DNA of 64,000 nucleotides from Acidimicrobiaceae bacterium (GTDB taxonomy: Bacteria; Actinomycetota; Acidimicrobiia; Acidimicrobiales; UBA8190). The notes below the pieces were generated by a model. The model did no database searches. It was not told the origin of the DNA and saw only the letters and a list, made by a program, of their open reading frames with translations. Position 1 is the first letter of the stretch, and each line of letters begins with the position of its first letter. Location of the stretch: the NCBI GenBank assembly GCA_003151955.1, contig PLZB01000085.1, positions 1-64,000 on the forward strand, given 5' to 3'. The translations under genes were made by a program, and so were the position numbers. Of the stretch, positions 1 to 64,000 are shown in pieces.

Positions 1-105
1 AGCCGGCCCCGTCGGTGGATCCGGGCTAAAGAACAACGGTCGCACAACCGATACCTCTGAAGGCCGCAGAGCGTGGCCGGGAATGTTCTCGTCGGGGGAC
101 AGGGC

Positions 106-1665
106 GTGAAGGTAGGGCGACGGCCGCACGAACGCTGGTGGGTACCGGGCTACGGCACGGAAGTCGACGTCATCAAGGCCAAGGTGGCCGCCATCGCCGT
201 CGGGACCGGCTACACCGGCTGCTGCCTCCCCTTTGTCGTTGCCTTCCTCCTTCCCCACGCCGGCATCGCCTACCACTGGTGGGCCCTGTGGGCCATCGTG
301 GCCCTCGTCCTGGTCGAGGGACTCGTCATGATGGGCGACCTCCGCCGGCTCATCAGCGACCGCTACCGGGACGTCCCCGCCGTCAAGGCCCTGGCCCAGG
401 TGATGGTGGCCACGCTGGCCACCGGTCTGGCCGACTACGCCGCCGGCGGGGGCCACGGCGCCTACCGGCCCGTCATCATCGTCCCCCTCCTGATCGCCGC
501 CGTCCTCGGCAACACGGCCTTCATCGCCATCGTCTGGACGGAGACCATGGCCGTCCTCACCCTCGTCTCCCTGGCCGACGGCCTGCGGGGCGGGCCCCTG
601 GCCACGCTCCTGCTCGTCTGCGGCCTCGTGCCCCTGGTCGGGACCGTGATGCTCCAGCAGCTCCGGAACTCCCAGCTCCGGGCCGTGGACGGCTTCCACC
701 TCCTGGCCGAGGCGACCGAGGAGATCCTCCGGGCCGGCGGGTTCGAGGAGGCCCTGGCCCGGTTCCTGCCCCTCGTCGGTCTCCAGGCCGCCGCCCGCCA
801 GGTCGTGGCCTACCGCCGGGAGGCCACCGGCCACGTCCCCGTCGGCACCTGGCCGCTGGGGTCCCCGCCTTCGGCCACCGGCGTCCCCGACGACGTCTTC
901 GGCCTGGCCCGGGGCCTGGGCCGGAGCACCAACGGCTTCGTGGTCCGGCCCCGGCAGACCGTGATCTTCTCGGCCGGTGACGCCGACCAGGCCATGGTCC
1001 TCGTCCTGGCCCGGAAGCCCCCCCGGTTCTGGCGCCAGGTCTCCTTCAGGGCGGTCTGCCGGCAGCTGGCCATGGAGCTCGGGCTCCTCGTCAACCACCG
1101 GGACTTCATGGCCCATCTCGACGAGCTGGGCCGGACCGACAGCCTGACGGGGCTGGCCAACCGGGGGGAGCTGGTGGCCCGGATCGACGACGAGCTCGAC
1201 CGGTCCCGGGCCGGCGCCGGGTTCGCCCTGGCCATGATCGACCTGGACCACTTCAAGGAGTTCAACGACACCTACGGCCATCTCCAGGGGGATCAGGCCC
1301 TGGTGGAGCTGGGCCGGCTCCTCCGGGACCGCTCCCGGGGCGGCGACCTGGCCGCCCGCTACGGCGGTGAGGAATTCTGCGTCGTCCTCCACGACACCGA
1401 CATCGCCGGTGCCGTCAGCTTCGTCGACGGGATCCTGGCCGACGTCGGCCACCTCCACACGGCCCGACCCCTCTCCTGCTCGGTCGGGCTGGCCTCGGGC
1501 GCCGGCCACGACAGCCCCAGCTCGCTCCTGCGGGCCGCCGACCGGGCGCTCTACCAGGCCAAGGAGGCGGGCCGGGCCCGCTGTGTCGTGGCCCCCCCGA
1601 TCACCGCCGCCGGCGAGGCCACCGCCGGGCTCGTCCCGGCCGAGCACAGCGGCACCGGGAGCTGA
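106..1665 (+). CDS. Membrane-anchored diguanylate cyclase (GGDEF), copy 1
   Basis: Predicted to make cyclic di-GMP from two GTP at the inner face of the membrane. The N-terminal ~200 residues contain about five or six hydrophobic segments, followed by a soluble linker region and a C-terminal GGDEF domain. The active-site motif is GGEEF (residues ~420-424), and an allosteric I-site RxxD (R411, D414) lies exactly five residues upstream, so product inhibition is expected. The DLDHFKEFND metal/nucleotide motif is also present. GTG at 106 is preferred over GTG at 73 because the N-terminus then aligns with the paralogue directly downstream and a G-rich Shine-Dalgarno-like run (93-98) precedes it. 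The gene is followed after 6 bp by a second copy. Function is confident; the sensed signal is unknown. Confidence 0.9.
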   Translation: MKVGRRPHERWWVPGYGTEVDVIKAKVAAIAVGTGYTGCCLPFVVAFLLPHAGIAYHWWALWAIVALVLVEGLVMMGDLRRLISDRYRDVPAVKALAQVMVATLATGLADYAAGGGHGAYRPVIIVPLLIAAVLGNTAFIAIVWTETMAVLTLVSLADGLRGGPLATLLLVCGLVPLVGTVMLQQLRNSQLRAVDGFHLLAEATEEILRAGGFEEALARFLPLVGLQAAARQVVAYRREATGHVPVGTWPLGSPPSATGVPDDVFGLARGLGRSTNGFVVRPRQTVIFSAGDADQAMVLVLARKPPRFWRQVSFRAVCRQLAMELGLLVNHRDFMAHLDELGRTDSLTGLANRGELVARIDDELDRSRAGAGFALAMIDLDHFKEFNDTYGHLQGDQALVELGRLLRDRSRGGDLAARYGGEEFCVVLHDTDIAGAVSFVDGILADVGHLHTARPLSCSVGLASGAGHDSPSSLLRAADRALYQAKEAGRARCVVAPPITAAGEATAGLVPAEHSGTGS

Positions 1666-1671
1666 GGGCAC

Positions 1672-3210
1672 GTGGACCGGTCCCGGCGGTGGTGGATCCC
1701 CGGCTACGGGACGGTCGTCGACGCCAACAAGGCCAAGGTCGCCGCCCTGGCCACCGGGACCGGCTACCTGGGATGCATCATCCCCCTCGTGACCATCGCC
1801 TTCCCCCACCCCGGCATCAGCTTCCGGTGGTGGGCCCTGGCCGTCATCTGCGGCATCATCGTGCTCGAGACGCTCGTCATGGGCCTCGATCTCCGGAACC
1901 TGCGGGGCGACCGGTTCCGGCCCATCCCCGTGGCCAAGACCCTGGCCCAGGTCCTGGCCGCCGTGGTGGCCACCGGCCTGGCCGACTACGCCGCCGGTGG
2001 CCGGGGCACCTACCGCCTCCTCGTCTTCATCCCGGTCGCCATCGCCGCCGTCCTCGGCAACGGGGCCTTCATCGCCGTGGTCTGGGCCGCCTCGTTGGGC
2101 ATGCTCGGCGTCGTCTCCCTCGAATCGGGGGTCCCGGCCGGATCACTCCCCACCCTCCTCACCGTCTCCGGCATCGTCTCGCTGGTGGGAGCGGTCATGG
2201 TGCAGCAACTCCGGAACTCCCAGCTCCGGGCGGCCGAGGGCTTCGATCGCCTCACGGAGACGACCGAGGTCATCCTGAAAGCCGGGGGGTTCGACGAGGC
2301 CCTGTCCCGCTTCCTCCCCCTGGTGGCGCTCCAGGCCGAGGCCCCCCGGGTCGACGCCTACCGCCGGGACGGCGAGGTTCTCGTCCCCATCGGCCACTGG
2401 CCCTTCGGCGCCCCGCCCCTCCCGGGCGGTCCCCCGGCCCTCGACCCCGGCCTGGGCCAGGGGGGGAGCGGCACCCACGTGGGAGCGGAGCACACCGTCC
2501 TCTTCTCCACCGACGCCCACGACCAGGCCCTGGTCCTGGTGGTCCACCGCAAGGCCCCCAACTTCTGGCGGGAGGTCTCCTACCTGGCCGCCGTCCGTCG
2601 GATGGGCGTCGAGCTCGGGCTCCTCGTCAACCACCGGGACTTCATGGCCCATCTCGACGAACTGGGCCGGACCGACAGCCTGACCGGCCTGGCCAACCGT
2701 CGGGAGCTCACGGTCCGGCTCGAGGCCGAGCTGGCCTCGGCCCAGCTTCTGGGGACGACGTTCTCGGTGGCCATGATCGACCTGGACCACTTCAAGGACT
2801 TCAACGACACCTTCGGCCATCTCGAAGGGGATCAGGTCCTCGTCCGGCTGGCCCGGATCCTCTCCGAGTGCTCCCGGGGTCGTGACCTCGCCTCCCGTTA
2901 CGGCGGCGAGGAGTTCTGCCTCGTCCTCCACGACACCGAGACGGACGGGGCCCTCACCGTCGTCCGGGAGGTCATGGCCGCCCTGGGCCGGATCCCGACA
3001 CCCTCGGCCACCCCGACCACCTGCTCGGTGGGGGTGGCCTCGAGCCAGGGCCACGAGACGGCCGAATCCATCCTCCGGGCCGCCGACCGCGCCCTCTACC
3101 GGGCCAAGGAGGACGGCCGGGCCCGGGTGGCGGTGGCGTCGGTCACCGGACCGGCGGCCCGTCCCCTCGACGGGCGGCGGGGAACGAACGTCACCGCCAC
3201 CCGGACCTGA
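1672..3210 (+). CDS. Membrane-anchored diguanylate cyclase (GGDEF), copy 2
   Basis: A tandem paralogue of the preceding gene with the same architecture: N-terminal multi-pass membrane region, linker region (residues ~190-330), GGDEF domain. The catalytic motif is again GGEEF (residues ~411-415) with an intact I-site RGRD (R402, D405). Long stretches are identical between copies, for example the region around NHRDFMAHLDELGRTDSLTG, whereas the linker differs more, suggesting the two copies may sense different inputs. GTG start at 1672 is preceded by GAGGG overlapping the upstream stop, so the two genes are probably co-transcribed and translationally coupled. Confidence 0.9.
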   Translation: MDRSRRWWIPGYGTVVDANKAKVAALATGTGYLGCIIPLVTIAFPHPGISFRWWALAVICGIIVLETLVMGLDLRNLRGDRFRPIPVAKTLAQVLAAVVATGLADYAAGGRGTYRLLVFIPVAIAAVLGNGAFIAVVWAASLGMLGVVSLESGVPAGSLPTLLTVSGIVSLVGAVMVQQLRNSQLRAAEGFDRLTETTEVILKAGGFDEALSRFLPLVALQAEAPRVDAYRRDGEVLVPIGHWPFGAPPLPGGPPALDPGLGQGGSGTHVGAEHTVLFSTDAHDQALVLVVHRKAPNFWREVSYLAAVRRMGVELGLLVNHRDFMAHLDELGRTDSLTGLANRRELTVRLEAELASAQLLGTTFSVAMIDLDHFKDFNDTFGHLEGDQVLVRLARILSECSRGRDLASRYGGEEFCLVLHDTETDGALTVVREVMAALGRIPTPSATPTTCSVGVASSQGHETAESILRAADRALYRAKEDGRARVAVASVTGPAARPLDGRRGTNVTATRT

Positions 3211-3224
3211 CCCGGGTCGCTTGG

Positions 3225-3230
3225 TAGCGT
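3225..3230 (+). promoter_or_regulatory. Leaderless -10 element of prs
   Basis: TAGCGT lies 7 nt before the ATG at 3238, placing the transcription start at or next to the start codon. No Shine-Dalgarno sequence is visible, which supports leaderless translation from ATG 3238 rather than from GTG 3229. Confidence 0.55.
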
Positions 3231-3237
3231 GCCTCCC

Positions 3238-4209
3238 ATGGAGCTCGTTCCCCGTCGCCGACTCGAGCTGGTCTCCGGGCGTTCCCACCCCGAGCTGGCC
3301 CAGGAGATCGCCGCCCACCTCGGGGTCGACCTGGGGGAGGCCAACCTCCGGGAGTTCGCCAACGGCGAGGTCCACTGCCGCTACGACTCCTCCATCCGGG
3401 GTACCGACGTCTTCATCGTCCAGACCCACTGCGGGCCGGTGAACGACACCCTCATGGAGCAGCTCATCATGATCGACGCGGCCAAGCGGGCCTCGGCCAA
3501 GCGGATCACCGCCGTCTGCCCCTACTACGGCTACTCCCGCCAGGACCGCAAGGCCACCGGCCGGGAGCCCATCACGGCCAAGCTGGTGGCCGACATGCTC
3601 CAGGTGGCGGGAGCCGACCGGGTCGTCTCCGTCGACCTCCACTCCGGCCAGATCCAGGGCTTCTTCAACGTCCCCTTCGACCACCTCACGGCCATGCCGG
3701 TGCTCATCGAGGAGCTCCGGAACAACGGGACCGACGACCTGGTCGTCGTGGCCCCCGACGCCGGCCGGGTGAAGGTGGCCGAGCGCTACAGCCAGGTCCT
3801 CGACTGCGACATCGCCGTCGTCCACAAGCGACGGCCCCGGGGGACGGCCAACCAGGTCGAGGCCCTCCACGTCGTCGGTGAGGTCGAGGGCCGGACCTGC
3901 GTCCTCATCGACGACATGATCGACACGGCCGGGACCATCTGCGCCGGGGCCGAGCTCCTGGCCGAGCGGGGGGCGGCCGACGTCTGGGCCATGGCCACCC
4001 ACGGGCTCTTCTCCGACCCTGCCCTCGAGCGGCTCGAGAAGGCCCCCATCTCCAAGGTGGTGGTCACCAACACCCTCCCGATCCCGAAGGACCGCTACAT
4101 CGACAAGCTCCACGTCCTCTCGGTGGCCAAGCTCATCGCCGACGCCATCGACGCCGTCTTCGAGGACACCTCCGTCTCCGAGATCTTCGGCGGGGACAAC
4201 CTGGCCTGA
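3238..4209 (+). CDS. prs: Ribose-phosphate pyrophosphokinase (PRPP synthetase)
   Basis: Transfers pyrophosphate from ATP to ribose 5-phosphate to give PRPP, the precursor of nucleotides, histidine, tryptophan and NAD. The protein (323 aa) has the family length and motifs: PYYGYSRQDRK near residue 97, the DLHSGQIQGFF metal-binding region, the flexible VVAPDAGRVKVAERYS loop and the PRPP loop VLIDDMIDTAGTI. ATG 3238 is chosen because a -10 hexamer sits just upstream. It is followed by rplY and pth, the standard actinobacterial neighbourhood. Confidence 0.96.
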   Translation: MELVPRRRLELVSGRSHPELAQEIAAHLGVDLGEANLREFANGEVHCRYDSSIRGTDVFIVQTHCGPVNDTLMEQLIMIDAAKRASAKRITAVCPYYGYSRQDRKATGREPITAKLVADMLQVAGADRVVSVDLHSGQIQGFFNVPFDHLTAMPVLIEELRNNGTDDLVVVAPDAGRVKVAERYSQVLDCDIAVVHKRRPRGTANQVEALHVVGEVEGRTCVLIDDMIDTAGTICAGAELLAERGAADVWAMATHGLFSDPALERLEKAPISKVVVTNTLPIPKDRYIDKLHVLSVAKLIADAIDAVFEDTSVSEIFGGDNLA

Positions 4210-4226
4210 CCGGGGTTGCCCCGGTC
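4208..4226 (+). terminator. Hairpin after prs
   Basis: GACCGGGG-TTG-CCCCGGTC forms a perfect 8-bp stem with a 3-nt loop starting inside the prs stop codon. There is no U-tract, as is common for actinobacterial hairpins. It may separate prs from the rplY promoter just downstream. Confidence 0.5.
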
Positions 4227-4260
4227 GGGCCTGCATTTCCGGGCCGACCCGGGGACGTTC

Positions 4261-4266
4261 TATGCT
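4261..4266 (+). promoter_or_regulatory. Putative -10 box for rplY-pth
   Basis: TATGCT about 68 nt upstream of the rplY ATG, directly after the prs hairpin. It would give a 5' leader of roughly 60 nt ending in a good GAGGAG ribosome binding site (4320-4325). No clear -35 was recognised. Confidence 0.35.
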
Positions 4267-4333
4267 GTGACCTCCCCGGGGTCGTCCGTCCGTCGCGTCC
4301 CGCCCGCAGATCCACCAGTCGAGGAGCCTGTTC

Positions 4334-4954
4334 ATGGCCGAGATCACCCTGGTCGCCGAAGCCGGCCGTCCCATCGGGAGCGCCCCGGCCCGCCGGATGC
4401 GCCACGAGGGCCGGATCCCCGCCGTCATGTACGGGCCCGGGATCGAGCCCCTGGCCGTCACCGTCGTGGGCAAGGAGCTCAAGGCGGCCCTCACCACCGA
4501 GGCCGGCCTCAACGCCCTCCTCTCGGTCGAGGTCGACGGGCAGTCCCACCTGGCCCTGGCCCGGGAGATCCAGCGCCATCCCGTGAAGGGGACCGTCACC
4601 CACGTCGACTTCCAGGTCGTCGACGTCAACAAGCTGGTGGCCGCCGACGTCACCATCGGCCTCGTGGGTGAAGCCCTCGAGGTCGGCCACGCCGACGGCG
4701 TCGTCGACCAGCAGCTCTTCAACCTGCCCATCAAGGCCAAGCCGGGCCACATCCCCCCCCACCTCGAGGTCGACATCACCGACCTCACCGTGGGCGGGGC
4801 CATCCGGGTGAGCGAGATCACCCTGCCCGACGGGGTGGAGACCGAGCTCGACCCCGAGACGGTCGTCGTCCAGGGTGTCCCGCCCCGGGTGGCGGCCAAG
4901 GTCGAGGGGGCGGAGGGCGAGGAGGCCGCGGCCGAGGCTCCCGCCGAGGGCTAG
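4334..4954 (+). CDS. rplY: 50S ribosomal protein L25 / general stress protein Ctc
   Basis: Binds 5S rRNA in the large ribosomal subunit. At 206 aa this is the long TL5/Ctc form: an N-terminal L25 domain (residues ~1-95, with the GRIPAVMYG motif) followed by the C-terminal beta domain (~100-185) and a short acidic Glu/Ala tail. The start is fixed by GAGGAG eight bases before ATG. The TAG stop at 4952-4954 is in the same reading frame as the downstream pth gene, only one sense codon away from its start. Confidence 0.94.
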   Translation: MAEITLVAEAGRPIGSAPARRMRHEGRIPAVMYGPGIEPLAVTVVGKELKAALTTEAGLNALLSVEVDGQSHLALAREIQRHPVKGTVTHVDFQVVDVNKLVAADVTIGLVGEALEVGHADGVVDQQLFNLPIKAKPGHIPPHLEVDITDLTVGGAIRVSEITLPDGVETELDPETVVVQGVPPRVAAKVEGAEGEEAAAEAPAEG

Positions 4955-4957
4955 GCC

Positions 4958-5566
4958 CTGTCCCGGGCCGACCTCCTCGTCGTCGGGCTCGGGAACCCCG
5001 GAGCCCAGTACGAGCACACCCGGCACAACGTCGGGGCCGACGCCGTCGCCCGGCTGGCGGCCCGGCACGGGGAGAAGCTCCGCCCCGAGAAGGGGACCCA
5101 CGCCCTGCTGGCCCAGGTCCGCCCGTCGGGGCAGCGCTGGATCCTGGCCTTCCCCCAGACCTACATGAACGACTCCGGCCTGGCCGTCTCCGTCCTCGTC
5201 CGCCGGGCCGGTCTCGACGACCTGAGCCGGCTCGTCGTCGTCCACGACGAGCTCGACCTCCCCACCGGGAAGGTCAAGGTCAAGGTGGGCGGGGGGACGG
5301 CCGGGAACAACGGCCTGAAGTCGATCCATGCCCACCTCCACGACGACGGCTACCTCCGGGTCCGGATCGGGGTGGGGAAGCCCCCGGGCCGGCAGTCCGG
5401 GGCCGACCACGTCCTGCGCCGTCCGGGGAAGGCCGACCGGGAGCTCCTCGATGTCGCCGTGGAGGAGGCCGCCGACGCCGTCGAGACCATCGGCCTCGAG
5501 GGGGTCGACGTGGCCATGAACCGCTTCAACACCCGGGCCGGACCGGTCGGGACCGACGAGGGGTAG
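4958..5566 (+). CDS. pth: Peptidyl-tRNA hydrolase, CTG start
   Basis: Releases tRNA from peptidyl-tRNA that has dropped off the ribosome. Catalytic features are visible: GLGNPG near the N-terminus, the TRHN histidine (equivalent of His20), TYMNDSG, and VHDELDLP with the catalytic Asp. The region between the rplY stop and the first in-frame ATG (5165) encodes indispensable conserved sequence but contains no ATG, GTG or TTG; the only plausible initiator is CTG at 4958, preceded by GAGGG (4946-4950) with 7-nt spacing. Starting there gives 202 aa, a normal length for Pth. The usual GGHxGHNGL segment reads GGTAGNNGL here. Coupled to rplY, three bases apart. Confidence 0.9.
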   Translation: MSRADLLVVGLGNPGAQYEHTRHNVGADAVARLAARHGEKLRPEKGTHALLAQVRPSGQRWILAFPQTYMNDSGLAVSVLVRRAGLDDLSRLVVVHDELDLPTGKVKVKVGGGTAGNNGLKSIHAHLHDDGYLRVRIGVGKPPGRQSGADHVLRRPGKADRELLDVAVEEAADAVETIGLEGVDVAMNRFNTRAGPVGTDEG

Positions 5567-5569
5567 GGT
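5564..5569 (+). promoter_or_regulatory. Leaderless -10 element of the ABC exporter
   Basis: TAGGGT six bases before GTG 5576; the hexamer overlaps the pth stop codon. Confidence 0.5.
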
Positions 5570-5575
5570 CGGACC

Positions 5576-6562
5576 GTGGTTCCGGGTGACAGCGCAGGTC
5601 CCGGGCCGGCCATTGCGGTCCGGGGTCTCCGGAAGTCATACGACGGCCGGACCGACGCCGTGGCCGGGATCGATCTCGAGGTTCCCCGGGGGGAGGTCTT
5701 CGCCCTCCTCGGCCCCAACGGGGCCGGGAAGACCACCACCGTCGAGATCCTCGAGGGCTTCCGGAAGCGGACGGCCGGGGAGGTCTCCGTCCTCGGCATC
5801 GATCTCGCCCACGGAGGCCGTCGCCTCCGGGAGCGGATCGGGATCGTCCTCCAGGAGTGCGGGATCGACCCCTACCTGACCGTCATCGAGGCCGTCCGGA
5901 TGCACGCCCTGCGCTACCCGACCTCCCGGCCGGCCGACGAGCTGGTCGAGCTGGTGGGACTGGCCGACCAGCGCCGCCAGCGGGTGAAGACCCTCTCGGG
6001 AGGCCAGCAGCGCCGGCTCGACCTGGCCCTGGGCCTGGTCGGGGACCCCGAGCTCCTCTTCCTCGACGAGCCCACCACCGGATTCGACCCCTCGGCCCGG
6101 CGGGCCTCCTGGGAGGTGGTCCGGAACCTCTGCAGCCTCGGGAAGACGGTCCTCCTCACCACCCACTACATGGACGAGGCCCAGGCCATCGCCTCCCACG
6201 TCGCCGTCATGGCCCTGGGCCGGATCGTGGCCCAGGGGCCTCCCGACACCCTGGCCGGCCGGGACCACCTCGCCACGGCCATCCGCTGCCCCCTCCCGGC
6301 CGGGGTCCTTCCCGATGGCGGCGGCCTCCCCGGTCTCGACCTTCCGGTCACCGTCGAGGCGGGGACGGTGACCGTCGAGGTGCCCGAGGGGGAGGACGTG
6401 GCCCGGGCCCTCCACCGGCTGACGGGCTGGGCCGTCGACGGGGGCCACGACCTGGCCGGGCTGACGGTGAGCCGGCCCACCCTGGAGGATGTCTACCTCC
6501 GCCTCACCGGGACCGTACCCGAGCTCACCCCGGGGGAGACGGCGGAAGGGGACCGGCCGTGA
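5576..6562 (+). CDS. ABC-2 type exporter, ATP-binding subunit
   Basis: Cytoplasmic ATPase of an exporter. Walker A GPNGAGKTTT, signature LSGGQQRRLD, Walker B LLFLDEPTTGFD and the switch histidine (LTTHYMDEA) are intact, so it should be active. The C-terminal ~90 residues are the accessory domain typical of drug or lipid-type ABC-2 exporters (DrrA-like); substrate cannot be inferred. The permease gene begins 25 bp downstream. GTG 5576 is supported by the -10 hexamer directly upstream. Confidence 0.92.
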   Translation: MVPGDSAGPGPAIAVRGLRKSYDGRTDAVAGIDLEVPRGEVFALLGPNGAGKTTTVEILEGFRKRTAGEVSVLGIDLAHGGRRLRERIGIVLQECGIDPYLTVIEAVRMHALRYPTSRPADELVELVGLADQRRQRVKTLSGGQQRRLDLALGLVGDPELLFLDEPTTGFDPSARRASWEVVRNLCSLGKTVLLTTHYMDEAQAIASHVAVMALGRIVAQGPPDTLAGRDHLATAIRCPLPAGVLPDGGGLPGLDLPVTVEAGTVTVEVPEGEDVARALHRLTGWAVDGGHDLAGLTVSRPTLEDVYLRLTGTVPELTPGETAEGDRP

Positions 6563-6587
6563 CCGCGACCGGGGGCGACCGGGGCCG

Positions 6588-7379
6588 ATGGTGACGGTGG
6601 ACGACCTGACCAAGGGACTCCGCCTGGCCGTCCTCCAGGTCGGCTACGAGCAGCGGAGCTACTGGCGGAACCCGACCGCCGCCCTCTTCACCTTCGCCTT
6701 CCCCGTCATCTTCCTCGTGATCTTCGGGTTCTCGAGTGGGAACCACGAGATCGGGAGCCTCCTCCCCGGGGTCCGCCTCGAGCAGTACTACGTCCCCTCC
6801 ATCCTCACCTACGGGCTCACCTCGGCCTGCCTCTCCAACCTGGCCGTCTCCATGACCTTCCGCCGGGACCAGGGCATCCTCAAGCGGGTCCGGGGGACCC
6901 CCCTCCCGACCTGGGCCTACCTGGGCGGGGCGGTGGGGAGCTCGCTCGTCGTGAGCCTCGTCCTGGCCGTCGTCACCATCGGGTTCGGGGTCGGCTTCTT
7001 CCACGTCCCGTTCCCCCACCAGATTCCCGCCCTGGTCGTCGGCGTCCTGGTAGGCGCCGTGGCCTTCTGCGCCCTCGGCCTTGCCGTCGCCACCGTCGTG
7101 CCCAACGCCGATGCGGCCCCCCCGATGGTGAACATCGTCATGTTCGCCCTCCTCTTCATCTCCGGGACCTTCTACCCCGTCGACCCCAAGTCGGGGCTGG
7201 CCCACGTGGCCGGCCTCTTCCCCGTCGTCCACCTCAAGGACGCCCTCCTCGACGCCGTCATCCCCCTGTCCGGCCATCCCGTCTGGGACTGGCGGGACCT
7301 CCGGGTGGTGGCCCTCTGGGGTGCGGGTGGCCTCTTCTTCGCCGCCCGGCGGTGGCGGTGGGAGACGAAGCAGGGCTGA
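6588..7379 (+). CDS. ABC-2 type exporter, permease subunit
   Basis: Membrane partner of the preceding ATPase. The 263-aa protein has about six transmembrane helices, with the pattern of the ABC-2 family (first helix at ALFTFAFPVIFLVIFGF, a conserved FRRDQGILKRVRGTPLP cytoplasmic stretch, and a helix containing MFALLFISGTFYP). ATG 6588 is chosen because upstream in-frame sequence lies inside the ATPase gene and looks like a shadow; GGGG (6581-6584) precedes it. Confidence 0.88.
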   Translation: MVTVDDLTKGLRLAVLQVGYEQRSYWRNPTAALFTFAFPVIFLVIFGFSSGNHEIGSLLPGVRLEQYYVPSILTYGLTSACLSNLAVSMTFRRDQGILKRVRGTPLPTWAYLGGAVGSSLVVSLVLAVVTIGFGVGFFHVPFPHQIPALVVGVLVGAVAFCALGLAVATVVPNADAAPPMVNIVMFALLFISGTFYPVDPKSGLAHVAGLFPVVHLKDALLDAVIPLSGHPVWDWRDLRVVALWGAGGLFFAARRWRWETKQG

Positions 7380-7405
7380 GGTCCGATCGGCGGCCCCGGG
7401 CCGGC

Positions 7406-7630
7406 TCAGAGGCCGGTCGGCGCCGATCGAGCCAGGAGACGCTTCTCCAGGCCGGCGAGGTGGAGGTACTCGGCCTCCTCGGCCAGGCTGAAATGGCCTC
7501 CACAGAGGCGGGCCGAGCCGAGGGTGTCGAGCCGGTAGCGGATCCAGTCGAGCTTCACCGGGGCCTCCGGCCGTGGAGCCCGGACCGGGACGGTAGGGCG
7601 GTCCCTGGTCAACGATGTCAGAAGCGGCAT
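7406..7630 (-). CDS. Small hypothetical protein
   Basis: A 74-aa protein of unknown function. The central part (DWIRYRLDTLGSARLCGGHF) and the following Glu/Leu-rich helix look like genuine coding sequence, and a GGGGGAA ribosome binding site sits just before ATG 7630. It lies convergent to the ABC permease in a short accessory patch next to the toxin-antitoxin-like pair. No family recognised. Confidence 0.45.
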   Translation of the reverse strand: MPLLTSLTRDRPTVPVRAPRPEAPVKLDWIRYRLDTLGSARLCGGHFSLAEEAEYLHLAGLEKRLLARSAPTGL

Positions 7631-7734
7631 GGTTCCCCCGTTCACGCATGGCTCAATGTGTCTCGATGAAGGGAGAAGCCCGGGCCGATCCCGACCTTGC
7701 GAATCAGTACCGCCCGTATCGGGATACGGCCGGA

Positions 7735-8154
7735 TCAGCAGACGAGCTCCACCACCCGGGACTCGAGTCGGAGGGCTTCTGTGAGCCGGGGGGACGGGGC
7801 CGAGATGTACACGTCCGCGTGGAGGTGGACCGCGGCAGCCAGGACTTCGATGCTGAGCAGGTTGAGGTCGTATCGCCGGCGGAGGTGGCCGATGAGCGGG
7901 CCGAGCTCCCCGAGGCTGGGTAGCCCGATGTCTGCGGGCAGGCTCATCACGGCCTGGACGGCAGGCTCACGCATCGACGGGGGGAGGGATTCGAACGGTG
8001 CCGAGAGCACACCGGTTCGGGGGCCCCCGCCCAGCACGGCCTGGCAGAGGCGGACATACCAGCAACCGGTCGTGAACACGTCGGCTCCCGGTCCCGGCGG
8101 AGGACCGCCCCGAAGCACCGAACCGAGCAGTTGGTCGTCGATGAGCTGGATCAC
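7735..8154 (-). CDS. PIN-like toxin candidate
   Basis: A 139-aa protein encoded directly after an AbrB-type gene with a GTGA start/stop overlap, the arrangement of a type II toxin-antitoxin pair. The C-terminal half (LLSIEVLAAAVHLHADVYIS, then a segment ending LRLESRVVELV) resembles the end of PIN-domain ribonucleases in predicted strand/helix order, but the acidic catalytic set is weak: acidic residues are visible near the N-terminus (IDD) and around LSIEVL, and not all four expected positions are obvious. Toxin function is inferred mainly from context; a degenerate or diverged PIN domain is possible. Confidence 0.5.
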   Translation of the reverse strand: MIQLIDDQLLGSVLRGGPPPGPGADVFTTGCWYVRLCQAVLGGGPRTGVLSAPFESLPPSMREPAVQAVMSLPADIGLPSLGELGPLIGHLRRRYDLNLLSIEVLAAAVHLHADVYISAPSPRLTEALRLESRVVELVC

Positions 8155-8417
8155 TCGTTGGCGAGGTCGGGATCGCCGAACCCGGACCGGGCCCGTTCCC
8201 AGTCCTCGCCGGACACGGCCCCGATCAGCTCCCGGCGCCAGCGCTCGACGCCACCCGGCACCAGGAGGACGGCATCCCCGAGGTCGAGATAGCCGACGTC
8301 CCCGCCCCCGTCGAGACCCCAGCGGTGTCGGGCTGAGGCGGGAAGGCTCATCTGTCCACGCCGGGAGACCCGGACGTCACCGGTGGCGGTCTTCAGAGGG
8401 GGAACGAGGGCGGCCAT
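8151..8417 (-). CDS. AbrB/MazE-type antitoxin or transcription regulator
   Basis: An 88-aa protein whose segment VRVSRRGQMSLPASARHRWG matches the swapped-hairpin AbrB DNA-binding fold. Such proteins repress their own operon and neutralise the partner toxin. Start at ATG 8417 is supported by a leaderless -10 (TAGACT) seven bases upstream; ATG 8438 is an alternative adding seven residues. It ends in a GTGA overlap with the putative PIN-like toxin. Confidence 0.75.
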   Translation of the reverse strand: MAALVPPLKTATGDVRVSRRGQMSLPASARHRWGLDGGGDVGYLDLGDAVLLVPGGVERWRRELIGAVSGEDWERARSGFGDPDLANE

Positions 8418-8424
8418 GACAGGA

Positions 8425-8430
8425 AGTCTA
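8425..8430 (-). promoter_or_regulatory. Leaderless -10 element of the AbrB/PIN-like pair
   Basis: On the minus strand TAGACT lies seven bases before ATG 8417. Confidence 0.45.
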
Positions 8431-8488
8431 CAAGGCATGTCGAGAAGCCGCCTTGTCCGAGCCGTCAGGGCCCTCGGGCCCGGCCCGG

Positions 8489-8494
8489 TACCCT
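8489..8494 (+). promoter_or_regulatory. Leaderless -10 element of mfd
   Basis: TACCCT six bases before GTG 8501. It argues against the upstream TTG at 8453 as the start. Confidence 0.5.
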
Positions 8495-8500
8495 GAGCCG

Positions 8501-11500
8501 GTGGGCCTCCCCTCCCTCCCCCTGCTCCTCCGCCAGGAGCCGGCCATGCTCGATGCCGTGGCCGGGGGGAGCTCCGTCCTGGCCGTCCCCGAGGCCGCCA
8601 CGGCGTTCGTGCTGGCCGGGCTGTGCCGGCTGGGTGAGCGCCGCCCCATCCTGGTGGTGACGGCCACCAACACCGACGCCGAGCGGATCGGCCACGACCT
8701 GGAGACCTTCCTGGGGGAGGGCCGGGTCGAGGTCTTCCCGTCCTGGGACACCCTCCCCTTCGAGCGGGTCAGCCCCGAGGTGGGGGCCATGGGCCGCCGG
8801 CTCCGGCTGCTGTGGACGCTGGGGGCCGGCGACGGGGCGGGGCCGGCCCCCGAGGTGATCGTGGCCCCGGTGCGGGCCCTCCTCCAGCGGCTCGGCCCCG
8901 AGCCGGCCGAGGCGGCCCCCATCGGGCTGGCCCGGGGCCAGATCGTCGACCTCCAGGACCTCCTGGGGCGGCTGGTGGCCGGGGGCTACCGGCGGGAGTA
9001 CCAGGTGGAGCACCGGGGGGAGGTGGCCGTGCGGGGGGGGATCCTCGACGTGTTCCCCTCCACCGGGGAGCTGCCCGTCCGGGTCGACCTCTGGGGGGAC
9101 GAGATCGACCGGCTCACGGAGTTCGACCCCGGGGACCAACGATCGGTGGGGGAGGTCGACTCCGTCGAGCTCTTCGCCTGCCGGGAGGTCCTCCCCACCG
9201 CCGTCGTCCGGGCCCGGGCCGCCGCCCTGGTCGGGGCCGAGCCGTGGGGACGGGCCCAGTGGGAGCGGCTCGCCGACGGGCAGCTCTTCGACGGGATGGA
9301 GTCCTGGCTCCCCTGGCTGGTGGGGGACAGCCGGGTCCTCCCCGACCTCTTCGGGGCCGGGGCCCGGGTGGTCCTGGTCGGGCCGAGACGGATCCGGGAC
9401 CGGGCCGGGGAGCTCCTGGAGGAAGAGGCGGCCCTGGCCGATGCCCTGGCCACCACCTGGGGCCGGGAGGCCGACCCGTCGGTGGCTCAGAGTGGGCTCC
9501 CCCGGCTCCACGTCCCCTTCGAGCGGATGCTGGCCGGCTGCGAGGCCCCCGTCCTCTCGCTGGTGCCGGTGGCGGAGGGTCCGTCGACGCCGGCCATCGT
9601 GGCCTCGGGCTGGGACCCCGTCTTCGGGGACCGGGCCCTGCTGGCCCGGCGGCTGGGAGAGCTGGTCGAGCAGGGCTACCGGGTCAGGGTCTGCGCCGAG
9701 ACGGCCGGCTCGGCGGCCCGGCTGGTGGCCGTCCTGGGCCAGGAGGGGCTGGCCGTCCCCCTGGTCGAGGAGGACGGGGGAAGTGAGGGGGCCGGGAACG
9801 CCCCGGGGGTCGAGGTGCGGGTGGCGCCGATCGACCGGGGGTTCATCGTCCCGGGGGCCAAGGTGGCCGTCCTGGCCGAGTCGGACGTCACGGGCCGGCG
9901 CCGGCTGCACCGGGCCGCCAAGGCCCGGGCCCGACCGGTGGACGGCTTCTTCGACGACCTGGCCCCCGGCGACTACGTCGTCCACCGCCAGCACGGGGTG
10001 GCCCGCTACGCCGGGATGGTGACCCGGACGGTGGGGGGGGCGTCCCGGGACTACCTCCTCCTCGAGTACCGGGGGGCGGACCGGCTCTACCTCCCCTCGG
10101 ACCAGATCGAGGCCCTCACCCCCTACAGCGGGGGAGAGTCCCCGACACTCAGCCGGCTCGGGGGATCGGAGTGGCAGAAGACCAGGGCCAAGGCCCGGGC
10201 TGCCGTCCACCAGATCGCCCTGGGCCTGGTCCAGCTCTACCGGCGGCGGATGCAGATCGACGGGCACAGCTTCTCGGCCGACACCCCCTGGCAGTCGGAG
10301 CTGGAGGAGGGGTTCGGGTTCACCGAGACCGTCGACCAGCTCCGGGCCATCGAGGAGGTCAAGGGGGACATGGAGGGGCCGACCCCCATGGACCGCCTCG
10401 TGTGCGGGGACGTCGGCTTCGGCAAGACCGAGGTGGCCGTCCGGGCCGTCTTCAAGGCCGTCCAGGACGGGAAGCAGGCCGCCATCCTCGTCCCCACCAC
10501 CCTCCTCGCCTCCCAGCACACCCAGACCTTCGCCGAGCGGTTCGCGGGGTTCCCGGTCCGGGTCGAGCTCCTCAGCCGGTTCCTGACCCCGGCCCAGGCC
10601 AGGACGGTGGTAGCCGGGGTCCGGGACGGGACGGTCGACGTGGTGGTGGGGACCCACCGGCTGCTCGGGGGGGACATCGCCTTCAAGGACCTCGGCCTCC
10701 TCGTCGTCGACGAGGAGCAGCGCTTCGGGGTCACCCACAAGGAGGCCATCAAGGCCATGACCGAGGGGGTCGACGTCCTCACCCTGACGGCCAGCCCCAT
10801 CCCCCGGACCCTGGAGATGGCCCTCACCGGCATCCGGGACCTCTCCCTCATCAACACCCCCCCGGCAGCGCGGCGCCCCATCCACACCTACGTGGGGGAG
10901 TACGAGGAGCCGGCCGTGGTGGAGGCCATCCGGCGGGAGCTCCTTCGCGAGGGGCAGGTCTTCTTCGTGCACAACTGGGTGCGCGACATCGAGCAGGTGG
11001 CGGCCCGGATCAGGCAGCTGGTTCCCGACGCCCGGGTGGCCGTCGCCCACGGCCAGATGGACGAGGGGAGCCTGGAGAAGGTCGTCTACGACTTCTGGGA
11101 CCAGCAGTACGACGTGCTCGTCTGCACCACCATCATCGAGTCGGGGATCGACATGCCGACGGTGAACACCCTGGTGGTGGACCGGGCCGACCTCCTGGGC
11201 CTGGGCCAGCTCCACCAGCTCCGGGGCCGGGTGGGCCGGGCCGGTTCGAGGGCCTACGCCTACCTCTTCCACCCCCCCGACCGGGCCCTGACCGAGGCCG
11301 CCTACGAGCGGCTCCGGACCATCGGGGAGCTGACCGAGCTCGGCAGCGGCTTCAAGATCGCCATGCGGGACCTCGAGATCCGGGGGGCGGGGAACCTCCT
11401 CGGGGAGGACCAGTCCGGCCACATCGCCGCCGTCGGCTACGACCTCTATGTCCAGCTGGTGGCCGAGGCCGTGGCCGAGATGAAGGGGGAGCCGCTGCGG

Positions 11501-12028
11501 GCCCCGGTGGAGGTGAAGATCGACATCCCCTCCGACGCCCATCTCCCGGCCGGCTACGTGGAGCGGGAGGACCTCCGGCTCGAGGCCTACCGGCGGCTGG
11601 CCTCGGTCACGACCGAGGCCGAGGTCGACGACATCCGGGCCGAGTGGCTCGACCGGTTCGGGCCCCTCCCGGCCCCGGCCGAGGGGCTCCTGGCCGTGGG
11701 CCGGCTCCGGGTCGAGGCCATCCGGACCGGGGCCACCGAGGTCTCGGCCACGACCGCCCCCCTGGGGGCGGGCCCGGGGGGACCGGGGAAGCGGGGCCTC
11801 GTGGCCCGGCTCGGGCCGGTCACCCTGCCGCTCTCGGCCCAGGTCCGGTTGCGGAGGCTCCACCCCGGGGCCATCTACAAGGAGGACATCGGCCAGCTCA
11901 TCGTCCTCCTCCCGGTCGGGGTCGATCCGGCCGAGGAATTGGCCGGTCTGCTCCGGGAGCTGGTCCCGATGATCTCGGCCTCGGCCGGGCCGGCGGCCGA
12001 ATCGTCGGCCGGGGGGCTCCCCCGGTAG
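8501..12028 (+). CDS. mfd: Transcription-repair coupling factor
   Basis: ATP-driven DNA translocase that removes RNA polymerase stalled at lesions and recruits UvrA. The 1175-aa protein has the full domain order: UvrB-like N-terminal module, RNA polymerase-interacting domain at about residues 485-560 (DYVVHRQHGVARYAGM), superfamily 2 helicase motor with GDVGFGKTE (Walker A, about residue 636), DEEQ box about residue 736, TASPIPRTLEM, and the RGRVGR motif, then the C-terminal D7 domain. GTG 8501 is preferred because of the -10 hexamer immediately upstream. Placed ahead of a lipoprotein, mazG and eno as in mycobacteria. Confidence 0.97.
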   Translation: MGLPSLPLLLRQEPAMLDAVAGGSSVLAVPEAATAFVLAGLCRLGERRPILVVTATNTDAERIGHDLETFLGEGRVEVFPSWDTLPFERVSPEVGAMGRRLRLLWTLGAGDGAGPAPEVIVAPVRALLQRLGPEPAEAAPIGLARGQIVDLQDLLGRLVAGGYRREYQVEHRGEVAVRGGILDVFPSTGELPVRVDLWGDEIDRLTEFDPGDQRSVGEVDSVELFACREVLPTAVVRARAAALVGAEPWGRAQWERLADGQLFDGMESWLPWLVGDSRVLPDLFGAGARVVLVGPRRIRDRAGELLEEEAALADALATTWGREADPSVAQSGLPRLHVPFERMLAGCEAPVLSLVPVAEGPSTPAIVASGWDPVFGDRALLARRLGELVEQGYRVRVCAETAGSAARLVAVLGQEGLAVPLVEEDGGSEGAGNAPGVEVRVAPIDRGFIVPGAKVAVLAESDVTGRRRLHRAAKARARPVDGFFDDLAPGDYVVHRQHGVARYAGMVTRTVGGASRDYLLLEYRGADRLYLPSDQIEALTPYSGGESPTLSRLGGSEWQKTRAKARAAVHQIALGLVQLYRRRMQIDGHSFSADTPWQSELEEGFGFTETVDQLRAIEEVKGDMEGPTPMDRLVCGDVGFGKTEVAVRAVFKAVQDGKQAAILVPTTLLASQHTQTFAERFAGFPVRVELLSRFLTPAQARTVVAGVRDGTVDVVVGTHRLLGGDIAFKDLGLLVVDEEQRFGVTHKEAIKAMTEGVDVLTLTASPIPRTLEMALTGIRDLSLINTPPAARRPIHTYVGEYEEPAVVEAIRRELLREGQVFFVHNWVRDIEQVAARIRQLVPDARVAVAHGQMDEGSLEKVVYDFWDQQYDVLVCTTIIESGIDMPTVNTLVVDRADLLGLGQLHQLRGRVGRAGSRAYAYLFHPPDRALTEAAYERLRTIGELTELGSGFKIAMRDLEIRGAGNLLGEDQSGHIAAVGYDLYVQLVAEAVAEMKGEPLRAPVEVKIDIPSDAHLPAGYVEREDLRLEAYRRLASVTTEAEVDDIRAEWLDRFGPLPAPAEGLLAVGRLRVEAIRTGATEVSATTAPLGAGPGGPGKRGLVARLGPVTLPLSAQVRLRRLHPGAIYKEDIGQLIVLLPVGVDPAEELAGLLRELVPMISASAGPAAESSAGGLPR

Positions 12029-12031
12029 CAT
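12026..12031 (+). promoter_or_regulatory. -10 element built on the mfd stop codon
   Basis: TAGCAT includes the mfd TAG stop and ends nine bases before GTG 12041, so the next gene can probably be transcribed independently of mfd. Confidence 0.4.
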
Positions 12032-12040
12032 GCCGATTCC

Positions 12041-13195
12041 GTGAAGCGCCTCCGCCTCCTGGCCCTCCCCGCCGTCCTGGCCGCCGTCGCCGCAGGCTGC
12101 AACCTCCCCAGCTTCCCGGGGCCGGCCGCCACGGTGAACGGGGTGGCCATCCCCGAGTCGGCGGTCAACGCCCAGCTCGACGCGCTGGGTGCCGGCACCT
12201 CCTCGCCGACGGCGGCCCAGAAGCAGGCCCTGTGCATCGCCGGTATCACGCTGGGTCCGACCAGCTCGACCAGCCCGGCGCTCCAGAACTCGCTGAATGG
12301 GAGCGAGGTGGGGACATCCACACCGGCCGCCGCTGACGTCATTGTCCAGAGCCTGATCCAGACCGAGTTCCAGCGGCAGGAGTTGGTCCGGGCCCACCGA
12401 ACGGTCACGGCCGCCGACCGGACCGCGGCCCGGCAGGACCTCGAGACCCAGCTGGGATCCCCGACGGCCTCCGGTCAGAGTTGTGGGGGAACACCGGGCT
12501 CATCAGCTGTGGCCACGGGGACGACGATCCTCGACAAGGCCCCGAAGGTCTTCGTCGATCAGCAGGTGACCATCCAGGCCGTCACGGAGCAACTGATCTC
12601 TCTCCTGGCCCATGTCCCGCTCACCACGGCCGGCCTCGAGGCCTACTACAAGGCCCATCCCGACCAATTCAGCGGGGTGTGCGTCCTCGAGGTCCTGTAC
12701 CCGACCGAGGCCGCAGCCACGGCCGGCCAGGTCACCGATCTCCAGTCCCAGGCGACGACCACCAACGCCCAGTCGGGCTGCCTGAGCAACAACGTCCTGG
12801 CCACCAACCCCCAAGAGGCCGGCCTCGCTGCCCTGCTGGCCGGCCTGGGCGGCATCGGCAAGGTGAGTCAGCCCCAGCAGGTCCCGGATCAGAACGGCAA
12901 CCCCGCCTTCGCGCTTCTCGAGATCACCAGCGAACCGACCGAGCCTTTCAGCGCCGCCCTGGTACGGGGCACCGTGGTGTCGATCGAGCAGCCGGTGCTC
13001 CAGGCCAGCTTCGCTGCCCTGGCCAGAGCCGACATCGTGACCGACCCCCGCTACGGCAGCTGGGACCGGACCCAGGGCCTCCTCCCCCCGGCCATCCCCA
13101 AGCCGGCCATCCTCCTCAACCCCACCGCCGGTCAGCCGGCCTCCTCCGGCCTGTCGGGGCTCCCGGCCGGCCTGGGGTCACCGACCGGCGGCTGA
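12041..13195 (+). CDS. SurA/PrsA-like lipoprotein (parvulin-type foldase candidate)
   Basis: A 384-aa exported protein. The N-terminus is a lipoprotein signal peptide with lipobox LAAVAAGC, so it should be anchored to the outer face of the membrane. The following segment (AATVNGVAIPESAVNAQLDAL) is typical of the SurA N-terminal domain, and the middle (YYKAHPDQF then VCVLEVLYPTEAAA) resembles a reduced parvulin rotamase domain. Family members help secreted proteins fold. Codon use is somewhat less GC-biased than its neighbours. In M. tuberculosis the lipoprotein LpqU occupies the corresponding place between mazG and eno, but this protein is not evidently LpqU. Confidence 0.75.
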   Translation: MKRLRLLALPAVLAAVAAGCNLPSFPGPAATVNGVAIPESAVNAQLDALGAGTSSPTAAQKQALCIAGITLGPTSSTSPALQNSLNGSEVGTSTPAAADVIVQSLIQTEFQRQELVRAHRTVTAADRTAARQDLETQLGSPTASGQSCGGTPGSSAVATGTTILDKAPKVFVDQQVTIQAVTEQLISLLAHVPLTTAGLEAYYKAHPDQFSGVCVLEVLYPTEAAATAGQVTDLQSQATTTNAQSGCLSNNVLATNPQEAGLAALLAGLGGIGKVSQPQQVPDQNGNPAFALLEITSEPTEPFSAALVRGTVVSIEQPVLQASFAALARADIVTDPRYGSWDRTQGLLPPAIPKPAILLNPTAGQPASSGLSGLPAGLGSPTGG

Positions 13196-13205
13196 GGATC
13201 GCGCC

Positions 13206-14669
13206 GTGCCCGGCGCGGGGAAGGCCCGGATCGTCGTCGTCGGCCTCGGCCCGGCCGGGCCCGAGACCGTCCCTGCCGCGGCCACGGCCGTCCTACGGGG
13301 TGCATCGGCCCGCTACCTCCGGACGGGTCGCCATCCTTCGGCGGCCGCGCTCGTGGCCGAGGTGGAGGCGGACGGGGGCTGCCCGGTGGAGACCTTCGAC
13401 GAGCGCTACGAGTCGGCCGGGACCTTCGGGGAGGTCTACGCCGGGATCGTGGAGGCGCTCGTCGCCGCGGCCCAGGCCGCCGCACCCGACGGCTACGTCG
13501 CCTACGCCGTCCCCGGTTCCCCCCAGGTGGCGGAGCGGACCGTCGAGCTCCTCCGGGCCGACGCCCGGGTCGCGGTCGAGGTCGTCCCCGCTCCGTCCTT
13601 CCTCGACCTCGTCTGGGACCGGCTCGGGGTCGACCCCCTGGCCGTCGGGGTCCGGCTCGTGGACGCCACGACCTTCGCCACCGGGGCGGCCGGCGAGCGG
13701 GGACCGCTGCTGGTGGCCCAATGTCACAGCCGGGAGGTCCTCTCCAGCGTGAAGCTGGCCGTCGACGAGGGGTTGACGGCCGCCGACTCCATCGGGCTCA
13801 CAGCCATCGTCCTCCACCACCTCGGCCTCCCCGACGAGGAGGTCCGGGAGGTCCCCTGGGCCGAGCTGGACCGGAGCTTCCCTCCCGACCACCTGACCTC
13901 GGTCTGGATCCCCCGGCTGGCCGCCCCGGTGGCCGGGGAGCTGGCCGCCCTCGACGAGCTGGTCCGGGTGCTCCGGGCCCGGTGTCCCTGGGACGCCAGG
14001 CAGACCCACGGGTCGTTGGCCCGGCACCTCCAGGAGGAGGCCTATGAGACCCTGGAGGCCATCGGGGCGCTGTCAGCCGGCGAGCCCGACCCCACCGAGG
14101 AGGCCATCGGTCATCTCGAGGAGGAGCTCGGGGACCTCCTCTTCCAGGTCTTCTTCCACGCCGCCCTGGCCGCCGAGGCGGGCCGGTTCACCGTGGCCGA
14201 CGTGGCCCGGGGTGTCCACGACAAGCTCATCGGTCGGCACCCCCACGTCTTCGGGGACACGGTGGCCGAGACGCCCGAGGCGGTGGCGGCCAACTGGGAG
14301 CGGTCCAAGCAGGCCGAGAAGGGCCGGGCCAGCATCTTCGAGGGGATCCCGGCCGCCCTCCCGGCCCTGGCGCTGGCGGCCAAGCTCCAGCGCAAGGTCC
14401 AGGCCCTGGGGGTCGACCTCCCCGGCCTGGAGGAGCGGCTGGTCGCCCTGACCGGGGATCTGGCCGCCCTGGCCGACATGGCCGTGGGGTCCGGGGCCGG
14501 GCCGGGAGGTTCGGGGGAGACCCTGGAGGGGACCCCTGCCACCGAGGCGGCCGTGGGGGCCCTCCTCTTCGCCCTGGCCGACGTGGCCCGCCGGCTCGGG
14601 GTCGACCCGGAGTCGGCCCTGCGGGCCGAGGCGGGCCGGTTCCGCTCGCAGCACGACCACGTGGAGTAA
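13206..14669 (+). CDS. mazG: MazG nucleoside triphosphate pyrophosphohydrolase with N-terminal methylase-like domain
   Basis: House-cleaning enzyme hydrolysing (d)NTPs to monophosphates. Residues ~1-235 resemble a tetrapyrrole-methylase-like domain, as in YabN-type fusions (VVVGLGPAGPET at the N-terminus). The MazG domain follows (CPWDARQTHGSLARHLQEEA), with the EExxE and ExxD metal-binding clusters in LQEEAYETLEA and LEEELGDLLFQ. The GRASIFEGIPAALPALALA stretch is characteristic. GTG 13206 is preceded by GAGGA 12 bp after the lipoprotein gene, suggesting co-transcription. Confidence 0.92.
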   Translation: MPGAGKARIVVVGLGPAGPETVPAAATAVLRGASARYLRTGRHPSAAALVAEVEADGGCPVETFDERYESAGTFGEVYAGIVEALVAAAQAAAPDGYVAYAVPGSPQVAERTVELLRADARVAVEVVPAPSFLDLVWDRLGVDPLAVGVRLVDATTFATGAAGERGPLLVAQCHSREVLSSVKLAVDEGLTAADSIGLTAIVLHHLGLPDEEVREVPWAELDRSFPPDHLTSVWIPRLAAPVAGELAALDELVRVLRARCPWDARQTHGSLARHLQEEAYETLEAIGALSAGEPDPTEEAIGHLEEELGDLLFQVFFHAALAAEAGRFTVADVARGVHDKLIGRHPHVFGDTVAETPEAVAANWERSKQAEKGRASIFEGIPAALPALALAAKLQRKVQALGVDLPGLEERLVALTGDLAALADMAVGSGAGPGGSGETLEGTPATEAAVGALLFALADVARRLGVDPESALRAEAGRFRSQHDHVE

Positions 14670-14765
14670 GGGTCTGTCGTTGGTTGGTCCGCCCGACTAG
14701 GTCACGACCCGATCCGTCGCCTTCTACTGGCGGCACCACGCTCCGTTCCCGAAGGGGAACTGCGA

Positions 14766-16930
<2,165 letters not shown>

Positions 16931-16934
<4 letters not shown>

Positions 16935-17446
16935 GCGCCCTGGCGTCCGGCCCGGCCAGCCCGGAGGACCGGGCCGAGGTGGCCCGGCTGCTGGGCCGGC
17001 CCCCGGCCGGGGCCTTCACCGTGGTGGTCCGCCGGGTGGGGGGGGCGCCGGTCGTTATCCAGAACGCCCCCCTCCTCGAGGACGGAACCCCCATGCCGAC
17101 CCGGTTCTGGCTGGTCGACGCGGCGCTGCGGGAGGCGGTGAGCCGGCTGGAGTCGGTCGGGGGGGTCCGGCAGGCCGAGGCCGAGTGCGACCCCGGGGAG
17201 GTCGCCGCCGCCCACGCCCGCTACGGCGCCGAGCGTGACGCCAACCTCCCGGCCGACCATACGGGGCCCCGACCCTCGGGTGGGGTGGGGGGGACCCGGC
17301 AGGGGGTCAAGTGCCTCCACGCCCATCTGGCCTGGACCCTGGCCGGAGGGGACGACCCGGTGGGCCGGTGGGTGGCCGAACGGGTCGGGGTGGAGGCCGA
17401 CCGGTCGGGGCCCGTCGCCGTTGTGGTAGATCGGGGGCATGGGTGA
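16931..17446 (+). CDS. DUF501 protein, probable CTG start
   Basis: A 171-aa protein of the DUF501 family (Rv1025-like), function unknown. Conserved landmarks are visible: LLGRPPAGAF, LEDGTPMPTRFWL and GVKCLHAHLAWTLAGG, the last with a conserved Cys-Leu-His. In-frame upstream sequence lacks ATG, GTG and TTG near the expected start; CTG 16931 overlaps the ftsB stop (CTGA) in the style of the ATGA/GTGA junctions elsewhere here. GTG 16979 is an alternative but would cut conserved N-terminal sequence. It overlaps ppx by 8 bp. Confidence 0.82.
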
Positions 17447-18374
17447 GGAGTCAGGGCCGGTCGCAGCACTCGACTGCGGGACGAACTCGACCCGCCTGCT
17501 GATCGTCGACGACGGAGGCCGGACGCTGGCCCGGGAGATGCGGATCACCCGGCTGGGCCAGGGGGTCGACGCCAGCCGGCGGCTCGACCCGGCTGCGATG
17601 GAGCGGACGGTGGCGGTTCTGACCGGCTACCGGGAGGTCATGGACCGCCACGGGGTGGTCCGGGCCCGGCTGGTGGCCACCTCGGCGGCCCGGGACGCCG
17701 CCAACGGGGCCGAGTTCCTGGCCGCGGCCCGGGAGGCCACCGGGGTCGAGCCGGAGCTCCTGAGCGGACTGGATGAGGGCCGGTTGTCGTTCGCGGGGGC
17801 CACGGCCCGGCTGCCCGAGGCCGTGGCCGGGGCGGGGGGGCTCCTCGTCTGCGACATCGGCGGGGGGTCGACGGAGCTGGCCGTGGGGAGGGCCGGGCGG
17901 CCCGAGGGGGTCGAGGCGGTGTCCCTCGATGTCGGCTGCGTCCGGTTGACCGAGCGGTTCCTGCACCACGATCCCCCCACGGCCGGGGAGCTCGAGGGGG
18001 CCCGGCGGGAGGTGGCGGGCCTCGTGGCCGGGGCCCGGGCCGCGCTCCCGGCCCCGGACCCGGGGGGCCCGGTGGTGGGACTGGCCGGGACGGTCTCCAC
18101 CCTGGCCTCCCTGGCCGGGGGCCTCGAGCACTACGACCGGGATGCGGTCCACCACGCCGTGCTCAGCCGGGACGAGGTGAGGGCCTGGGCCGGCCGGCTG
18201 GCCGCCGACGACCGGGTCGCTCGAGGTGGTCGGCCGGGGATGGAGCCGGGCCGGGTCGACGTCATCGTCGGGGGGGTCCTGGTCCTGGTCGAGGTGATGG
18301 CGGCGTTCGACCGGGGGAGCTGCCTCGTCTCGGAGGACGACATCCTCGACGGGCTGGCCGCCAGCCTCCGCTGA
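17439..18374 (+). CDS. ppx: Exopolyphosphatase / Ppx-GppA phosphatase
   Basis: Member of the Ppx/GppA family that removes terminal phosphate from inorganic polyphosphate or pppGpp. The 311-aa short form matches mycobacterial Rv1026: N-terminal phosphate loop LDCGTNSTRLLI, the second ASKHA motif LLVCDIGGGSTEL, and GLAGTVSTLASLA near residue 207. GGGGG lies directly before ATG 17439. Last gene of the conserved eno block; convergent with the glycosyltransferase operon. Confidence 0.92.
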   Translation: MGEESGPVAALDCGTNSTRLLIVDDGGRTLAREMRITRLGQGVDASRRLDPAAMERTVAVLTGYREVMDRHGVVRARLVATSAARDAANGAEFLAAAREATGVEPELLSGLDEGRLSFAGATARLPEAVAGAGGLLVCDIGGGSTELAVGRAGRPEGVEAVSLDVGCVRLTERFLHHDPPTAGELEGARREVAGLVAGARAALPAPDPGGPVVGLAGTVSTLASLAGGLEHYDRDAVHHAVLSRDEVRAWAGRLAADDRVARGGRPGMEPGRVDVIVGGVLVLVEVMAAFDRGSCLVSEDDILDGLAASLR

Positions 18375-18386
18375 GCTCCGGCCCGG

Positions 18387-19577
18387 TCAGCCGGCCGGGG
18401 TCAGCTGCGGGAGGGCGGCGCCGAGGCGGGCCACGAAGCGGTCGCTGGAGCCGAACCGCTCCTCGGCGTAGGCGCGGCCCTGGGTGCCGAGGCTCTCCCG
18501 GACATCGGGGTCGAGGAGGGCCCGGACGGCCCCCACCATCTCGTCCATGCCCCGGTACCAGAGTCCCCCGTTGCCGAGCTCGGCGTGCTCCCGGGCCCGG
18601 CTGTGGTCGGGAACGACGATGGGGGTGGCGTAGAGGAGGGAGCGGGCGCTCTGGCGGGCCCAGAGCCGGCCGGGGGCGAGGTCGACGGTGGACCGGGCCC
18701 ACGCCATCAGCCGGCAGCGGTCGGTCAGCTTCACCGGGGGAGGGAGGCTCTCGAGCTCGCCCCGACGCCAGATGTCGAGGCGGTCGGTGAAGACGGCGGC
18801 CACCGAGTTGTCGGGGAGGGCCGAGGCCAGGAGGTCCACGGCGGCCTCGAAGGGGGCCACGGGGGCGTCGGGATCGGAGTCGCAGAGGACGAGGACGTAG
18901 TCCTGGCCGGAGAGGGCCGTCATGGGCTCCCGCCAGACGGCGGGGTTGGTGGCCAGGGCCAGGCCGACGGTGTGGACGGGAGGGTGGGGTCCGGGGCCGA
19001 AGCCGGTCATGACGTCACGGTGCTCGGCTTCGGTCAGGACCAGGATCCCGTCAGCCGAGTCGAGGAGGTCCCGGGCCGGGGGGAGGGCCAGGGTGGGGGC
19101 GTCGGGAGCCAGCGGGAGGACCACGACGGGCACCCCTGGGGCGGCCTCGTCGAGGAGGTCGGGGAGGCCCCCGTGGACGGCGCCCGTGACCACCAGCAGG
19201 TCGGGTCGGAGACCTGCGATCAGGGCCCGGGCCGGGGCCCAGGCGGCCCGGTCGACGGCATCGAGCCATTCAGTGGCCTGGGGCGGACAGGACCGACCGT
19301 CAGGGCCCTGGCCCAGGGCCGAGGGTCCGGTCAGGGCGTCGAGGAGGAGCCGGCGTCGGATCCGGACCGGCGCCGGGGGGGCGCTGGCCAGCTCGTGGAG
19401 GGGGAAGACCCCGTCGAAGCAGTGGCGGGGAACCGTCCCCTGGGTGGTCACGATGTCGACGTCGGCCGACCGGGCCAGGGCCCCGGCGACCCGGCGGACG
19501 GCCTCTTCGGGCTCGGCGTCCCCCTCGTCCCACCGCTCGGTCAGGAGGACGACCCGGGGCCGGGGTGGATCAGTCAC
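18387..19577 (-). CDS. Glycosyltransferase, GT-B type
   Basis: A 396-aa putative glycosyltransferase. The N-terminus (RPRVVLLTERWDEGDAEPEE) and the C-terminal segment (ARSLLYATPIVVPDHSRAREHAELGNGG) fit the GT-B/GT4-like fold, where the conserved C-terminal Glu binds the sugar nucleotide. GTG 19577 is chosen because the upstream extension overlaps the next gene; the two overlap by 8 bp. It is the last gene of a three-gene minus-strand operon for a surface glycan; donor and acceptor are unknown. Confidence 0.7.
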   Translation of the reverse strand: MTDPPRPRVVLLTERWDEGDAEPEEAVRRVAGALARSADVDIVTTQGTVPRHCFDGVFPLHELASAPPAPVRIRRRLLLDALTGPSALGQGPDGRSCPPQATEWLDAVDRAAWAPARALIAGLRPDLLVVTGAVHGGLPDLLDEAAPGVPVVVLPLAPDAPTLALPPARDLLDSADGILVLTEAEHRDVMTGFGPGPHPPVHTVGLALATNPAVWREPMTALSGQDYVLVLCDSDPDAPVAPFEAAVDLLASALPDNSVAAVFTDRLDIWRRGELESLPPPVKLTDRCRLMAWARSTVDLAPGRLWARQSARSLLYATPIVVPDHSRAREHAELGNGGLWYRGMDEMVGAVRALLDPDVRESLGTQGRAYAEERFGSSDRFVARLGAALPQLTPAG

Positions 19578-20034
19578 CGTTGGGGGACCGGGAGCCTCGC
19601 TGCTCGAGGGAGGCCACCCGCAGGGCCAGGTCGGCCTCGTTCTCGGCCCGGGCCACGGCCCGGTCGTCGAGGGCCTCCCGGAGGTCCTCGAGCTCCACGG
19701 CCTGCCGGTCACAGCGCTTGGCCAGGGCGTCGTTGAGCTGGACGAGGTTCGAGATCAGCTCACGCTCCTCGCGGAGGTACTTGAAGAGGATCCCGAAGAC
19801 CATCCGGCCCACGGTGCGGCGGTACCAGCCCCGGACCCCGCCCCCGGCGGTGGGGCGGTCGGGGAGATTGGTGTGGTGGTGGGCGTAGTGGAGGCCGGTG
19901 TGGGCCACCATGGGCTCGACCTCGTCGGGCCGGGGGAGGGGCTCGGGGGGGAGGGGGGCCCAGACCACCTCGGCGCTGCGTCCCCTCCTCAGCTGTTCGA
20001 CGAGCTCGTGAGCCTCGACAGGATGGCGTCCCAT
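19570..20034 (-). CDS. Coiled-coil protein of a glycan operon
   Basis: A 154-aa protein with no catalytic motif recognised. A proline-rich N-terminus is followed by an amphipathic segment (YRRTVGRMVFGILFKYLREE) and a long Leu/Glu/Arg-rich coiled coil to the C-terminus. It sits between two glycosyltransferases, overlapping both (46 bp and 8 bp), so it is probably a scaffold or chain-length/assembly factor acting with them. The function is inferred from context only. Confidence 0.6.
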   Translation of the reverse strand: MGRHPVEAHELVEQLRRGRSAEVVWAPLPPEPLPRPDEVEPMVAHTGLHYAHHHTNLPDRPTAGGGVRGWYRRTVGRMVFGILFKYLREERELISNLVQLNDALAKRCDRQAVELEDLREALDDRAVARAENEADLALRVASLEQRGSRSPNGD

Positions 20035-22736
20035 TTCTCATCCTCGTCCGGAGGGCGCACGGTGCAGACGGAGTCTAACCGGCTCAGATTGGGGTTGAGG
20101 AAGGGGTCACCCCGGCGGAGGCGGTCGGTCCAGCGGTCCATGAAGAGGGTGTAGTCCTGGTAGAAGCCGGTGATGCCCCGGGTATAGGACTCGTGGTGGA
20201 CCAGCTCGGCCAGCGGGGTGTAGACGATCCGGTAGCCGGCGTCGACGACCCGGAGGCAGAAGTCGACGTCGTTGAAGGCCACGGCCAGGGACTCGTCGAA
20301 CCGGCCCACCTCCTCGAAGACCTCCCTCCGGGTCATGAGGCAGGCCGCCGTGACGGCCTCGTAGTTCCGGGTCAGCCGGGCGTAGCCGAGGTAGCCGGGG
20401 GCCTCGGCGGGGAGGCCCACCATGATGTGGCCGGCGAGACCCCCGAGGCCGATCTCCACCCCGACGTGCTGGACGAGGCCGTTGGGGTAGAGGAGACGGG
20501 AGCCGACCACCCCGATCTCGGGGCGCTGGGCGTGCTCGACCAGGGCCCGCATCCAGCCAGGCCGGCGGGCCTCGATGTCGTTGTTCATGAACAGGAGGAG
20601 CTCGCCCGCCGCCGCCTCGACGGCGGTGTTGTTGATGACGGACCAGTTGAAGGCCCCGGGGGAGGAGATGATGCGGTGATGGGGGCGCTCGGCCAGCCGT
20701 TCGAGCAGGGCCAGGGTCTCGGGGTCGCTCGAGTCGTTGTCGACGAGGAGGAACTCGTAGCGGTCGTAGCCCGGGTCCCGGGCCAGGGTGTCGACGCAGG
20801 TGCGGAGGAGGGCGGGCTGGTCCCGGAACGGGATGACGATGCTGACGAGCGGTTCCCCGGCGACGGCCCGACGGACGGAGTAGGTGCTCTCGTAGGGTCC
20901 GTCCTCGACCCAGCCGTCGGTCCCGCGCCGGGCCAGGGAGGCCCGCAGGGCCCGGGCCCCGGCCTCTTGGGCTTGTGTGGCCGGTGCCGGCCCGGCGCCA
21001 TCGGTTCCGCCGCGCTCCCAGGGCCCGACGGCCGGGTCGCCCCGGCGGTGGTAGAGGACCTGGGGGAGATGGAGGACCTCCCGGGCCCGTTCGGTGGCCC
21101 GAAGCATGAGGTCGTAGTCCTCGGCCCCGGCCACGTTCTCGGTGGTGGGCCCCAGGTCCCGGAGGAGGTCGGCCCGGATCAGGAGGAGGCGCCCGAGATA
21201 GGGGGTGGCGTCGAGGAGGTCGGGGGACCAGTCCGGCTTGAAGGAGGGCAGCGACCGCCGTCCACCGCCGTCGATCCGGTCCTCGTCGCTGTAGAGAACG
21301 TCGGCCTCCGGGGCATTCACCACAGCCGCGGCCACCTCGGCCACGGCGTGGAGGGCCAGGACGTCGCCGGGGTCGAGCTGCGCCAGCCAGGTACCCGCGG
21401 CCTCGGCCGGGACGGCGCCAGTCGGGGTGGGGCACTGGAGGATCCGGCCGTCGGTGGCGGCGCTCTCGGCGGCGATGGACGCCGACATGGTGTCGGCAGG
21501 GGCGCCGCAGAGGAGGAGCTGCCAGCCCGGGGCGGTCTGGGCCCGGACCGAGACCAGGGCCCGCCGGAGCAACGGGGGGGCTTCGGAGCCGTCGAGGAAC
21601 ACGACGAAGGTGACGAGCGGCGGGCCGGCACCGGGGTCGACGGCGGCGGGGTGGGCGCCCTCGGGGACGACCGGGGGCTCGAGACCGAGGGCGGCCCGCT
21701 CAGCCAGCCACCACCGGTAGGTGTTGGTGTCCTGGTGGGCATCGAGGGGATAGGGATTCCCGGCCGCCTCGTCGGCGTCGGCCCGGACCGCCTCGGCGTT
21801 GTCCATGGCCAGTTGGACGGTGTCGAGGGCCCGCCAGAGCGAGTCGAAGGTCCGTTCCACCTGGGCCCGGGCCAGGGCGGCCTCGGCGTTGGCCCGACCG
21901 GCCAGACGGTGGGCGTCGAGGACGGCGGTCGACCAGGGGGCCGGAATCGCTTGGGCACCGTCCCACGCCGGGTGGAAGCCCGCCCGTTCGCGGAGGAGGT
22001 CGGCGAGGCGGCGATGCTCGGGAAGGACCAGCGCGGCGTGGAGTCCGGGAGGCGGCTCGATGTCCTCCACGGCGGGTCCGCCCGGGGTGGTCTCACCGAT
22101 GTTCCGTGAGGGCTGGCCCAGGTGGTCGAGGAGGAGTTGGAGCGATCCGGTCAGCTCGCGGTCGGGTCGGGGCTCGGTTCCCCCGGGCACCCGTACCACG
22201 GCGACCGGGAGTCCAGCGAGGCCTTCGGAGGCCAGCCCGGTGCTCTCCTGCCACAACGCCAGGGCCACGGCCGGATCCGGGGTGTGGGCCGGGGGCGGAC
22301 CCGTGCGGGTCTGTCCCGGGTCCTGCCACGCCAGAACCGCTCCCAGCGGACGGTCGAGGATGCCGCGCCAGAAGGGGAGTTGACGACCGAGCCGGGTGTC
22401 GGCCCAGAACGCCGGCCCGACGGGGAGAGCGAGCTCGAGGGCGGCTCCGGCCTCAGGGACGAGGTCGGCCAGGTGGCTGGCCCGGTCCCCGGAGTCGAGT
22501 CCGGTGAGCACGGCGGCCACGGCGCTTCCGAGTGGGCCGCCGGAGGTTCCACCCGGTCCCGGGGGCGGACCCTCGAGCCCGACGCCCGCCAGCAGCTCGA
22601 GGACCGGTCCGATTGCCCCCGGAGATCCGACCACGAGGACGAGAGCTGCTCGGCCGCGGTGCGGGGACGGTCCGGGCCCGGCAGCAGGGTCGTTGCCGAG
22701 GTTCCTCGACTCGTGGGATCCGTTGGTCGACGTCAC
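19989..22736 (-). CDS. Large multidomain glycosyltransferase (two GT2 domains)
   Basis: A 915-aa protein. Residues ~30-370 begin with a Rossmann-like strand (ALVLVVGSPGAIGPVLELL) reminiscent of sulfotransferase-like P-loop regions but without a clear GxxxSGKT/S loop. A first GT-A domain spans ~370-625 (VTFVVFLDGSEAPPLLRRAL, VLYSDEDRID) and a second ~625-915 (VSIVIPFRDQPALLRTCV, LLLFMNNDIEARRPGWM, VAFNDVDFCLRVVDAGYRIV). The second GT-A domain resembles rhamnosyl/galactofuranosyl-type GT2 enzymes; both have Asp-containing metal motifs. GTG 22736 is preferred because further upstream sequence overlaps the divergent gene's promoter. First gene of the minus-strand operon. Confidence 0.8.
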   Translation of the reverse strand: MTSTNGSHESRNLGNDPAAGPGPSPHRGRAALVLVVGSPGAIGPVLELLAGVGLEGPPPGPGGTSGGPLGSAVAAVLTGLDSGDRASHLADLVPEAGAALELALPVGPAFWADTRLGRQLPFWRGILDRPLGAVLAWQDPGQTRTGPPPAHTPDPAVALALWQESTGLASEGLAGLPVAVVRVPGGTEPRPDRELTGSLQLLLDHLGQPSRNIGETTPGGPAVEDIEPPPGLHAALVLPEHRRLADLLRERAGFHPAWDGAQAIPAPWSTAVLDAHRLAGRANAEAALARAQVERTFDSLWRALDTVQLAMDNAEAVRADADEAAGNPYPLDAHQDTNTYRWWLAERAALGLEPPVVPEGAHPAAVDPGAGPPLVTFVVFLDGSEAPPLLRRALVSVRAQTAPGWQLLLCGAPADTMSASIAAESAATDGRILQCPTPTGAVPAEAAGTWLAQLDPGDVLALHAVAEVAAAVVNAPEADVLYSDEDRIDGGGRRSLPSFKPDWSPDLLDATPYLGRLLLIRADLLRDLGPTTENVAGAEDYDLMLRATERAREVLHLPQVLYHRRGDPAVGPWERGGTDGAGPAPATQAQEAGARALRASLARRGTDGWVEDGPYESTYSVRRAVAGEPLVSIVIPFRDQPALLRTCVDTLARDPGYDRYEFLLVDNDSSDPETLALLERLAERPHHRIISSPGAFNWSVINNTAVEAAAGELLLFMNNDIEARRPGWMRALVEHAQRPEIGVVGSRLLYPNGLVQHVGVEIGLGGLAGHIMVGLPAEAPGYLGYARLTRNYEAVTAACLMTRREVFEEVGRFDESLAVAFNDVDFCLRVVDAGYRIVYTPLAELVHHESYTRGITGFYQDYTLFMDRWTDRLRRGDPFLNPNLSRLDSVCTVRPPDEDEKWDAILSRLTSSSNS

Positions 22737-22825
22737 AGGCCTGTCCCCGGGGCGTGGGACCAGGGGCAGGTCCGGTCGGTCCCGAGGAATTCGGACGATA
22801 GCACGGGGGTCCCGGAGTCCCCGGC

Positions 22826-22831
22826 TACTCT
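22826..22831 (+). promoter_or_regulatory. Leaderless -10 element of the YfhO-like gene
   Basis: TACTCT six bases before GTG 22838, in the 101-bp divergent region between the two glycan operons. Confidence 0.5.
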
Positions 22832-22837
22832 GCCCTC

Positions 22838-25192
22838 GTGCCCGAGGCCGCCACCGAGACGGGAACGGCTCCTGGGCCGGCCGACGTCGAGGACCTCGAC
22901 GTCGAGCCCGGCGGCAGCCGCCGCCCACTGATCGCCCTCGGGACCGTGGCTGCTCTGGTGGTCGTGGCTCACGCGCCCTACCTGATCGGGCTTCTCGACC
23001 CGAATCCGCTGTTGACCTTCAGCTCCCTGGAGGTTGCCCTCCGGAACGGTCCGCTGGCCGGGCGGGACACGATCGACCCGAACGCCGGGTACACCGCCCA
23101 GGCCCTCGGGCACCGGGTGGCCCTCGAGTGGCTGCACGGCCATGTGCCCTGGTGGAACCCCTACGAAGGGGCGGGCGGCCCGATGGCGGCGGAAATGAAC
23201 TCGGCGGCATTCCTGCCGCTCAGCCTGCTCCTCGTCTTCGCCGGGGGCCAGGTCTGGTTCTACCTGGTCCTCGACCTCATCTCGGCCTTCGCGTCGTTCG
23301 CCCTCCTCAGACGACTGCGGGTCAACCGCTGGGTGGCGGTGGCGTGCGGCGTCGCCTTCGGGCTGAACGGCTCGGTGGCCTGGTTCCGCTATTCGGCTGC
23401 CAACCCGGTGGCATTCCTGCCCCTGCTCCTCCTCGGGGTGGAACAGGCCCGGGCGGCGACGGAGGGCCGGCGCCGAGGCGGCTGGCTCCTCGTGGCCGTG
23501 GCCCTCACCCTCTCGTTGTACGCGGGATTCCCGGAGACCGCCTATCTGGACGGCTTGCTGGTGGTGGTGTGGGTCGTCGGTCGGCTGGGTGGCCTGGGCC
23601 GCGACGCCGTGCGGCGATTCCTGGGGAAGCTGGCGTCCGGGGTCGCCGCCGGGGTCCTCGTGGCGGCTCCGATCCTGGTGGCCTTCGTCGGCTATCTCCC
23701 CCAGGCGTATGTCGGCGCCCATTCGGGGGCCCTGGCCCGCGCTGCCCTGCCCAGGTCATCGCTCGGGCCGTTGGTCTTCCCCTACCTCTTCGGGCCCATC
23801 TTCGGGTTCATCGGCCTTCCTCAGGCCGGCGGCGAGTACCTGGACTTCTGGGGCCAGGTGGGCGGGTACCTCACTGCGTCCCTGGTCGTCCTGGCCCTGG
23901 TCGGAATCACGGGTGTCAGGGGTCGTCCTCTGGCCGCCCTGCGCGGCGTCCTGAGTCTCTGGGTGGTCCTGGTCCTTCTCCGGATCTACGGCGTCGGTGT
24001 GGTCATCGACCTGGTCAACTTGGTCCCCGGCCTGAAGTCGGTGGCGTTCATGCGGTACTCCTGGCCCTCACTCGAGATGGCGGTGGTGGTGCTGGCCGCA
24101 CTGGGGGCCGACGACCTGGTCCGGCGCCGACTGCCCCGGCTCCAGGCGGCGGTTGTGGTGGCGGCGGCCGCGGCGCTCATGGCGCTGGCTGCGGCCCAGG
24201 GTCTCGGTGTGGTCCGGTCCCTGGCCGGGGCCCCGCACCGTCTGGCCTGGGCGGACGCCTCGCTGCTGTGGGGGGCGGCGATGCTCGTCGCTGTCGGTGG
24301 CGTCGTGCTCCTCGACCGGCGCCGCCTCACAGTGGCGCTCCTGGCCACGGTGGTCACGGTTGATGCGGTGGCGATGTTCATGGTGCCCGAATTCAGCTCC
24401 CCCCGCGGCGCCAACCTGGATATGCCCGTCGTGTCCTTCCTCCAGAGCCATCTCGGGACGTACCGCTTCTACACGCTCGGTCCCCTCCAGCCCGACTACG
24501 GCGCCTACTTCGGGATCGCCTCTCTCAATGCCAACGACCTCCCGGTTCCGAAGGGCTTCGACCGCCTGGTCCAGACCCGACTCGACAGCAACGCCACCGG
24601 GGGCCTGTTCACCGGGGCCAATCCGGCCCGCCCCGGCCCGCCGAGCCCGGCCGAGGCGTTCGCGGCCGATGTGGGCGACTACGAATCCCTCGGGGTCCGG
24701 TATCTCGTCATGTCGACTCCCGTCCCGGATCCCGTTCCCGCCGACGGGAGCGTGCTGAGGTCGGTGTACCGGGACCCCTGGGTGAAGATCCTGGAGCTGC
24801 CTGATCCCCGGCCCTTCTTCTCCTCGACCGGAGCGGGTTGCCGGGTCTCCTTCACCACCAGGGACCGGGCCGAGGTGGACTGTCCCGAGCCGGCCCTCCT
24901 GCGCCGCAACGAGTTGGTCCTGCGAGGCTGGAACGCCACGGTCAACGGGTCGACGGAGACGGTGGGAGCAGATGGGCTCGGACTCCAGACCGTGGCCGTG
25001 CCGGCCGGACGCTCCACCGTGCGGTTCTCCTACCTGCCGCCCCACATGGCGGCTGCCGTTCTGGCGCTCGTCGTCGGGCTGATCCTCGGGCTCTGGCCGT
25101 ACCGTCCGGCCTCGATGGGACGTCGCCTACCTGCCCACGGCCGAGGGAGCGGCCGGAGAGGACGAGTAGCATCGGGCGGCGATGTCGTCTGA
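22838..25192 (+). CDS. YfhO-like multi-pass membrane protein (GT-C type)
   Basis: A 784-aa integral membrane protein with roughly a dozen hydrophobic helices and large extracytoplasmic segments. The segment GHVPWWNPYEGAGGPMAAEM early after the first helix, and the C-terminal soluble domain (residues ~560-740) ahead of one last helix, match the YfhO family, whose members glycosylate lipoteichoic acid or other surface polymers using polyprenyl-phosphate sugars. The polyprenyl-phosphate glycosyltransferase two genes downstream would supply such a donor. Codon use is less extreme in GC3 than the housekeeping genes. Confidence 0.75.
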   Translation: MPEAATETGTAPGPADVEDLDVEPGGSRRPLIALGTVAALVVVAHAPYLIGLLDPNPLLTFSSLEVALRNGPLAGRDTIDPNAGYTAQALGHRVALEWLHGHVPWWNPYEGAGGPMAAEMNSAAFLPLSLLLVFAGGQVWFYLVLDLISAFASFALLRRLRVNRWVAVACGVAFGLNGSVAWFRYSAANPVAFLPLLLLGVEQARAATEGRRRGGWLLVAVALTLSLYAGFPETAYLDGLLVVVWVVGRLGGLGRDAVRRFLGKLASGVAAGVLVAAPILVAFVGYLPQAYVGAHSGALARAALPRSSLGPLVFPYLFGPIFGFIGLPQAGGEYLDFWGQVGGYLTASLVVLALVGITGVRGRPLAALRGVLSLWVVLVLLRIYGVGVVIDLVNLVPGLKSVAFMRYSWPSLEMAVVVLAALGADDLVRRRLPRLQAAVVVAAAAALMALAAAQGLGVVRSLAGAPHRLAWADASLLWGAAMLVAVGGVVLLDRRRLTVALLATVVTVDAVAMFMVPEFSSPRGANLDMPVVSFLQSHLGTYRFYTLGPLQPDYGAYFGIASLNANDLPVPKGFDRLVQTRLDSNATGGLFTGANPARPGPPSPAEAFAADVGDYESLGVRYLVMSTPVPDPVPADGSVLRSVYRDPWVKILELPDPRPFFSSTGAGCRVSFTTRDRAEVDCPEPALLRRNELVLRGWNATVNGSTETVGADGLGLQTVAVPAGRSTVRFSYLPPHMAAAVLALVVGLILGLWPYRPASMGRRLPAHGRGSGRRGRVASGGDVV

Positions 25193-25907
25193 CGAGCGGA
25201 TCCCGGCCGGTACCTCCGAGGAGGCCTACTCCGGGGTCGACAATCTCGACGCCATGGAGCAGGCCGTCAACTACCGGCGGTTCCTCGTCGGGTTGATCGA
25301 GTCGGCCGGCACCGCCGCCGTCGGTCGCCGGGTGCTCGACTTCGGCTCGGGTACCGGTACCTACGCCTCGGATGCGAGGGGACGTGGTTTCGACGTGACC
25401 TGCGTCGAGCTCGACCCGGGTCTGCAGGCCCGACTCCGGGCCCAGGGATTCAGCACGCTGTCGAGCCCCGGTGACGTGGAGGGGTCGTTCGGCCTCGTCT
25501 ACAGCTTCAACGTGCTGGAGCACATCGACGACGACGTCGGGGCGCTTGCCAGCCTGCTCGAGGCCACCGCAGTGGGAGGCACGCTGCTGCTCTATGTGCC
25601 GGCCTTTCCCGTCCTGTACAGCTCGATGGACCGCAAGGTGGGCCACCTGCGGCGATATCGAAGGCGGGACTTGGTGGACAAGACCACCCGGGCCGGCTTC
25701 GTGGTCGACTCCTGTCGTTATGCGGACAGCCTGGGCTTCCCGGCTTCCCTGGCCTACCGGTTCCTCGGGGACCGGTCCGGGGGCATCGGTGGGATCACGC
25801 TCTACGACCGGTACCTCTTCCCCGTCAGCCGGCTGCTCGACCGCCTGGTCGGCCGGTTCTTCGGAAAGAACCTCGTGCTCCGCGCCCACCGGCCGCTCTC
25901 GACGTGA
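25182..25907 (+). CDS. Class I SAM-dependent methyltransferase
   Basis: A 241-aa methyltransferase with motif I VLDFGSGTGTYA (residues ~48-59), acidic motif II (CVELDPG) and a motif IV-like YSFNVLEHIDDD, as in Methyltransf_11/23 enzymes. The C-terminal half (MDRKVGHLRRYRRRDL) is typical of methyltransferases found in cell-surface glycan clusters. It overlaps the YfhO-like gene by 11 bp and the next gene by a GTGA junction, so the three genes form one operon. Confidence 0.85.
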   Translation: MSSDERIPAGTSEEAYSGVDNLDAMEQAVNYRRFLVGLIESAGTAAVGRRVLDFGSGTGTYASDARGRGFDVTCVELDPGLQARLRAQGFSTLSSPGDVEGSFGLVYSFNVLEHIDDDVGALASLLEATAVGGTLLLYVPAFPVLYSSMDRKVGHLRRYRRRDLVDKTTRAGFVVDSCRYADSLGFPASLAYRFLGDRSGGIGGITLYDRYLFPVSRLLDRLVGRFFGKNLVLRAHRPLST

Positions 25908-26929
25908 AGGCGGTGGTGGCGTCAGAACCGGCCCCGGGCACCGCTGAGGGCGCGGCCGTGTCCGGCTCCGGGTCGGCCCCATCCCGGGTCGCCGTCCTCG
26001 TGCCCTGTTTCAACGAGGCGACCACGATCGGACAGGTGGTCGAGGGGTTCCGTTCCAGTCTTCCGGCCGCCACGATCTACGTCTACGACAACAATTCCGA
26101 GGACGGGACCGGGGCGGTGGCCGTCGCGGCGGGGGCCACGGTCCGCTCGGTTCCCCTCCAGGGCAAGGGCCACGTCGTGCGGCGGATGTTCTGCGACGTC
26201 GAGGCCGACGTCTACGTGCTGGTCGACGGCGACGCCACCTACGACGCCTCGGCGGCGGGGAGGTTGGTGGGGATCCTGCTCGAGGGGGGCTACGACCTGG
26301 TCAACGGGGCCAGGGTCGAGGACGACGCGTCGGCCTTCCGGGCCGGGCACACGCTTGGGAACCAGATCCTGGCCGGTCTCGTCCGCTGGATCTTTCGGCG
26401 GCCCAGCGGGGACATGCTCTCGGGCTACAAGGTCTTCTCCCGCCGGTTCGTCAAGTCCTTCCCCAGCCTGGCCCGTGGGTTCGAGATCGAGACCGAGCTG
26501 ACGATCCACGCCTTGGACCTCGACATGCCCATGACCGAGGTCGCCCTTCCCTACGGGACCCGACCCGAGGGCTCGGCCAGCAAGCTCCGCACCTACAGCG
26601 ACGGGGTCCGGGTCCTGCGGACCATCGCCAACCTGGTCCGCTCCGAACGGCCGCTGGCCTTCTTCGCCGCGGTCGCCTCCCTCTTCACCCTGGTCTCGGT
26701 CGTCCTGTCGGTCCCATTGATCAGCACCTTCCTCCGGACCCACACCGTTCCCCGCTTCCCCACCGCCATCCTGGTCACCGGTCTGATGGTCCTCGCCTTC
26801 CTGTGCGTCACCTCGGGTCTGATCCTCGACACCGTCACCCGGGGACGTCGGGAGGCCAAGCTGCTCCGGTACCTGGCCGTGCCCGGGCCGCTCTCGATCG
26901 ACGAACCGCGACCGACCGGGACCGACTGA
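25904..26929 (+). CDS. Polyprenyl-phosphate glycosyltransferase (GT2, DPM1/GtrB-like)
   Basis: A 341-aa GT2 enzyme that probably moves a sugar from a nucleotide donor onto undecaprenyl phosphate at the cytoplasmic face. Motifs: VAVLVPCFNEATTIGQVV, YVYDNNSEDGT, VLVDGDATYDA (DxD-type metal site), and MLSGYKVFSRRF. Two C-terminal transmembrane helices (residues ~245-310) anchor it, as in GtrB/dolichol-phosphate mannosyltransferase-like proteins. It begins in a GTGA overlap with the methyltransferase and likely feeds the YfhO-like protein. Confidence 0.85.
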   Translation: MKAVVASEPAPGTAEGAAVSGSGSAPSRVAVLVPCFNEATTIGQVVEGFRSSLPAATIYVYDNNSEDGTGAVAVAAGATVRSVPLQGKGHVVRRMFCDVEADVYVLVDGDATYDASAAGRLVGILLEGGYDLVNGARVEDDASAFRAGHTLGNQILAGLVRWIFRRPSGDMLSGYKVFSRRFVKSFPSLARGFEIETELTIHALDLDMPMTEVALPYGTRPEGSASKLRTYSDGVRVLRTIANLVRSERPLAFFAAVASLFTLVSVVLSVPLISTFLRTHTVPRFPTAILVTGLMVLAFLCVTSGLILDTVTRGRREAKLLRYLAVPGPLSIDEPRPTGTD

Positions 26930-27003
26930 AGAAGGCCGGAAGGTCGTCAGCCCTCCTTGGCGTCGGTCCGCCCCGGTTTGGCGGCTGGGGCAGGGTTCAT
27001 GCC

Positions 27004-27009
27004 TACCAT
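27004..27009 (+). promoter_or_regulatory. Leaderless -10 element of the class V aminotransferase
   Basis: TACCAT six bases before GTG 27016. Confidence 0.5.
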
Positions 27010-27015
27010 CGGGTC

Positions 27016-28098
27016 GTGCCGCTCTCCGACCGTGTGCTCATGGGACCCGGGCCCTCGAACCTCTACCCCGAGGTTGTCGCTGCCCTCACCCATCCGATGC
27101 TCGGTCACCTCGACCCCGACTTCCTCTCCGTCCTCGACGAGACCTGCGTCCGGCTCCGGACCGCCTTCGCCACCACCAACGCCCTGACCCTGCCCCTGAG
27201 CGGGACGGGGTCGGCCGGGATGGAGGCCGCCTTCGTCAACTTCGTCAGGCCCGGTGACGCGGTCGTGGTCGGGGTCAACGGGGTCTTCGGGGAGCGGATG
27301 GTGGAGGTGGCCGGCCGCCACGGTGCCGACGTGGTGCGTGTGGATGCCCCTTGGGGGAGCCCGCTCGATCCCGCCGCCGTCCTAGCCGCCCACCCGGCGC
27401 CGGCCCTGATCGCCCTGGTCCACGCCGAGACCTCCACCGGGGTCCGCAACGACATCGAGCCCGTCGGGGCCGGCAAGGGGGATGCCCTGCTGGTGGTCGA
27501 CACCGTCACCTCGCTGGGGGGGATCCCGGTCGAGGTCGACGGCTGGGGGGTCGACGTCGCCTACAGCGGGACGCAGAAGTGCCTGGGGGTTCCGCCGGGG
27601 CTCGCTCCCCTGACGGTGTCGGACCGGGCCCGGGAGCGCCTGGTCGAGCGGCCCAGCTCCTGGTATCTCGATCTCAACCTGATCGCCGGCTACGTCGCCT
27701 CGGGGACCGGCCGGACCTACCACCACACCGCCCCCGTCTCGATGGTGACCGCCCTCCACGCCGGCCTGGGGGTCCTCCTGGAGGAGGGCCTGGTTGCGTC
27801 CTGGGAGCGCCACCGGGCCTGCGGGACCCTCCTCCAGGACGGCCTGGAGAGGCTGGGCCTGGAACTGGTGGCGCCGGTGTCGCACCGGCTGCCCCAGCTC
27901 ACCACGGTCCGGGTCCCCGACGGGGTCGACGAGGCGGCGGTACGCTCCCGGCTCCGGGAGGGTTTCGGGATCGAGATCGGGGCCGGGGCGGGCCAGTTGG
28001 CCGGAAAGGTCTGGCGGATCGGCTGCATGGGTCATACGGCCCGGCCCCGGAACGTGGCGCTGGTCCTGGCTGCGTTGGGGGAGGTGCTGGGGCGGTGA
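27016..28098 (+). CDS. Class V aminotransferase (alanine-glyoxylate / serine-glyoxylate type)
   Basis: PLP enzyme that transfers an amino group from alanine or serine to glyoxylate or a similar oxo acid. The 360-aa protein has the family start MGPGPSNLYPEV, the LPLSGTGSAGMEAAFVN cofactor segment, VVDTVTSLGGIPVEVD, and the PLP-binding lysine in YSGTQKCLGVPPG. GTG 27016 is supported by the -10 hexamer. The next gene begins in its stop codon (GTGA). Confidence 0.88.
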   Translation: MPLSDRVLMGPGPSNLYPEVVAALTHPMLGHLDPDFLSVLDETCVRLRTAFATTNALTLPLSGTGSAGMEAAFVNFVRPGDAVVVGVNGVFGERMVEVAGRHGADVVRVDAPWGSPLDPAAVLAAHPAPALIALVHAETSTGVRNDIEPVGAGKGDALLVVDTVTSLGGIPVEVDGWGVDVAYSGTQKCLGVPPGLAPLTVSDRARERLVERPSSWYLDLNLIAGYVASGTGRTYHHTAPVSMVTALHAGLGVLLEEGLVASWERHRACGTLLQDGLERLGLELVAPVSHRLPQLTTVRVPDGVDEAAVRSRLREGFGIEIGAGAGQLAGKVWRIGCMGHTARPRNVALVLAALGEVLGR

Positions 28099-28715
28099 TC
28101 GGGCGGGTGGCGCGGGTGGTCCCGCTGGAGCTGAACGGTTGGAGGATCAGGCTCCGGACGCTGACCGAGGAGGACTACGAGGCGTGGTACGCCGTCCGGC
28201 AGCGCTGCCGGGACTGGCTCGTCCCCTGGGAGCCCCGCCCGTCGGGCGCGCCGGCCACCCCCGAGGACCGGTTGAGCTTCGCGGCCCGGTGTGGGGCCCG
28301 GGAGCGGGAACGGCAGCTGGGCGGGGGGTTCGGCTTCGGGTTGTTCATGGAGGGGGAGCTCGTCGGCGAGATCACCCTGTCCTCCATCCAGCGGGGCCCG
28401 TTCCAGAACGGCTTCATCGGCTACTGGGTCGACCGGGCCCAGGCCGGGATGGGGCTGGCCCCGGAGGCGGTGGTGGTGGTCCTCCGGTTCGCCTTCGAGG
28501 AGCTCCGGCTCCACCGGGTCGAGATCGCCATCGTGCCCCGCAACAGCCCGAGTCGGCGGGTGGTGGAGAAGCTGGACCTCCGGGAGGAGGGGGTGGCCCA
28601 GCGGTTCCTCGAGATCGACGGCCGCTGGGAGGACCATGTCCGCTACGCCATCACCGCCGAGGAGTGGGCCGAGCGGCGTCAGGAGATCCTCCGGGTCTGG
28701 CTCCGGAAGTCCTGA
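28095..28715 (+). CDS. GNAT acetyltransferase, RimJ/RimL type
   Basis: A 206-aa N-acetyltransferase. The family landmarks are the N-terminal IRLRTLTEEDYEAWYAVR, the core strand and acetyl-CoA loop around YWVDRAQAGMGLAPEAV, and ELRLHRVEIAIVPRNSPSRR near the C-terminus. RimJ/RimL-like enzymes acetylate ribosomal or other protein N-termini; the substrate here is unknown. GTG 28095 overlaps the aminotransferase stop. Confidence 0.85.
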   Translation: MIGRVARVVPLELNGWRIRLRTLTEEDYEAWYAVRQRCRDWLVPWEPRPSGAPATPEDRLSFAARCGARERERQLGGGFGFGLFMEGELVGEITLSSIQRGPFQNGFIGYWVDRAQAGMGLAPEAVVVVLRFAFEELRLHRVEIAIVPRNSPSRRVVEKLDLREEGVAQRFLEIDGRWEDHVRYAITAEEWAERRQEILRVWLRKS

Positions 28716-28726
28716 CGGCGGGTCCC

Positions 28727-29791
28727 CTACTGGCCGTCGTCCTCCGGGTTGCCCGTGGTGTTGACGATGGCGGGGGAGTGGCGGAAGAACTGCTCGACGT
28801 CCTGGTCGAAGGTGTAGGCCGGGTCAGACGAGCCGACCGTCCGCCGCAGCCGGACGGCCTGGATGAAGTTCTCGACGGCGCCGGCCGTGGTGTAGCGGAA
28901 GGTGTAGCCGGTGCTCTTGAGCCGGGACGTGTCGACCCCCCGGCCGTAGCGGAGGAGGCTCTCGAGCTCGGGTGGGAAGTCGATGGCACCCAGCCGGATC
29001 AGGACCGAAGCCGCGGCCCGGGTCGCCACCGGGGGGAGGGGGAGGCTCCTGGCTGCGCACATGGTCAGAACCTCGCTCCAGGGGAGCTTGCCGTCGCCGG
29101 CGACGTTGTAGAGCCCGGCGATCCGGCGCCGGGTGACGTGCTTGAGACACCGGACGACATCGTCCTCCTCCACGAACTGCACCAGGGGGTCGAAACCGGC
29201 CACGGTGGGCATGACCCGGCGGGAGAGGTTGGTGCTGATGGGCGTGACGATGTCGGTGCCGAGGACATTGGCGAACCGGAGGACGGTGACGACGGTGGCG
29301 GGGTTGTCCTCGGCGAAGTCCCTGACGAAGCCCTCCACCTCGATGAGGGAGCGCTCCACCCGGCTGCGGACCGGGCCCGTCCGAGGCGCCTCCTCCCGGA
29401 ACCAGTAAGGATCCGACGAGGCGGCCCCGTAGACGATGGTCGACGACTTGACCACGACCTGGCGGACCGGTGAGCCGGCCTGGCCCGCCGCGGCCAGGAG
29501 GTTCATCGTGCCGATGACGTTGATCTCGTGGAGGGCCCGCCCCGAGACCTGGGTGGAGTCGACGACCAGGAAGGTGTGGACGATGGTGTCGACCTGGGTG
29601 GCCCGGACGATCCGGGACAGGATCGAATAGGTCTGGTCGGCCCGGACGAACTCGGTCCGCTCCAAGGGGACCTTGGGCTCCTGGGTGCCCATCCCCAGGA
29701 TCATCTCGACGTCGGGATCTCTCTCGAGGGCCTGGGCCATGCGGCCACCCCAGAACGTGTCGAGCCCGGTGATCAGGATCCGGCGGCCCAC
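28727..29791 (-). CDS. NAD-dependent extended SDR, GalE2-like
   Basis: A 354-aa sugar-epimerase-type protein. The N-terminus RILITGLDTFWGGRMAQAL is a Rossmann loop (GxxxxxG variant), and KSSTIVYGAASSDPYWFREE provides the Ser/Tyr strand. The usual catalytic YxxxK is not visible where expected: the helix reads GPVRSRVERSLIEVEGFV. This variant and the following acyltransferase recall the mycobacterial Rv0501/Rv0502 pair, so the protein may bind rather than epimerise a nucleotide-linked substrate. Separated from the upstream acyltransferase gene by only 7 bp. Confidence 0.78.
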   Translation of the reverse strand: MGRRILITGLDTFWGGRMAQALERDPDVEMILGMGTQEPKVPLERTEFVRADQTYSILSRIVRATQVDTIVHTFLVVDSTQVSGRALHEINVIGTMNLLAAAGQAGSPVRQVVVKSSTIVYGAASSDPYWFREEAPRTGPVRSRVERSLIEVEGFVRDFAEDNPATVVTVLRFANVLGTDIVTPISTNLSRRVMPTVAGFDPLVQFVEEDDVVRCLKHVTRRRIAGLYNVAGDGKLPWSEVLTMCAARSLPLPPVATRAAASVLIRLGAIDFPPELESLLRYGRGVDTSRLKSTGYTFRYTTAGAVENFIQAVRLRRTVGSSDPAYTFDQDVEQFFRHSPAIVNTTGNPEDDGQ

Positions 29792-29798
29792 GGCCGGC

Positions 29799-30671
29799 TC
29801 AGCCGAACCAGACGCTGCGGCGCTCCCGCAACATGTCGTAGAGGGTCTCCTGGAGCTGCATCCGGACGTTCTCGGCCTCGTCCATGACCCGGCTCTTGGA
29901 GTAGCGCTCCTGGCCGGCGGGGACGTCGAAGGTGATGGGGTCGAGGACCCGGAGCTTGAACTTGGCCGGGAAGTAGAGCAGCGTCCCCAGGGGTCCGAAG
30001 GCCAGCATGTTGGCCGTCACCGGCACGTAGGGAACCCCGAGGGCCCGGGCCACCGAGGGGAGTCGGAAGAGGATCGGCATGGACTCCTCGGCCCCGACCA
30101 CGGCGATGGGGATGACGGGGACCCCGGCCCGCATGGCGATCTCGATGAAGCCACCCCGGCCGAAGCGGCGCAGCCGGTAGCGGTCGGCGTAGGTCTTCGA
30201 AGGTCCCTTGGTGCCCTCGGGGAAGACCAGGGCCAGCTGCCCCTGGTCCCGGAGCAGCCGGAGGGCGTTGTCGGGATGGGCGGTGACCCCGCCACCCCGG
30301 GCCCAGCCCGTCCCCAGCCAGGGGGCGGTCCGGAAGAAGAAGTCGGCCAGCCCGTAGACGGGGCGGCCCAGCTCCTCCTCGATGCCGTGCATGATGACAG
30401 GGGCGTCGGAGGGGATGGCGGCGGCGTGGTTGGAGACCAGGAGGGCGCCGCCGTGGCGGGGGATCTTCTCGAGACCCTCCCATTCGGCACGGAACCAGTG
30501 CTTGTAGATCGGGTTGTAGATCCGGCGGACGAGCTGGCGGGTGTGCTCGGACCGCCCCCATTCGTCGACATCGGACAGCCGGGGGTTGTGGGTGGCCTCG
30601 GGCTCTCGCCGGGGGAGGGGGACGAGCGCGGCGCGCTGGTCCCGGGGGGGTGCTTCCTTGCCGATGGCCAC
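29799..30671 (-). CDS. Lysophospholipid-type acyltransferase (PlsC-like, Rv0502-like)
   Basis: A 290-aa membrane-associated acyltransferase. The acceptor motif is a spaced variant: LLVSNHAAAIPSDAP has seven positions between His and Asp rather than the classical five (HX4D), as I recall for the Rv0502 group, and the second block LALVFPEGTKGPSK is intact. A basic Arg-rich C-terminus follows. GTG 30671 is supported by TACGAT six bases upstream; the longer frame upstream is a shadow of the NlpC gene. Likely operon with the SDR behind it. Confidence 0.82.
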   Translation of the reverse strand: MAIGKEAPPRDQRAALVPLPRREPEATHNPRLSDVDEWGRSEHTRQLVRRIYNPIYKHWFRAEWEGLEKIPRHGGALLVSNHAAAIPSDAPVIMHGIEEELGRPVYGLADFFFRTAPWLGTGWARGGGVTAHPDNALRLLRDQGQLALVFPEGTKGPSKTYADRYRLRRFGRGGFIEIAMRAGVPVIPIAVVGAEESMPILFRLPSVARALGVPYVPVTANMLAFGPLGTLLYFPAKFKLRVLDPITFDVPAGQERYSKSRVMDEAENVRMQLQETLYDMLRERRSVWFG

Positions 30672-30677
30672 ACCGGC

Positions 30678-30683
30678 ATCGTA
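30678..30683 (-). promoter_or_regulatory. Leaderless -10 element of the acyltransferase-SDR pair
   Basis: On the minus strand TACGAT ends six bases before GTG 30671. Confidence 0.45.
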
Positions 30684-30750
30684 CCGTTCCCGCCGGAGGT
30701 CGAACGGCGGCGGCCCTCCCGTCAGGCGGGGGGGCCGGGGGCCGGGAGGG

Positions 30751-32163
30751 TCAGGGCCGGCCGGCGCCGACGAGGCCGCTGTACCAGACCGGGTCGAACT
30801 CGACCACGGTGCCGGTGTGGGCGGCCTGGATGATGGTGTTGGCCCCGTAGCTGCCCGAGCCGACGTACATGACGACATGGTCGATGCCCGAGCCGTCGAG
30901 GTCGTAGAAGAGGAGGTCGCCGGGCTGGACCTGGCTGAGGGGGATGTGGGTGGACTCGTCGTACTGGATGGCGGCGGAGTGCTCGAGGGAGACCCCGGCC
31001 GCGGCCCAGGCCAGCATGACCAGCCCGGAGCAGTCGACGCCGGAGCTGCTGGCCCCGCCCCAGACGTAGGGAACGCCCAGGTAGCTCTCGGCGGCCTTGA
31101 GGGCCACGGCCCCGGACCCGGTGGCCGTCTCGGGGGATCCGGTCCCGACCGGCCCGGAGAGGTAGACCGGGGGGCTTCCGCCACTCGTGCCTCCGCCACC
31201 GCCCGCCACGGTGGTGGTCGTCGATGACGGGGTCCCGCTCCCGCCCCCCTTGGAGCCGCCCCCACCCGAGCCGGGGCCGGTCGTCCCACCCCCGGCGGCG
31301 GAGCCGGCGGCCTGGTTGGCGGAGCTGTTGGCGTCGGTGGCGGCCTGGCTGCCGGCGGCCACGGTCTGGGCCACCTGGGCGGCGGCGGCAGCCTGCTGGG
31401 CCGCCTGCTGCCTGGCCGCGGCAGAGGAGGCGGCGGCGGCCGCGGCGGCCGCGGCGGCGGCCTGCTGGGCCGCCTGCTGGGCCACCAGGGTGGCCACCTT
31501 CCCCTTGACCTGGTTCAGGGTGCTCTGGGCCGCGGCCTGGAGGTTCTGACCGGCCTGCTGCTCCTGGGCGATGGTGGCGGCCTGGGCCGCGGCGGCAGCC
31601 TCCTGGAAGCGGATGGTGGTCTCGGTCCGGGCCAGGGACTGCTGGCTGGTCCGGAGGTCGGTGAGGGCGGCCGAGGCGTTTCCGATAGCGGTGTTCTGGT
31701 ACTCCTGGTGGAGGACCCCGGCGTCAGAGGTGTCGGGGACGAGGGAGTTGGCGCCGGGAACGTCGTCGACGTAGGCGTTCAGGGCGGCCTCGTGGAGGGC
31801 CAGGTGGGCGGCGGCGACATGGACCCGGGCGGCGGCCAGCTTGGCGTCGGTCTGGGCCAGCTGGGCCTGGAGTTGCTGCAGATGGACGTTGGCCTGGTCG
31901 TACTGTTCGCCGAGGGCGTCGAGCTGCTGTTGCTGGGAGGCGATGGTGGCGGCCAGGGCGGCGGCCTGGGCCTGGGTGTCGGAGAGGTCGGCGCCGGGGT
32001 TGGCGCTGGTGGTTGTGGTGGTCGGGGCTGCCGACCCGGCCGACCCGGCCGCCCCGGCACCGGCCGCGGGCCCGAGGGCCAGCAGGACCACGGCAACGAG
32101 CGCCACCGGGACCAGCCGGGCCGGTGGAGTCGTCATCCGGGCGCGCCAGCGGCGCTTGGTCAC
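30751..32163 (-). CDS. Secreted NlpC/P60 peptidoglycan endopeptidase with N-terminal coiled coil
   Basis: A 470-aa exported cell-wall hydrolase (RipA/PcsB-like layout). A signal peptide (VPVALVAVVLLALGPAAGAG) is followed by a long Ala/Gln-rich coiled coil (~residues 60-300), a Gly/Ser/Thr linker and the NlpC/P60 domain (~355-470), with catalytic Cys in GVDCSGLVMLAW and His in IDHVVMYVG. It should cleave stem peptides during growth or division. GTG 32163 starts the protein; ATG 32136 is an alternative. The leader upstream contains a GGGAA...TTCCC / CCAC...GTGG inverted structure (about 32210-32246) of unknown role. Confidence 0.9.
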   Translation of the reverse strand: MTKRRWRARMTTPPARLVPVALVAVVLLALGPAAGAGAAGSAGSAAPTTTTTSANPGADLSDTQAQAAALAATIASQQQQLDALGEQYDQANVHLQQLQAQLAQTDAKLAAARVHVAAAHLALHEAALNAYVDDVPGANSLVPDTSDAGVLHQEYQNTAIGNASAALTDLRTSQQSLARTETTIRFQEAAAAAQAATIAQEQQAGQNLQAAAQSTLNQVKGKVATLVAQQAAQQAAAAAAAAAAASSAAARQQAAQQAAAAAQVAQTVAAGSQAATDANSSANQAAGSAAGGGTTGPGSGGGGSKGGGSGTPSSTTTTVAGGGGGTSGGSPPVYLSGPVGTGSPETATGSGAVALKAAESYLGVPYVWGGASSSGVDCSGLVMLAWAAAGVSLEHSAAIQYDESTHIPLSQVQPGDLLFYDLDGSGIDHVVMYVGSGSYGANTIIQAAHTGTVVEFDPVWYSGLVGAGRP

Positions 32164-32339
32164 ATGAACCACTTTCACCACAGTAGTTGACACCAGCAAC
32201 GCAGGAAAGGGAATGGTGGGAATCCTGCCACTCTCCGTGGTTCCCTTGACCGGGGAAGGAACCGGCCCTACCGTCCCTGAGTCCGGGCCTCCGGGCGCAG
32301 GGACGCCCAGCATGCATCAGGACGGTGGCCCGGGGGCGC

Positions 32340-32413
32340 GGGGGTGTAGCCCAATTGGCAGAGGCAGGGCGCTTAAACCGCCCCCAGTGAGGGTTCGAGC
32401 CCCTCCGCCCCCA
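32340..32413 (+). tRNA. tRNA with anticodon UAA (Leu) but class I variable loop
   Basis: A complete cloverleaf can be drawn: acceptor GGGGGTG/CGCCCCC, D arm with the GG pair at 32357-32358, anticodon stem GGGCG/CGCCC around loop CTTAAAC, T stem GAGGG/CCCTC around TTCGAGC, and discriminator A. The anticodon at 32374-32376 is TAA, which reads Leu UUA, and the loop equals that of Streptomyces bldA. However, the variable region is only CCAGT (5 nt), whereas bacterial tRNA-Leu has a long class II arm. CCA is not encoded. It may be a mis-evolved or specialised tRNA; the charged amino acid is uncertain. Confidence 0.85.
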
Positions 32414-32445
32414 CGGCGTTGCGATCTCGACCACGTTCCCGCAGA

Positions 32446-32547
32446 TCAGTCCGGGATCCGCTCCTTCAGGGCGGCTGCAGCATCGGTCAGGATCCGCCGA
32501 GACAGGTCGGGGTCGTCGACGGCCCGGGCAGACGCGTTCGAGGCTTG
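32446..32547 (-). other. Coding-like fragment between the tRNA and padR
   Basis: On the minus strand this segment reads as a plausible protein C-terminus (RAVDDPDLSRRILTDAAAAL, ending in TGA at 32446) but no start codon or upstream body is visible before the padR promoter. It may be the remnant of a deleted gene. The rest of 32414-32631 shows nothing recognisable. Confidence 0.2.
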
Positions 32548-32631
32548 AGTGTGACCAGTTGACCGTGCCCGGCTGAGGGCCCCGCCGGGCTCAGACCTGC
32601 TCTCCGGTCACGGCCCGGCATGAGCCGTTGG

Positions 32632-32660
32632 TTGACATATACCGATAAGCGGTATATACC
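32632..32660 (+). promoter_or_regulatory. padR promoter with overlapping operator
   Basis: TTGACA (32632-32637) and TATACC (32655-32660) are separated by 17 bp, the best promoter in the window. Between and over them lies a perfect inverted repeat ATATACCG-N5-CGGTATAT (32637-32657). A PadR dimer bound here would block RNA polymerase, so autorepression is likely. The -10 ends seven bases before ATG 32668, predicting a leaderless mRNA. Confidence 0.75.
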
Positions 32661-32667
32661 GATGACC

Positions 32668-32997
32668 ATGACGTTAGAGGTCCGGGAGCCGACCTACCTG
32701 GTGCTCACCGCCCTGGCCGAAGGTCGGCTCCACGGCTACGGGGTCATCCAGGAGGTCGAGCGGCTGTCGGGGGGGAAGACGCGGCTCCGGGCCGGGACCC
32801 TCTACGCCGTGCTCGACCGGCTCACCCACGAGGGGGTCATCGAGGTGGCCGGGGAAGAGGTGGTCGAGGGGCGGCTGCGGCGGTACTACCAGCTGACCGG
32901 TGGGGGAGCCACGGCGCTGGCGGTCGAGTCCCGACGGCGGGTAGCCGTCTCGAACGAGGCGCTCCGGCGCCTCCGGGTGGCAGGGAGCTTCGGATGA
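32668..32997 (+). CDS. PadR-family transcriptional regulator
   Basis: A 109-aa winged-helix repressor. The sequence YLVLTALAEGRLHGYGVIQEV and LRAGTLYAVLDRLTHEGVIE is diagnostic of PadR proteins, with the recognition helix in the second segment. ATG 32668 is placed seven bases after the -10; ATG 32662 is an alternative. The third codon is TTA, rare in this DNA and decoded by the unusual tRNA 250 bp upstream. It is coupled to a HAAS-type membrane protein by an ATGA overlap, the standard arrangement for PadR pairs that respond to envelope-active compounds. Confidence 0.92.
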   Translation: MTLEVREPTYLVLTALAEGRLHGYGVIQEVERLSGGKTRLRAGTLYAVLDRLTHEGVIEVAGEEVVEGRLRRYYQLTGGGATALAVESRRRVAVSNEALRRLRVAGSFG

Positions 32998-33935
32998 TGA
33001 ACCGGGAAGTGCGCTTCCAGCGGCTGCTGCGGGCCTATCCGCGGAGCTACCGGGAGGAGCGGGGGGAGGAGATCATCGGCTTCCTCCTCGAGGCCTCGGC
33101 GGCAGGGGACGACGTGATGACCCGGGACGCCGCCGACATCGTCGTCCACGGGTTCCAACTGCGGCTGGGGCTGACCTCGGAGCGGTTCGCCGGCCGGGTC
33201 CTGGCCCTGGCGGCCGCCCCGGGACTGGTCATGGGGGCCGTCTTCGCCCTGGCCATGTTCGTCTTCGGGGAGTGGTTGCCGGTCGTGACGGGCGCCCCGA
33301 TCCTCCTGCGGTTCGGTCCGTTCTGGACGATCGGCCCGGTCGTCTACCTGGTATGGGTCCTGGCCGCCACCGGTGCCCTGCTGTGGCCACAGTGGCAGCG
33401 CCTCCTGGCCGCCGTGGGCGTCGTCGTCGCCCTGGCGGCCGTCCCCGTCGGGGACCTGGTCGGGGCTCGGCCCAACCTCTGGGTGCTGCTCCTCCTGGTC
33501 GAACTGGGCCTCCCTGCCGTCCTGGCCCCGGCCACCGACGGGGGGAGGGCCAACCGCCGGGTGGCGGTCGGGGCCGGGCTGGTCACGGGGGTGGTCCTGG
33601 GGCTGCTGGCCCAGAGCATGGTGACACCCGGGAGCCGCTTCTTCCCGAGCTTCTACTGGTGGGGCGGGTGGGCCATCGGCCGGGACCTGCCCTGGGTGGC
33701 CGCCGCCGGAGTGGTCGTCGTCGGGGGGCTCGTGGTCTTCCGCCGGGCCGAGGTGGCCGGGGCCGTCTCGGTCCTCCTGGTGGCATGGACTGCGGTCAAC
33801 GGGTTCAGCAGCTATGGGATGACCACGGCGGACACCGTCAATGTCGTCGCCGCCTTCGGATTCGGGGCCTGGCTGGTCGTCCTGTGGATGGTGGATCTCC
33901 GGAGGATCGCCGTCGGGACGGCTGGGGTGGCCTGA
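32994..33935 (+). CDS. PadR-associated membrane protein with N-terminal HAAS-like segment
   Basis: A 313-aa membrane protein of unknown function. The N-terminus (RLLRAYPRSYREERGEEIIG) resembles the HAAS domain common in partners of PadR regulators, and about seven to eight transmembrane helices follow (residues ~65-300). ATG 32994 overlaps the padR stop. It is likely a target of the PadR repressor and may act in stress response or signal transfer at the membrane. Confidence 0.8.
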   Translation: MMNREVRFQRLLRAYPRSYREERGEEIIGFLLEASAAGDDVMTRDAADIVVHGFQLRLGLTSERFAGRVLALAAAPGLVMGAVFALAMFVFGEWLPVVTGAPILLRFGPFWTIGPVVYLVWVLAATGALLWPQWQRLLAAVGVVVALAAVPVGDLVGARPNLWVLLLLVELGLPAVLAPATDGGRANRRVAVGAGLVTGVVLGLLAQSMVTPGSRFFPSFYWWGGWAIGRDLPWVAAAGVVVVGGLVVFRRAEVAGAVSVLLVAWTAVNGFSSYGMTTADTVNVVAAFGFGAWLVVLWMVDLRRIAVGTAGVA

Positions 33936-34265
33936 GCGGACGGACCCGGGCCTGGCCTCGCCCGTGTCGTCCGGCGCTGGTCATGCCCGAGGGGCCATCC
34001 GCGGAGTGTTCCACGATGTCCCTGCGGAAGGTGACCGCGGGTCTGGTGCTGGAGGTCCCGTGGGCGCCTGCTCGACCGAATCCGGACCGCCGTGACCGAG
34101 TGGGGGGGACCCGTGGATCTCGTCGGGATCTTCGGGTCGGCGGCCGCCGCGCCGGGTCTCGAATGCCCGGAAGGTGGTCGGGGCCTGACGATCAAGATCG
34201 AGCTCACGACCCCGGATTGAGGTCCTGAGGGTGCGCCGGGGGGACCTCGGAGGTAGGTTCCGGGC
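33936..34265 (+). other. Intergenic region with a possible small ORF
   Basis: No established gene. A 42-aa GTG-started frame at 34092-34220 reads plausibly (TEWGGPVDLVGIFGSAAAAP) and could be a decayed gene joined by a frameshift to the frame starting at ATG 34017; no homologue recognised. The last bases hold the -10 of the acyl-CoA dehydrogenase. Confidence 0.25.
34254..34259 (+). promoter_or_regulatory. Leaderless -10 element of the acyl-CoA dehydrogenase
   Basis: TAGGTT six bases before ATG 34266. Confidence 0.5.
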
Positions 34266-35534
34266 ATGCCCATCAACATCAGCCCCATCGCCGGCCTCGA
34301 CGACTCGGTCAACGACATCCGGCTGCGGACGGCGGCGTTCGTCAACGCCGAGATCCTCCCCAACGAGGCCCGGCTCTGGGCGTCGACGAGCGGGCTGGAC
34401 TTCCCCGAGGAGGAGCGGGAGCACGAGCGGCGCCAGATCATCGAGCTCAGGGAGTCCATCAAGGCCAAGGTCAACGAGGCCGGACTCTGGGCCCCCCACC
34501 TCCCGAAGGAGTACGGGGGGATGGGGCTCGACTTCCTCTCCCTGGCCTACATGTACGAGATCCTGGCCTACGCCACCGGGGCGGCCAAGCTCTTCGGGAT
34601 CGCCGCCCCCAACTCGGGGAACGCCACCATCCTGGTGAAGTACGGGACGGAGGAGCAGAAGGAGAAGTGGCTCCTCCCCCTCATCGACGGGACCCTGGAG
34701 TCGGGGTTCTCGATGACGGAGCCCGACAACGCCGGGAGCGACCCCCGGTCGATCAAGACCGAGGCCGTCCGCGACGGCGACGACTGGGTCATCAACGGCC
34801 ACAAGTGGTTCACCTCGAATGGGATCGACGCCAACTTCTTCATCGTGATGTGCCGGGCCAACGACCCGACGGGGGAGCTGGGGAAGCCGGGGCAGATGAG
34901 CCAGATCATCGTCCCCACCGACACGGCCGGGGTGAAGATCGTCCGGGGGATCGGGATCTTCGGACACGCCACCTCGGACCACTGCGAGGTCCTCTACGAG
35001 AACGTCCGGGTCCCCATCGCCAACACCCTGGGACTGGTGGGCCAGGGCCATCAGGCCGCCCAGGATCGGCTGGGGGCGGGCCGGGTCTACCACTGCATGA
35101 ACTCGATCGGGCAGATGTGGCGGGCCTTCGACCTCATGGTGGAGCGGTCACTCGTCCGGGAGGTCCACGGGGGGCTGCTCAAGGACAAGGAGTTCATCCA
35201 GGGCTTCATCGCCGACAGCTACATGGACATCCAGTCGGCCCGGCTCCTCACCATCCATGCCGCCGAGAAGGTGGCCCAGGGGGACCCCGGGGCCCGGACG
35301 GCCATCTCGTCGATCAAGGTCTTCGTCCCGGCCGCCTTCCACCGGGTCGTCGACCGGGCCATCCAGGTCTGGGGCGGGGCAGGGGTCTCGAACGACCTCC
35401 CCCTGTCGGTCATGTACCTCGCCGCCCGGGTCCTCCGCCTCGCCGACGGCCCCGACGAGGTCCACCGGATTCTGATCGCCAAGAACGTCATCCACCAGTA
35501 CGAGTCCGGGGTGTCGATGGACTTCGGGAACTGA
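34266..35534 (+). CDS. Acyl-CoA dehydrogenase (ACAD10/11-like)
   Basis: FAD-dependent enzyme of acyl-CoA alpha,beta-dehydrogenation. The 422-aa protein shows the family signatures: APHLPKEYGGMGLDFLS, SGFSMTEPDNAGSDP with the FAD-binding loop, DWVINGHKWFTSNG, and IQVWGGAGVSNDLPLS near the C-terminus. The acidic N-terminal region and this C-terminal motif are closest to the ACAD10/ACAD11 group. It is a single-gene unit with its own leaderless promoter; chain-length preference unknown. Confidence 0.9.
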   Translation: MPINISPIAGLDDSVNDIRLRTAAFVNAEILPNEARLWASTSGLDFPEEEREHERRQIIELRESIKAKVNEAGLWAPHLPKEYGGMGLDFLSLAYMYEILAYATGAAKLFGIAAPNSGNATILVKYGTEEQKEKWLLPLIDGTLESGFSMTEPDNAGSDPRSIKTEAVRDGDDWVINGHKWFTSNGIDANFFIVMCRANDPTGELGKPGQMSQIIVPTDTAGVKIVRGIGIFGHATSDHCEVLYENVRVPIANTLGLVGQGHQAAQDRLGAGRVYHCMNSIGQMWRAFDLMVERSLVREVHGGLLKDKEFIQGFIADSYMDIQSARLLTIHAAEKVAQGDPGARTAISSIKVFVPAAFHRVVDRAIQVWGGAGVSNDLPLSVMYLAARVLRLADGPDEVHRILIAKNVIHQYESGVSMDFGN

Positions 35535-35544
35535 GGCGGGAGGC

Positions 35545-36159
35545 TCAGCCCCGGGCCGGGGCCTGGCTCGCCGCCGAGTAGCTGTCCTGCCAGCCCGAGG
35601 CGGGCCGGGTCGGCACCCCGCCGGTCCCGGCTGTGCACGACGTCGGTCCGGCCATTGGGGAGACGCCGTAGAAGGTGCCCCCCGAGGGGATCCCGGCGGC
35701 CCGGAGCTCCGGTGTCGGGTCGGTGGAGAGCTCGATGGCGGCCCAGCAGGACGCCTTGCCGGGTGGTCCGGGGATCGAGTGTCCGAAAGAGCAGCTCGCG
35801 GGTCCGAGGGGGGCCATCGCTGCGGCCAGCTCCACGGCCTGGCAGGCGGGGCCGTCCACGCAGGCGTTCATGCTGATGTCGTTGGTCCCGGCCAGGGCCG
35901 GGCCCTGGTCGATCCAGGTGAACTCGGGGGCGCTGGCCACCAGGACGGGACGGATGGCGGAGTAGCTCTGGTTGTTGTTCTCGTACTGGGAGGCGGCCTC
36001 GGTCAGGGCGTTGGTCAGGTTCGACTGGGCGGCCCGGAAGTTCTGGTCGCCGGTGGCCGGGCAGGACCGGCTCCAGAGGAGGACGCCGCCGGCGGGAACG
36101 AGGAGGCCGAGCACCAGCACCGCCGGGATGAAGCGTCGGAGCCCCCTGTCGGTGTCCAT
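35545..36159 (-). CDS. Hypothetical single-pass membrane or exported protein
   Basis: A 204-aa protein with one N-terminal hydrophobic helix (FIPAVLVLGLLVPAGGVLLW), then an extracytoplasmic domain with a Gln/Asn-rich helix and six or more cysteines, suggesting disulfides. The start-helix-then-globular layout loosely resembles pilin-like proteins, but there is no prepilin peptidase motif. ATG 36159 is preceded by AAGAAGG. Divergent from the secreted repeat protein, with a 104-bp shared region. Confidence 0.7.
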   Translation of the reverse strand: MDTDRGLRRFIPAVLVLGLLVPAGGVLLWSRSCPATGDQNFRAAQSNLTNALTEAASQYENNNQSYSAIRPVLVASAPEFTWIDQGPALAGTNDISMNACVDGPACQAVELAAAMAPLGPASCSFGHSIPGPPGKASCWAAIELSTDPTPELRAAGIPSGGTFYGVSPMAGPTSCTAGTGGVPTRPASGWQDSYSAASQAPARG

Positions 36160-36263
36160 GCCCTTCTTTGACGGCCGGCAGGGCCGGTTGGTTGACACCC
36201 TCCGGCCGCCCAACAATGGACGGGGTCCGAAAGATGGGTCCCGGGTGCGCCGATGATGGGGGG

Positions 36264-38444
36264 GTGACGAGTCGGCGTCGGGTCCTGACCCCGGGGAGGT
36301 CGGTCCTGGCCGCGGTGGCGGTGGTCGTGGCCCTGGGAGTACCCACCGGGCCTCCGGCCGGGGCGGTCCGGGCCGCAGGAGTGCACGTCCCCCACGTGAC
36401 GGTGCCGGCCGGGCTCCCGTCCCATCTGGCCTTCGGGGTGGCGGCCGAGCCCCCGGACCTGACGGGGTGGATGCCGGCCAGCGGGGTCCCCTGGGACTAC
36501 GCCTACACCTACCTGGCCGCCGGGGTGAACACCGGGAACGGCTGGGAGACCTGGAACACGGCTGCCCAGTACCCCCTCTGGTACGCCCAGTCGGCCGCCG
36601 CCCACGGCGAGGTCCCGACCTTCCCCTACTACATGCTCCTCCAGAGCTCGGGGAGCTGCAACGGTTGCGCCGAGGCCCAACGGGACCTCTCCAACCTGAA
36701 CAACGCCGGCCTGATGGCCAGCTACTTCGCCGACTACACGATGCTCATGAAGCGGCTGGGCTCGGGGACCTGGGGGGGGATCACCGGGTTCGGGGGGACG
36801 GCGATCGTCCAGGTCGAGCCGGACCTCTCCGGCTACGCCACCCAGGCCGTCCTGGACAACGGGGCCGACTGCTACGGGTTCTGCACGGGCCAGGGTGACA
36901 ACCCGGCCCTCCTGGGGGCCTCGGTGGCCTCCTCGGGGGACCCGGATGTCGCTAGCTACCCCAACACCTACCAGGGCTTCAGCCAGGCCCTGGCCCACCT
37001 CCGGGACCTCTACGCCCCCAACGTCCTCCTCGGCTACCACGTGAGCTGCTGGGCCGCCCTCTTCGACGTCTGCTCCTCGACCGACCCCAGCCTGGACGTG
37101 ACCGGCCTGGCCCACACGGTGGCCTCCTTCGCCGACCAGGCCGGGGTGACCCAGGTCCCGGCCGGGACCCACCCCTACGACCTGGTCTTCACCGACGTGG
37201 CCGACCGGGACTCCACCGTCTCCGGGATCTGGTGGGACCAGCTGAACGTGACCCTCCCGAACTTCCACCGGTGGGAGAGCTTCGTGGCCGCCGTCACCGC
37301 CACCACCGGGAAGGGTGTCGTCCTCTGGCAGGTCCCCGAGGGGAACCAGTACTTCCGGACCGACGACGGGAGCGCCTGGCACCGCCAGGACAACCGGGCC
37401 CAGTACTTCTTCGAGCACCCCCGGGAGCTGGTGGCGGCCGGGATCGTCGGGGTCATGTTCGGCTCGGGGGGCAACGGCCAGTCCACCCAGAACACCGACG
37501 CCGCCGGCGACGGGATCACGAACCCCCCGGCCCAGTGCACCAGCCTCGGGGTCAGCTCGGGCCAGGTCTGCAACAGCCACGTCTCGACGGTCAGCGACGA
37601 CGACGGGGGCTACCTCCGGCTGGCCGGGGCCGCCTACTACGCCGACCCCGTCCCCCTCACCGGCGGTGGGGGAGGAGGGGGGAGCGGGGGCTACCTGGAG
37701 GTGGCCTCCGACGGGGGGATCTTCGCCTTCGGGGCGTCCTTCCACGGATCCATGGGGGGGACCCCCCTGAACGAGCCGGTGGTGGGTCTGGCCTCGTCGT
37801 TGCCCTCCGCAGGAGTGTCGGGCTACTGGGAGGTGGCCTCGGACGGGGGGATCTTCGCCTTCGGCGACGCCGGCTTCCACGGCTCGATGGGCGGGACCCG
37901 CCTGAACGAGCCGGTGGTGGGGATGGCCTCGGACCCGGCCACGGGGGGCTACTGGGAGGTGGCCGCCGACGGGGGGATCTTCGCCTTCGGGGCCCCCTTC
38001 GAGGGGTCGATGGGTGGGAGGCCCCTCAACGCGCCCATCGTGGCCATGGCGGCAACCGCCGACGGGGGCGGCTACTTCGAGGTGGCCTCGGACGGGGGGA
38101 TCTTCGCCTTCGGCGACGCCCGCTTCCAGGGATCCATGGGGGGGACTCCGCTGAACATGCCGGTGGTGGGGATGGCCGTCGATTGCCCCTCCGGAGGAGT
38201 GTGTGGTTATTGGGAGGTGGCCTCCGACGGAGGGATCTTCGCCTTCGGGGCCCCCTTCCACGGCTCGATGGGTGGGACCCCGCTGGACCGGCCGGTGGTG
38301 GGTTTGGCCGTCGACTCGGTCACCCTGGGTTACTGGGAGGTGGCCTCGGACGGGGGGATCTTCGCCTTCGGGGCCCCCTTCCACGGGTCGATGGGCGGGG
38401 TGCCGCTCGACCGGCCGGTGGTGGGGATGGCCGCCTCGGCCTGA
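36264..38444 (+). CDS. Secreted protein: TIM-barrel-like domain plus six C-terminal repeats
   Basis: A 726-aa exported protein. A basic n-region and hydrophobic segment (SVLAAVAVVVALGVPTGPPA) form the signal peptide. Residues ~45-465 are rich in Trp, Tyr and Asp with strand-like segments AIVQVEPDLSGYA and VLLGYHVSCWAALFD and a WDQL/HRWESF region, reminiscent of a glycoside-hydrolase barrel, but no family was assigned. A poly-Gly linker leads into six ~41-residue repeats with consensus GYWEVASDGGIFAFG and FHGSMGGTPLN. GTG 36264 follows a run of G that can serve as a ribosome binding site. The repeats probably form a propeller or cell-wall-binding module. Confidence 0.75.
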   Translation: MTSRRRVLTPGRSVLAAVAVVVALGVPTGPPAGAVRAAGVHVPHVTVPAGLPSHLAFGVAAEPPDLTGWMPASGVPWDYAYTYLAAGVNTGNGWETWNTAAQYPLWYAQSAAAHGEVPTFPYYMLLQSSGSCNGCAEAQRDLSNLNNAGLMASYFADYTMLMKRLGSGTWGGITGFGGTAIVQVEPDLSGYATQAVLDNGADCYGFCTGQGDNPALLGASVASSGDPDVASYPNTYQGFSQALAHLRDLYAPNVLLGYHVSCWAALFDVCSSTDPSLDVTGLAHTVASFADQAGVTQVPAGTHPYDLVFTDVADRDSTVSGIWWDQLNVTLPNFHRWESFVAAVTATTGKGVVLWQVPEGNQYFRTDDGSAWHRQDNRAQYFFEHPRELVAAGIVGVMFGSGGNGQSTQNTDAAGDGITNPPAQCTSLGVSSGQVCNSHVSTVSDDDGGYLRLAGAAYYADPVPLTGGGGGGGSGGYLEVASDGGIFAFGASFHGSMGGTPLNEPVVGLASSLPSAGVSGYWEVASDGGIFAFGDAGFHGSMGGTRLNEPVVGMASDPATGGYWEVAADGGIFAFGAPFEGSMGGRPLNAPIVAMAATADGGGYFEVASDGGIFAFGDARFQGSMGGTPLNMPVVGMAVDCPSGGVCGYWEVASDGGIFAFGAPFHGSMGGTPLDRPVVGLAVDSVTLGYWEVASDGGIFAFGAPFHGSMGGVPLDRPVVGMAASA
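37689..38441 (+). repeat. Six tandem coding repeats
   Basis: Repeat units start at 37689, 37821, 37947, 38070, 38205 and 38328 (about 114-135 bp each) within the secreted protein. The core encoding VASDGGIFAFG is nearly invariant at DNA level, implying recent duplication or gene conversion. The linker lengths vary between units. Confidence 0.9.
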
Positions 38445-38455
38445 GCCGGGCGGGA

Positions 38456-39856
38456 TCAGCCGGCGGATCCGGCCCACGTGGCGTTGGACGGGGCGAGGGC
38501 CAGGCAGAGCTGCGGGGTCGGACAGACGGGGACGAAGTCGAAGGCATTTGCCTCCACCTCGGTCCAGCCCGAGACCCCGAAGCCGGGACCGAGACTGTCG
38601 AACAGGTGGCCGCCGGTGTCGACGGTGCAACGATTGGCCGAGGCGCAGCTGATGTAGTTCTCGAACTGCAGGGGGGCCCCGGCTGCCACGACCTCCGACG
38701 TCCAGAGCCCCTGGGTGGCCGAGGTGGCGGTGAGGACGGTACCGCCGGCGTCGACGGCGGCGCAGAAGGAGACCGACGGGCAGGAGACGCCAAGGATCTG
38801 GTCGTAGTAGTCCACAAGGTTGGAGACAGGAGATTCGGTCCGGGGGTCGGTGACGGCCACGTCCACGGTCCAGGCCGCGGCGGTCCCTGTCGGGTCGGTC
38901 GAGACGAGGACCTCGCCCTTGGACGCCCCGATGACGCAGAAGTGGGAGTTGGCGCAGCTGGCCGAGAAGACCCCGCTGTCACCCGTGAAGTCGCGACCGC
39001 CGAGGGGAAGGGTGACGGCAGTCCAGCTTCCTGCTACCGCCGGTGTGCGACTGGTGACGACCTCGCCATTTCGGTCGAGCGCCAGGCAGAGATCGACGGA
39101 GGGGCAGCTGAGTCCGAAATAGCCGCCGCCGTCGTTCGTGTCGACCGGTATCCAGGGCCCCGTCGCTGGGCTGGTGCTCGCCATGATCTCGGCGTTGGCG
39201 GCGATGCAGAGGGACCGGCTGGCGCAGGTCGCCGTGTCGGCGCGGGCGGGGAGAGGGGTCGCTTCCCAAGGCCCAGACCCGGTGGGGTCAGCGGTGGTCC
39301 AGACCTCCACTCCGGTCGGGGACGTTGTCGAGATCTGGGTGAATCCCACGACGAGGCAGAAGCCGTCCGAGGTGCAGCTCCAGGGCTGCAGCTGCGGACC
39401 GGCCTGGAGGACCCGCCCCCCCAGGTTGCCGACGGTCTTCCATGTCGGCGGTGGAGGTGGCGGGGGGTTGGTCGTGGTGGTGACGGGCGACAGGGTGGTG
39501 GTGACGGGGAAGGTGGTCGGAACCGAGACCGTCGGCGCCGAGGTGGTTGGTGCCGGGATCGTGGTGGTCGGCACCGGCACTGTGACCGGGGGCGCAACTG
39601 TCGAGGTCGAGGTGGTGGTCGGGTCGGTGACCGGGTCGGTCACCGAGGTGGCCCGGTGGGCGGCCGGGACGGCCAGGAGGGGGACGGCCACGGCCAGGGC
39701 CACCCCGACGGCGACCAGGGGGGTGGCCACCCTTCGGATGGTCCGGTTCCGCCGCCGGGCCCGGACCCGGCGCTCGATGCCGGGGTTCCCGTCTCCTGGT
39801 TCGTAAGCGTCGGCCTCGGCCCGGAGGAGGTCGGGGAGCTGGTCGTCGAGGGTCAT
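38456..39856 (-). CDS. Membrane-anchored repeat protein coupled to an ECF sigma factor
   Basis: A 466-aa protein: cytoplasmic N-terminus (~50 residues, starting MTLDDQLPDLLRAEADAY), one transmembrane helix (VATPLVAVGVALAVAVPLL), a Thr/Pro/Val-rich stalk (~residues 75-140), and an extracellular domain with repeated SC-x5-C units (SCPSVDLCLALD, SCPSVSFCAAVD, SCASANRC), probably a disulfide-pinned beta-propeller. Its ATG overlaps the sigma factor stop (ATGA), so it occupies the anti-sigma position. No zinc-binding anti-sigma motif is visible in the short cytoplasmic segment; an anti-sigma or signal-sensing role is inferred from location. Confidence 0.75.
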   Translation of the reverse strand: MTLDDQLPDLLRAEADAYEPGDGNPGIERRVRARRRNRTIRRVATPLVAVGVALAVAVPLLAVPAAHRATSVTDPVTDPTTTSTSTVAPPVTVPVPTTTIPAPTTSAPTVSVPTTFPVTTTLSPVTTTTNPPPPPPPTWKTVGNLGGRVLQAGPQLQPWSCTSDGFCLVVGFTQISTTSPTGVEVWTTADPTGSGPWEATPLPARADTATCASRSLCIAANAEIMASTSPATGPWIPVDTNDGGGYFGLSCPSVDLCLALDRNGEVVTSRTPAVAGSWTAVTLPLGGRDFTGDSGVFSASCANSHFCVIGASKGEVLVSTDPTGTAAAWTVDVAVTDPRTESPVSNLVDYYDQILGVSCPSVSFCAAVDAGGTVLTATSATQGLWTSEVVAAGAPLQFENYISCASANRCTVDTGGHLFDSLGPGFGVSGWTEVEANAFDFVPVCPTPQLCLALAPSNATWAGSAG

Positions 39857-40389
39857 CGGAGGGCCTCCAATTCGCGGGAGAGGGTGGCGAGAGCCCGGTG
39901 GAGATGGGACTTGACGGCCCCGGGGGAGATCCCCATGACCTCGGCCATCTCCGCCTCGTGGAGGCCCTCGTAGAAGCGGAGGACGACGGCCTCCCGCTGG
40001 CGGTGGGGGAGTTGACGGAGGGCCTGGCGGAGGGGGACCTCGGCGGCGATCCGGCCGATGTCCTCCTCGGGGCCGGCCACGTCGGGGGGTGGGGGGGAGG
40101 GGTGCCGGCGGGCCACCACGGCCCGGCGGATCCGGGAACGGCAGAGGTTGGTGACGGTGGTCCGAAGGTAGGCCTCGGGGGCGTCGAGCGATTCCCAGCG
40201 CTCCGAGAGCCGGGCGAAGGCCTCCTGGGCCATCTCCTCCCCGGCCGGGAAGTCCCCGAGGAGGAGGCCGGCGAGCCGGGCCGTCTCCCGGTAGTGGAGC
40301 CGGTAGAGCTCGTCGAGGCCGGGCCGGGACGCCGTCGGGGCCACCACGGCGTCGCCCTCGCCGCGCTCCCCCGTCCAGGCCACCGTCAT
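39853..40389 (-). CDS. ECF-type RNA polymerase sigma factor (SigE/SACE-like)
   Basis: A 178-aa group 4 sigma factor. Region 2 is seen in DELYRLHYRETARLAGLLLG and ESLDAPEAYLRTTVTNLCRS, and region 4 in LRQLPHRQREAVVLRFYEGL followed by the helix-turn-helix EMAEVMGISPGAVKSHLHRA. It directs polymerase to a stress regulon, probably including its own operon. ATG 40389 is chosen; ATG 40398 (GGGAGG immediately upstream) is possible. Co-transcribed with the coupled membrane protein. Confidence 0.92.
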   Translation of the reverse strand: MTVAWTGERGEGDAVVAPTASRPGLDELYRLHYRETARLAGLLLGDFPAGEEMAQEAFARLSERWESLDAPEAYLRTTVTNLCRSRIRRAVVARRHPSPPPPDVAGPEEDIGRIAAEVPLRQALRQLPHRQREAVVLRFYEGLHEAEMAEVMGISPGAVKSHLHRALATLSRELEALR

Positions 40390-40458
40390 CGCCCCCATAC
40401 CCTCCCAGACGCCCGCCGCCGGATTCGGTTTACCGGGGCGTCCGGCCGGGCCGGAACG

Positions 40459-40464
40459 TAGCCT
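40459..40464 (+). promoter_or_regulatory. Leaderless -10 element of the DinB/MDMPI gene
   Basis: TAGCCT six bases before ATG 40471. Confidence 0.5.
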
Positions 40465-40470
40465 GGCCCC

Positions 40471-41277
40471 ATGACCTCCGCATCCACCGCCCTCGACGGG
40501 ATCCTCGACGAGCTCGAGCAGGAGCACGCCGAGCTGGACCGCCTCGTGGCCGGTCTCGACGAGGCCGGTTGGGACCTCCCCACCCCGGCCGAGGGCTGGC
40601 AGGTCCGGGACCAGATCAGCCACCTCGCCTTCTTCGACGACACCGCCACCATGGCCCTCACCGACCCCCCCGGCTTCGCCGCCGCCGCCGAGGCGGCCCT
40701 GGCCCGGGCCGGGGACCCCATGCAGGAGCACCTCGACCGGGGCCGGGACATGCCCGGGAAGGACGTCCTCTCCTGGTGGCGGGGGGCCCGGAAGGTGATG
40801 GTGGGGGCGGCCCGCTCGGCCGACCCCGCCGCCCGGGTCCCCTGGTTCGGGCCCCCCATGAGCCTCATGTCCTTCGTCACGGCCCGGCTCATGGAGACCT
40901 GGGCCCACGGCCTCGACGTGGCCGACACCTTCGGGGTCGCTCCGGTCCCCTCGGCCCGGCTCCGCCACGTCGCCTACCTCGGGGTCCGGGCCCGGGACTA
41001 CTCCTACCTGGTCCGGGGCCTCGAGGTCCCGGCCGGGACCGTCCTGGTCGAGCTCACCGCCCCCGACGGGGACCGCTGGAGCTGGGGGGAGGACGGTGGC
41101 GAGCCCGCCGACTCGGTCCGGGGCCCCGCCCTCGACTTCTGCCTGGTCGTGACCCAGCGCCGGCACCTGGCCGACACCGCCCTCGTCGTCGAGGGACCCC
41201 TGGCCACCGAGTGGATGGGGATCGCCCAGGCCTTCGCCGGGGGTCCCGGTCCGGGCCGTCCTCCCCGCCCGGCCTGA
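40471..41277 (+). CDS. DinB-like / mycothiol-dependent maleylpyruvate isomerase-type protein (TIGR03084-like)
   Basis: A 268-aa protein with the MDMPI N-terminal four-helix bundle: LDEAGWDLPTPAEGWQVRDQ, then ISHLAFFD, where His is a metal ligand, and RLMETWAHGLDVADTFG, which supplies another His pair. A C-terminal alpha/beta domain follows. Family members are thiol-dependent (mycothiol) transferases or isomerases, fitting an actinobacterium. The exact substrate is unknown. Confidence 0.85.
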   Translation: MTSASTALDGILDELEQEHAELDRLVAGLDEAGWDLPTPAEGWQVRDQISHLAFFDDTATMALTDPPGFAAAAEAALARAGDPMQEHLDRGRDMPGKDVLSWWRGARKVMVGAARSADPAARVPWFGPPMSLMSFVTARLMETWAHGLDVADTFGVAPVPSARLRHVAYLGVRARDYSYLVRGLEVPAGTVLVELTAPDGDRWSWGEDGGEPADSVRGPALDFCLVVTQRRHLADTALVVEGPLATEWMGIAQAFAGGPGPGRPPRPA

Positions 41278-41290
41278 CCGGCCGGGTCAG
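41274..41290. terminator. Shared hairpin between convergent genes
   Basis: CTGACC-GGCCG-GGTCAG forms a stem that contains both stop codons of the convergent MDMPI-type and lgt-like genes, a compact bidirectional terminator candidate. Confidence 0.4.
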
Positions 41291-42198
41291 GGCCCGGCGT
41301 CGCCCCCGGTCGGGTCCCCCTCGTCCTCGGCGTCGCCCGAGGCCGACACCGGGACCGGGACCGGGACCGGATCGGGCTCGATCTCGACCCCCCCGTCGGC
41401 TGCCACCGCCGGGAGGCCGGCCCCCCGCCGCTGTCGGCGCATCAGGAAGACCATGGTCAGGACCCCGGCCGCGAAGAGGGCCAGGCCGGCCCCCTGGACC
41501 AGGTCGGAGCCGACCCGGCTGGAGTCGGTCAGCCAGAGATGCTGCTCGGCCAGCCGCTCCAGGCCCCAGAGGGCCATGGTGGCCGAGATGATGAACCCGG
41601 TGGGCCGCTTGGGGAAGCGCCGCTCCAGGTAGATGAGGACGCCGAAGATCAGGAAGGACTCGACGGCCTGGAAGATGGGGACGGGGAGCTCCTTCGGGGT
41701 GTAGCCCCCGGCCCCGTTGGCGTACTCCATCCCGAACCACTGGCTGGTGGGGTGGCCCCCCCCGTTGATCATCAGCTGGGGGCCGAGGAGCCGGCCGATG
41801 CCCCAGGAGGCCATGAGGACCGGGGCCACCAGGTCGAGGAGCTTCATGGCGGTGAGCTCACGACAGGCCCGCCGGGTCGTGATGATCCCCACCGGGACGG
41901 CCCCGAGGAGACCACCGAAGGACGAGAGTCCCCCGTTCCAGATCTGGAGGATCTGCCCCGGGTCGTGGGCGTAGAGGGACCAGTTGGCGGCCACGTGGAC
42001 GGCCCGGGCGCCGACGATGGCCGAGACGATGACCCAGAGGAAGACCCCGGTGAGCCACTCCCAGGGGTAGCCGGCGTAGCGGAGCCGCCGCTCGAGGTAG
42101 CGGTAGCCGAACCAGAAGGTGACGGCCAGGCCAATCCCGTAGGTGTGGATGACGAGGGGGGTCCAGAAGAAGTGGAAGGCGACGGGGATCGGTCTCAC
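41287..42198 (-). CDS. lgt: Prolipoprotein diacylglyceryl transferase, divergent Lgt
   Basis: Expected to attach diacylglycerol to the lipobox cysteine of lipoproteins. The 303-aa protein has about seven membrane helices and matches Lgt in the N-terminal IHTYGIGLAVTFWFGYRY, GARAVHVAANW (with the conserved His) and IWNGGLSSFGGLLG segments. The normally invariant GRxGNFxNxE signature instead reads GRLLGPQLMINGGGHPTSQW, with an apparent insertion and loss of the usual Asn, and the C-terminal tail is acidic. GTG 42198 gives the usual N-terminus. It may be a functional variant or a paralogue with changed activity. Confidence 0.85.
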   Translation of the reverse strand: MRPIPVAFHFFWTPLVIHTYGIGLAVTFWFGYRYLERRLRYAGYPWEWLTGVFLWVIVSAIVGARAVHVAANWSLYAHDPGQILQIWNGGLSSFGGLLGAVPVGIITTRRACRELTAMKLLDLVAPVLMASWGIGRLLGPQLMINGGGHPTSQWFGMEYANGAGGYTPKELPVPIFQAVESFLIFGVLIYLERRFPKRPTGFIISATMALWGLERLAEQHLWLTDSSRVGSDLVQGAGLALFAAGVLTMVFLMRRQRRGAGLPAVAADGGVEIEPDPVPVPVPVSASGDAEDEGDPTGGDAGP

Positions 42199-42344
42199 GG
42201 AGGTCCTCGGCTCGGGGTGGGGCAGGTCGGGGCGACCGGGGGACCAGCGTACCGCCCGGTCGGGCCGGCCCCGGCTCGCCCCCGGCAGGGCAGGCGGCGT
42301 AGCGTCGGCGGGGGTGCGCTCGGGGCGCACCGGGGAGGGGTCCG

Positions 42345-43160
42345 ATGGGAACGCTCGAAGGGAAGGTGGCCGTCGTCACCGGTGCCGCCTCGGGGATCGG
42401 CCTGGCCACGGCCCGCCGGCTCCACAGTGAGGGGGCCACCATCGTGGCCGTCGACATCGCCGAGGCCGGCACCCTGAAGGTGGCCGACGAGCTCGAGGGG
42501 ATCCCCGTCCCCGCCGACGTGAGCAGTCCCGCCGCCTGGGAGCTCATCGCCAGGACGGCCCGGGGACTGGGCGGGGTCGACATCGTCCACCTGAACGCCG
42601 GGGTCACGACGGGCCGGGAGGACATCGCCGACCTCGGCGACGACGAGTACCGCCGGATCATGGCCGTCAACATCGACGGGGTCGTCTTCGGGGCCCGGGC
42701 CATGGTCCCCGAGCTGATCCTCCGGGGCGGGGGGGCCATGGTGGCCACCTCCTCCCTCGCCGGCCTCATCGCCTTCCCCGGCGACCCCATCTACACCTTG
42801 ACCAAGCATGCCGTGGTCGGCCTCGTCCGCTCCCTCGCCCCCCGGCTGAAGGAGCAGCACATCACCGTCAACGCCGTCTGCCCCAGCCTGGTCGACACCC
42901 CCCTCATCAACGGGGAGATCCGGGACCTCATCATCGACTCCGGCTTCCCCCTCATCGGCCCCGAGGCCGTGGCCGAGGCCGTCTACCACTGCGTCATCGG
43001 CGAGGAGACCGGGAAGGCCATCGTGGTCCAGGCCGGCCTCGAGCCCACCGCCTACCGCTTCGCCCGCCCCCCCGGGCCCCGCCAGGAGGGCTCCGAGGGG
43101 AAGATCCCCCCCGGCTGGCTCGGCGACCGGGGCGAGCCCTCCCCGGCCACCCCGGCCTGA
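42345..43160 (+). CDS. Short-chain dehydrogenase/reductase
   Basis: A classical SDR of 271 aa with NAD(P) motif TGAASGIGLATA, NAG motif (LNAGVTTG), catalytic Ser in ATSSLAGL and YxxxK in YTLTKHAVVG. A longer Pro/Gly-rich tail follows residue 235. A GGGGAGGGG ribosome binding site precedes ATG 42345, so this gene has a leader, unlike many neighbours. Substrate unknown. Confidence 0.9.
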   Translation: MGTLEGKVAVVTGAASGIGLATARRLHSEGATIVAVDIAEAGTLKVADELEGIPVPADVSSPAAWELIARTARGLGGVDIVHLNAGVTTGREDIADLGDDEYRRIMAVNIDGVVFGARAMVPELILRGGGAMVATSSLAGLIAFPGDPIYTLTKHAVVGLVRSLAPRLKEQHITVNAVCPSLVDTPLINGEIRDLIIDSGFPLIGPEAVAEAVYHCVIGEETGKAIVVQAGLEPTAYRFARPPGPRQEGSEGKIPPGWLGDRGEPSPATPA

Positions 43161-43169
43161 ACGCGGCGG

Positions 43170-43175
43170 TAGCGT
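43170..43175 (+). promoter_or_regulatory. Leaderless -10 element
   Basis: TAGCGT six bases before ATG 43182. Confidence 0.5.
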
Positions 43176-43181
43176 CGGGCC

Positions 43182-43895
43182 ATGCACCCCATCGACCGGC
43201 TCCGGGCGGTGGCCCGGGCCGGATGGGCCCCTCCCGACGTCCTCGCCACCGAGGCGGCCTGGGCCCTGGCCGACCTGGCCCTCCACGAGCCCCAGGCCCT
43301 CCTCCCCTCCTGCCGCCGCCTCCTCGAGCGCCATCCCGGCTGCGGCCCCCTCTGGTGGGTCTCGGCCCGGGTCCTCTCCGCCGGGGACCCCACCGATGAG
43401 GCCTTGCGCTGCGGTGACGAGCTCGACGACGACCGGACCGCCGAGCTCCTCCTCGAGGCCGTCCCGGCCGGGGCCAGGCTGGTCCGACGGGGTGGTGTCG
43501 GCGACGTGGCCGGGGCCGAGATCGTCGTCGTCGAGGCCGAGGCCCTCGGGCCCGGGGGGATGGTCGTCGACAGCGACGTCCGGGGACTCCTCCAGGCGGC
43601 CCGGGACCTCGAGGTCCCCGTCTGGGTCCAGACCGGGGTGGGCCGGATCCTGCCCACCCGGATCTGGGAGGCCCTGGCCCGCCGGCTGGGGGACTCGACC
43701 CGCCCCGACCAGGGTCACGGGGTCACCGTCCGCCACTGGGGCCGGGCCTCCTCCGACCGGATCGTCCGGGCCGGGGTCCCCGAGACCCTCGAGGGGGTGG
43801 CCCGGGTGGCCGGGCCCCGGGGGGTCCTCCCCCTGGCCGCCGCACTCACCACCGCCGACTGTCCCGAACCGGGCGAGCTCCTCGCCCCCTGGTAG
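43182..43895 (+). CDS. Hypothetical protein with IF-2B-like C-terminal fold
   Basis: A 237-aa protein of unknown role. The C-terminal half (AEIVVVEAEALGPGGMVVDS, then LLQAARDLEVPVWVQTGVGR) resembles the nucleotide/sugar-binding fold of the eIF2B-alpha/methylthioribose-1-phosphate isomerase superfamily, though catalytic residues are not evident. The N-terminal half is helical. Monocistronic, followed by a dienelactone hydrolase with its own -10 element. Confidence 0.7.
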   Translation: MHPIDRLRAVARAGWAPPDVLATEAAWALADLALHEPQALLPSCRRLLERHPGCGPLWWVSARVLSAGDPTDEALRCGDELDDDRTAELLLEAVPAGARLVRRGGVGDVAGAEIVVVEAEALGPGGMVVDSDVRGLLQAARDLEVPVWVQTGVGRILPTRIWEALARRLGDSTRPDQGHGVTVRHWGRASSDRIVRAGVPETLEGVARVAGPRGVLPLAAALTTADCPEPGELLAPW

Positions 43896-43914
43896 CCGGC
43901 CGGGATCAGCGGGT

Positions 43915-43920
43915 AGCCTC
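43915..43920 (+). promoter_or_regulatory. Leaderless -10 element of the dienelactone hydrolase
   Basis: TAGCCT six bases before ATG 43927. Confidence 0.5.
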
Positions 43921-43926
43921 CGCCCC

Positions 43927-44607
43927 ATGGGCGAGATGATCGAATTCCCGAGCAACGGCACCGACGGCCAGGGCTATCTGGCCGTCCCCGACTCCGGCTC
44001 CGGCCCCGGGGTGGTGGTCATCCAGGAGTGGTGGGGCCTCGTCCCCCACATCACCGACGTCTGTGACCGCCTGGCCGGGGCCGGCTTCGTGGCCCTCGCC
44101 CCCGACCTCTACCGGGGGAAGTCGACCACCGAGCCCGACGAGGCGGCCAAGGAGATGATGGCCATGGCCCTGGACCGGGCCGGCCGGGACATGTCCGGGG
44201 CCGTCGACGAGCTCCTCCGCCGCTCGGCCGGCGAGAAGGTCGGGGTCATCGGCTTCTGCATGGGCGGCGGACTGGCCCTGGTCCTGGCCTGCCAGCGACC
44301 CGACGCCGTGGCCGCCTGCGTCCCCTTCTACGGGATCATCCCCTGGCCCGAGGCCCAGCCCGACTATGCCGCCCTCACCGCCGCCGTCCAGGGCCACTTC
44401 GCCGAGAACGACGGCTTCTTCACCCCCGAGCTGGCCCGGGAGCTCGAGGCCAAGCTCCGGGGCCTCGGGAAGGAGGCCGACTTCACCGTCCACCCCGGAG
44501 TCGACCACGCCTTCTTCAACGACACCCGCCCCGAGGTCTACGACGCCGAGGCCTCGGCCACGGCCTGGGACGCCACCCTCGGCTTCCTCTCCGCCCGCCT
44601 CGGGTGA
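43927..44607 (+). CDS. Dienelactone hydrolase family protein
   Basis: Alpha/beta hydrolase of 226 aa with the DLH nucleophile cysteine in GVIGFCMGGGLAL, the early QEWWGLVPHI oxyanion segment, an aspartate after GHFAENDGFF and the catalytic histidine in VHPGVDHAFFN. DLH enzymes open dienelactone rings in chloroaromatic degradation or act on related esters; no other aromatic pathway gene is nearby, so the substrate is open. The next gene overlaps by GTGA. Confidence 0.9.
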   Translation: MGEMIEFPSNGTDGQGYLAVPDSGSGPGVVVIQEWWGLVPHITDVCDRLAGAGFVALAPDLYRGKSTTEPDEAAKEMMAMALDRAGRDMSGAVDELLRRSAGEKVGVIGFCMGGGLALVLACQRPDAVAACVPFYGIIPWPEAQPDYAALTAAVQGHFAENDGFFTPELARELEAKLRGLGKEADFTVHPGVDHAFFNDTRPEVYDAEASATAWDATLGFLSARLG

Positions 44608-45833
44608 GCCCGGGCCCGGACCCGGCCGGGATCGTCGGGGACTACCTCGACCTCGGCCTGGCCCTGGGCCGCCACGTCGAGGGCTTCGTCGACGCCTACT
44701 ACGGGCCCCCGGCCCTGGCCCGACGGATCGAGGCCGAGCCCGTCCGGAGCCCCGAGCGGCTCGTGGCCGAATCCCGGGGTCTCCTGGCCGCCCTCGACCG
44801 GGGCGACCCCCTCGACGGGGAGGTCGTCCCCGCCGACGTCGACGACGCCACCCGGCGACGCTGGATCCGGGCCCAGGTCCTCGGCCTCCTGACCTCGGCC
44901 CGGAAGCTCGCCGGGGAACCCATCGGCTACGCCGAGGAGGTGGCCGCCTGCTACGGGGTCGACCCCGTCCCGGTCCCCGAGGACGACCTCGCCGCCGCCC
45001 ACCGCCGCCTGGCCGAGGCCCTCCCGGGGTCAGGCGAGCTCCGGGACCGCTACATCGCCTTCCGGGAGTCCCAGGCCGTTCCCCCCGACCTCCTCCGGCC
45101 CGCCCTCGACTCCCTGGCCGAGGACTTCCGGGAGCGGACCGCCACCGCCTTCGGCCTCCCCGACGGGGAGCGGATCGAATTCGAGCTCGTCACCGACAAG
45201 CCCTGGTCCGGCTTCAACACCTACCTCGGCGACCTCCACTCCGAGGTCGCCATCAACACCGACCTTCCCGTCCTCTCCAACACCCTGGCCCACCTCGTCG
45301 CCCACGAGGCCTACCCCGGCCACCACACCGAGCACTCCCGGAAGGAGGCCGGCCTGGTCCGCCGGCTCCGCCGCCTGGAGGAGACCATCTTCCTGGTCGG
45401 GACCCCCCAGTGCCTCCTGGCCGAGGGCCTGGCCGACCTCGGCCTCGAGGTCGTCGCCGGCCGCCGACCCGAGGCCCTGGTGGCCGGCCACCTCCACCCC
45501 CTGGGCATCCCCTACGAGGCCGACGTCCTGGCCGAGCTGGCCGAGGCGGCCGAGGGCCTCGGTGCCGTCCGGGGCAACGCGGCCTGGCTCCTCCACGCCG
45601 AGGGGGCCGACCCCGAGACCGTCGTCGCCTACCTGGCCCGCTGGAGCCTCCTCCCCCCGGCCCGGGCCGAGAAGGCCGTCGAGTTCCTCCTCCACCCCAC
45701 CTGGCGGGCCTACATCTCCTGCTACGTCGAGGGCCTCCCCCTCGTCCGCCGCTTCGTCGACGGCGACCCGGCCCGCTTCGCCCGGCTCCTCACCGAGCAG
45801 CTCGTTCCCGCCGACCTCGAGGCCGCCGCCTGA
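44604..45833 (+). CDS. DUF885-like metallopeptidase-type protein
   Basis: A 409-aa protein carrying a VAHEAYPGHHTEH motif near residue 235, an HExxxGHH-type zinc site typical of DUF885-like and related peptidase families, with further candidate ligands in PQCLLAEGLADLG. A long helical N-terminus precedes it. Predicted cytoplasmic; no signal peptide is visible. Co-transcribed with the dienelactone hydrolase through a GTGA overlap. Activity is inferred from the metal motif only. Confidence 0.75.
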   Translation: MSPGPDPAGIVGDYLDLGLALGRHVEGFVDAYYGPPALARRIEAEPVRSPERLVAESRGLLAALDRGDPLDGEVVPADVDDATRRRWIRAQVLGLLTSARKLAGEPIGYAEEVAACYGVDPVPVPEDDLAAAHRRLAEALPGSGELRDRYIAFRESQAVPPDLLRPALDSLAEDFRERTATAFGLPDGERIEFELVTDKPWSGFNTYLGDLHSEVAINTDLPVLSNTLAHLVAHEAYPGHHTEHSRKEAGLVRRLRRLEETIFLVGTPQCLLAEGLADLGLEVVAGRRPEALVAGHLHPLGIPYEADVLAELAEAAEGLGAVRGNAAWLLHAEGADPETVVAYLARWSLLPPARAEKAVEFLLHPTWRAYISCYVEGLPLVRRFVDGDPARFARLLTEQLVPADLEAAA

Positions 45834-45840
45834 CCCCGGG

Positions 45841-45846
45841 TAGAGT
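45841..45846 (+). promoter_or_regulatory. Leaderless -10 element of the CoA ester lyase
   Basis: TAGAGT six bases before ATG 45853. Confidence 0.5.
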
Positions 45847-45852
45847 CGCCCC

Positions 45853-46791
45853 ATGTCCGCACGCAGCCGTCACCTCCCCCGCCGATCCTGCTTCTCCACC
45901 CCCGGCTCCAACGAGCGCTTCCTGGAGAAGGCCCCCACCGTCCCCGCCGACATGTCCTTCCTGGATCTCGAGGACTCCGTCGCCCCCCTCGAGAAGGAGG
46001 CGGCCCGGGCCAAGGTGGTCGAGGCCATCCGGAAGCAGCCCTGGGACGACCGGGTCCTCTGCGTCCGGATCAACGCCTGGGACACCGAGTGGACCTACGG
46101 CGACGTCATCGAGGTCGTCGGCAACGCCGGGGAGCGCCTCGACGAGGTCATGCTCCCCAAGGTCCAGTCCGCGGCAGAGGTCATCGCCCTCGACCTCCTC
46201 CTGACCCAGGTCGAGAAGAAGTCCGGCCTCCCCGTCGGCCACATCGGCATCGAGGCCCAGATCGAGACCACCCGGGGACTCATCAATGTCGACGACATCT
46301 GCGCCGCCTCCCCCCGCCTCGAGACCATCATCTTCGGCCCCGCCGACTTCGCCGCCTCCATGGAGATGCCCGTCCTCACCGGCGGCGTCCAGATCCCCGA
46401 GTACCCCGGTGACCACTTCAACTACGTCTTCTCCCGGATCCTCATGGCCGGTCGGGCCAACGGCCTCCAGGTCATCGACGGCCCCTACCTGAAGATCCGG
46501 GAGCTCGACGCCCTCCGGGACTTCACCCAGCGGACCCGGGTCCTCGGCTACGACGGGAAGTGGGCCCTCACCCCCGACCAGGTCGGCGTCCTGAACGAGA
46601 TGTACTCGCCCACCCAGGAGCAGTTCGACAAGGCCTGGGACATCCTCGACGCCTACCAGAAGGCCACCGAGGTCGAGGGCAAGGGAGCGGTCATGTTCGG
46701 CGACGAGATGATCGACGAGGCCAGCCGGAAGATGGCCATCAAGTTCGTCGGCCGGGGCGAGCGGGCCGGGCTGACCCGATCCCAGGGCTGA
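45853..46791 (+). CDS. HpcH/HpaI-type CoA ester lyase (malyl-CoA / beta-methylmalyl-CoA lyase-like)
   Basis: A 312-aa TIM-barrel lyase that cleaves or forms malyl-type CoA thioesters. Family landmarks: RSCFSTPGSNERFLEKA at the N-terminus, FLDLEDSVAP (metal-binding region), VLCVRINAW, EVMLPKVQSA, IGIEAQIETTRGLIN (metal-binding Glu) and IIFGPADFAASM. The length fits Mcl rather than citrate lyase beta subunit. With the methylsuccinyl-CoA-dehydrogenase-like gene close by, it could serve glyoxylate or C5-CoA metabolism. Citramalyl-CoA lyase is an alternative. Confidence 0.85.
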   Translation: MSARSRHLPRRSCFSTPGSNERFLEKAPTVPADMSFLDLEDSVAPLEKEAARAKVVEAIRKQPWDDRVLCVRINAWDTEWTYGDVIEVVGNAGERLDEVMLPKVQSAAEVIALDLLLTQVEKKSGLPVGHIGIEAQIETTRGLINVDDICAASPRLETIIFGPADFAASMEMPVLTGGVQIPEYPGDHFNYVFSRILMAGRANGLQVIDGPYLKIRELDALRDFTQRTRVLGYDGKWALTPDQVGVLNEMYSPTQEQFDKAWDILDAYQKATEVEGKGAVMFGDEMIDEASRKMAIKFVGRGERAGLTRSQG

Positions 46792-46851
46792 CCGCTCCGG
46801 GCCCCGGCCCGGCCCTAGCCTGACGGTCCGGGCCGGCGACGGGGGCAGTCG

Positions 46852-48120
46852 ATGAGCGAGGTTCCCGGGGGACCGGGCTGGTGGAGGGCGACCGACGGCC
46901 GCTGGTACCCGCCCGGCACCCATCCGGCCGCCCGGGCCGGCTGGTGGATGGCCTCCGACGGCCAGTGGTATCCCCCGTGGAGCCACCCGGCCTTCAGGAC
47001 CCCGGTCCCGGGCTGGCCGGCCCATCCTGCCGGTCCGGGACGACCGGCCGGCGTTCCCGTCCCCGGGTCGGGCCGCCGGGCCTGGGTCCTCCCCGTCGTG
47101 GTCACCTCCCTCGTTCTCGCCGTCGTCGTCACCCTGATCGTCACCCTGGTGGTCACCGTGGCCAACCGGCTCCCGGCCCTGACCGCCCCCCAGCTCCCGA
47201 TCCCGATCCTGGGGACGGACTGCTCGACCTCGACCCCGGCGGCCGGCTCGGCCACCGTCGTGAAGGCGCCGGTGGTCCGGGCCGGTGGTCCCGTCGTGGT
47301 CATCGTCCCGGTCTGTCTCGGGGGGAAGGGCCCTTACCCCTTCGTCCTCGACACCGGGGCGGCCCAGTCCCTGATCGACAGCCGGCTGGCCTCGACCCTC
47401 GGGCTCCCCACGGTCGGCTCGGGCGGCACCATCGGGGGGGTGGGCTGCGACGCCCAGGCCCAGACCGTCCGGGAGAGCCGCTGGTCCCTGGGGTCGGTCC
47501 CCCTCACCGGCCAGCTCCTCATCAGCTCCTCGGTGCCCGGCTTCGGGGGGACCGGGGAGCCCCAGGGACTCCTCGGCTCCGACGTCCTGGCCCGGTTCGG
47601 GGCCGTCCGGATCGACTACACCAACCAGAAGGTCACCCTGCCCGGACCCGAGGGCCCCCTCGTGAAGGCGGCTGTCCCGGGCAGTGCCACCGCCCCCCTC
47701 CCGACCGGTCTCTCGTCGGGCCAGGCCCGGACGGAGGTGGCCGCCACCGTGGCCGTCTACCGGGGGGGAGGCGTCGCCATCCAGCTCCGGGTCGACTTCC
47801 CCCGGTCCCAGTCGGGGCTCTTCACCCTCGACACGGGGGCCGCCCTCTCGGCCGTCGACCCGGTCCTGGCCCGGGCCGCCCGCCTCCGGACCACCGGGGC
47901 CTCCGTCACCGTCGGGAGCGTCGGCTGCGTCCAGTCCTACAGCCAGGTCGGCAGCGGGAGCTGGTCGGTGGGGGGCACCCCCATCGCGGCCCAGACCCTC
48001 ATCTCGGTCTCCCTCGGCGCCATGGGCATCAAGGGGCTCCTCGGCTCCGACGCCCTGAGCACCTTCGGGGCCGTCGTCCTCGACTACGGCGCCGGGGCCG
48101 TCTTCCTCGGCGTCCCCTGA
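46852..48120 (+). CDS. Membrane protein with two DUF2510-type repeats and two retropepsin-like domains
   Basis: A 422-aa protein. The N-terminus has two DUF2510-like repeats (GWWRATDGRWYPP and GWWMASDGQWYPP), then a single membrane helix (~residues 77-106). The extracytoplasmic part is a duplication: the first half has active-site DTGAAQSLID (Asp ~167) and LLGSDVLARFGAVRIDY; the second half has DTGAALSAVD (Asp ~327) and LLGSDALSTFGAVVLDY. This gives an internal pseudo-dimer of retropepsin-type aspartic protease halves, each with two cysteines. ATG 46852 follows GGGGGCAG. Substrate unknown. Confidence 0.82.
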   Translation: MSEVPGGPGWWRATDGRWYPPGTHPAARAGWWMASDGQWYPPWSHPAFRTPVPGWPAHPAGPGRPAGVPVPGSGRRAWVLPVVVTSLVLAVVVTLIVTLVVTVANRLPALTAPQLPIPILGTDCSTSTPAAGSATVVKAPVVRAGGPVVVIVPVCLGGKGPYPFVLDTGAAQSLIDSRLASTLGLPTVGSGGTIGGVGCDAQAQTVRESRWSLGSVPLTGQLLISSSVPGFGGTGEPQGLLGSDVLARFGAVRIDYTNQKVTLPGPEGPLVKAAVPGSATAPLPTGLSSGQARTEVAATVAVYRGGGVAIQLRVDFPRSQSGLFTLDTGAALSAVDPVLARAARLRTTGASVTVGSVGCVQSYSQVGSGSWSVGGTPIAAQTLISVSLGAMGIKGLLGSDALSTFGAVVLDYGAGAVFLGVP

Positions 48121-48139
48121 TTCTCCGCCCGGGCGGCGG

Positions 48140-49762
48140 TCAGCGGGGGGCGGCGTCCTCGACCAGCCGGCGGGCCACCACCTTGAGGGCCAGGGTCTCG
48201 TCGGCCCCCTCGAAGATGGAGAGGACCCGGGCGTCGACGAAGTAGCGGCTGACGGGGAACTCCTCGGCGTAGCCCATCCCCCCGTGGATCTGGAGGGCCT
48301 CCCGGGTCACCCATTCGGCGGCCCGGCAGACGTAGGCCTTCAGCATGGAGGCCTCCAGGGTCCCCTCCCCCTTGGCCATGAGCCGGGCCACCTCGAAGGA
48401 GAACTGCCGGCTGGCCTGGATGAGGACGGCCATCCGGGCCAGCTTGGCCCGGGTCAGCTGGTAGTCCCCGATGGGCCGGCCGAAGACGACCCGGTTGGCG
48501 GCGTAGTCCTCGGCCGCCTCGAAGGCGGCCTGCATGACCCCGAGGGCCCGGGCCGCCGTCTGGAGCCGGCCGTTCTCGAAGCCGGCCATCTGGAAGTAGA
48601 AGCCCCGGCCCACCCCCTCCTCGGCCCCGACGAGGTTGGCGGAGGGGACGAACCAGTTCTCGAAGGCGATCTCATAGGAGTGCATCCCCCGGTAGCCCAG
48701 GGTGTCGATGGGACGGCCCTCCATCCGGCCGGCCGGGTCGCTCCGACCGTCGGCGGCGGGATCCTGGGTGAAGAGGAAGCCGTGGCCGTCGCCCCGGGGC
48801 TTCGGGACCACGAAGAGGGAGAGCCCCCGGTGGGCCTTCGACCGGTCGGGGTCGGTCCGGGCCAGGAGCATGAGGACGTCGGCCCGGGCCGCGAAGGTGC
48901 ACCAGGTCTTGACCCCGTTGACGAGCCAGCCCCCCTCGCTGCGGGTGGCGGCGGTGACGACGTTGGCCACGTCGGAGCCGAAGTCGGGCTCGGTCACGGC
49001 CACGGCGTTCATGACCTCACCGGAGGCGAGCTTCGGGAGCCACTCCGCCTTCTGGGCCTCCGTCCCCCCCGCCACCAGCGCCCGGCTCAGGATCTCGGGC
49101 CGGGTGATGAGCGACCCCCCGGCCCCGAGGGACCCCCAGGAGAGCTCCTCGGTGGCGACCACCATGCCCAGGTAGTCGCTCTCCCCTCCGGAGGCGAACC
49201 CCCCGTACTCCTCGGGGATGGAGAGCCCCAGGGCCCCCATCTCGGCCAGCCCCGAGATGATCTCCTCGGGGATGTCGGCGTTCTCCCGGTGGATGTGCTC
49301 GGCCCGGGGCCGGAGCTGCTCCTCGGCGAAGCGGTGGAAGGTCTCCCTCACCAGCTCGAAGTCGGGGTCGAGGTGCCGGTCGCCACGGACCCCGGCCAGG
49401 CCGGCCAGGAAATCGGGGTCCCGGAAGGCGGCCACGAAGGGTCCGACCGGAGCCAGCCAGCCCGCCGTGGTCCCCCAGGCCTCCTCCCGGCCGATGGTCC
49501 GGGCCGCCAGCTCGGCCAGGGCGTCGGCCACGAAGGCGCAGGCGATGGCGGCCTCCTCCTCCCCGAGGGCCCCGTAGACGAGGGCGGACTCGGCCGTCCG
49601 GACGGCGGCGGCGGCGTGGGCCAGGTCGTAGGCGAGGACCTGGTGGGCGTCGATCCCGCCCTCGGCCACAGCCAGCCGGCCCACGGCGCCGGCCACCACG
49701 GAGGAGGCCAGCTCGACGGCGGCCGCGGCGGCGGGGAGATCGGGGGAGGGGGTGTCGGTCAC
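48140..49762 (-). CDS. Acyl-CoA dehydrogenase with N-terminal extension, (2S)-methylsuccinyl-CoA dehydrogenase-like
   Basis: A 540-aa flavoenzyme. Residues ~1-130 form a helical extension rich in Ala absent from ordinary acyl-CoA dehydrogenases but present in methylsuccinyl-CoA dehydrogenase (Mcd, ~550 aa). Core motifs: MGALGLSIPEEYGGF, NAVAVTEPDFGSDVANV, GWLVNGVKTWCTFAARAD, and ALQIHGGMGYAEEFPVSRYF; the YEGxxE-type catalytic region reads FEGADETLALKV. Mcd oxidises methylsuccinyl-CoA to mesaconyl-CoA in the ethylmalonyl-CoA pathway. Assignment to Mcd is by length and overall resemblance; another branched-chain substrate is possible. Confidence 0.8.
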   Translation of the reverse strand: MTDTPSPDLPAAAAAVELASSVVAGAVGRLAVAEGGIDAHQVLAYDLAHAAAAVRTAESALVYGALGEEEAAIACAFVADALAELAARTIGREEAWGTTAGWLAPVGPFVAAFRDPDFLAGLAGVRGDRHLDPDFELVRETFHRFAEEQLRPRAEHIHRENADIPEEIISGLAEMGALGLSIPEEYGGFASGGESDYLGMVVATEELSWGSLGAGGSLITRPEILSRALVAGGTEAQKAEWLPKLASGEVMNAVAVTEPDFGSDVANVVTAATRSEGGWLVNGVKTWCTFAARADVLMLLARTDPDRSKAHRGLSLFVVPKPRGDGHGFLFTQDPAADGRSDPAGRMEGRPIDTLGYRGMHSYEIAFENWFVPSANLVGAEEGVGRGFYFQMAGFENGRLQTAARALGVMQAAFEAAEDYAANRVVFGRPIGDYQLTRAKLARMAVLIQASRQFSFEVARLMAKGEGTLEASMLKAYVCRAAEWVTREALQIHGGMGYAEEFPVSRYFVDARVLSIFEGADETLALKVVARRLVEDAAPR

Positions 49763-49820
49763 AGCCCGAGAGGTTACCGGGGCGTAGGGCTCGTCCCGGC
49801 AAGACGCGACGACGTGTTCG

Positions 49821-50303
49821 TCAGCTCGCCAACCGGCCCGGTGGCCGCTCCCGGACCTCGACGTCGACTTCGCAACCGAGGAGGTAGAGCAGGGAGATGA
49901 GCTGTCGGAGGGACTTCGAATAGTTCGTCGGGTCGAGAAGGCGGTAGAGCTGAGTCGGTGACGTGTGAAGCAGGTCCGACACCTGCCGATGGGAGAGTCC
50001 CGAGGCCTCCAATCGGGTTCGGATCTCCTGGGTGAGGCGATAGAGGGTCAGCTCCGCCATGTAGGACGGGTCCTCGTTGTACTCGAGCACGGAGTCGATG
50101 TGCACGCTTCCCTCAGCGCCCGAGCTGAGCCGGTAGGTGAACCCTTCCCGGCCGAGCTCCGGGTCGACGAACACCTCGGCGAGTCGGTCGGTCGGCGAAG
50201 GGGCCGGGTCGGACTTGGCATAGGGGAAGACCATGATCCCCCGCCTGGTTCGGACCTCGAACAGATGCTTTCGATTATTCGGTACGACCTCAAGGATCTT
50301 CAC
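49821..50303 (-). CDS. XRE-type helix-turn-helix regulator with N-terminal DUF domain
   Basis: A 160-aa protein. The N-terminal half (KILEVVPNNRKHLFEVRTRR, VFVDPELGREGFTYRL, SVHIDSVLEYNEDP) is a small beta domain found fused to HTH domains in many bacteria; the C-terminal half (LEASGLSHRQVSDLLHTSPTQL) is the helix-turn-helix. GTG 50303 is chosen from the conserved N-terminus, after a GGAGAGGGG stretch. A palindromic operator lies 30-55 bp upstream, suggesting autoregulation. No partner toxin gene is adjacent. Confidence 0.8.
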   Translation of the reverse strand: MKILEVVPNNRKHLFEVRTRRGIMVFPYAKSDPAPSPTDRLAEVFVDPELGREGFTYRLSSGAEGSVHIDSVLEYNEDPSYMAELTLYRLTQEIRTRLEASGLSHRQVSDLLHTSPTQLYRLLDPTNYSKSLRQLISLLYLLGCEVDVEVRERPPGRLAS

Positions 50304-50333
50304 AGGGAGCCCCCTCTCCGAACCTTCGACATC

Positions 50334-50358
50334 GGTAAACGTTACCGTCCACGGTAAC
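50334..50358. promoter_or_regulatory. Operator-like nested palindromes upstream of the HTH gene
   Basis: Two overlapping inverted repeats: GGTAA-ACG-TTACC (50334-50346) and GTTACCGT-CC-ACGGTAAC (50341-50358), giving three GGTAAC-like half-sites. Likely binding site of the regulator encoded directly downstream on the minus strand. Confidence 0.6.
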
Positions 50359-50386
50359 GGATTGGCAAGAGCGAGCTGAGCCGAGC

Positions 50387-51034
50387 TCAGACGGCGTCCG
50401 GCACCCGGCCGATCACGGTGACGAGGGGAGGGAGGACGACGGGGTCGTCGCCGGGGTCGACGCCGGTGAGGGAGGCGAGGTAATCGGCCACTGGCCCGGG
50501 ACCGGCTCCGGCCGGGGCCTCGGCCCAGGCGTCGACCATCTCCAGGCCGGCCGGGACGACCAGGGCCGGGAGGAGGGCCCCGACGTCGGGGTGGCGGGCC
50601 CCGGGCATCGACATGGCCAGGCCGTCGATCCGGCCGGCCGAGGTGATGGGCTCCTGGGCCACCACCCAGCCCCCGGGGCGGACGGCCCCGGCCATCTTGG
50701 CCAGGACCAGGGCCGGGTCGATGACGTGCATGAGGAGGAACCGGCAGAAGGCCAGGTCGACGGGCTCGGGCAGGATGAGGTCCTCGGCGGCCTGGGTGAT
50801 GGCCAGGACCTGGCTGAAGGCGGCGGCGGCCTGGGCCGCCTCGTCCCGGGCCCGGGGGTCGCTGTCGACGGCGTAGACCCGGCCGCCGCTCCCCACCATC
50901 TCGGCCAGGGCCACGGTCACGTCGCCCCCTCCGGCCCCGACGTCGACGCAGCGCCAGCCGGGCCCGAGGCCCAGCCGGTCGAGGGCGGTGGCGAGGGGAC
51001 GGCGGTAGACGTCGTCGCGCAGGACCTGGGGCAC
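50387..51034 (-). CDS. Class I SAM-dependent methyltransferase
   Basis: A 215-aa methyltransferase with motif I CVDVGAGGGDVTVALAE, acidic motif II (YAVDSDPRA) and motif IV-like LAFCRFLLMHVIDP. The C-terminus contains a VRPGGWVVAQEP strand. Similar to ubiquinone/menaquinone-type (UbiE-like) methyltransferases, but substrate cannot be assigned. GTG 51034 is supported by TAGCGT six bases upstream. Confidence 0.85.
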   Translation of the reverse strand: MPQVLRDDVYRRPLATALDRLGLGPGWRCVDVGAGGGDVTVALAEMVGSGGRVYAVDSDPRARDEAAQAAAAFSQVLAITQAAEDLILPEPVDLAFCRFLLMHVIDPALVLAKMAGAVRPGGWVVAQEPITSAGRIDGLAMSMPGARHPDVGALLPALVVPAGLEMVDAWAEAPAGAGPGPVADYLASLTGVDPGDDPVVLPPLVTVIGRVPDAV

Positions 51035-51040
51035 GACCCG

Positions 51041-51046
51041 ACGCTA
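51041..51046 (-). promoter_or_regulatory. Leaderless -10 element of the methyltransferase
   Basis: On the minus strand TAGCGT ends six bases before GTG 51034. Confidence 0.5.
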
Positions 51047-51091
51047 CCCGGCCCCCGGTCGGGGCCGCATCGGGAACCCCCGCCGCATTGG

Positions 51092-51097
51092 TAGCCT
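51092..51097 (+). promoter_or_regulatory. Leaderless -10 element of the DUF6941-like operon
   Basis: TAGCCT seven bases before GTG 51105; divergent from the methyltransferase promoter 46 bp away. Confidence 0.5.
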
Positions 51098-51104
51098 GCC
51101 CCCC

Positions 51105-51542
51105 GTGAAGGTGACGATGCTCCTCTGCGACGCGGCCCAGGTGGCCGACGGCAAGCTCTACATCCTCGGCGGGGGCTGGTCCCTCACCGGGCCCGACCCC
51201 ATGCCCTCGGCCATCGCCATGAAGGTCGACGTGGGCTGGACCGAGGCCGAGGTGGGCCACTTCTGGGTCCTCTACCTCGAGGACGCCGACGGCCGGCCCG
51301 TCATGGTCGAGACCCCCGAGGGGGCCCACCCCGTCGAGGTCCAGGGGGAGTTCCAGGTGGCCCGGCCCACCACCGTCCCCGAGGGGACCCCCATCGACGT
51401 GGCCCTGGCCGTCAACCTCGGCCCCCTCCCCCTCCTCCCCGGGAACCGGTTCACCTGGCGGCTCGCCATCGACGGGGAGTCCCGGGAGGACTGGGCCCTC
51501 AGCTTCACCACCCGGCCCTCACCCCCGCCCCCGGCCGCCTGA
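51105..51542 (+). CDS. Conserved hypothetical protein (DUF6941-like)
   Basis: A 145-aa beta-rich protein beginning VTMLLCDAAQVADGKLYILG GGW, with a later FTWRLAIDGESREDWALSF segment. The layout resembles small actinobacterial proteins annotated as DUF6941; function unknown. First gene of a likely operon with the MaoC-like dehydratase (5 bp apart) and mutY. Confidence 0.72.
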   Translation: MKVTMLLCDAAQVADGKLYILGGGWSLTGPDPMPSAIAMKVDVGWTEAEVGHFWVLYLEDADGRPVMVETPEGAHPVEVQGEFQVARPTTVPEGTPIDVALAVNLGPLPLLPGNRFTWRLAIDGESREDWALSFTTRPSPPPPAA

Positions 51543-51547
51543 CCGGC

Positions 51548-52060
51548 ATGACGACCTACGACCGCCCCTTCGGCCGCCACCTCGAGGACTTCGAGGTCGG
51601 TGACGTCTACCGGCACTGGCCCGGGAAGACGATCACCGAGTTCGACGACCACCTCTTCTGCATGATGACGATGAACCACCACCCCCTCCACACCAACGAG
51701 TGGTTCGCCGAGAACGAGACGGTCCACAAGAAGAACGTCGTCGTCGGGAACCTCGTCTACTCGCTCGTCCTGGGGATGAGCGTCCCCGACGTGAGCGGGG
51801 CGGCCATCGCCAACCTCGAGGTCGAGTCCCTCATCCACCGGTTCCCCACCTTCCACGGGGACACCATCTACGCCGAGACCCGGGTCCTGGCCGCGGCCGG
51901 GTCCTCCTCCAAGCCCGACCGGGGCATCGTCACGGTCGAGACGAAGGGCTTCAACCAGCGGGGCGAGGAGGTCTGCTACTTCCGCCGGAAGCTGATGGTC
52001 TGGAAGCGGGAGGCCGCCCCGGCCCGGCGGCGCCCCTACGGCGAGGACGTCTGGGATTGA
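51548..52060 (+). CDS. MaoC-like hot-dog dehydratase
   Basis: A 170-aa single hot-dog domain hydratase/dehydratase acting on CoA thioesters. Landmarks: FEVGDVYRHWPGKTITEFDD, MMTMNHHPLHTN where Asp/His catalytic residues are usual (here Asn-His-His), and YAETRVLAAAGSSSKPDRG. It resembles the short Rv2499c-type MaoC protein that accompanies CoA ester lyases in mycobacteria, and might act on mesaconyl- or crotonyl-type substrates. The mutY start overlaps its stop by TTGA. Confidence 0.85.
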   Translation: MTTYDRPFGRHLEDFEVGDVYRHWPGKTITEFDDHLFCMMTMNHHPLHTNEWFAENETVHKKNVVVGNLVYSLVLGMSVPDVSGAAIANLEVESLIHRFPTFHGDTIYAETRVLAAAGSSSKPDRGIVTVETKGFNQRGEEVCYFRRKLMVWKREAAPARRRPYGEDVWD

Positions 52061-52944
52061 CCGAGCCGCCGGGGCCGCTGGCCGGCCCGGCGCTGACGGC
52101 CCTCCGGCGGGCCGTCCTCCGGGTCGCTCCCACCCTCCGGGACCTCCCCTGGCGCCGGACCCGGGATCCCTGGGCCGTCCTGGTGAGCGAGGTCATGCTC
52201 CAGCAGACCCAGGCCGGCAGGGTCGTCGGGCCCTGGACGGCCTTCCTCGACCGGTTCCCGACCCCGGCCGCCTGCGCCTCCGCCGGACCGGGCGACGTGA
52301 TCCGGGCCTGGGCCGGCCTCGGCTACAACCGCCGGGCCCTCAACCTCCAGCGGGCCGCCCAGGCCGTCGACGACCGCCACGGGGGGAGCCTTCCCCGGGA
52401 CCTCCCCGCCCTCCTGGCCCTGCCCGGGGTGGGCCCCTACACGGCCCGGGCCGTCCTCGCCTTCGCCTTCGAGGCCGACGCCGCCGTCGTCGACACCAAC
52501 GTGGCCCGGGTCCTGGCCCGGGGTGTGGCCGGCTGTCCGCTGCGGGCCGCCGAGGCCCAGGATCTCGCCGACCACCTCCTCCCCCCCGGCCGGGCCTGGC
52601 TCTGGAACCAGTCGGTCATGGAGCTCGGGGCCACCTGCTGCACGGCCCGGGCCCCGGCCTGCCATCGCTGTCCCCTGGCCGACCGGTGCCCCTGGTCGGC
52701 GGCGGGCCGCCCGCCCCCCGACCCCTGGCGGCCGGCCACCGTCCAGCAGGCCTTCGAGGGTTCGGACCGCCAGGGCCGGGGCCGGCTGGTGGCCGCCCTC
52801 CGGCTCGGCCCCCTTCCGGCCGCCGGCCAGCCCGCCGCGGCGGGCTGGCCCGACGACCCCGATCGGGCCTCCCGGGTGGCCCGGGCCCTGGTGGCCGAGG
52901 GCCTGGCCCGCCTCGACGGCCGGAACCGCCTCCATTTGGCATGA
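52057..52944 (+). CDS. mutY: A/G-specific adenine glycosylase
   Basis: Removes adenine mispaired with 8-oxoguanine. The 295-aa protein has the EVMLQQTQAGRVVGPW catalytic-Glu segment, the helix-hairpin-helix LPGVGPYTARAV, the catalytic Asp in VVDTNVARVLARG and a [4Fe-4S] loop with spacing C-x6-C-x2-C-x5-C (residues in ATCCTARAPACHRCPLADRC). The C-terminal NUDIX-like domain of longer MutY proteins is reduced. TTG 52057 overlaps the MaoC stop (TTGA). Confidence 0.93.
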   Translation: MTEPPGPLAGPALTALRRAVLRVAPTLRDLPWRRTRDPWAVLVSEVMLQQTQAGRVVGPWTAFLDRFPTPAACASAGPGDVIRAWAGLGYNRRALNLQRAAQAVDDRHGGSLPRDLPALLALPGVGPYTARAVLAFAFEADAAVVDTNVARVLARGVAGCPLRAAEAQDLADHLLPPGRAWLWNQSVMELGATCCTARAPACHRCPLADRCPWSAAGRPPPDPWRPATVQQAFEGSDRQGRGRLVAALRLGPLPAAGQPAAAGWPDDPDRASRVARALVAEGLARLDGRNRLHLA

Positions 52945-52980
52945 TTGGCGCCTCCGGCCAACCAATTCGGGCCCGACCGC

Positions 52981-53009
52981 TTGTCTCTTTGCCGGGATGG
53001 GCCTACGCT
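52981..53009 (+). promoter_or_regulatory. Promoter of the acyl-ACP desaturase
   Basis: TTGTCT (52981-52986) and TACGCT (53004-53009) are 17 bp apart, the -10 ending seven bases before ATG 53017. A short inverted repeat TTGGC-N7-GCCAA (52945-52961) lies just upstream and could bind a fatty-acid regulator. Confidence 0.6.
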
Positions 53010-53016
53010 TGAGTTC

Positions 53017-53931
53017 ATGAACCCGGGGGGGATTCTCGACGAGCTTGCTCCGACCGTGGTGTCGCTCTACGAGCGGCACCTGTCGATGGCCAAGGAATGG
53101 TTCCCGCACCAGATGGTGCAGTGGTCCCGGGGTCAGGACTATGACCCCGAGTGGACCTGGTCGGCGGGGGACTTCCAGACCACCAAGGCCGTCCGCAGCG
53201 CCCTCTTCCTCAACCTCTTGACCGAGGACAATCTCCCCTTCTACACCCTGGCCCTCCACCGGACCTTCTCGGCCGACGGTGGGATCTGGGGGGAGTGGAG
53301 CCGGCGCTGGACCTCCGAGGAGGACCGCCATTCCACCGTCATCAGGGACTGGATCCACATCAACCGGGTCATCGACCCGGTTGCCCTCGAGCGGGCCCGG
53401 ATGAAGCAGATCGGGGTGGGCTACTACCCCGACTACGCCACCAACGCCCTCGAGGGCCTCGTCTACGTGAGCCTCCAGGAGCTGGCCACCCGGATCGCCC
53501 ACCACAACACGGGCAAGCACATCGAGGACCCGGCCGGAAAGGCCATCCTGACCCGGGTGGCCGCCGACGAGAACCTCCACTTCCTCTTCTACCGGGACCT
53601 GGCCACGGTGGCGCTCGAGCTGGACCCCAACGCCATGATGCCGGCCATGGCCCGGATGGTGAAGACCTTCGAGATGCCCGGTACCGGCATCCCGGGCTTC
53701 GAGAAGCACTCCTACAACGTGGCCCTGGCCAAGATCTTCGACTACACCCAGTTCCACGACCAGGTCCTCGTCCCGGTGGTGCTCCGCCACTGGAAGATCG
53801 AGTCCCTCACCGGTCTCGACGACGGGGCCGAGCGGGCCCGGGACGAGATCCTGGCCCACATGGCGCTCGTGGCCGAGATGGGGGAGCGGTTCTCGAAGAT
53901 CCGCCCCGTCGTCGCCCCCCAGTACGTCTGA
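53017..53931 (+). CDS. Acyl-[acyl-carrier-protein] desaturase (DesA-like)
   Basis: A 304-aa soluble di-iron desaturase introducing a double bond into ACP-bound fatty acids. The two ExxH-type iron motifs are visible (SEEDRHSTV and DENLHFLF), with further Glu ligands in NLLTEDNLPFY and SLQELATR. The length and N-terminus (LDELAPTVVSLYERHL) match actinobacterial DesA1/DesA2. A consensus-like promoter directs leaderless transcription. Confidence 0.92.
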   Translation: MNPGGILDELAPTVVSLYERHLSMAKEWFPHQMVQWSRGQDYDPEWTWSAGDFQTTKAVRSALFLNLLTEDNLPFYTLALHRTFSADGGIWGEWSRRWTSEEDRHSTVIRDWIHINRVIDPVALERARMKQIGVGYYPDYATNALEGLVYVSLQELATRIAHHNTGKHIEDPAGKAILTRVAADENLHFLFYRDLATVALELDPNAMMPAMARMVKTFEMPGTGIPGFEKHSYNVALAKIFDYTQFHDQVLVPVVLRHWKIESLTGLDDGAERARDEILAHMALVAEMGERFSKIRPVVAPQYV

Positions 53932-53949
53932 CCGGTCCCCGGGCGCCCC

Positions 53950-54819
53950 TCAGCGGCCCAGGAACTCCATGATCTCGGCGTTGACCCCGTCGGGCTTCTC
54001 CAGGTGGAGGAAGTGGCCGGCCCCCGACACGGTGACCTGCTCGGAGCCCTCGGCCAGGTAGGGGAGGACGTTCCCGACGGCGTCGATCCCGAGGCAGCCG
54101 TCGTCCTCCCCGTGGAGGTAGAGGGTGGGCTGGGGCGGGCTCCCGTTGGCGGCGTCCTGGGCGATCTGGTAGCGGGGGTCGTGGAGGGCGGGGTCGAACA
54201 TGGCCCGGTAGTAGCCAATGGCGGCGGCCAGGTGCTCGGAGTCCCCCAGGGCCGCCTTGACCTGGGCCACGTCCCAGTCGGCGTCGTAGCCGGGGGACCA
54301 GTCGGCCCAGAGGTGGTCGAGGAAGGCGTAGCCGTTCATGGAGACGGCCGTCTCGGCCAGGGGGGACTGGAAGAAGAAGATGTAGAAGCTCCGCCTGATC
54401 TGGGTGTAGCTGAAGAAGGACGTGGCCAGGGCCGAGAGGGGCGGCAGGGCCAGGGCCACCACCCGCCGCCACCGGTCCGGTTCCAGGCCGGCGGCGCCGA
54501 AGGTGGCGTGGGCCCCCCAGTCGTGGCCGATGATGACGGCCTCGTCGGTGCCCCCCAGGGCCTCGTGGAGGGAGCAGGCGTCCACGGCCAGGGCCCCGGT
54601 CTGGTAGTGGGACTCGGCCGGGAGGGCGGTGGGGGCATATCCCCGCATCCAGGGGGCCACGGCGTGGTAGCCGGCCCCGGCCAGGCTGGGGAAGAGGTGC
54701 CGCCAGGTCTGGGCCGTGTCGGGGAAGCCGTGGAGGCAGAGGGCCAGGGGGCCGTCGGGTGGGCCGGCCTCCAGGTAGGAGAACTCCACCCGGTTGGCCG
54801 TCACCGTCCGCAGGTCCAT
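53950..54819 (-). CDS. Alpha/beta hydrolase, epoxide hydrolase-like
   Basis: A 289-aa alpha/beta hydrolase. The oxyanion HGFPDTAQTW loop, the nucleophile Asp in VIIGHDWGAHATF, the acidic residue in YLHGEDDGCLG and the catalytic His in GAGHFLHLEKPDG form an epoxide hydrolase-type triad. A helical cap with aromatic residues (SFFSYTQIRRSFYIFFFQSP) surrounds the active site. ATG 54819 is supported by a leaderless -10 six bases away. Confidence 0.9.
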   Translation of the reverse strand: MDLRTVTANRVEFSYLEAGPPDGPLALCLHGFPDTAQTWRHLFPSLAGAGYHAVAPWMRGYAPTALPAESHYQTGALAVDACSLHEALGGTDEAVIIGHDWGAHATFGAAGLEPDRWRRVVALALPPLSALATSFFSYTQIRRSFYIFFFQSPLAETAVSMNGYAFLDHLWADWSPGYDADWDVAQVKAALGDSEHLAAAIGYYRAMFDPALHDPRYQIAQDAANGSPPQPTLYLHGEDDGCLGIDAVGNVLPYLAEGSEQVTVSGAGHFLHLEKPDGVNAEIMEFLGR

Positions 54820-54825
54820 CGCCGA

Positions 54826-54831
54826 AGAGTA
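54826..54831 (-). promoter_or_regulatory. Leaderless -10 element of the epoxide hydrolase-like gene
   Basis: On the minus strand TACTCT ends six bases before ATG 54819. An overlapping TAGTCT (54830-54835) on the plus strand could drive the divergent gene. Confidence 0.5.
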
Positions 54832-54915
54832 GTCTCGGTTCCCTGAGTGGGGTCTTCCCGTCGGCGGGGTCCAGCCGGGGGGGAGGAGGATCCGGGAGGG
54901 GGTCGTCCGCTGCGA

Positions 54916-55761
54916 GTGAAGTTCTTCGGGGTCCGGGGTTCCTGTCCCTGTTCCAGCGATACCTATCGCCGCTACGGGGGGAACACCTCCTGCGTCGTCG
55001 TCGAGCCCGACGACGGCCACCCCATCATCGTCGACCTCGGCACCGGACTCCGGCCCCTGGGCCAGGAGTGGGCCGCCTCCTACGGTCGGAGCGGGCCCCC
55101 GGAGATCACGGCCCTGCTGACCCATCTCCACTGGGACCACCTCATCGGGCTCCCCTTCTTCACCCCCATCCAGCAGCCCGGCGCCACCATGACCCTCTAC
55201 GGCCCCCCCCAGGAGGGAGGCGGCCTCCAGGCCGCCATCGACCGGGTCGTCCAGCCCCCCTTCTTCCCGGTCGAGGTCAAGGAGCTCCACGGGGGCATCG
55301 ACTTCCACGAGGTGGCCGACGACGACCTCGCCGTCGGCTCGGCCAAGATCCGGGTCCGGCTCGTCCCCCACCTCGGGACCACCCTGGGATTCCGGATCGA
55401 GGCCGACGGGGTCTCGGTGGCCTACGTCTCCGACCACCAGGCCCCCCACGACCTCGCCGGCATCGACCCGGGCGTCCTCGACCTCTGTGACGGGGCCGAC
55501 CTCGTCATCCACGACGCCCAGTACACCGGTCCGGAGTTCGCGGCCAAGGAGGCCTGGGGCCACTCCACCGCGGCCTACGCCGTCCACGTGGCGGCCCAGG
55601 CCGGGGCCCGCCGGCTGGCCCTCTTCCACCACGACCCCGCCCACGGCGACGACGAGATCGACCGTCTCGTCGAGGAGGCGGGCCGGCTGCCCGCCGCGGC
55701 CCGTCTCGACGCGGTGGTGGGCGCCGCGGAAGGATTGACGCTCGAGCTCGGCCCCCACTGA
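54916..55761 (+). CDS. MBL-fold metal-dependent hydrolase
   Basis: Metallo-beta-lactamase superfamily protein of about 281 aa. The zinc motif THLHWDHLIG (HxHxDH) is intact, with further ligands in VRLVPHLGTT, SDHQAPH and LFHHDPAHGD. Homologues usually begin MRVKFWGVRGS; here KFFGVRGSCPCSS follows GTG 54916 or the in-frame CTG at 54910, and the longer frame from GTG 54847 adds a low-complexity stretch. The family includes PDE- and cyclase-associated hydrolases; substrate unknown. Confidence 0.85.
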   Translation: MKFFGVRGSCPCSSDTYRRYGGNTSCVVVEPDDGHPIIVDLGTGLRPLGQEWAASYGRSGPPEITALLTHLHWDHLIGLPFFTPIQQPGATMTLYGPPQEGGGLQAAIDRVVQPPFFPVEVKELHGGIDFHEVADDDLAVGSAKIRVRLVPHLGTTLGFRIEADGVSVAYVSDHQAPHDLAGIDPGVLDLCDGADLVIHDAQYTGPEFAAKEAWGHSTAAYAVHVAAQAGARRLALFHHDPAHGDDEIDRLVEEAGRLPAAARLDAVVGAAEGLTLELGPH

Positions 55762-55814
55762 CCCTCCGGCCGCGGCCCGGCGGCCGGCGGGCCCACATCA
55801 GGGAAGGTAGGGAG

Positions 55815-56300
55815 ATGAGCGCCACCAGCTTCGACACGGCCCGGTTCCGGGAGACCCTGGGGCACTTCGCCACCGGGGTGACCGTCGTCACGGCCACCGA
55901 GGAGGGGGAGCCGGTCGGCTTCACCTGCCAGTCCTTCTCCTCCCTCTCCCTCGATCCCCCCATGGTGGCCCTGGCCCCGGGGAAGAATTCGACGAGCTGG
56001 CCCCGGATCGCCGAGGCGGGCTCCTTCTGCGTCAACGTCCTCTCGTCCACCCAGGAGGCCCTGGCCCGGGACTTCGCCGTCACCGGGAGGGACAAGTTCG
56101 TCGGGGTGGGTTGGGAGCCGGGGGGCAACGGTGCCCCCCGCCTCCAGGGGGCCCTGGCCTGGATCGAGTGTGAGCTCCTCCTGGCCCACGACGCCGGGGA
56201 CCACGAGATCGTCTTCGGCGAGGTGAGGGACATGGGCGTCAACCCCGGTTCCCCCCTCCTCTACTACCGGGGGGGATTCGGCCGCTTCACCGTTGAGTAA
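55815..56300 (+). CDS. Flavin reductase domain protein
   Basis: A 161-aa FMN/FAD reductase (HsaB / NTA monooxygenase component B family) that supplies reduced flavin to a monooxygenase. Landmarks: LGHFATGVTVVTATEEGEPVG, SFSSLSLDPPMVALAP and the C-terminal LLYYRGGFGRF. AGGGAGATG provides the ribosome binding site. No monooxygenase partner is adjacent. Confidence 0.88.
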   Translation: MSATSFDTARFRETLGHFATGVTVVTATEEGEPVGFTCQSFSSLSLDPPMVALAPGKNSTSWPRIAEAGSFCVNVLSSTQEALARDFAVTGRDKFVGVGWEPGGNGAPRLQGALAWIECELLLAHDAGDHEIVFGEVRDMGVNPGSPLLYYRGGFGRFTVE

Positions 56301-56303
56301 CCT
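56298..56303 (+). promoter_or_regulatory. -10 element built on the flavin reductase stop codon
   Basis: TAACCT uses the TAA stop and ends eight bases before GTG 56312. Confidence 0.4.
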
Positions 56304-56311
56304 GACGGCCC

Positions 56312-56863
56312 GTGCCCGCCATCATCCCCTCCGAGGTCATCGCCGACGTCATCGTGGTCGAGCCCGAGGCCCACGGTGACGAGCGGGGCCGGTTCGTCGA
56401 GACCTACCGCCGGAGCTGGTTCCCCCTGGGCCGGGAGATGCTCCAGGGGAATCGCTCCGAGAAGCAGGCCGGGGCCGTCGTCGGCCTCCACTACCACCTC
56501 CACCAGGCCGACTACTGGTACGTCCTGCGGGGCCGGGCCCGGGTGGTCCTCCACGATCTCCGGGTCGGCTCCCCCACGGTGGGGGCCACCCTCCAGCTCG
56601 ACCTCGACGGGGCCGAGGACCGGGGGCTCTTCATCCCCCCCGGGGTGGCCCACGGCTTCGCCTCGCTCACCGACCTCCTCCTCTGCTACCTCGTCGACAG
56701 CTACTACAACCCCGCCGACGAGCTGGGCCTGGCCTGGGACGATCCCGCCGTCGGGGCCGACTGGGGCGTGACCGACCCCGTCCTGTCGGGCCGGGACGGC
56801 CAGAACCCCACGGCGGACGCCATAAACCCCGCCCTCCGACCCCACTACGGGCTCCGGACCTGA
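56312..56863 (+). CDS. dTDP-4-dehydrorhamnose 3,5-epimerase-like (RmlC)
   Basis: Cupin epimerase of dTDP-rhamnose synthesis or a related sugar pathway. The 183-aa protein has DERGRFVETYRRSWF, the LHYHLHQADYWYVLRGRARV strand with the catalytic His, FIPPGVAHGFAS and the C-terminal NPADELGLAWDDPA. Length and motifs fit RmlC. RmlA/B/D are not adjacent, so it may be an orphan copy or serve another nucleotide sugar. Confidence 0.88.
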   Translation: MPAIIPSEVIADVIVVEPEAHGDERGRFVETYRRSWFPLGREMLQGNRSEKQAGAVVGLHYHLHQADYWYVLRGRARVVLHDLRVGSPTVGATLQLDLDGAEDRGLFIPPGVAHGFASLTDLLLCYLVDSYYNPADELGLAWDDPAVGADWGVTDPVLSGRDGQNPTADAINPALRPHYGLRT

Positions 56864-56927
56864 CCTCCGGAGCGGTCCTCTTGGGACCGGTCCGGGACCC
56901 GCAGTACCGCTCGGGCCGTTCCTTGAC

Positions 56928-57977
56928 TTGAATGGGGCTGTGTCCGGAGTCGTCTTCCTGGTGGTCGTGGGTGTGGTCGGGGTGGTCATCGCCGCCGTGG
57001 CCCGGCTGACCTGGCGCCAGGGCGGGGACGAGCGGTCCTCGGTCCGGGACTACCGCCAGACCCTCGACACGCTCCGGACCATGTCCGGGAACGAGCCCCC
57101 CAAGTCCTCGGTCCGGCCCCCCGACAGCCGGATCCGGCCCTCGATCTCCCTGCCGGCCCCGGCCTCGGGGCTGGTCCGTCCCGTGGCCGCTCCCGTCCCC
57201 CGGCCCCGGACCGGGCCGCAGCCCGACCGGGCCGATGAGCATCCCGACGGGTCCACGGTCCCGGCCCCAGCGGATCTCGTCTTCGACGACGCCGTCGGGG
57301 GGCTCACGGCCCACTCCCCGGGCCAGGGGGATGTCACCGTGGCCATCTCCGACCTGGACTCCCCTCCCGGCCGGGTCCCCATCCTGGCCCCCTCCCGACC
57401 CCTGGGCCCCGGCCTCGGCCGTCCCCCGCTGGGCCGGCCCGGCTCGGGTCGACCCGGACCCGTCCCCCGGAGGGTCCGGGCCGCCGTCACCCTGACGGTG
57501 GCCGTCCTCGTCCTCGGGGGCGCCGTCGCCGGGGCCGTCCTCCTCACCGGGGGGACCACGACCCCGAGGGCCGGAGGCACGAGCAGCACCTCGGTCAGCG
57601 TCTCCACCACCCGGCCCCACACCCAGACCACCGTCCCGGCCAGCACGACCACCACGGTCCCGGCCGTCTTCCAGCCCGTCGCCAACGGGACGGCGGCGGC
57701 CACGGTGACCACCCCGGGGGCCAGCTACACCGTGGTCGTCTCGGTGACCCGGAGCTGCTGGATCGAGGCCAGGACCGTCCCCACCACGGGACCGGCCACC
57801 GTCCTCTCGGCCGGCTCGGCCCAACCGGGGGTGCCGGTCACCATCGCCGGCACCGGGACCGTCGCCGTCCAGATCGGGTCGTCCGGGGCCAGCCTGACCC
57901 TGAACGGGGTTCCCGTGGCCCTCGGCGACGCCTACCCCGCCCCCTTCGTCCTCACCTTCCAGCCCAACACGGCCTGA
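56928..57977 (+). CDS. Membrane protein with DUF4115/RodZ-like C-terminal domain
   Basis: A ~349-aa protein: N-terminal helix (VVFLVVVGVVGVVIAAVARL), long Pro/Arg-rich region, second membrane helix (AAVTLTVAVLVLGGAVAGAVLL), Thr-rich stalk and an extracytoplasmic beta domain (SCWIEARTVPTTGPATVLSA, VAVQIGSSGASLTLNGVPV) like the C-terminal domain of RodZ-type proteins. TTG 56928 starts the longest frame; GTG 56940 is a likelier alternative. A role in cell shape or envelope is inferred. Confidence 0.72.
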   Translation: MNGAVSGVVFLVVVGVVGVVIAAVARLTWRQGGDERSSVRDYRQTLDTLRTMSGNEPPKSSVRPPDSRIRPSISLPAPASGLVRPVAAPVPRPRTGPQPDRADEHPDGSTVPAPADLVFDDAVGGLTAHSPGQGDVTVAISDLDSPPGRVPILAPSRPLGPGLGRPPLGRPGSGRPGPVPRRVRAAVTLTVAVLVLGGAVAGAVLLTGGTTTPRAGGTSSTSVSVSTTRPHTQTTVPASTTTTVPAVFQPVANGTAAATVTTPGASYTVVVSVTRSCWIEARTVPTTGPATVLSAGSAQPGVPVTIAGTGTVAVQIGSSGASLTLNGVPVALGDAYPAPFVLTFQPNTA

Positions 57978-57981
57978 GAGA

Positions 57982-57995
57982 GGCCGGGCCCGGCC
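57982..57995. terminator. Palindromic hairpin between convergent genes
   Basis: GGCCGGGCCCGGCC is a perfect 14-bp palindrome with outer CTGAG/CTCAG complement that includes the stops of the two convergent genes, a bidirectional terminator candidate. Confidence 0.45.
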
Positions 57996-57999
57996 GGGC

Positions 58000-60195
58000 T
58001 CAGGTGGCCAGGCCGACCTCGTCGAGGATGAAGGCCAGGACGAAGGCCTCCTCCTTCCAGGCCTCGTAGCGGCCGGAGGGCCCGGCGTGGCCGGCCTCGA
58101 GCTCGACCTTCAGGAGGATCCGGCCCTCGGGGTCGGCCCGGCGGAGCTTCTGGACCCACTTGGCCGGCTCCCAGAAGCCCACCCGGGGGTCCTCCAGGCC
58201 GGCGGTGGCCAGGATGTCGGGGTAGCGGCCGGGCCGGACCCCGTCGTAGGGGGTGTAGGCCTTCATGGCCTCGTAGATGGCCGGGTCGGCCCCCGGGTTC
58301 CCCCACTCCTCCCACTCGATCACGGTGAGGGGGAGGGTCTCGTCGAGGATGGTGGTCAGGCAGTCGACGAAGGGGACCTCGGCCACGAGGGCCCGGAACC
58401 GGTCCGGGGCCAGGTTGGCCACGGCCCCGATGAGGAGCCCCCCGGCCGAGCCCCCCCGGCCCACCAGCTGGGCCGGGTCGACGAAGCGCTGCTCGACGAG
58501 GGTGGCGGCGCAGGCCACGAAGTCGGTGAAGGTGTTGGCCTTGGCCAGCATCTTCCCCTCCTCGTACCAGCGTCGGCCCATCTCCCCCCCGCCCCGGACG
58601 TGGGCGATGGCGTAGACGAAGCCCCGGTCGAGGAGGCTGAGGCGGATGGAGGAGAAGACGGGGTCCATGGAGGCCTCGTAGGAGCCGTAGCCGTAGAGGA
58701 GGCCGGGGGCGGTCCCGTCCCGGGGGGTGTCGGCCCGGCGGACGATCGAGATGGGGACCCGGGTCCCGTCCGGGGCCGTGGCCCAGACCCGCTCCGTGAC
58801 GTAGTCGCCGGGCTCGTAGCCCCCGAGGACGACCTGGCGCTTGCGGAGGACCGTCTCCCCCGTCACGAGGTCGAGGTCGGAGACGGAGCGGGGGGTGACG
58901 AGGGAGGAGTACTCGTAGCGCAGGACGGTGCTCCCGAACTCGGGGTTCGGCCCCCCCCACGACGTCGAGGGCAGCTCGGGGGCGGGGACCAGCCGTCCCT
59001 CCCCCAACGGCTCCCCCCAGGGTCCGGCCCCCCCGGCGGGGTCGATTCCCAGGGTGTGGACCCGGATCCGGGCCACCCCTTCGAGGCGCTCGTAGGCCAC
59101 GAGGTGGCCGGCGAAGATGTCGACGCCGTCGAGACGGACGTCGGGACGGTGGGGGATGACCTCCCGCCAGCGGGCCCGGACGGGGTCGGTGTCGGGGGCG
59201 GCCACCAGCCGGAAGTTCTCGGCCCCGTCGTTGGTCATGATGAGGAGGTGGTCCCGGTGGTGCTCGAGGCCGTACTCCACCCCCTGCCGTCTGGGCTCGA
59301 CCAGCCGGAACTCCCCCCCGGGGTCGTCGGCGGCCAGGATGTGGGCCTCCGAGGTCACCTTGGACTGGAGCTCGAGGACGACGAAGACCCCGTCCTTGGT
59401 CCGGCCCACTCCCAGGTGGAACCGCTCGTCGGCCTCCTCGAAGAGGAGGTCGTCGTCGGCCGGGGGGGTCCCGACCCGGTGACGCCAGAGCTGGTGGGGC
59501 CGGTTGGCGGCGTCGGGCCGGGTGTAGAAGACGGTCCGGTCGTCGTTGGCCCAGGCCAGTCCGTAGGAGGTCCCCTCGATCTCCTCGGCGGGGTCCTCCC
59601 CGGCGTGCCCGCTCCCGACCAGCTCCCGGAACCGGAGGGTGAACCGCTCGTCCCCGGTCGTGTCGACGGCCAGGGCCAGGCGGCCTCCACCGGGGCTCAC
59701 CGAGAGGTTGGCCACGTCGAAGTAGGCGTGGCCCTCGGCCAGGGCGTTCTCGTCGAGGAGGATCTCCTCGTCGGCCCAGGTCTCGCCTGGATTCGATCCC
59801 TCCGGAGCGGTCGGGGGGGTGGCCGGGTCCCGGTCGGGGCTCTCGACAGGGAGCCGGCAGTGGATGGCGTAGGCCTGGCCCTCCACCGTCCGCTGGTAGT
59901 ACCACCAGCGGTCCTTGCGGACCGGGACGGAGAGGTCCGTCTCCACGATCCGGGCCCGGATCTCGGCGAAGAGCTCCTCCCGGAGGGGGGCCAGGTGGGC
60001 GGTGGCGTAGTCGGTCCAGGCGTTCTCGGCCCGGAGGTGCTCGACGACGGCCGGGTCGTCCCGGTCCCGGAGCCAGAACCAGTCGTCGACCCGCCGGTCC
60101 CCGTGGGTCTCGAGGACGGTGGGCCGGCGCTCGGCCCGGGGGGCGGAGGGCACCGGGGCCGGGACGGCCTGGAGGGGGGAGGGGGTGGGGTCCAC
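58000..60195 (-). CDS. Oligopeptidase B-like prolyl oligopeptidase (S9A)
   Basis: Serine peptidase of 731 aa that cleaves short peptides. An N-terminal beta-propeller (TWADEEILLDENALAEGHAY and following) precedes the catalytic domain. Catalytic triad: Ser in GRGGSAGGLLIG (near residue 580), Asp in ATAGLEDPRVGFW (near 667), His in LEAGHAGPSGRYE (near 702). The VYAIAHVRGGGEMGRRWYEE segment is typical of PtrB. GTG 60195 gives a normal N-terminus. Confidence 0.93.
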   Translation of the reverse strand: MDPTPSPLQAVPAPVPSAPRAERRPTVLETHGDRRVDDWFWLRDRDDPAVVEHLRAENAWTDYATAHLAPLREELFAEIRARIVETDLSVPVRKDRWWYYQRTVEGQAYAIHCRLPVESPDRDPATPPTAPEGSNPGETWADEEILLDENALAEGHAYFDVANLSVSPGGGRLALAVDTTGDERFTLRFRELVGSGHAGEDPAEEIEGTSYGLAWANDDRTVFYTRPDAANRPHQLWRHRVGTPPADDDLLFEEADERFHLGVGRTKDGVFVVLELQSKVTSEAHILAADDPGGEFRLVEPRRQGVEYGLEHHRDHLLIMTNDGAENFRLVAAPDTDPVRARWREVIPHRPDVRLDGVDIFAGHLVAYERLEGVARIRVHTLGIDPAGGAGPWGEPLGEGRLVPAPELPSTSWGGPNPEFGSTVLRYEYSSLVTPRSVSDLDLVTGETVLRKRQVVLGGYEPGDYVTERVWATAPDGTRVPISIVRRADTPRDGTAPGLLYGYGSYEASMDPVFSSIRLSLLDRGFVYAIAHVRGGGEMGRRWYEEGKMLAKANTFTDFVACAATLVEQRFVDPAQLVGRGGSAGGLLIGAVANLAPDRFRALVAEVPFVDCLTTILDETLPLTVIEWEEWGNPGADPAIYEAMKAYTPYDGVRPGRYPDILATAGLEDPRVGFWEPAKWVQKLRRADPEGRILLKVELEAGHAGPSGRYEAWKEEAFVLAFILDEVGLAT

Positions 60196-60263
60196 GGACG
60201 GGATCTTGGCAGATCTGCGGGCCTCCGCTCCTCCCGAGGGTCGACCCCGACCCCCCGGGTTGT

Positions 60264-60277
60264 TACTATCTAGATAG
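60264..60277 (+). promoter_or_regulatory. sufB promoter with overlapping palindrome
   Basis: CTATCTAGATAG (60266-60277) is a perfect 12-bp palindrome that overlaps a TACTAT -10-like hexamer (60264-60269), followed by an ~50-nt leader. Position and symmetry suggest an operator for an Fe-S or redox regulator (SufR/IscR type), but no known consensus was matched. Confidence 0.45.
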
Positions 60278-60326
60278 GAGAAATCCCCGGGGACTCCGGG
60301 CGACCCCCCCAACGCAGGAGAGACCT

Positions 60327-61727
60327 ATGGCCACCACAGATCTCGATCTCGGTCGCTACAAGCTGGGCTGGAGCGACGTCGACACCTCGGTCTACAAGCC
60401 CAAGAAGGGCCTCTCCGAGGGCGTCGTCCGGGACATGTCCGAGCGCAAGGGCGAGCCTGACTGGATGCTGAAGTTCCGGCTCCGGTCCCTCCAGAAGTTC
60501 TGGGCCAAGCCCATGGCCCCCTGGTTCGCCGTCAACATGCCCGACCTCGACTTCGACGACATCTACTACTACGTCAAGCCCACCGACCATCAGGTCGACG
60601 CCTGGGACGACCTCCCCGAGTCGATCAAGAACACCTACGAGAAGCTCGGGATCCCCGAGGCCGAGCGGAAGTACCTGGCCGGAGTGACCAGTCAGTACGA
60701 TTCGGAAGTCGTTTACCACCGGAACCGGGTCGAGCTCGAGGCCCAGGGCGTCCTCTTCTGCGACATGGACACCGCCGTCCGGGACTACCCCGAGATCGTC
60801 CGGAAGTGGTTCGGGACGATCATCCCGCCCAACGACAACAAGTTCGCCGCCCTCAACTCGGCCGTCTGGTCCGGGGGATCCTTCATCTACGTCCCCCCCG
60901 GCGTCAACGTCGAGATGCCCCTCCAGGCCTACTTCCGGATCAACACGGAGAACATGGGCCAGTTCGAGCGGACCCTGATCATCGCCGACGAGGGCTCCCA
61001 GGTGCACTACGTCGAGGGCTGCTCCGCCCCCGTCTACACCTCCGACTCGCTCCACTCCGCCGTGGTCGAGCTCGTGGCGCTTCCCGGTTCTCGCATTACA
61101 TACACGACCATTCAAAACTGGTCCAATAACGTCTATAATCTCGTTACAAAGAGGGCTAGGGCAGAAGCCGAATCACATGTCGAATGGATCGATGGCAACA
61201 TCGGAAGTCGTTTGACTATGAAGTATCCTTCTGTTTATCTTGTAGGACCAAAAGCTTCTGGCGAGGTTCTTTCTGTCGCCTACGCCGGTCCCGGCCAGCA
61301 CCAGGACGCCGGGGCCAAGATGGTCCACGCCGCCCCCGAGACCACCTCGACGATCGTCTCCAAGTCCATCTCCAAGGACGGCGGGATCTCCACCTACCGG
61401 GGTCTCGTCCGGGTGGAGGAGGGGGCCAAGAACTCCAAGAGCTTCGTCCGCTGCGACGCCCTCATCCTCGACGAGGAGTCCACCTCCGAGACCAAGCCCT
61501 ACATGGAGGTCCAGGAGCGCGACGCCCAGATCGGCCACGAGGCCACCGTCTCGAAGGTCGGCGAGGACCAGCTCTTCTACCTCATGTCCCGGGGACTCTC
61601 CGAGGCCCAGGCCATGGGCATGGTCGTCAACGGCTTCATCGAGCCCATCACCCGGACCCTCCCCATGGAGTACGCCGTGGAGTGGAGCCGGCTCATCGAG
61701 CTCCAGATGGAGGGCTCGGTCGGCTGA
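60327..61727 (+). CDS. sufB: Fe-S cluster assembly scaffold protein SufB
   Basis: Scaffold of the SUF Fe-S assembly complex, working with SufC and SufD. The 466-aa protein is full length and has the family sequence, including SQYDSEVVYHRN, PPNDNKFAALNSAVWSGGSF, VHYVEGCSAPVYTSDSLHSA with the conserved Cys, and FVRCDALILDEESTSETKPY. ATG 60327 follows AGGAGAG. Unusually, no sufC, sufD or sufS follows; the next gene is a broken one on the opposite strand. Codons ~252-318 lie in a low-GC tract with foreign codon use, yet the reading frame and conserved residues are intact and no intein is present. Confidence 0.95.
   Translation: MATTDLDLGRYKLGWSDVDTSVYKPKKGLSEGVVRDMSERKGEPDWMLKFRLRSLQKFWAKPMAPWFAVNMPDLDFDDIYYYVKPTDHQVDAWDDLPESIKNTYEKLGIPEAERKYLAGVTSQYDSEVVYHRNRVELEAQGVLFCDMDTAVRDYPEIVRKWFGTIIPPNDNKFAALNSAVWSGGSFIYVPPGVNVEMPLQAYFRINTENMGQFERTLIIADEGSQVHYVEGCSAPVYTSDSLHSAVVELVALPGSRITYTTIQNWSNNVYNLVTKRARAEAESHVEWIDGNIGSRLTMKYPSVYLVGPKASGEVLSVAYAGPGQHQDAGAKMVHAAPETTSTIVSKSISKDGGISTYRGLVRVEEGAKNSKSFVRCDALILDEESTSETKPYMEVQERDAQIGHEATVSKVGEDQLFYLMSRGLSEAQAMGMVVNGFIEPITRTLPMEYAVEWSRLIELQMEGSVG
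61081..61280 (+). other. AT-rich, foreign-looking tract inside sufB
   Basis: By hand count 61081-61260 is about 44 % GC against roughly 70 % around it. The tract uses codons almost absent elsewhere (ACA, AGG, GTA, GGA, TCA, AAA, CAA, ATT) but encodes normal SufB sequence such as ITYTTIQNWSNNVYNLVTKR. Both edges are abrupt and lie in conserved protein sequence, as expected for recombination with a low-GC homologue or for a chimeric assembly. Confidence 0.85.
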
Positions 61728-62238
61728 GGTCGGAGGCGGTCAGCCATCCAGTCGCGTGGTGAAGCTGGCTGATTGCCGGTCGGATGACCTTTTCCCAGTC
61801 CCAGTCGCCTTGGGATTCGAGGATGATCCGGGCGATGTGGAGCCACGTTCCCCAACCGCCGATGACGACGGCATCGGGATAGTTGGGGCTGCCGACGAGA
61901 TCCGGCATGGCGCAAGGACCTCATCGGGATCGGGGGAGTAGGCGTAGACGACCGAGTAGTCCGACACCCTGTTCGAGAACCTTCGGGCATAGCCGGCCGC
62001 ACCGGTCAGGGTCGCCGTCGCCGGGAGCCGGGCCTCGATGTCGTCGACCGCCAGCCCGGTGTGGACGGTGAGTGGCTTGTCCCGGCGGAGGCGCCGATGT
62101 CCGGCCCAGTGCAGCAGGAGGCGGATCGGGTCATAGACGATGAGGCCGTTCTAACTCTCCTCCACAGCTCCCATCTCCCTCGGAGCGACGCGCCTCGATC
62201 AGCAGCTGGCGCCACACGATCTCCGTCTTCGACAACAT
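61693..62238 (-). pseudogene. Frameshifted gene remnant, possible HTH/AbiEi-like protein
   Basis: Three consecutive minus-strand frames each read as good protein: MLSKTEIVWRQLLIEARR (from ATG 62238), then GLIVYDPIRLLLHWAGHRRL through TLTGAAGYARRFSNRVSDYS, then MPDLVGSPNYPDAVVIGGWG to the stop at 61693. The first two parts recall HTH proteins with an AbiEi-like C-terminal region; the last resembles the start of a nucleotidyltransferase-type partner (IGGWGTWLH). At least one frame change disrupts it. Could be a decayed abortive-infection/TA locus; identification is tentative. Confidence 0.4.
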
Positions 62239-62295
62239 CCGTTCCCTGTACAGGAGTTTTCACTTTTCGATGAGAACCCCAGTTGGACGGCAGGC

Positions 62296-63570
62296 TCAGC
62301 CCTTGACCGGGAATGTCGGGAAGGCAACGAGCTGCCAGTTCCGTCCCCCGTCGGTGGTGATCTCGACCCCGGCTCCGGCGGGTGGGTTCCCGCTCACCAG
62401 GTTGCCGCCCACCCCGGCCGCGCAGTCGTTGTCGGTGCTGCAGCTGACCGACGACACGGCGGAGTTCCCCCCGAGCTGGAGCTGCATCTGCCAGCTGGTC
62501 CCCCCGTCGGAGGTGCCCAGGACGACGCCCTGGTCGTAGGGGCGCTGGTAGGGGCCGCCGGTGCTGCCGCCGCCGAAGATGTCGTCGGTGCCGGTGATCG
62601 TTCCGGTCAGGAGGCAGACGTCGGCCGACGGGCAGGAGAGACCGTTGACCTCGCCCACCCAGGGGACCGTCTCGGCCAGGGTCCAGGACCGGCCCCCGTC
62701 GTTGGTCGAAGCCAGCGACAGTTTGGTCCCGAAGTACCCCGATCCAACGAGGGTGGCCAGCGCCGTGCACTGGAGGGGTCCGGAGCAGCTGACCTCGTCG
62801 AGCGAGGTGGCCGCCGGGGGCACCGATCCCGTGGACCAGGTGGCTCCCCCGTCGGTGGTCACCGTCGTCAGGGCGGCCTGGTCGCCGTCGGATCCCACGG
62901 CGACGCAGTCGTCGACGGTGCTGCAGGTCCCGCCCCCGATCCGCTCCACCAGGGGAGCCGGATGGTGCGGGGCCGGTTTCGGCGCCGGGGGGATGTCGAC
63001 CAGGGTGGTCCACGTCAGGCCGCCGTCGGTGGAGCGGATGAGCCGGCTTCCGTCGGCCCCGTAGCACCAGCTCCCCGGGTCGCAGTGGAACCGGTACGGC
63101 GCGTCGTGGCCGTCCACCGGGGGGTCGGCCGGCACTGTCGCCGGGGTCAGGGTGCTCCCGCCGTCGTCGCTGGCGTCGACGATCGAGGGCTGGCCAGCTC
63201 CTGGCACCACGCACCTCGATACCGACGAGCAGCTGACGCGGACCGGAGCGATCGGAAACGTGGTCCGGAGGTTCCCGACGGCGTTGCCGCTTCCGGTTAC
63301 GGCCAGTCGGGCCCCGGTGAGCGTTCCCCAGGCCCAACGGATGCGTGCCGTTCCGTGGAGGGCCAACGGGGCCGTCGTGGCGGTCACGACGCAGGTCGTC
63401 GTGGTCGGGCAGGAGATGTCGGCGATGCTGTCGTAGCGGCCCGACGCCGACGGCGGCCCGTCGATCCAGAAGGCTCCCCCGGAGAAGCCCTTCTCCCAGT
63501 CGAGAGTGCCCAGGTACGACCGCTCGCCGTGGGCGGGAAGGATTGCCAGAATGGCAACGCCGACGGCCAC
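62296..63570 (-). CDS. Exported Asp-box beta-propeller protein
   Basis: A ~425-aa protein with a hydrophobic N-terminus (VAVGVAILAILPAHG, signal anchor or signal peptide) and at least six Asp-box-like units (SDDGGSTLT, STDGGLTWT, TTDGGATWS, TNDGGRSWT, TSDGGTSWQ, TTDGGRNWQ), alternating with SC-x5-C pairs (SCSSVSRC, TCSTVDDC, SCPSADVC). This is a BNR/sialidase-type propeller, probably binding or modifying glycans outside the cell; no sialidase catalytic set was recognised. The start is uncertain: GTG 63570, CTG 63594, or fusion to the upstream membrane ORF through a frameshift. Confidence 0.75.
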   Translation of the reverse strand: MAVGVAILAILPAHGERSYLGTLDWEKGFSGGAFWIDGPPSASGRYDSIADISCPTTTTCVVTATTAPLALHGTARIRWAWGTLTGARLAVTGSGNAVGNLRTTFPIAPVRVSCSSVSRCVVPGAGQPSIVDASDDGGSTLTPATVPADPPVDGHDAPYRFHCDPGSWCYGADGSRLIRSTDGGLTWTTLVDIPPAPKPAPHHPAPLVERIGGGTCSTVDDCVAVGSDGDQAALTTVTTDGGATWSTGSVPPAATSLDEVSCSGPLQCTALATLVGSGYFGTKLSLASTNDGGRSWTLAETVPWVGEVNGLSCPSADVCLLTGTITGTDDIFGGGSTGGPYQRPYDQGVVLGTSDGGTSWQMQLQLGGNSAVSSVSCSTDNDCAAGVGGNLVSGNPPAGAGVEITTDGGRNWQLVAFPTFPVKG

Positions 63571-64000
63571 GACGAGGACGGTCCGGCTCCGCAGGTAGAG
63601 GTGCCCTGACGGAGCGGTCCGACGGCGGCCACGACGGCGACGCCGGCGACAAAGAAAAGGGCCACCCCCATGTCGATCGTGGAGCGGTTGATGAAGAAGA
63701 ACGGAGAAGCCGTCAACTCCCCGGGACCGCCGGATGATGCCAACACGGCCACGATCCCCACCGGCAGGGCCACCACCACCGCCGAGAGGAGGTCCCGGCG
63801 CCGGGCCGTGGCCAGGCTGACCGGGGGGTCGGCGGGTTGCCCTGACATCCGGAGGGCGGCCACCGCGCCCGCCCCGCACAGCAGAGCCCCGGCCGCCAGG
63901 GGTAGGAGGAATGCCGCAGCCGCCCCCCAGTCGACCCGGCCCGGCTCGACGATGCTGGCCGGTCGGGGGAAGACCACTGGGAGCTGCCGCTGGACGATTC
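63384..64000 (-). CDS. Membrane protein, 5' end outside the window
   Basis: A hydrophobic frame entering from the window edge with three or four transmembrane segments (GAAAAFLLPLAAGALLCGAG, LLSAVVVALPVGIVAVLA, MGVALFFVAGVAVVAAVG). After about 63620 the frame turns low-complexity and looks like a shadow of the propeller gene, while the propeller frame shows another helix there. Either a frameshift splits one gene or two genes overlap. Function unknown. Confidence 0.45.
   Translation of the reverse strand, partial: IVQRQLPVVFPRPASIVEPGRVDWGAAAAFLLPLAAGALLCGAGAVAALRMSGQPADPPVSLATARRRDLLSAVVVALPVGIVAVLASSGGPGELTASPFFFINRSTIDMGVALFFVAGVAVVAAVGPLRQGTSTCGAGPSSSWPSALPFWQSFPPTASGRTWALSTGRRASPGEPSGSTGRRRRRAATTASPTSPARPRRPAS

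Follow-up and report, generated by a model that had tools for sequence, protein, structure and literature searches.

How is UUA read by a bacterium whose only tRNA with the anticodon UAA lacks the long variable arm of a class II tRNA-Leu? The question is raised by a gene at positions 32340..32413 (plus strand) of the 64,000-nucleotide stretch of Acidimicrobiaceae DNA that was analysed here (the window), for which a first-pass annotation, made from the sequence alone, had described a class I-shaped cloverleaf tRNA with anticodon UAA, discriminator A73 and a variable region of five nucleotides. ARAGORN, Rfam and covariation all agree with that description. In our reading, which we hold with high confidence, the gene is a genuine and working chromosomal tRNA-Leu(UAA) whose long variable arm was lost and which alone decodes UUA in the cell.

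The gene comprises 74 nt without an encoded CCA end and is reported by ARAGORN as tRNA-Leu(taa) at 32340-32414 (+); at 32340-32413 the Rfam tRNA model (RF00005) gives a full, untruncated match (model positions 1-71 of 71, 53 bits against a gathering threshold of 29, E 1.5e-8). The tRNA reads GGGGGUG-UA-GCC-C-AA-UU-GG-CAGA-GGC-A-GGGCG-CU-UAA-AC-CGCCC-CCAG-U-GAGGG-UUCGAGC-CCCUC-CGCCCCC-A, and from direct reading it has an acceptor stem of 7 bp (5' strand GGGGGUG at 32340..32346, seven of seven positions paired with 32406-32412), a D-stem of 3 bp, an anticodon stem and a T-stem of 5 bp each, and A73. The anticodon arm (32367..32383) carries the loop CUUAAAC with the anticodon UAA at 32374..32376, which ARAGORN identifies and which is invariant in the alignment of UAA genes; the T-arm (32389..32405, loop TTCGAGC) is followed by the 3' acceptor strand CGCCCCC with the discriminator (32406..32413), the acceptor/T arrangement being the standard 7/5. 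The variable region CCAGU (32384..32388) ends in U48, the partner of A15 in the Levitt pair. Since it measures 5 nt, and almost all relatives have 4 nt plus U48, where a class II tRNA has at least 10 nt forming an arm, the molecule has a class I shape and is no class II tRNA. The D-arm (32349..32365), on which the first-pass annotation was silent, is nevertheless not that of an ordinary class I tRNA: its loop (AA-UU-GG-CAGA, with A14, A15, G18G19, C20, A20a, G20b and A21) is of the tRNA-Leu type, and the bases 20a and 20b as well as the 3-bp length of the stem (GCC/GGC, followed by C13) are tRNA-Leu traits. Minimum free energy folding of the tRNA (z -1.2) is uninformative taken alone.

DNA matches to the window tRNA at E<=0.001 are present in 47 of 99 relatives, a number that overstates the count of UAA genes because tRNA-Lys(UUU) and short-armed tRNA-Leu(UAG) account for part of the weaker matches. 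The best matches are 86-97% identical over the full length, and the window tRNA is thus no chance cloverleaf. Within the family itself, 14 of 16 further members have a match (the one in G013 is cut by the contig end). When 32 distinct homologues were aligned, drawn from the order, the phylum and phages, 99.9% of the cells were paired and two-sided changes occurred in 16 of 22 pairs, with a covariation score of 0.579 as compared to 0.173 for shuffled and at most 0.163 for slid controls. Two-sided changes back each of the acceptor stem (6 of 7 positions), the anticodon stem (5 of 5 pairs) and the T-stem in the short form, which excludes a hidden long arm; the alternative fold with a long arm that the first-pass annotation had named as a challenge to its own description found no support, both the Rfam model and the covariation fitting the short form. 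In the same 32 homologues the pair A15-U48 is present throughout, and the anticodon, A73 and the core are kept by purifying selection.

The relation to the class II form is close in the core and distant elsewhere. With class II tRNA-Leu(UAA), both of the bldA type of Streptomyces and of other families of the order, the window tRNA has in common the anticodon UAA, A73, A14, A15-U48, G18G19, A20a, the 3-bp D-stem and a similar anticodon loop, whereas it has 5 nt in place of the long arm, A instead of G at position 9, C-G instead of G-C at 12-23, C13 and an unrelated acceptor stem.

The own genome of the window (G000, a draft of 4.57 Mb, 94.7% complete) contains 66 tRNAs. According to ARAGORN its Leu genes outside a tRNA array are those for CAA, CAG, GAG and UAG, four ordinary class II chromosomal genes, and the short UAA gene of the window, the sole UAA tRNA found; the listing of tRNA-Leu genes that the first-pass annotation had proposed thus yielded no class II UAA gene beside the short one. 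The same set of four class II Leu genes (CAA, CAG, GAG and UAG), with class II UAA absent, was obtained for each of three relatives that were inventoried for class II tRNAs (G089, G063 and G141). A pattern for class II tRNA-Leu(UAA) (D-loop GCAGAC or GTAGAC) had no match in 78 genomes with the short UAA form and matched both control genomes; such exclusion tests are pattern-based and may miss a class II gene that has diverged. Group I introns can hide a tRNA-Leu(UAA) gene in other bacteria, and an intron-split class II gene missed by Rfam and ARAGORN was considered as well. Among 24 short-form genomes searched for group I introns, one (G047) had a result above the cut-off and two more had weak ones, with none in G000, and concealment of a class II UAA gene in this way is largely excluded. 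Across the order and the phylum the class I and class II UAA forms replace each other.

The first-pass annotation had linked the tRNA to rare UUA codons in one of its readings, and the codon is indeed very rare: among the predicted genes of the window TTA accounts for 2 of 1,798 Leu codons, on 18,327 codons in all. The tRNA serves a very rare codon in its own genome, as bldA does in Streptomyces. One of the two TTA codons lies near the start of the gene directly downstream of the tRNA, which encodes a PadR-like regulator (32620..32997, plus strand, PF03551), and a bldA-like coupling of the tRNA to this regulator is conceivable from the arrangement.

Could UUA have been reassigned, so that a tRNA with the anticodon UAA would insert another amino acid, for instance Phe or Lys? 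The class I shape, unusual for Leu, and the rarity of the codon, which would ease reassignment, both speak for such a recoding tRNA, as the first-pass annotation had suggested. The meaning of TTA was assessed in relatives, the codon being too rare in G000; it is used freely in G141, G111, G129 and G063. The leuS genes of short-form genomes contain 59 alignable TTA sites, and at all 32 TTA sites that fall in columns at least 70% conserved among the other genomes the residue is Leu (15 of the 32 are from G141 and G063, both among the inventoried relatives). TTA columns behave like those of CTG and unlike those of TTT/TTC (Phe) or ATA/ATC (Ile). By the wobble rules UUA is expected to be read by the anticodon UAA only, as CAA cannot read it. 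With TTA at Leu columns and only one anticodon expected to read it, the short-armed tRNA therefore inserts leucine. Recoding is contradicted in the relatives that have the short UAA tRNA only, and it also fits poorly with the invariant LeuRS determinants described below; we consider it extremely improbable.

How the short tRNA would be charged can be approached from the synthetase. A single LeuRS was found in 59 of 60 genomes, the exception (G040) being a class II genome, and this count revealed no second, dedicated LeuRS in short-form genomes. A73 and U48 are present in 78 of 78 short-armed tRNA-Leu, and A14, A15, G18G19 and A20a in all of them, where for some sequences the latter positions, but not U48 and A73, are partly built into the search pattern or the parser. 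These are the bases that matter in known systems: the determinants of E. coli LeuRS are the discriminator A73, A15-U48, G18G19 and A20a, the sequence and folding of the arm are uncorrelated with leucylation and armless variants are still active, and the human mitochondrial tRNA-Leu(UUR), which is without a long arm, derives its identity essentially from A73 and A14 (PMC9976931). The premise of the first-pass annotation, by which bacterial Leu identity includes the long arm, is accordingly weaker than it was worded, as the E. coli enzyme works without the arm (PMC9976931). We infer, with good support, that the short-armed tRNA is charged by LeuRS. The single enzyme would recognise A73 and the core (U8-A14, A15-U48, G18G19, A20a and the D-loop/T-loop corner), all of which are independent of the arm, and would then attach leucine; the CCA end would be added post-transcriptionally as the gene does not encode it, and U34 would read UUA and probably UUG too.

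When the tRNA class was placed as a label on a LeuRS tree, 4 changes were counted as compared to 15.9 for shuffled labels, and the form is therefore inherited in blocks, yet was switched more than once (the row of G009 in this tree is a long branch, possibly in a wrong reading frame). A LeuRS architecture specific to short-form genomes was considered and rejected, since the short-armed tRNA co-occurs with both LeuRS types and the label merely tracks phylogeny. The single leuS of G000 (C104:39644-42020, locus L140) lies in two frames with a break near 41024, probably an assembly frameshift.

The first-pass annotation had also raised the possibility of a tRNA with a regulatory role or without acylation, in which case a different tRNA would have to read UUA. 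The missing CCA and a scan at the tRNA gene in which no sigma-70 promoter or terminator could be recognised would be in line with it, but many other tRNAs of G000 likewise are without an encoded CCA. Moreover, another UAA tRNA was found neither in G000 nor in any of the 78 short-form genomes, and both the LeuRS determinants and the selection on anticodon, A73 and core point to a decoding tRNA. This reading is very improbable, and we take the gene to be an expressed, decoding tRNA-Leu(UAA).

Short variable loops in a tRNA-Leu are known from a few other systems. Animal mitochondrial tRNA-Leu(UUR) likewise has a short variable loop, reads UUR and is charged by LeuRS mainly via A73 and A14 (PMC9976931). 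It is organellar, with a loose structure and an independent loss of the arm, whereas the bacterial form is a perfect GC-rich cloverleaf with all tertiary pairs. Membership in the mitochondrial group was rejected, as the genome is bacterial and the named match is an Acidimicrobiaceae record; the likeness is by convergence. In Mycobacterium mucogenicum and M. phocaicum a tRNA-Leu(TAG) with a short variable loop was described in a tRNA gene cluster (PMC6582537), but there it is an extra gene beside a normal class II TAG gene, while the window gene is the sole chromosomal UAA isoacceptor. The allo-tRNAs have unusual cloverleaves with 8/4 or 9/3 branches, some of them with Leu anticodons and several charged with Ser (PMC7609411); with its standard 7/5 cloverleaf and Leu determinants the window tRNA is not one of them. 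According to a 2023 review, only animal mitochondria have lost the arm of tRNA-Leu. On loss or replacement of the arm of bacterial tRNA-Leu the open-access literature yielded nothing beyond the mycobacterial report (PMC6582537) and a paper that mentions takeovers by short-armed tRNA structures in general terms (PMC2265525).

The window tRNA is one of a wider family, defined by a D-stem GCC/GGC with C13, a D-loop AA-(1-3 nt)-GG-YAGA, a variable loop of 4 nt plus U48, A73 and an anticodon of the form xAx. These features are found in the window tRNA, in 78 sequences with four anticodons (some positions of the conserved D-arm being part of the search pattern) and in most of at least 88 distinct viral sequences. 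Short-armed tRNA-Leu with the anticodons UAA, UAG, CAA and GAG occur in the order and the phylum, in 76 of 396 genomes of the phylum by a strict pattern, and the cultured species Nocardia farcinica is a named carrier of a short-armed UAA gene. The single-contig genome G022 combines a class II UAA gene with class I CAA and UAG genes. Phages of very different hosts carry the short-armed form as well, annotated merely as tRNA-Leu; viral contigs hold at least 88 distinct short-armed UAA sequences, and among those that were parsed A73 was present in 81 of 81 and U48 in 77. The tRNA-Leu of cyanophage P-RSM6, Rhodococcus phage Trina, Mooglevirus, Pseudomonas phage ZC03 and Vibrio phage phiKT1024 have the same architecture and have in common with the window tRNA the core GCC-C-AA-GG-CAGA-GGC, the variable loop NNAG-U and A73, but they are carried by phages, most often together with further tRNAs, and the hosts possess a tRNA-Leu set of their own. 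That all anticodon versions share the unusual D-stem suggests a single lineage, which 74 nt cannot prove.

Where the gene came from is best judged from its genomic slot. Upstream of the tRNA lie an acyltransferase gene (29802..30578, minus strand, PF01553), which served as synteny marker, and between the two an NlpC/P60 gene (30751..32313, minus strand, PF00877), a neighbour without a part in the function. A homologue of the acyltransferase gene is found upstream of the tRNA gene, oriented as in the window, both with the class I form (G016, G003, G002 and G006) and with the class II tRNA-Leu(UAA) of two genomes of other families (G035 and G090), the protein of G035 being 70% identical over 218 residues. 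The two UAA forms thus share one slot, which suggests a conversion in place. Most likely a class II gene became class I where it stood, as one member of the short-armed family (UAA, UAG, CAA, GAG) that is found across Actinomycetota and in many phages and takes the place of the class II gene. The idea of the first-pass annotation that the tRNA was remoulded from another isoacceptor may hold in detail but is not needed, as the tRNA has the D-loop, A15-U48 and A73 of a tRNA-Leu and its gene is a positional counterpart of the class II UAA gene of other families.

A possible but rather unlikely alternative keeps the function and changes the origin: a phage- or array-borne short-armed tRNA would have displaced the class II gene of the host, as opposed to loss of the arm in place. 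Among phages of E. coli, Pseudomonas, Vibrio, Prochlorococcus, Myxococcus and Rhodococcus, as well as among viral contigs, short-armed tRNA-Leu very like the window tRNA are common, and the shared D-stem points to one lineage; on the other side stand the slot shared by the class I and class II genes in the order, the lack of an integrase beside the gene and a sequence that with 74 nt is too short for a reliable phylogeny. Foreign origin and conversion in place would be compatible with each other under gene conversion or homologous exchange. It is doubtful, though worth stating, whether the short-armed tRNA-Leu form a lineage of their own that arose in phages or was spread by them and repeatedly displaced chromosomal class II UAA, UAG and CAA genes, the loss of the arm maybe being favoured because it would protect the tRNA from factors directed at long-armed tRNAs, such as toxins or anti-phage tRNA nucleases. 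A plasmid origin was rejected, as only two weak matches were obtained in a plasmid collection, one of them on the Nocardia farcinica replicon that bears the short-armed UAA gene.

The interest of the gene lies in a general rule that is broken and not in an exotic function. In a bacterial lineage the decoding of UUA relies on a short-armed tRNA-Leu alone, in a form that stands in for the class II gene in much of the phylum and that is common in phages. This offers a natural test of the dependence on the arm of LeuRS, of discrimination from SerRS, of tRNA-modifying enzymes and of tRNA-targeting toxins, and with the short form present in N. farcinica charging is testable in relatives that grow. 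The case also cautions that an isotype model built on class II tRNA-Leu may flag real decoding tRNAs as doubtful.

Several further observations concern the tRNA-Leu genes of these organisms and their phages. In other Actinomycetota short-armed genes were seen for UAG (L153, L206, L213-L215, L233 and L234), CAA (L208-L212, L225, L227 and L231) and GAG (L228), and in several of these genomes the pattern used detected no class II counterpart with that anticodon. In Mycobacterium phage CicholasNage, without a tRNA annotation, a segment that begins where an annotated HNH endonuclease gene ends (L243, 601-655) is 91% identical to short-armed tRNA-Leu. In G000 itself some 25 divergent tRNA genes of many isotypes, a class II tRNA-Leu(CAG) among them, lie on one strand in an array (C16:40250-43297, locus L056) that resembles those of phages and mobile elements. 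Finally, G020 (C21 and C64; L161, L076, L089 and L090) has three class II tRNA-Leu(UAA) genes, one of which has an enlarged variable arm with a duplicated GCCGAAAGGC unit.
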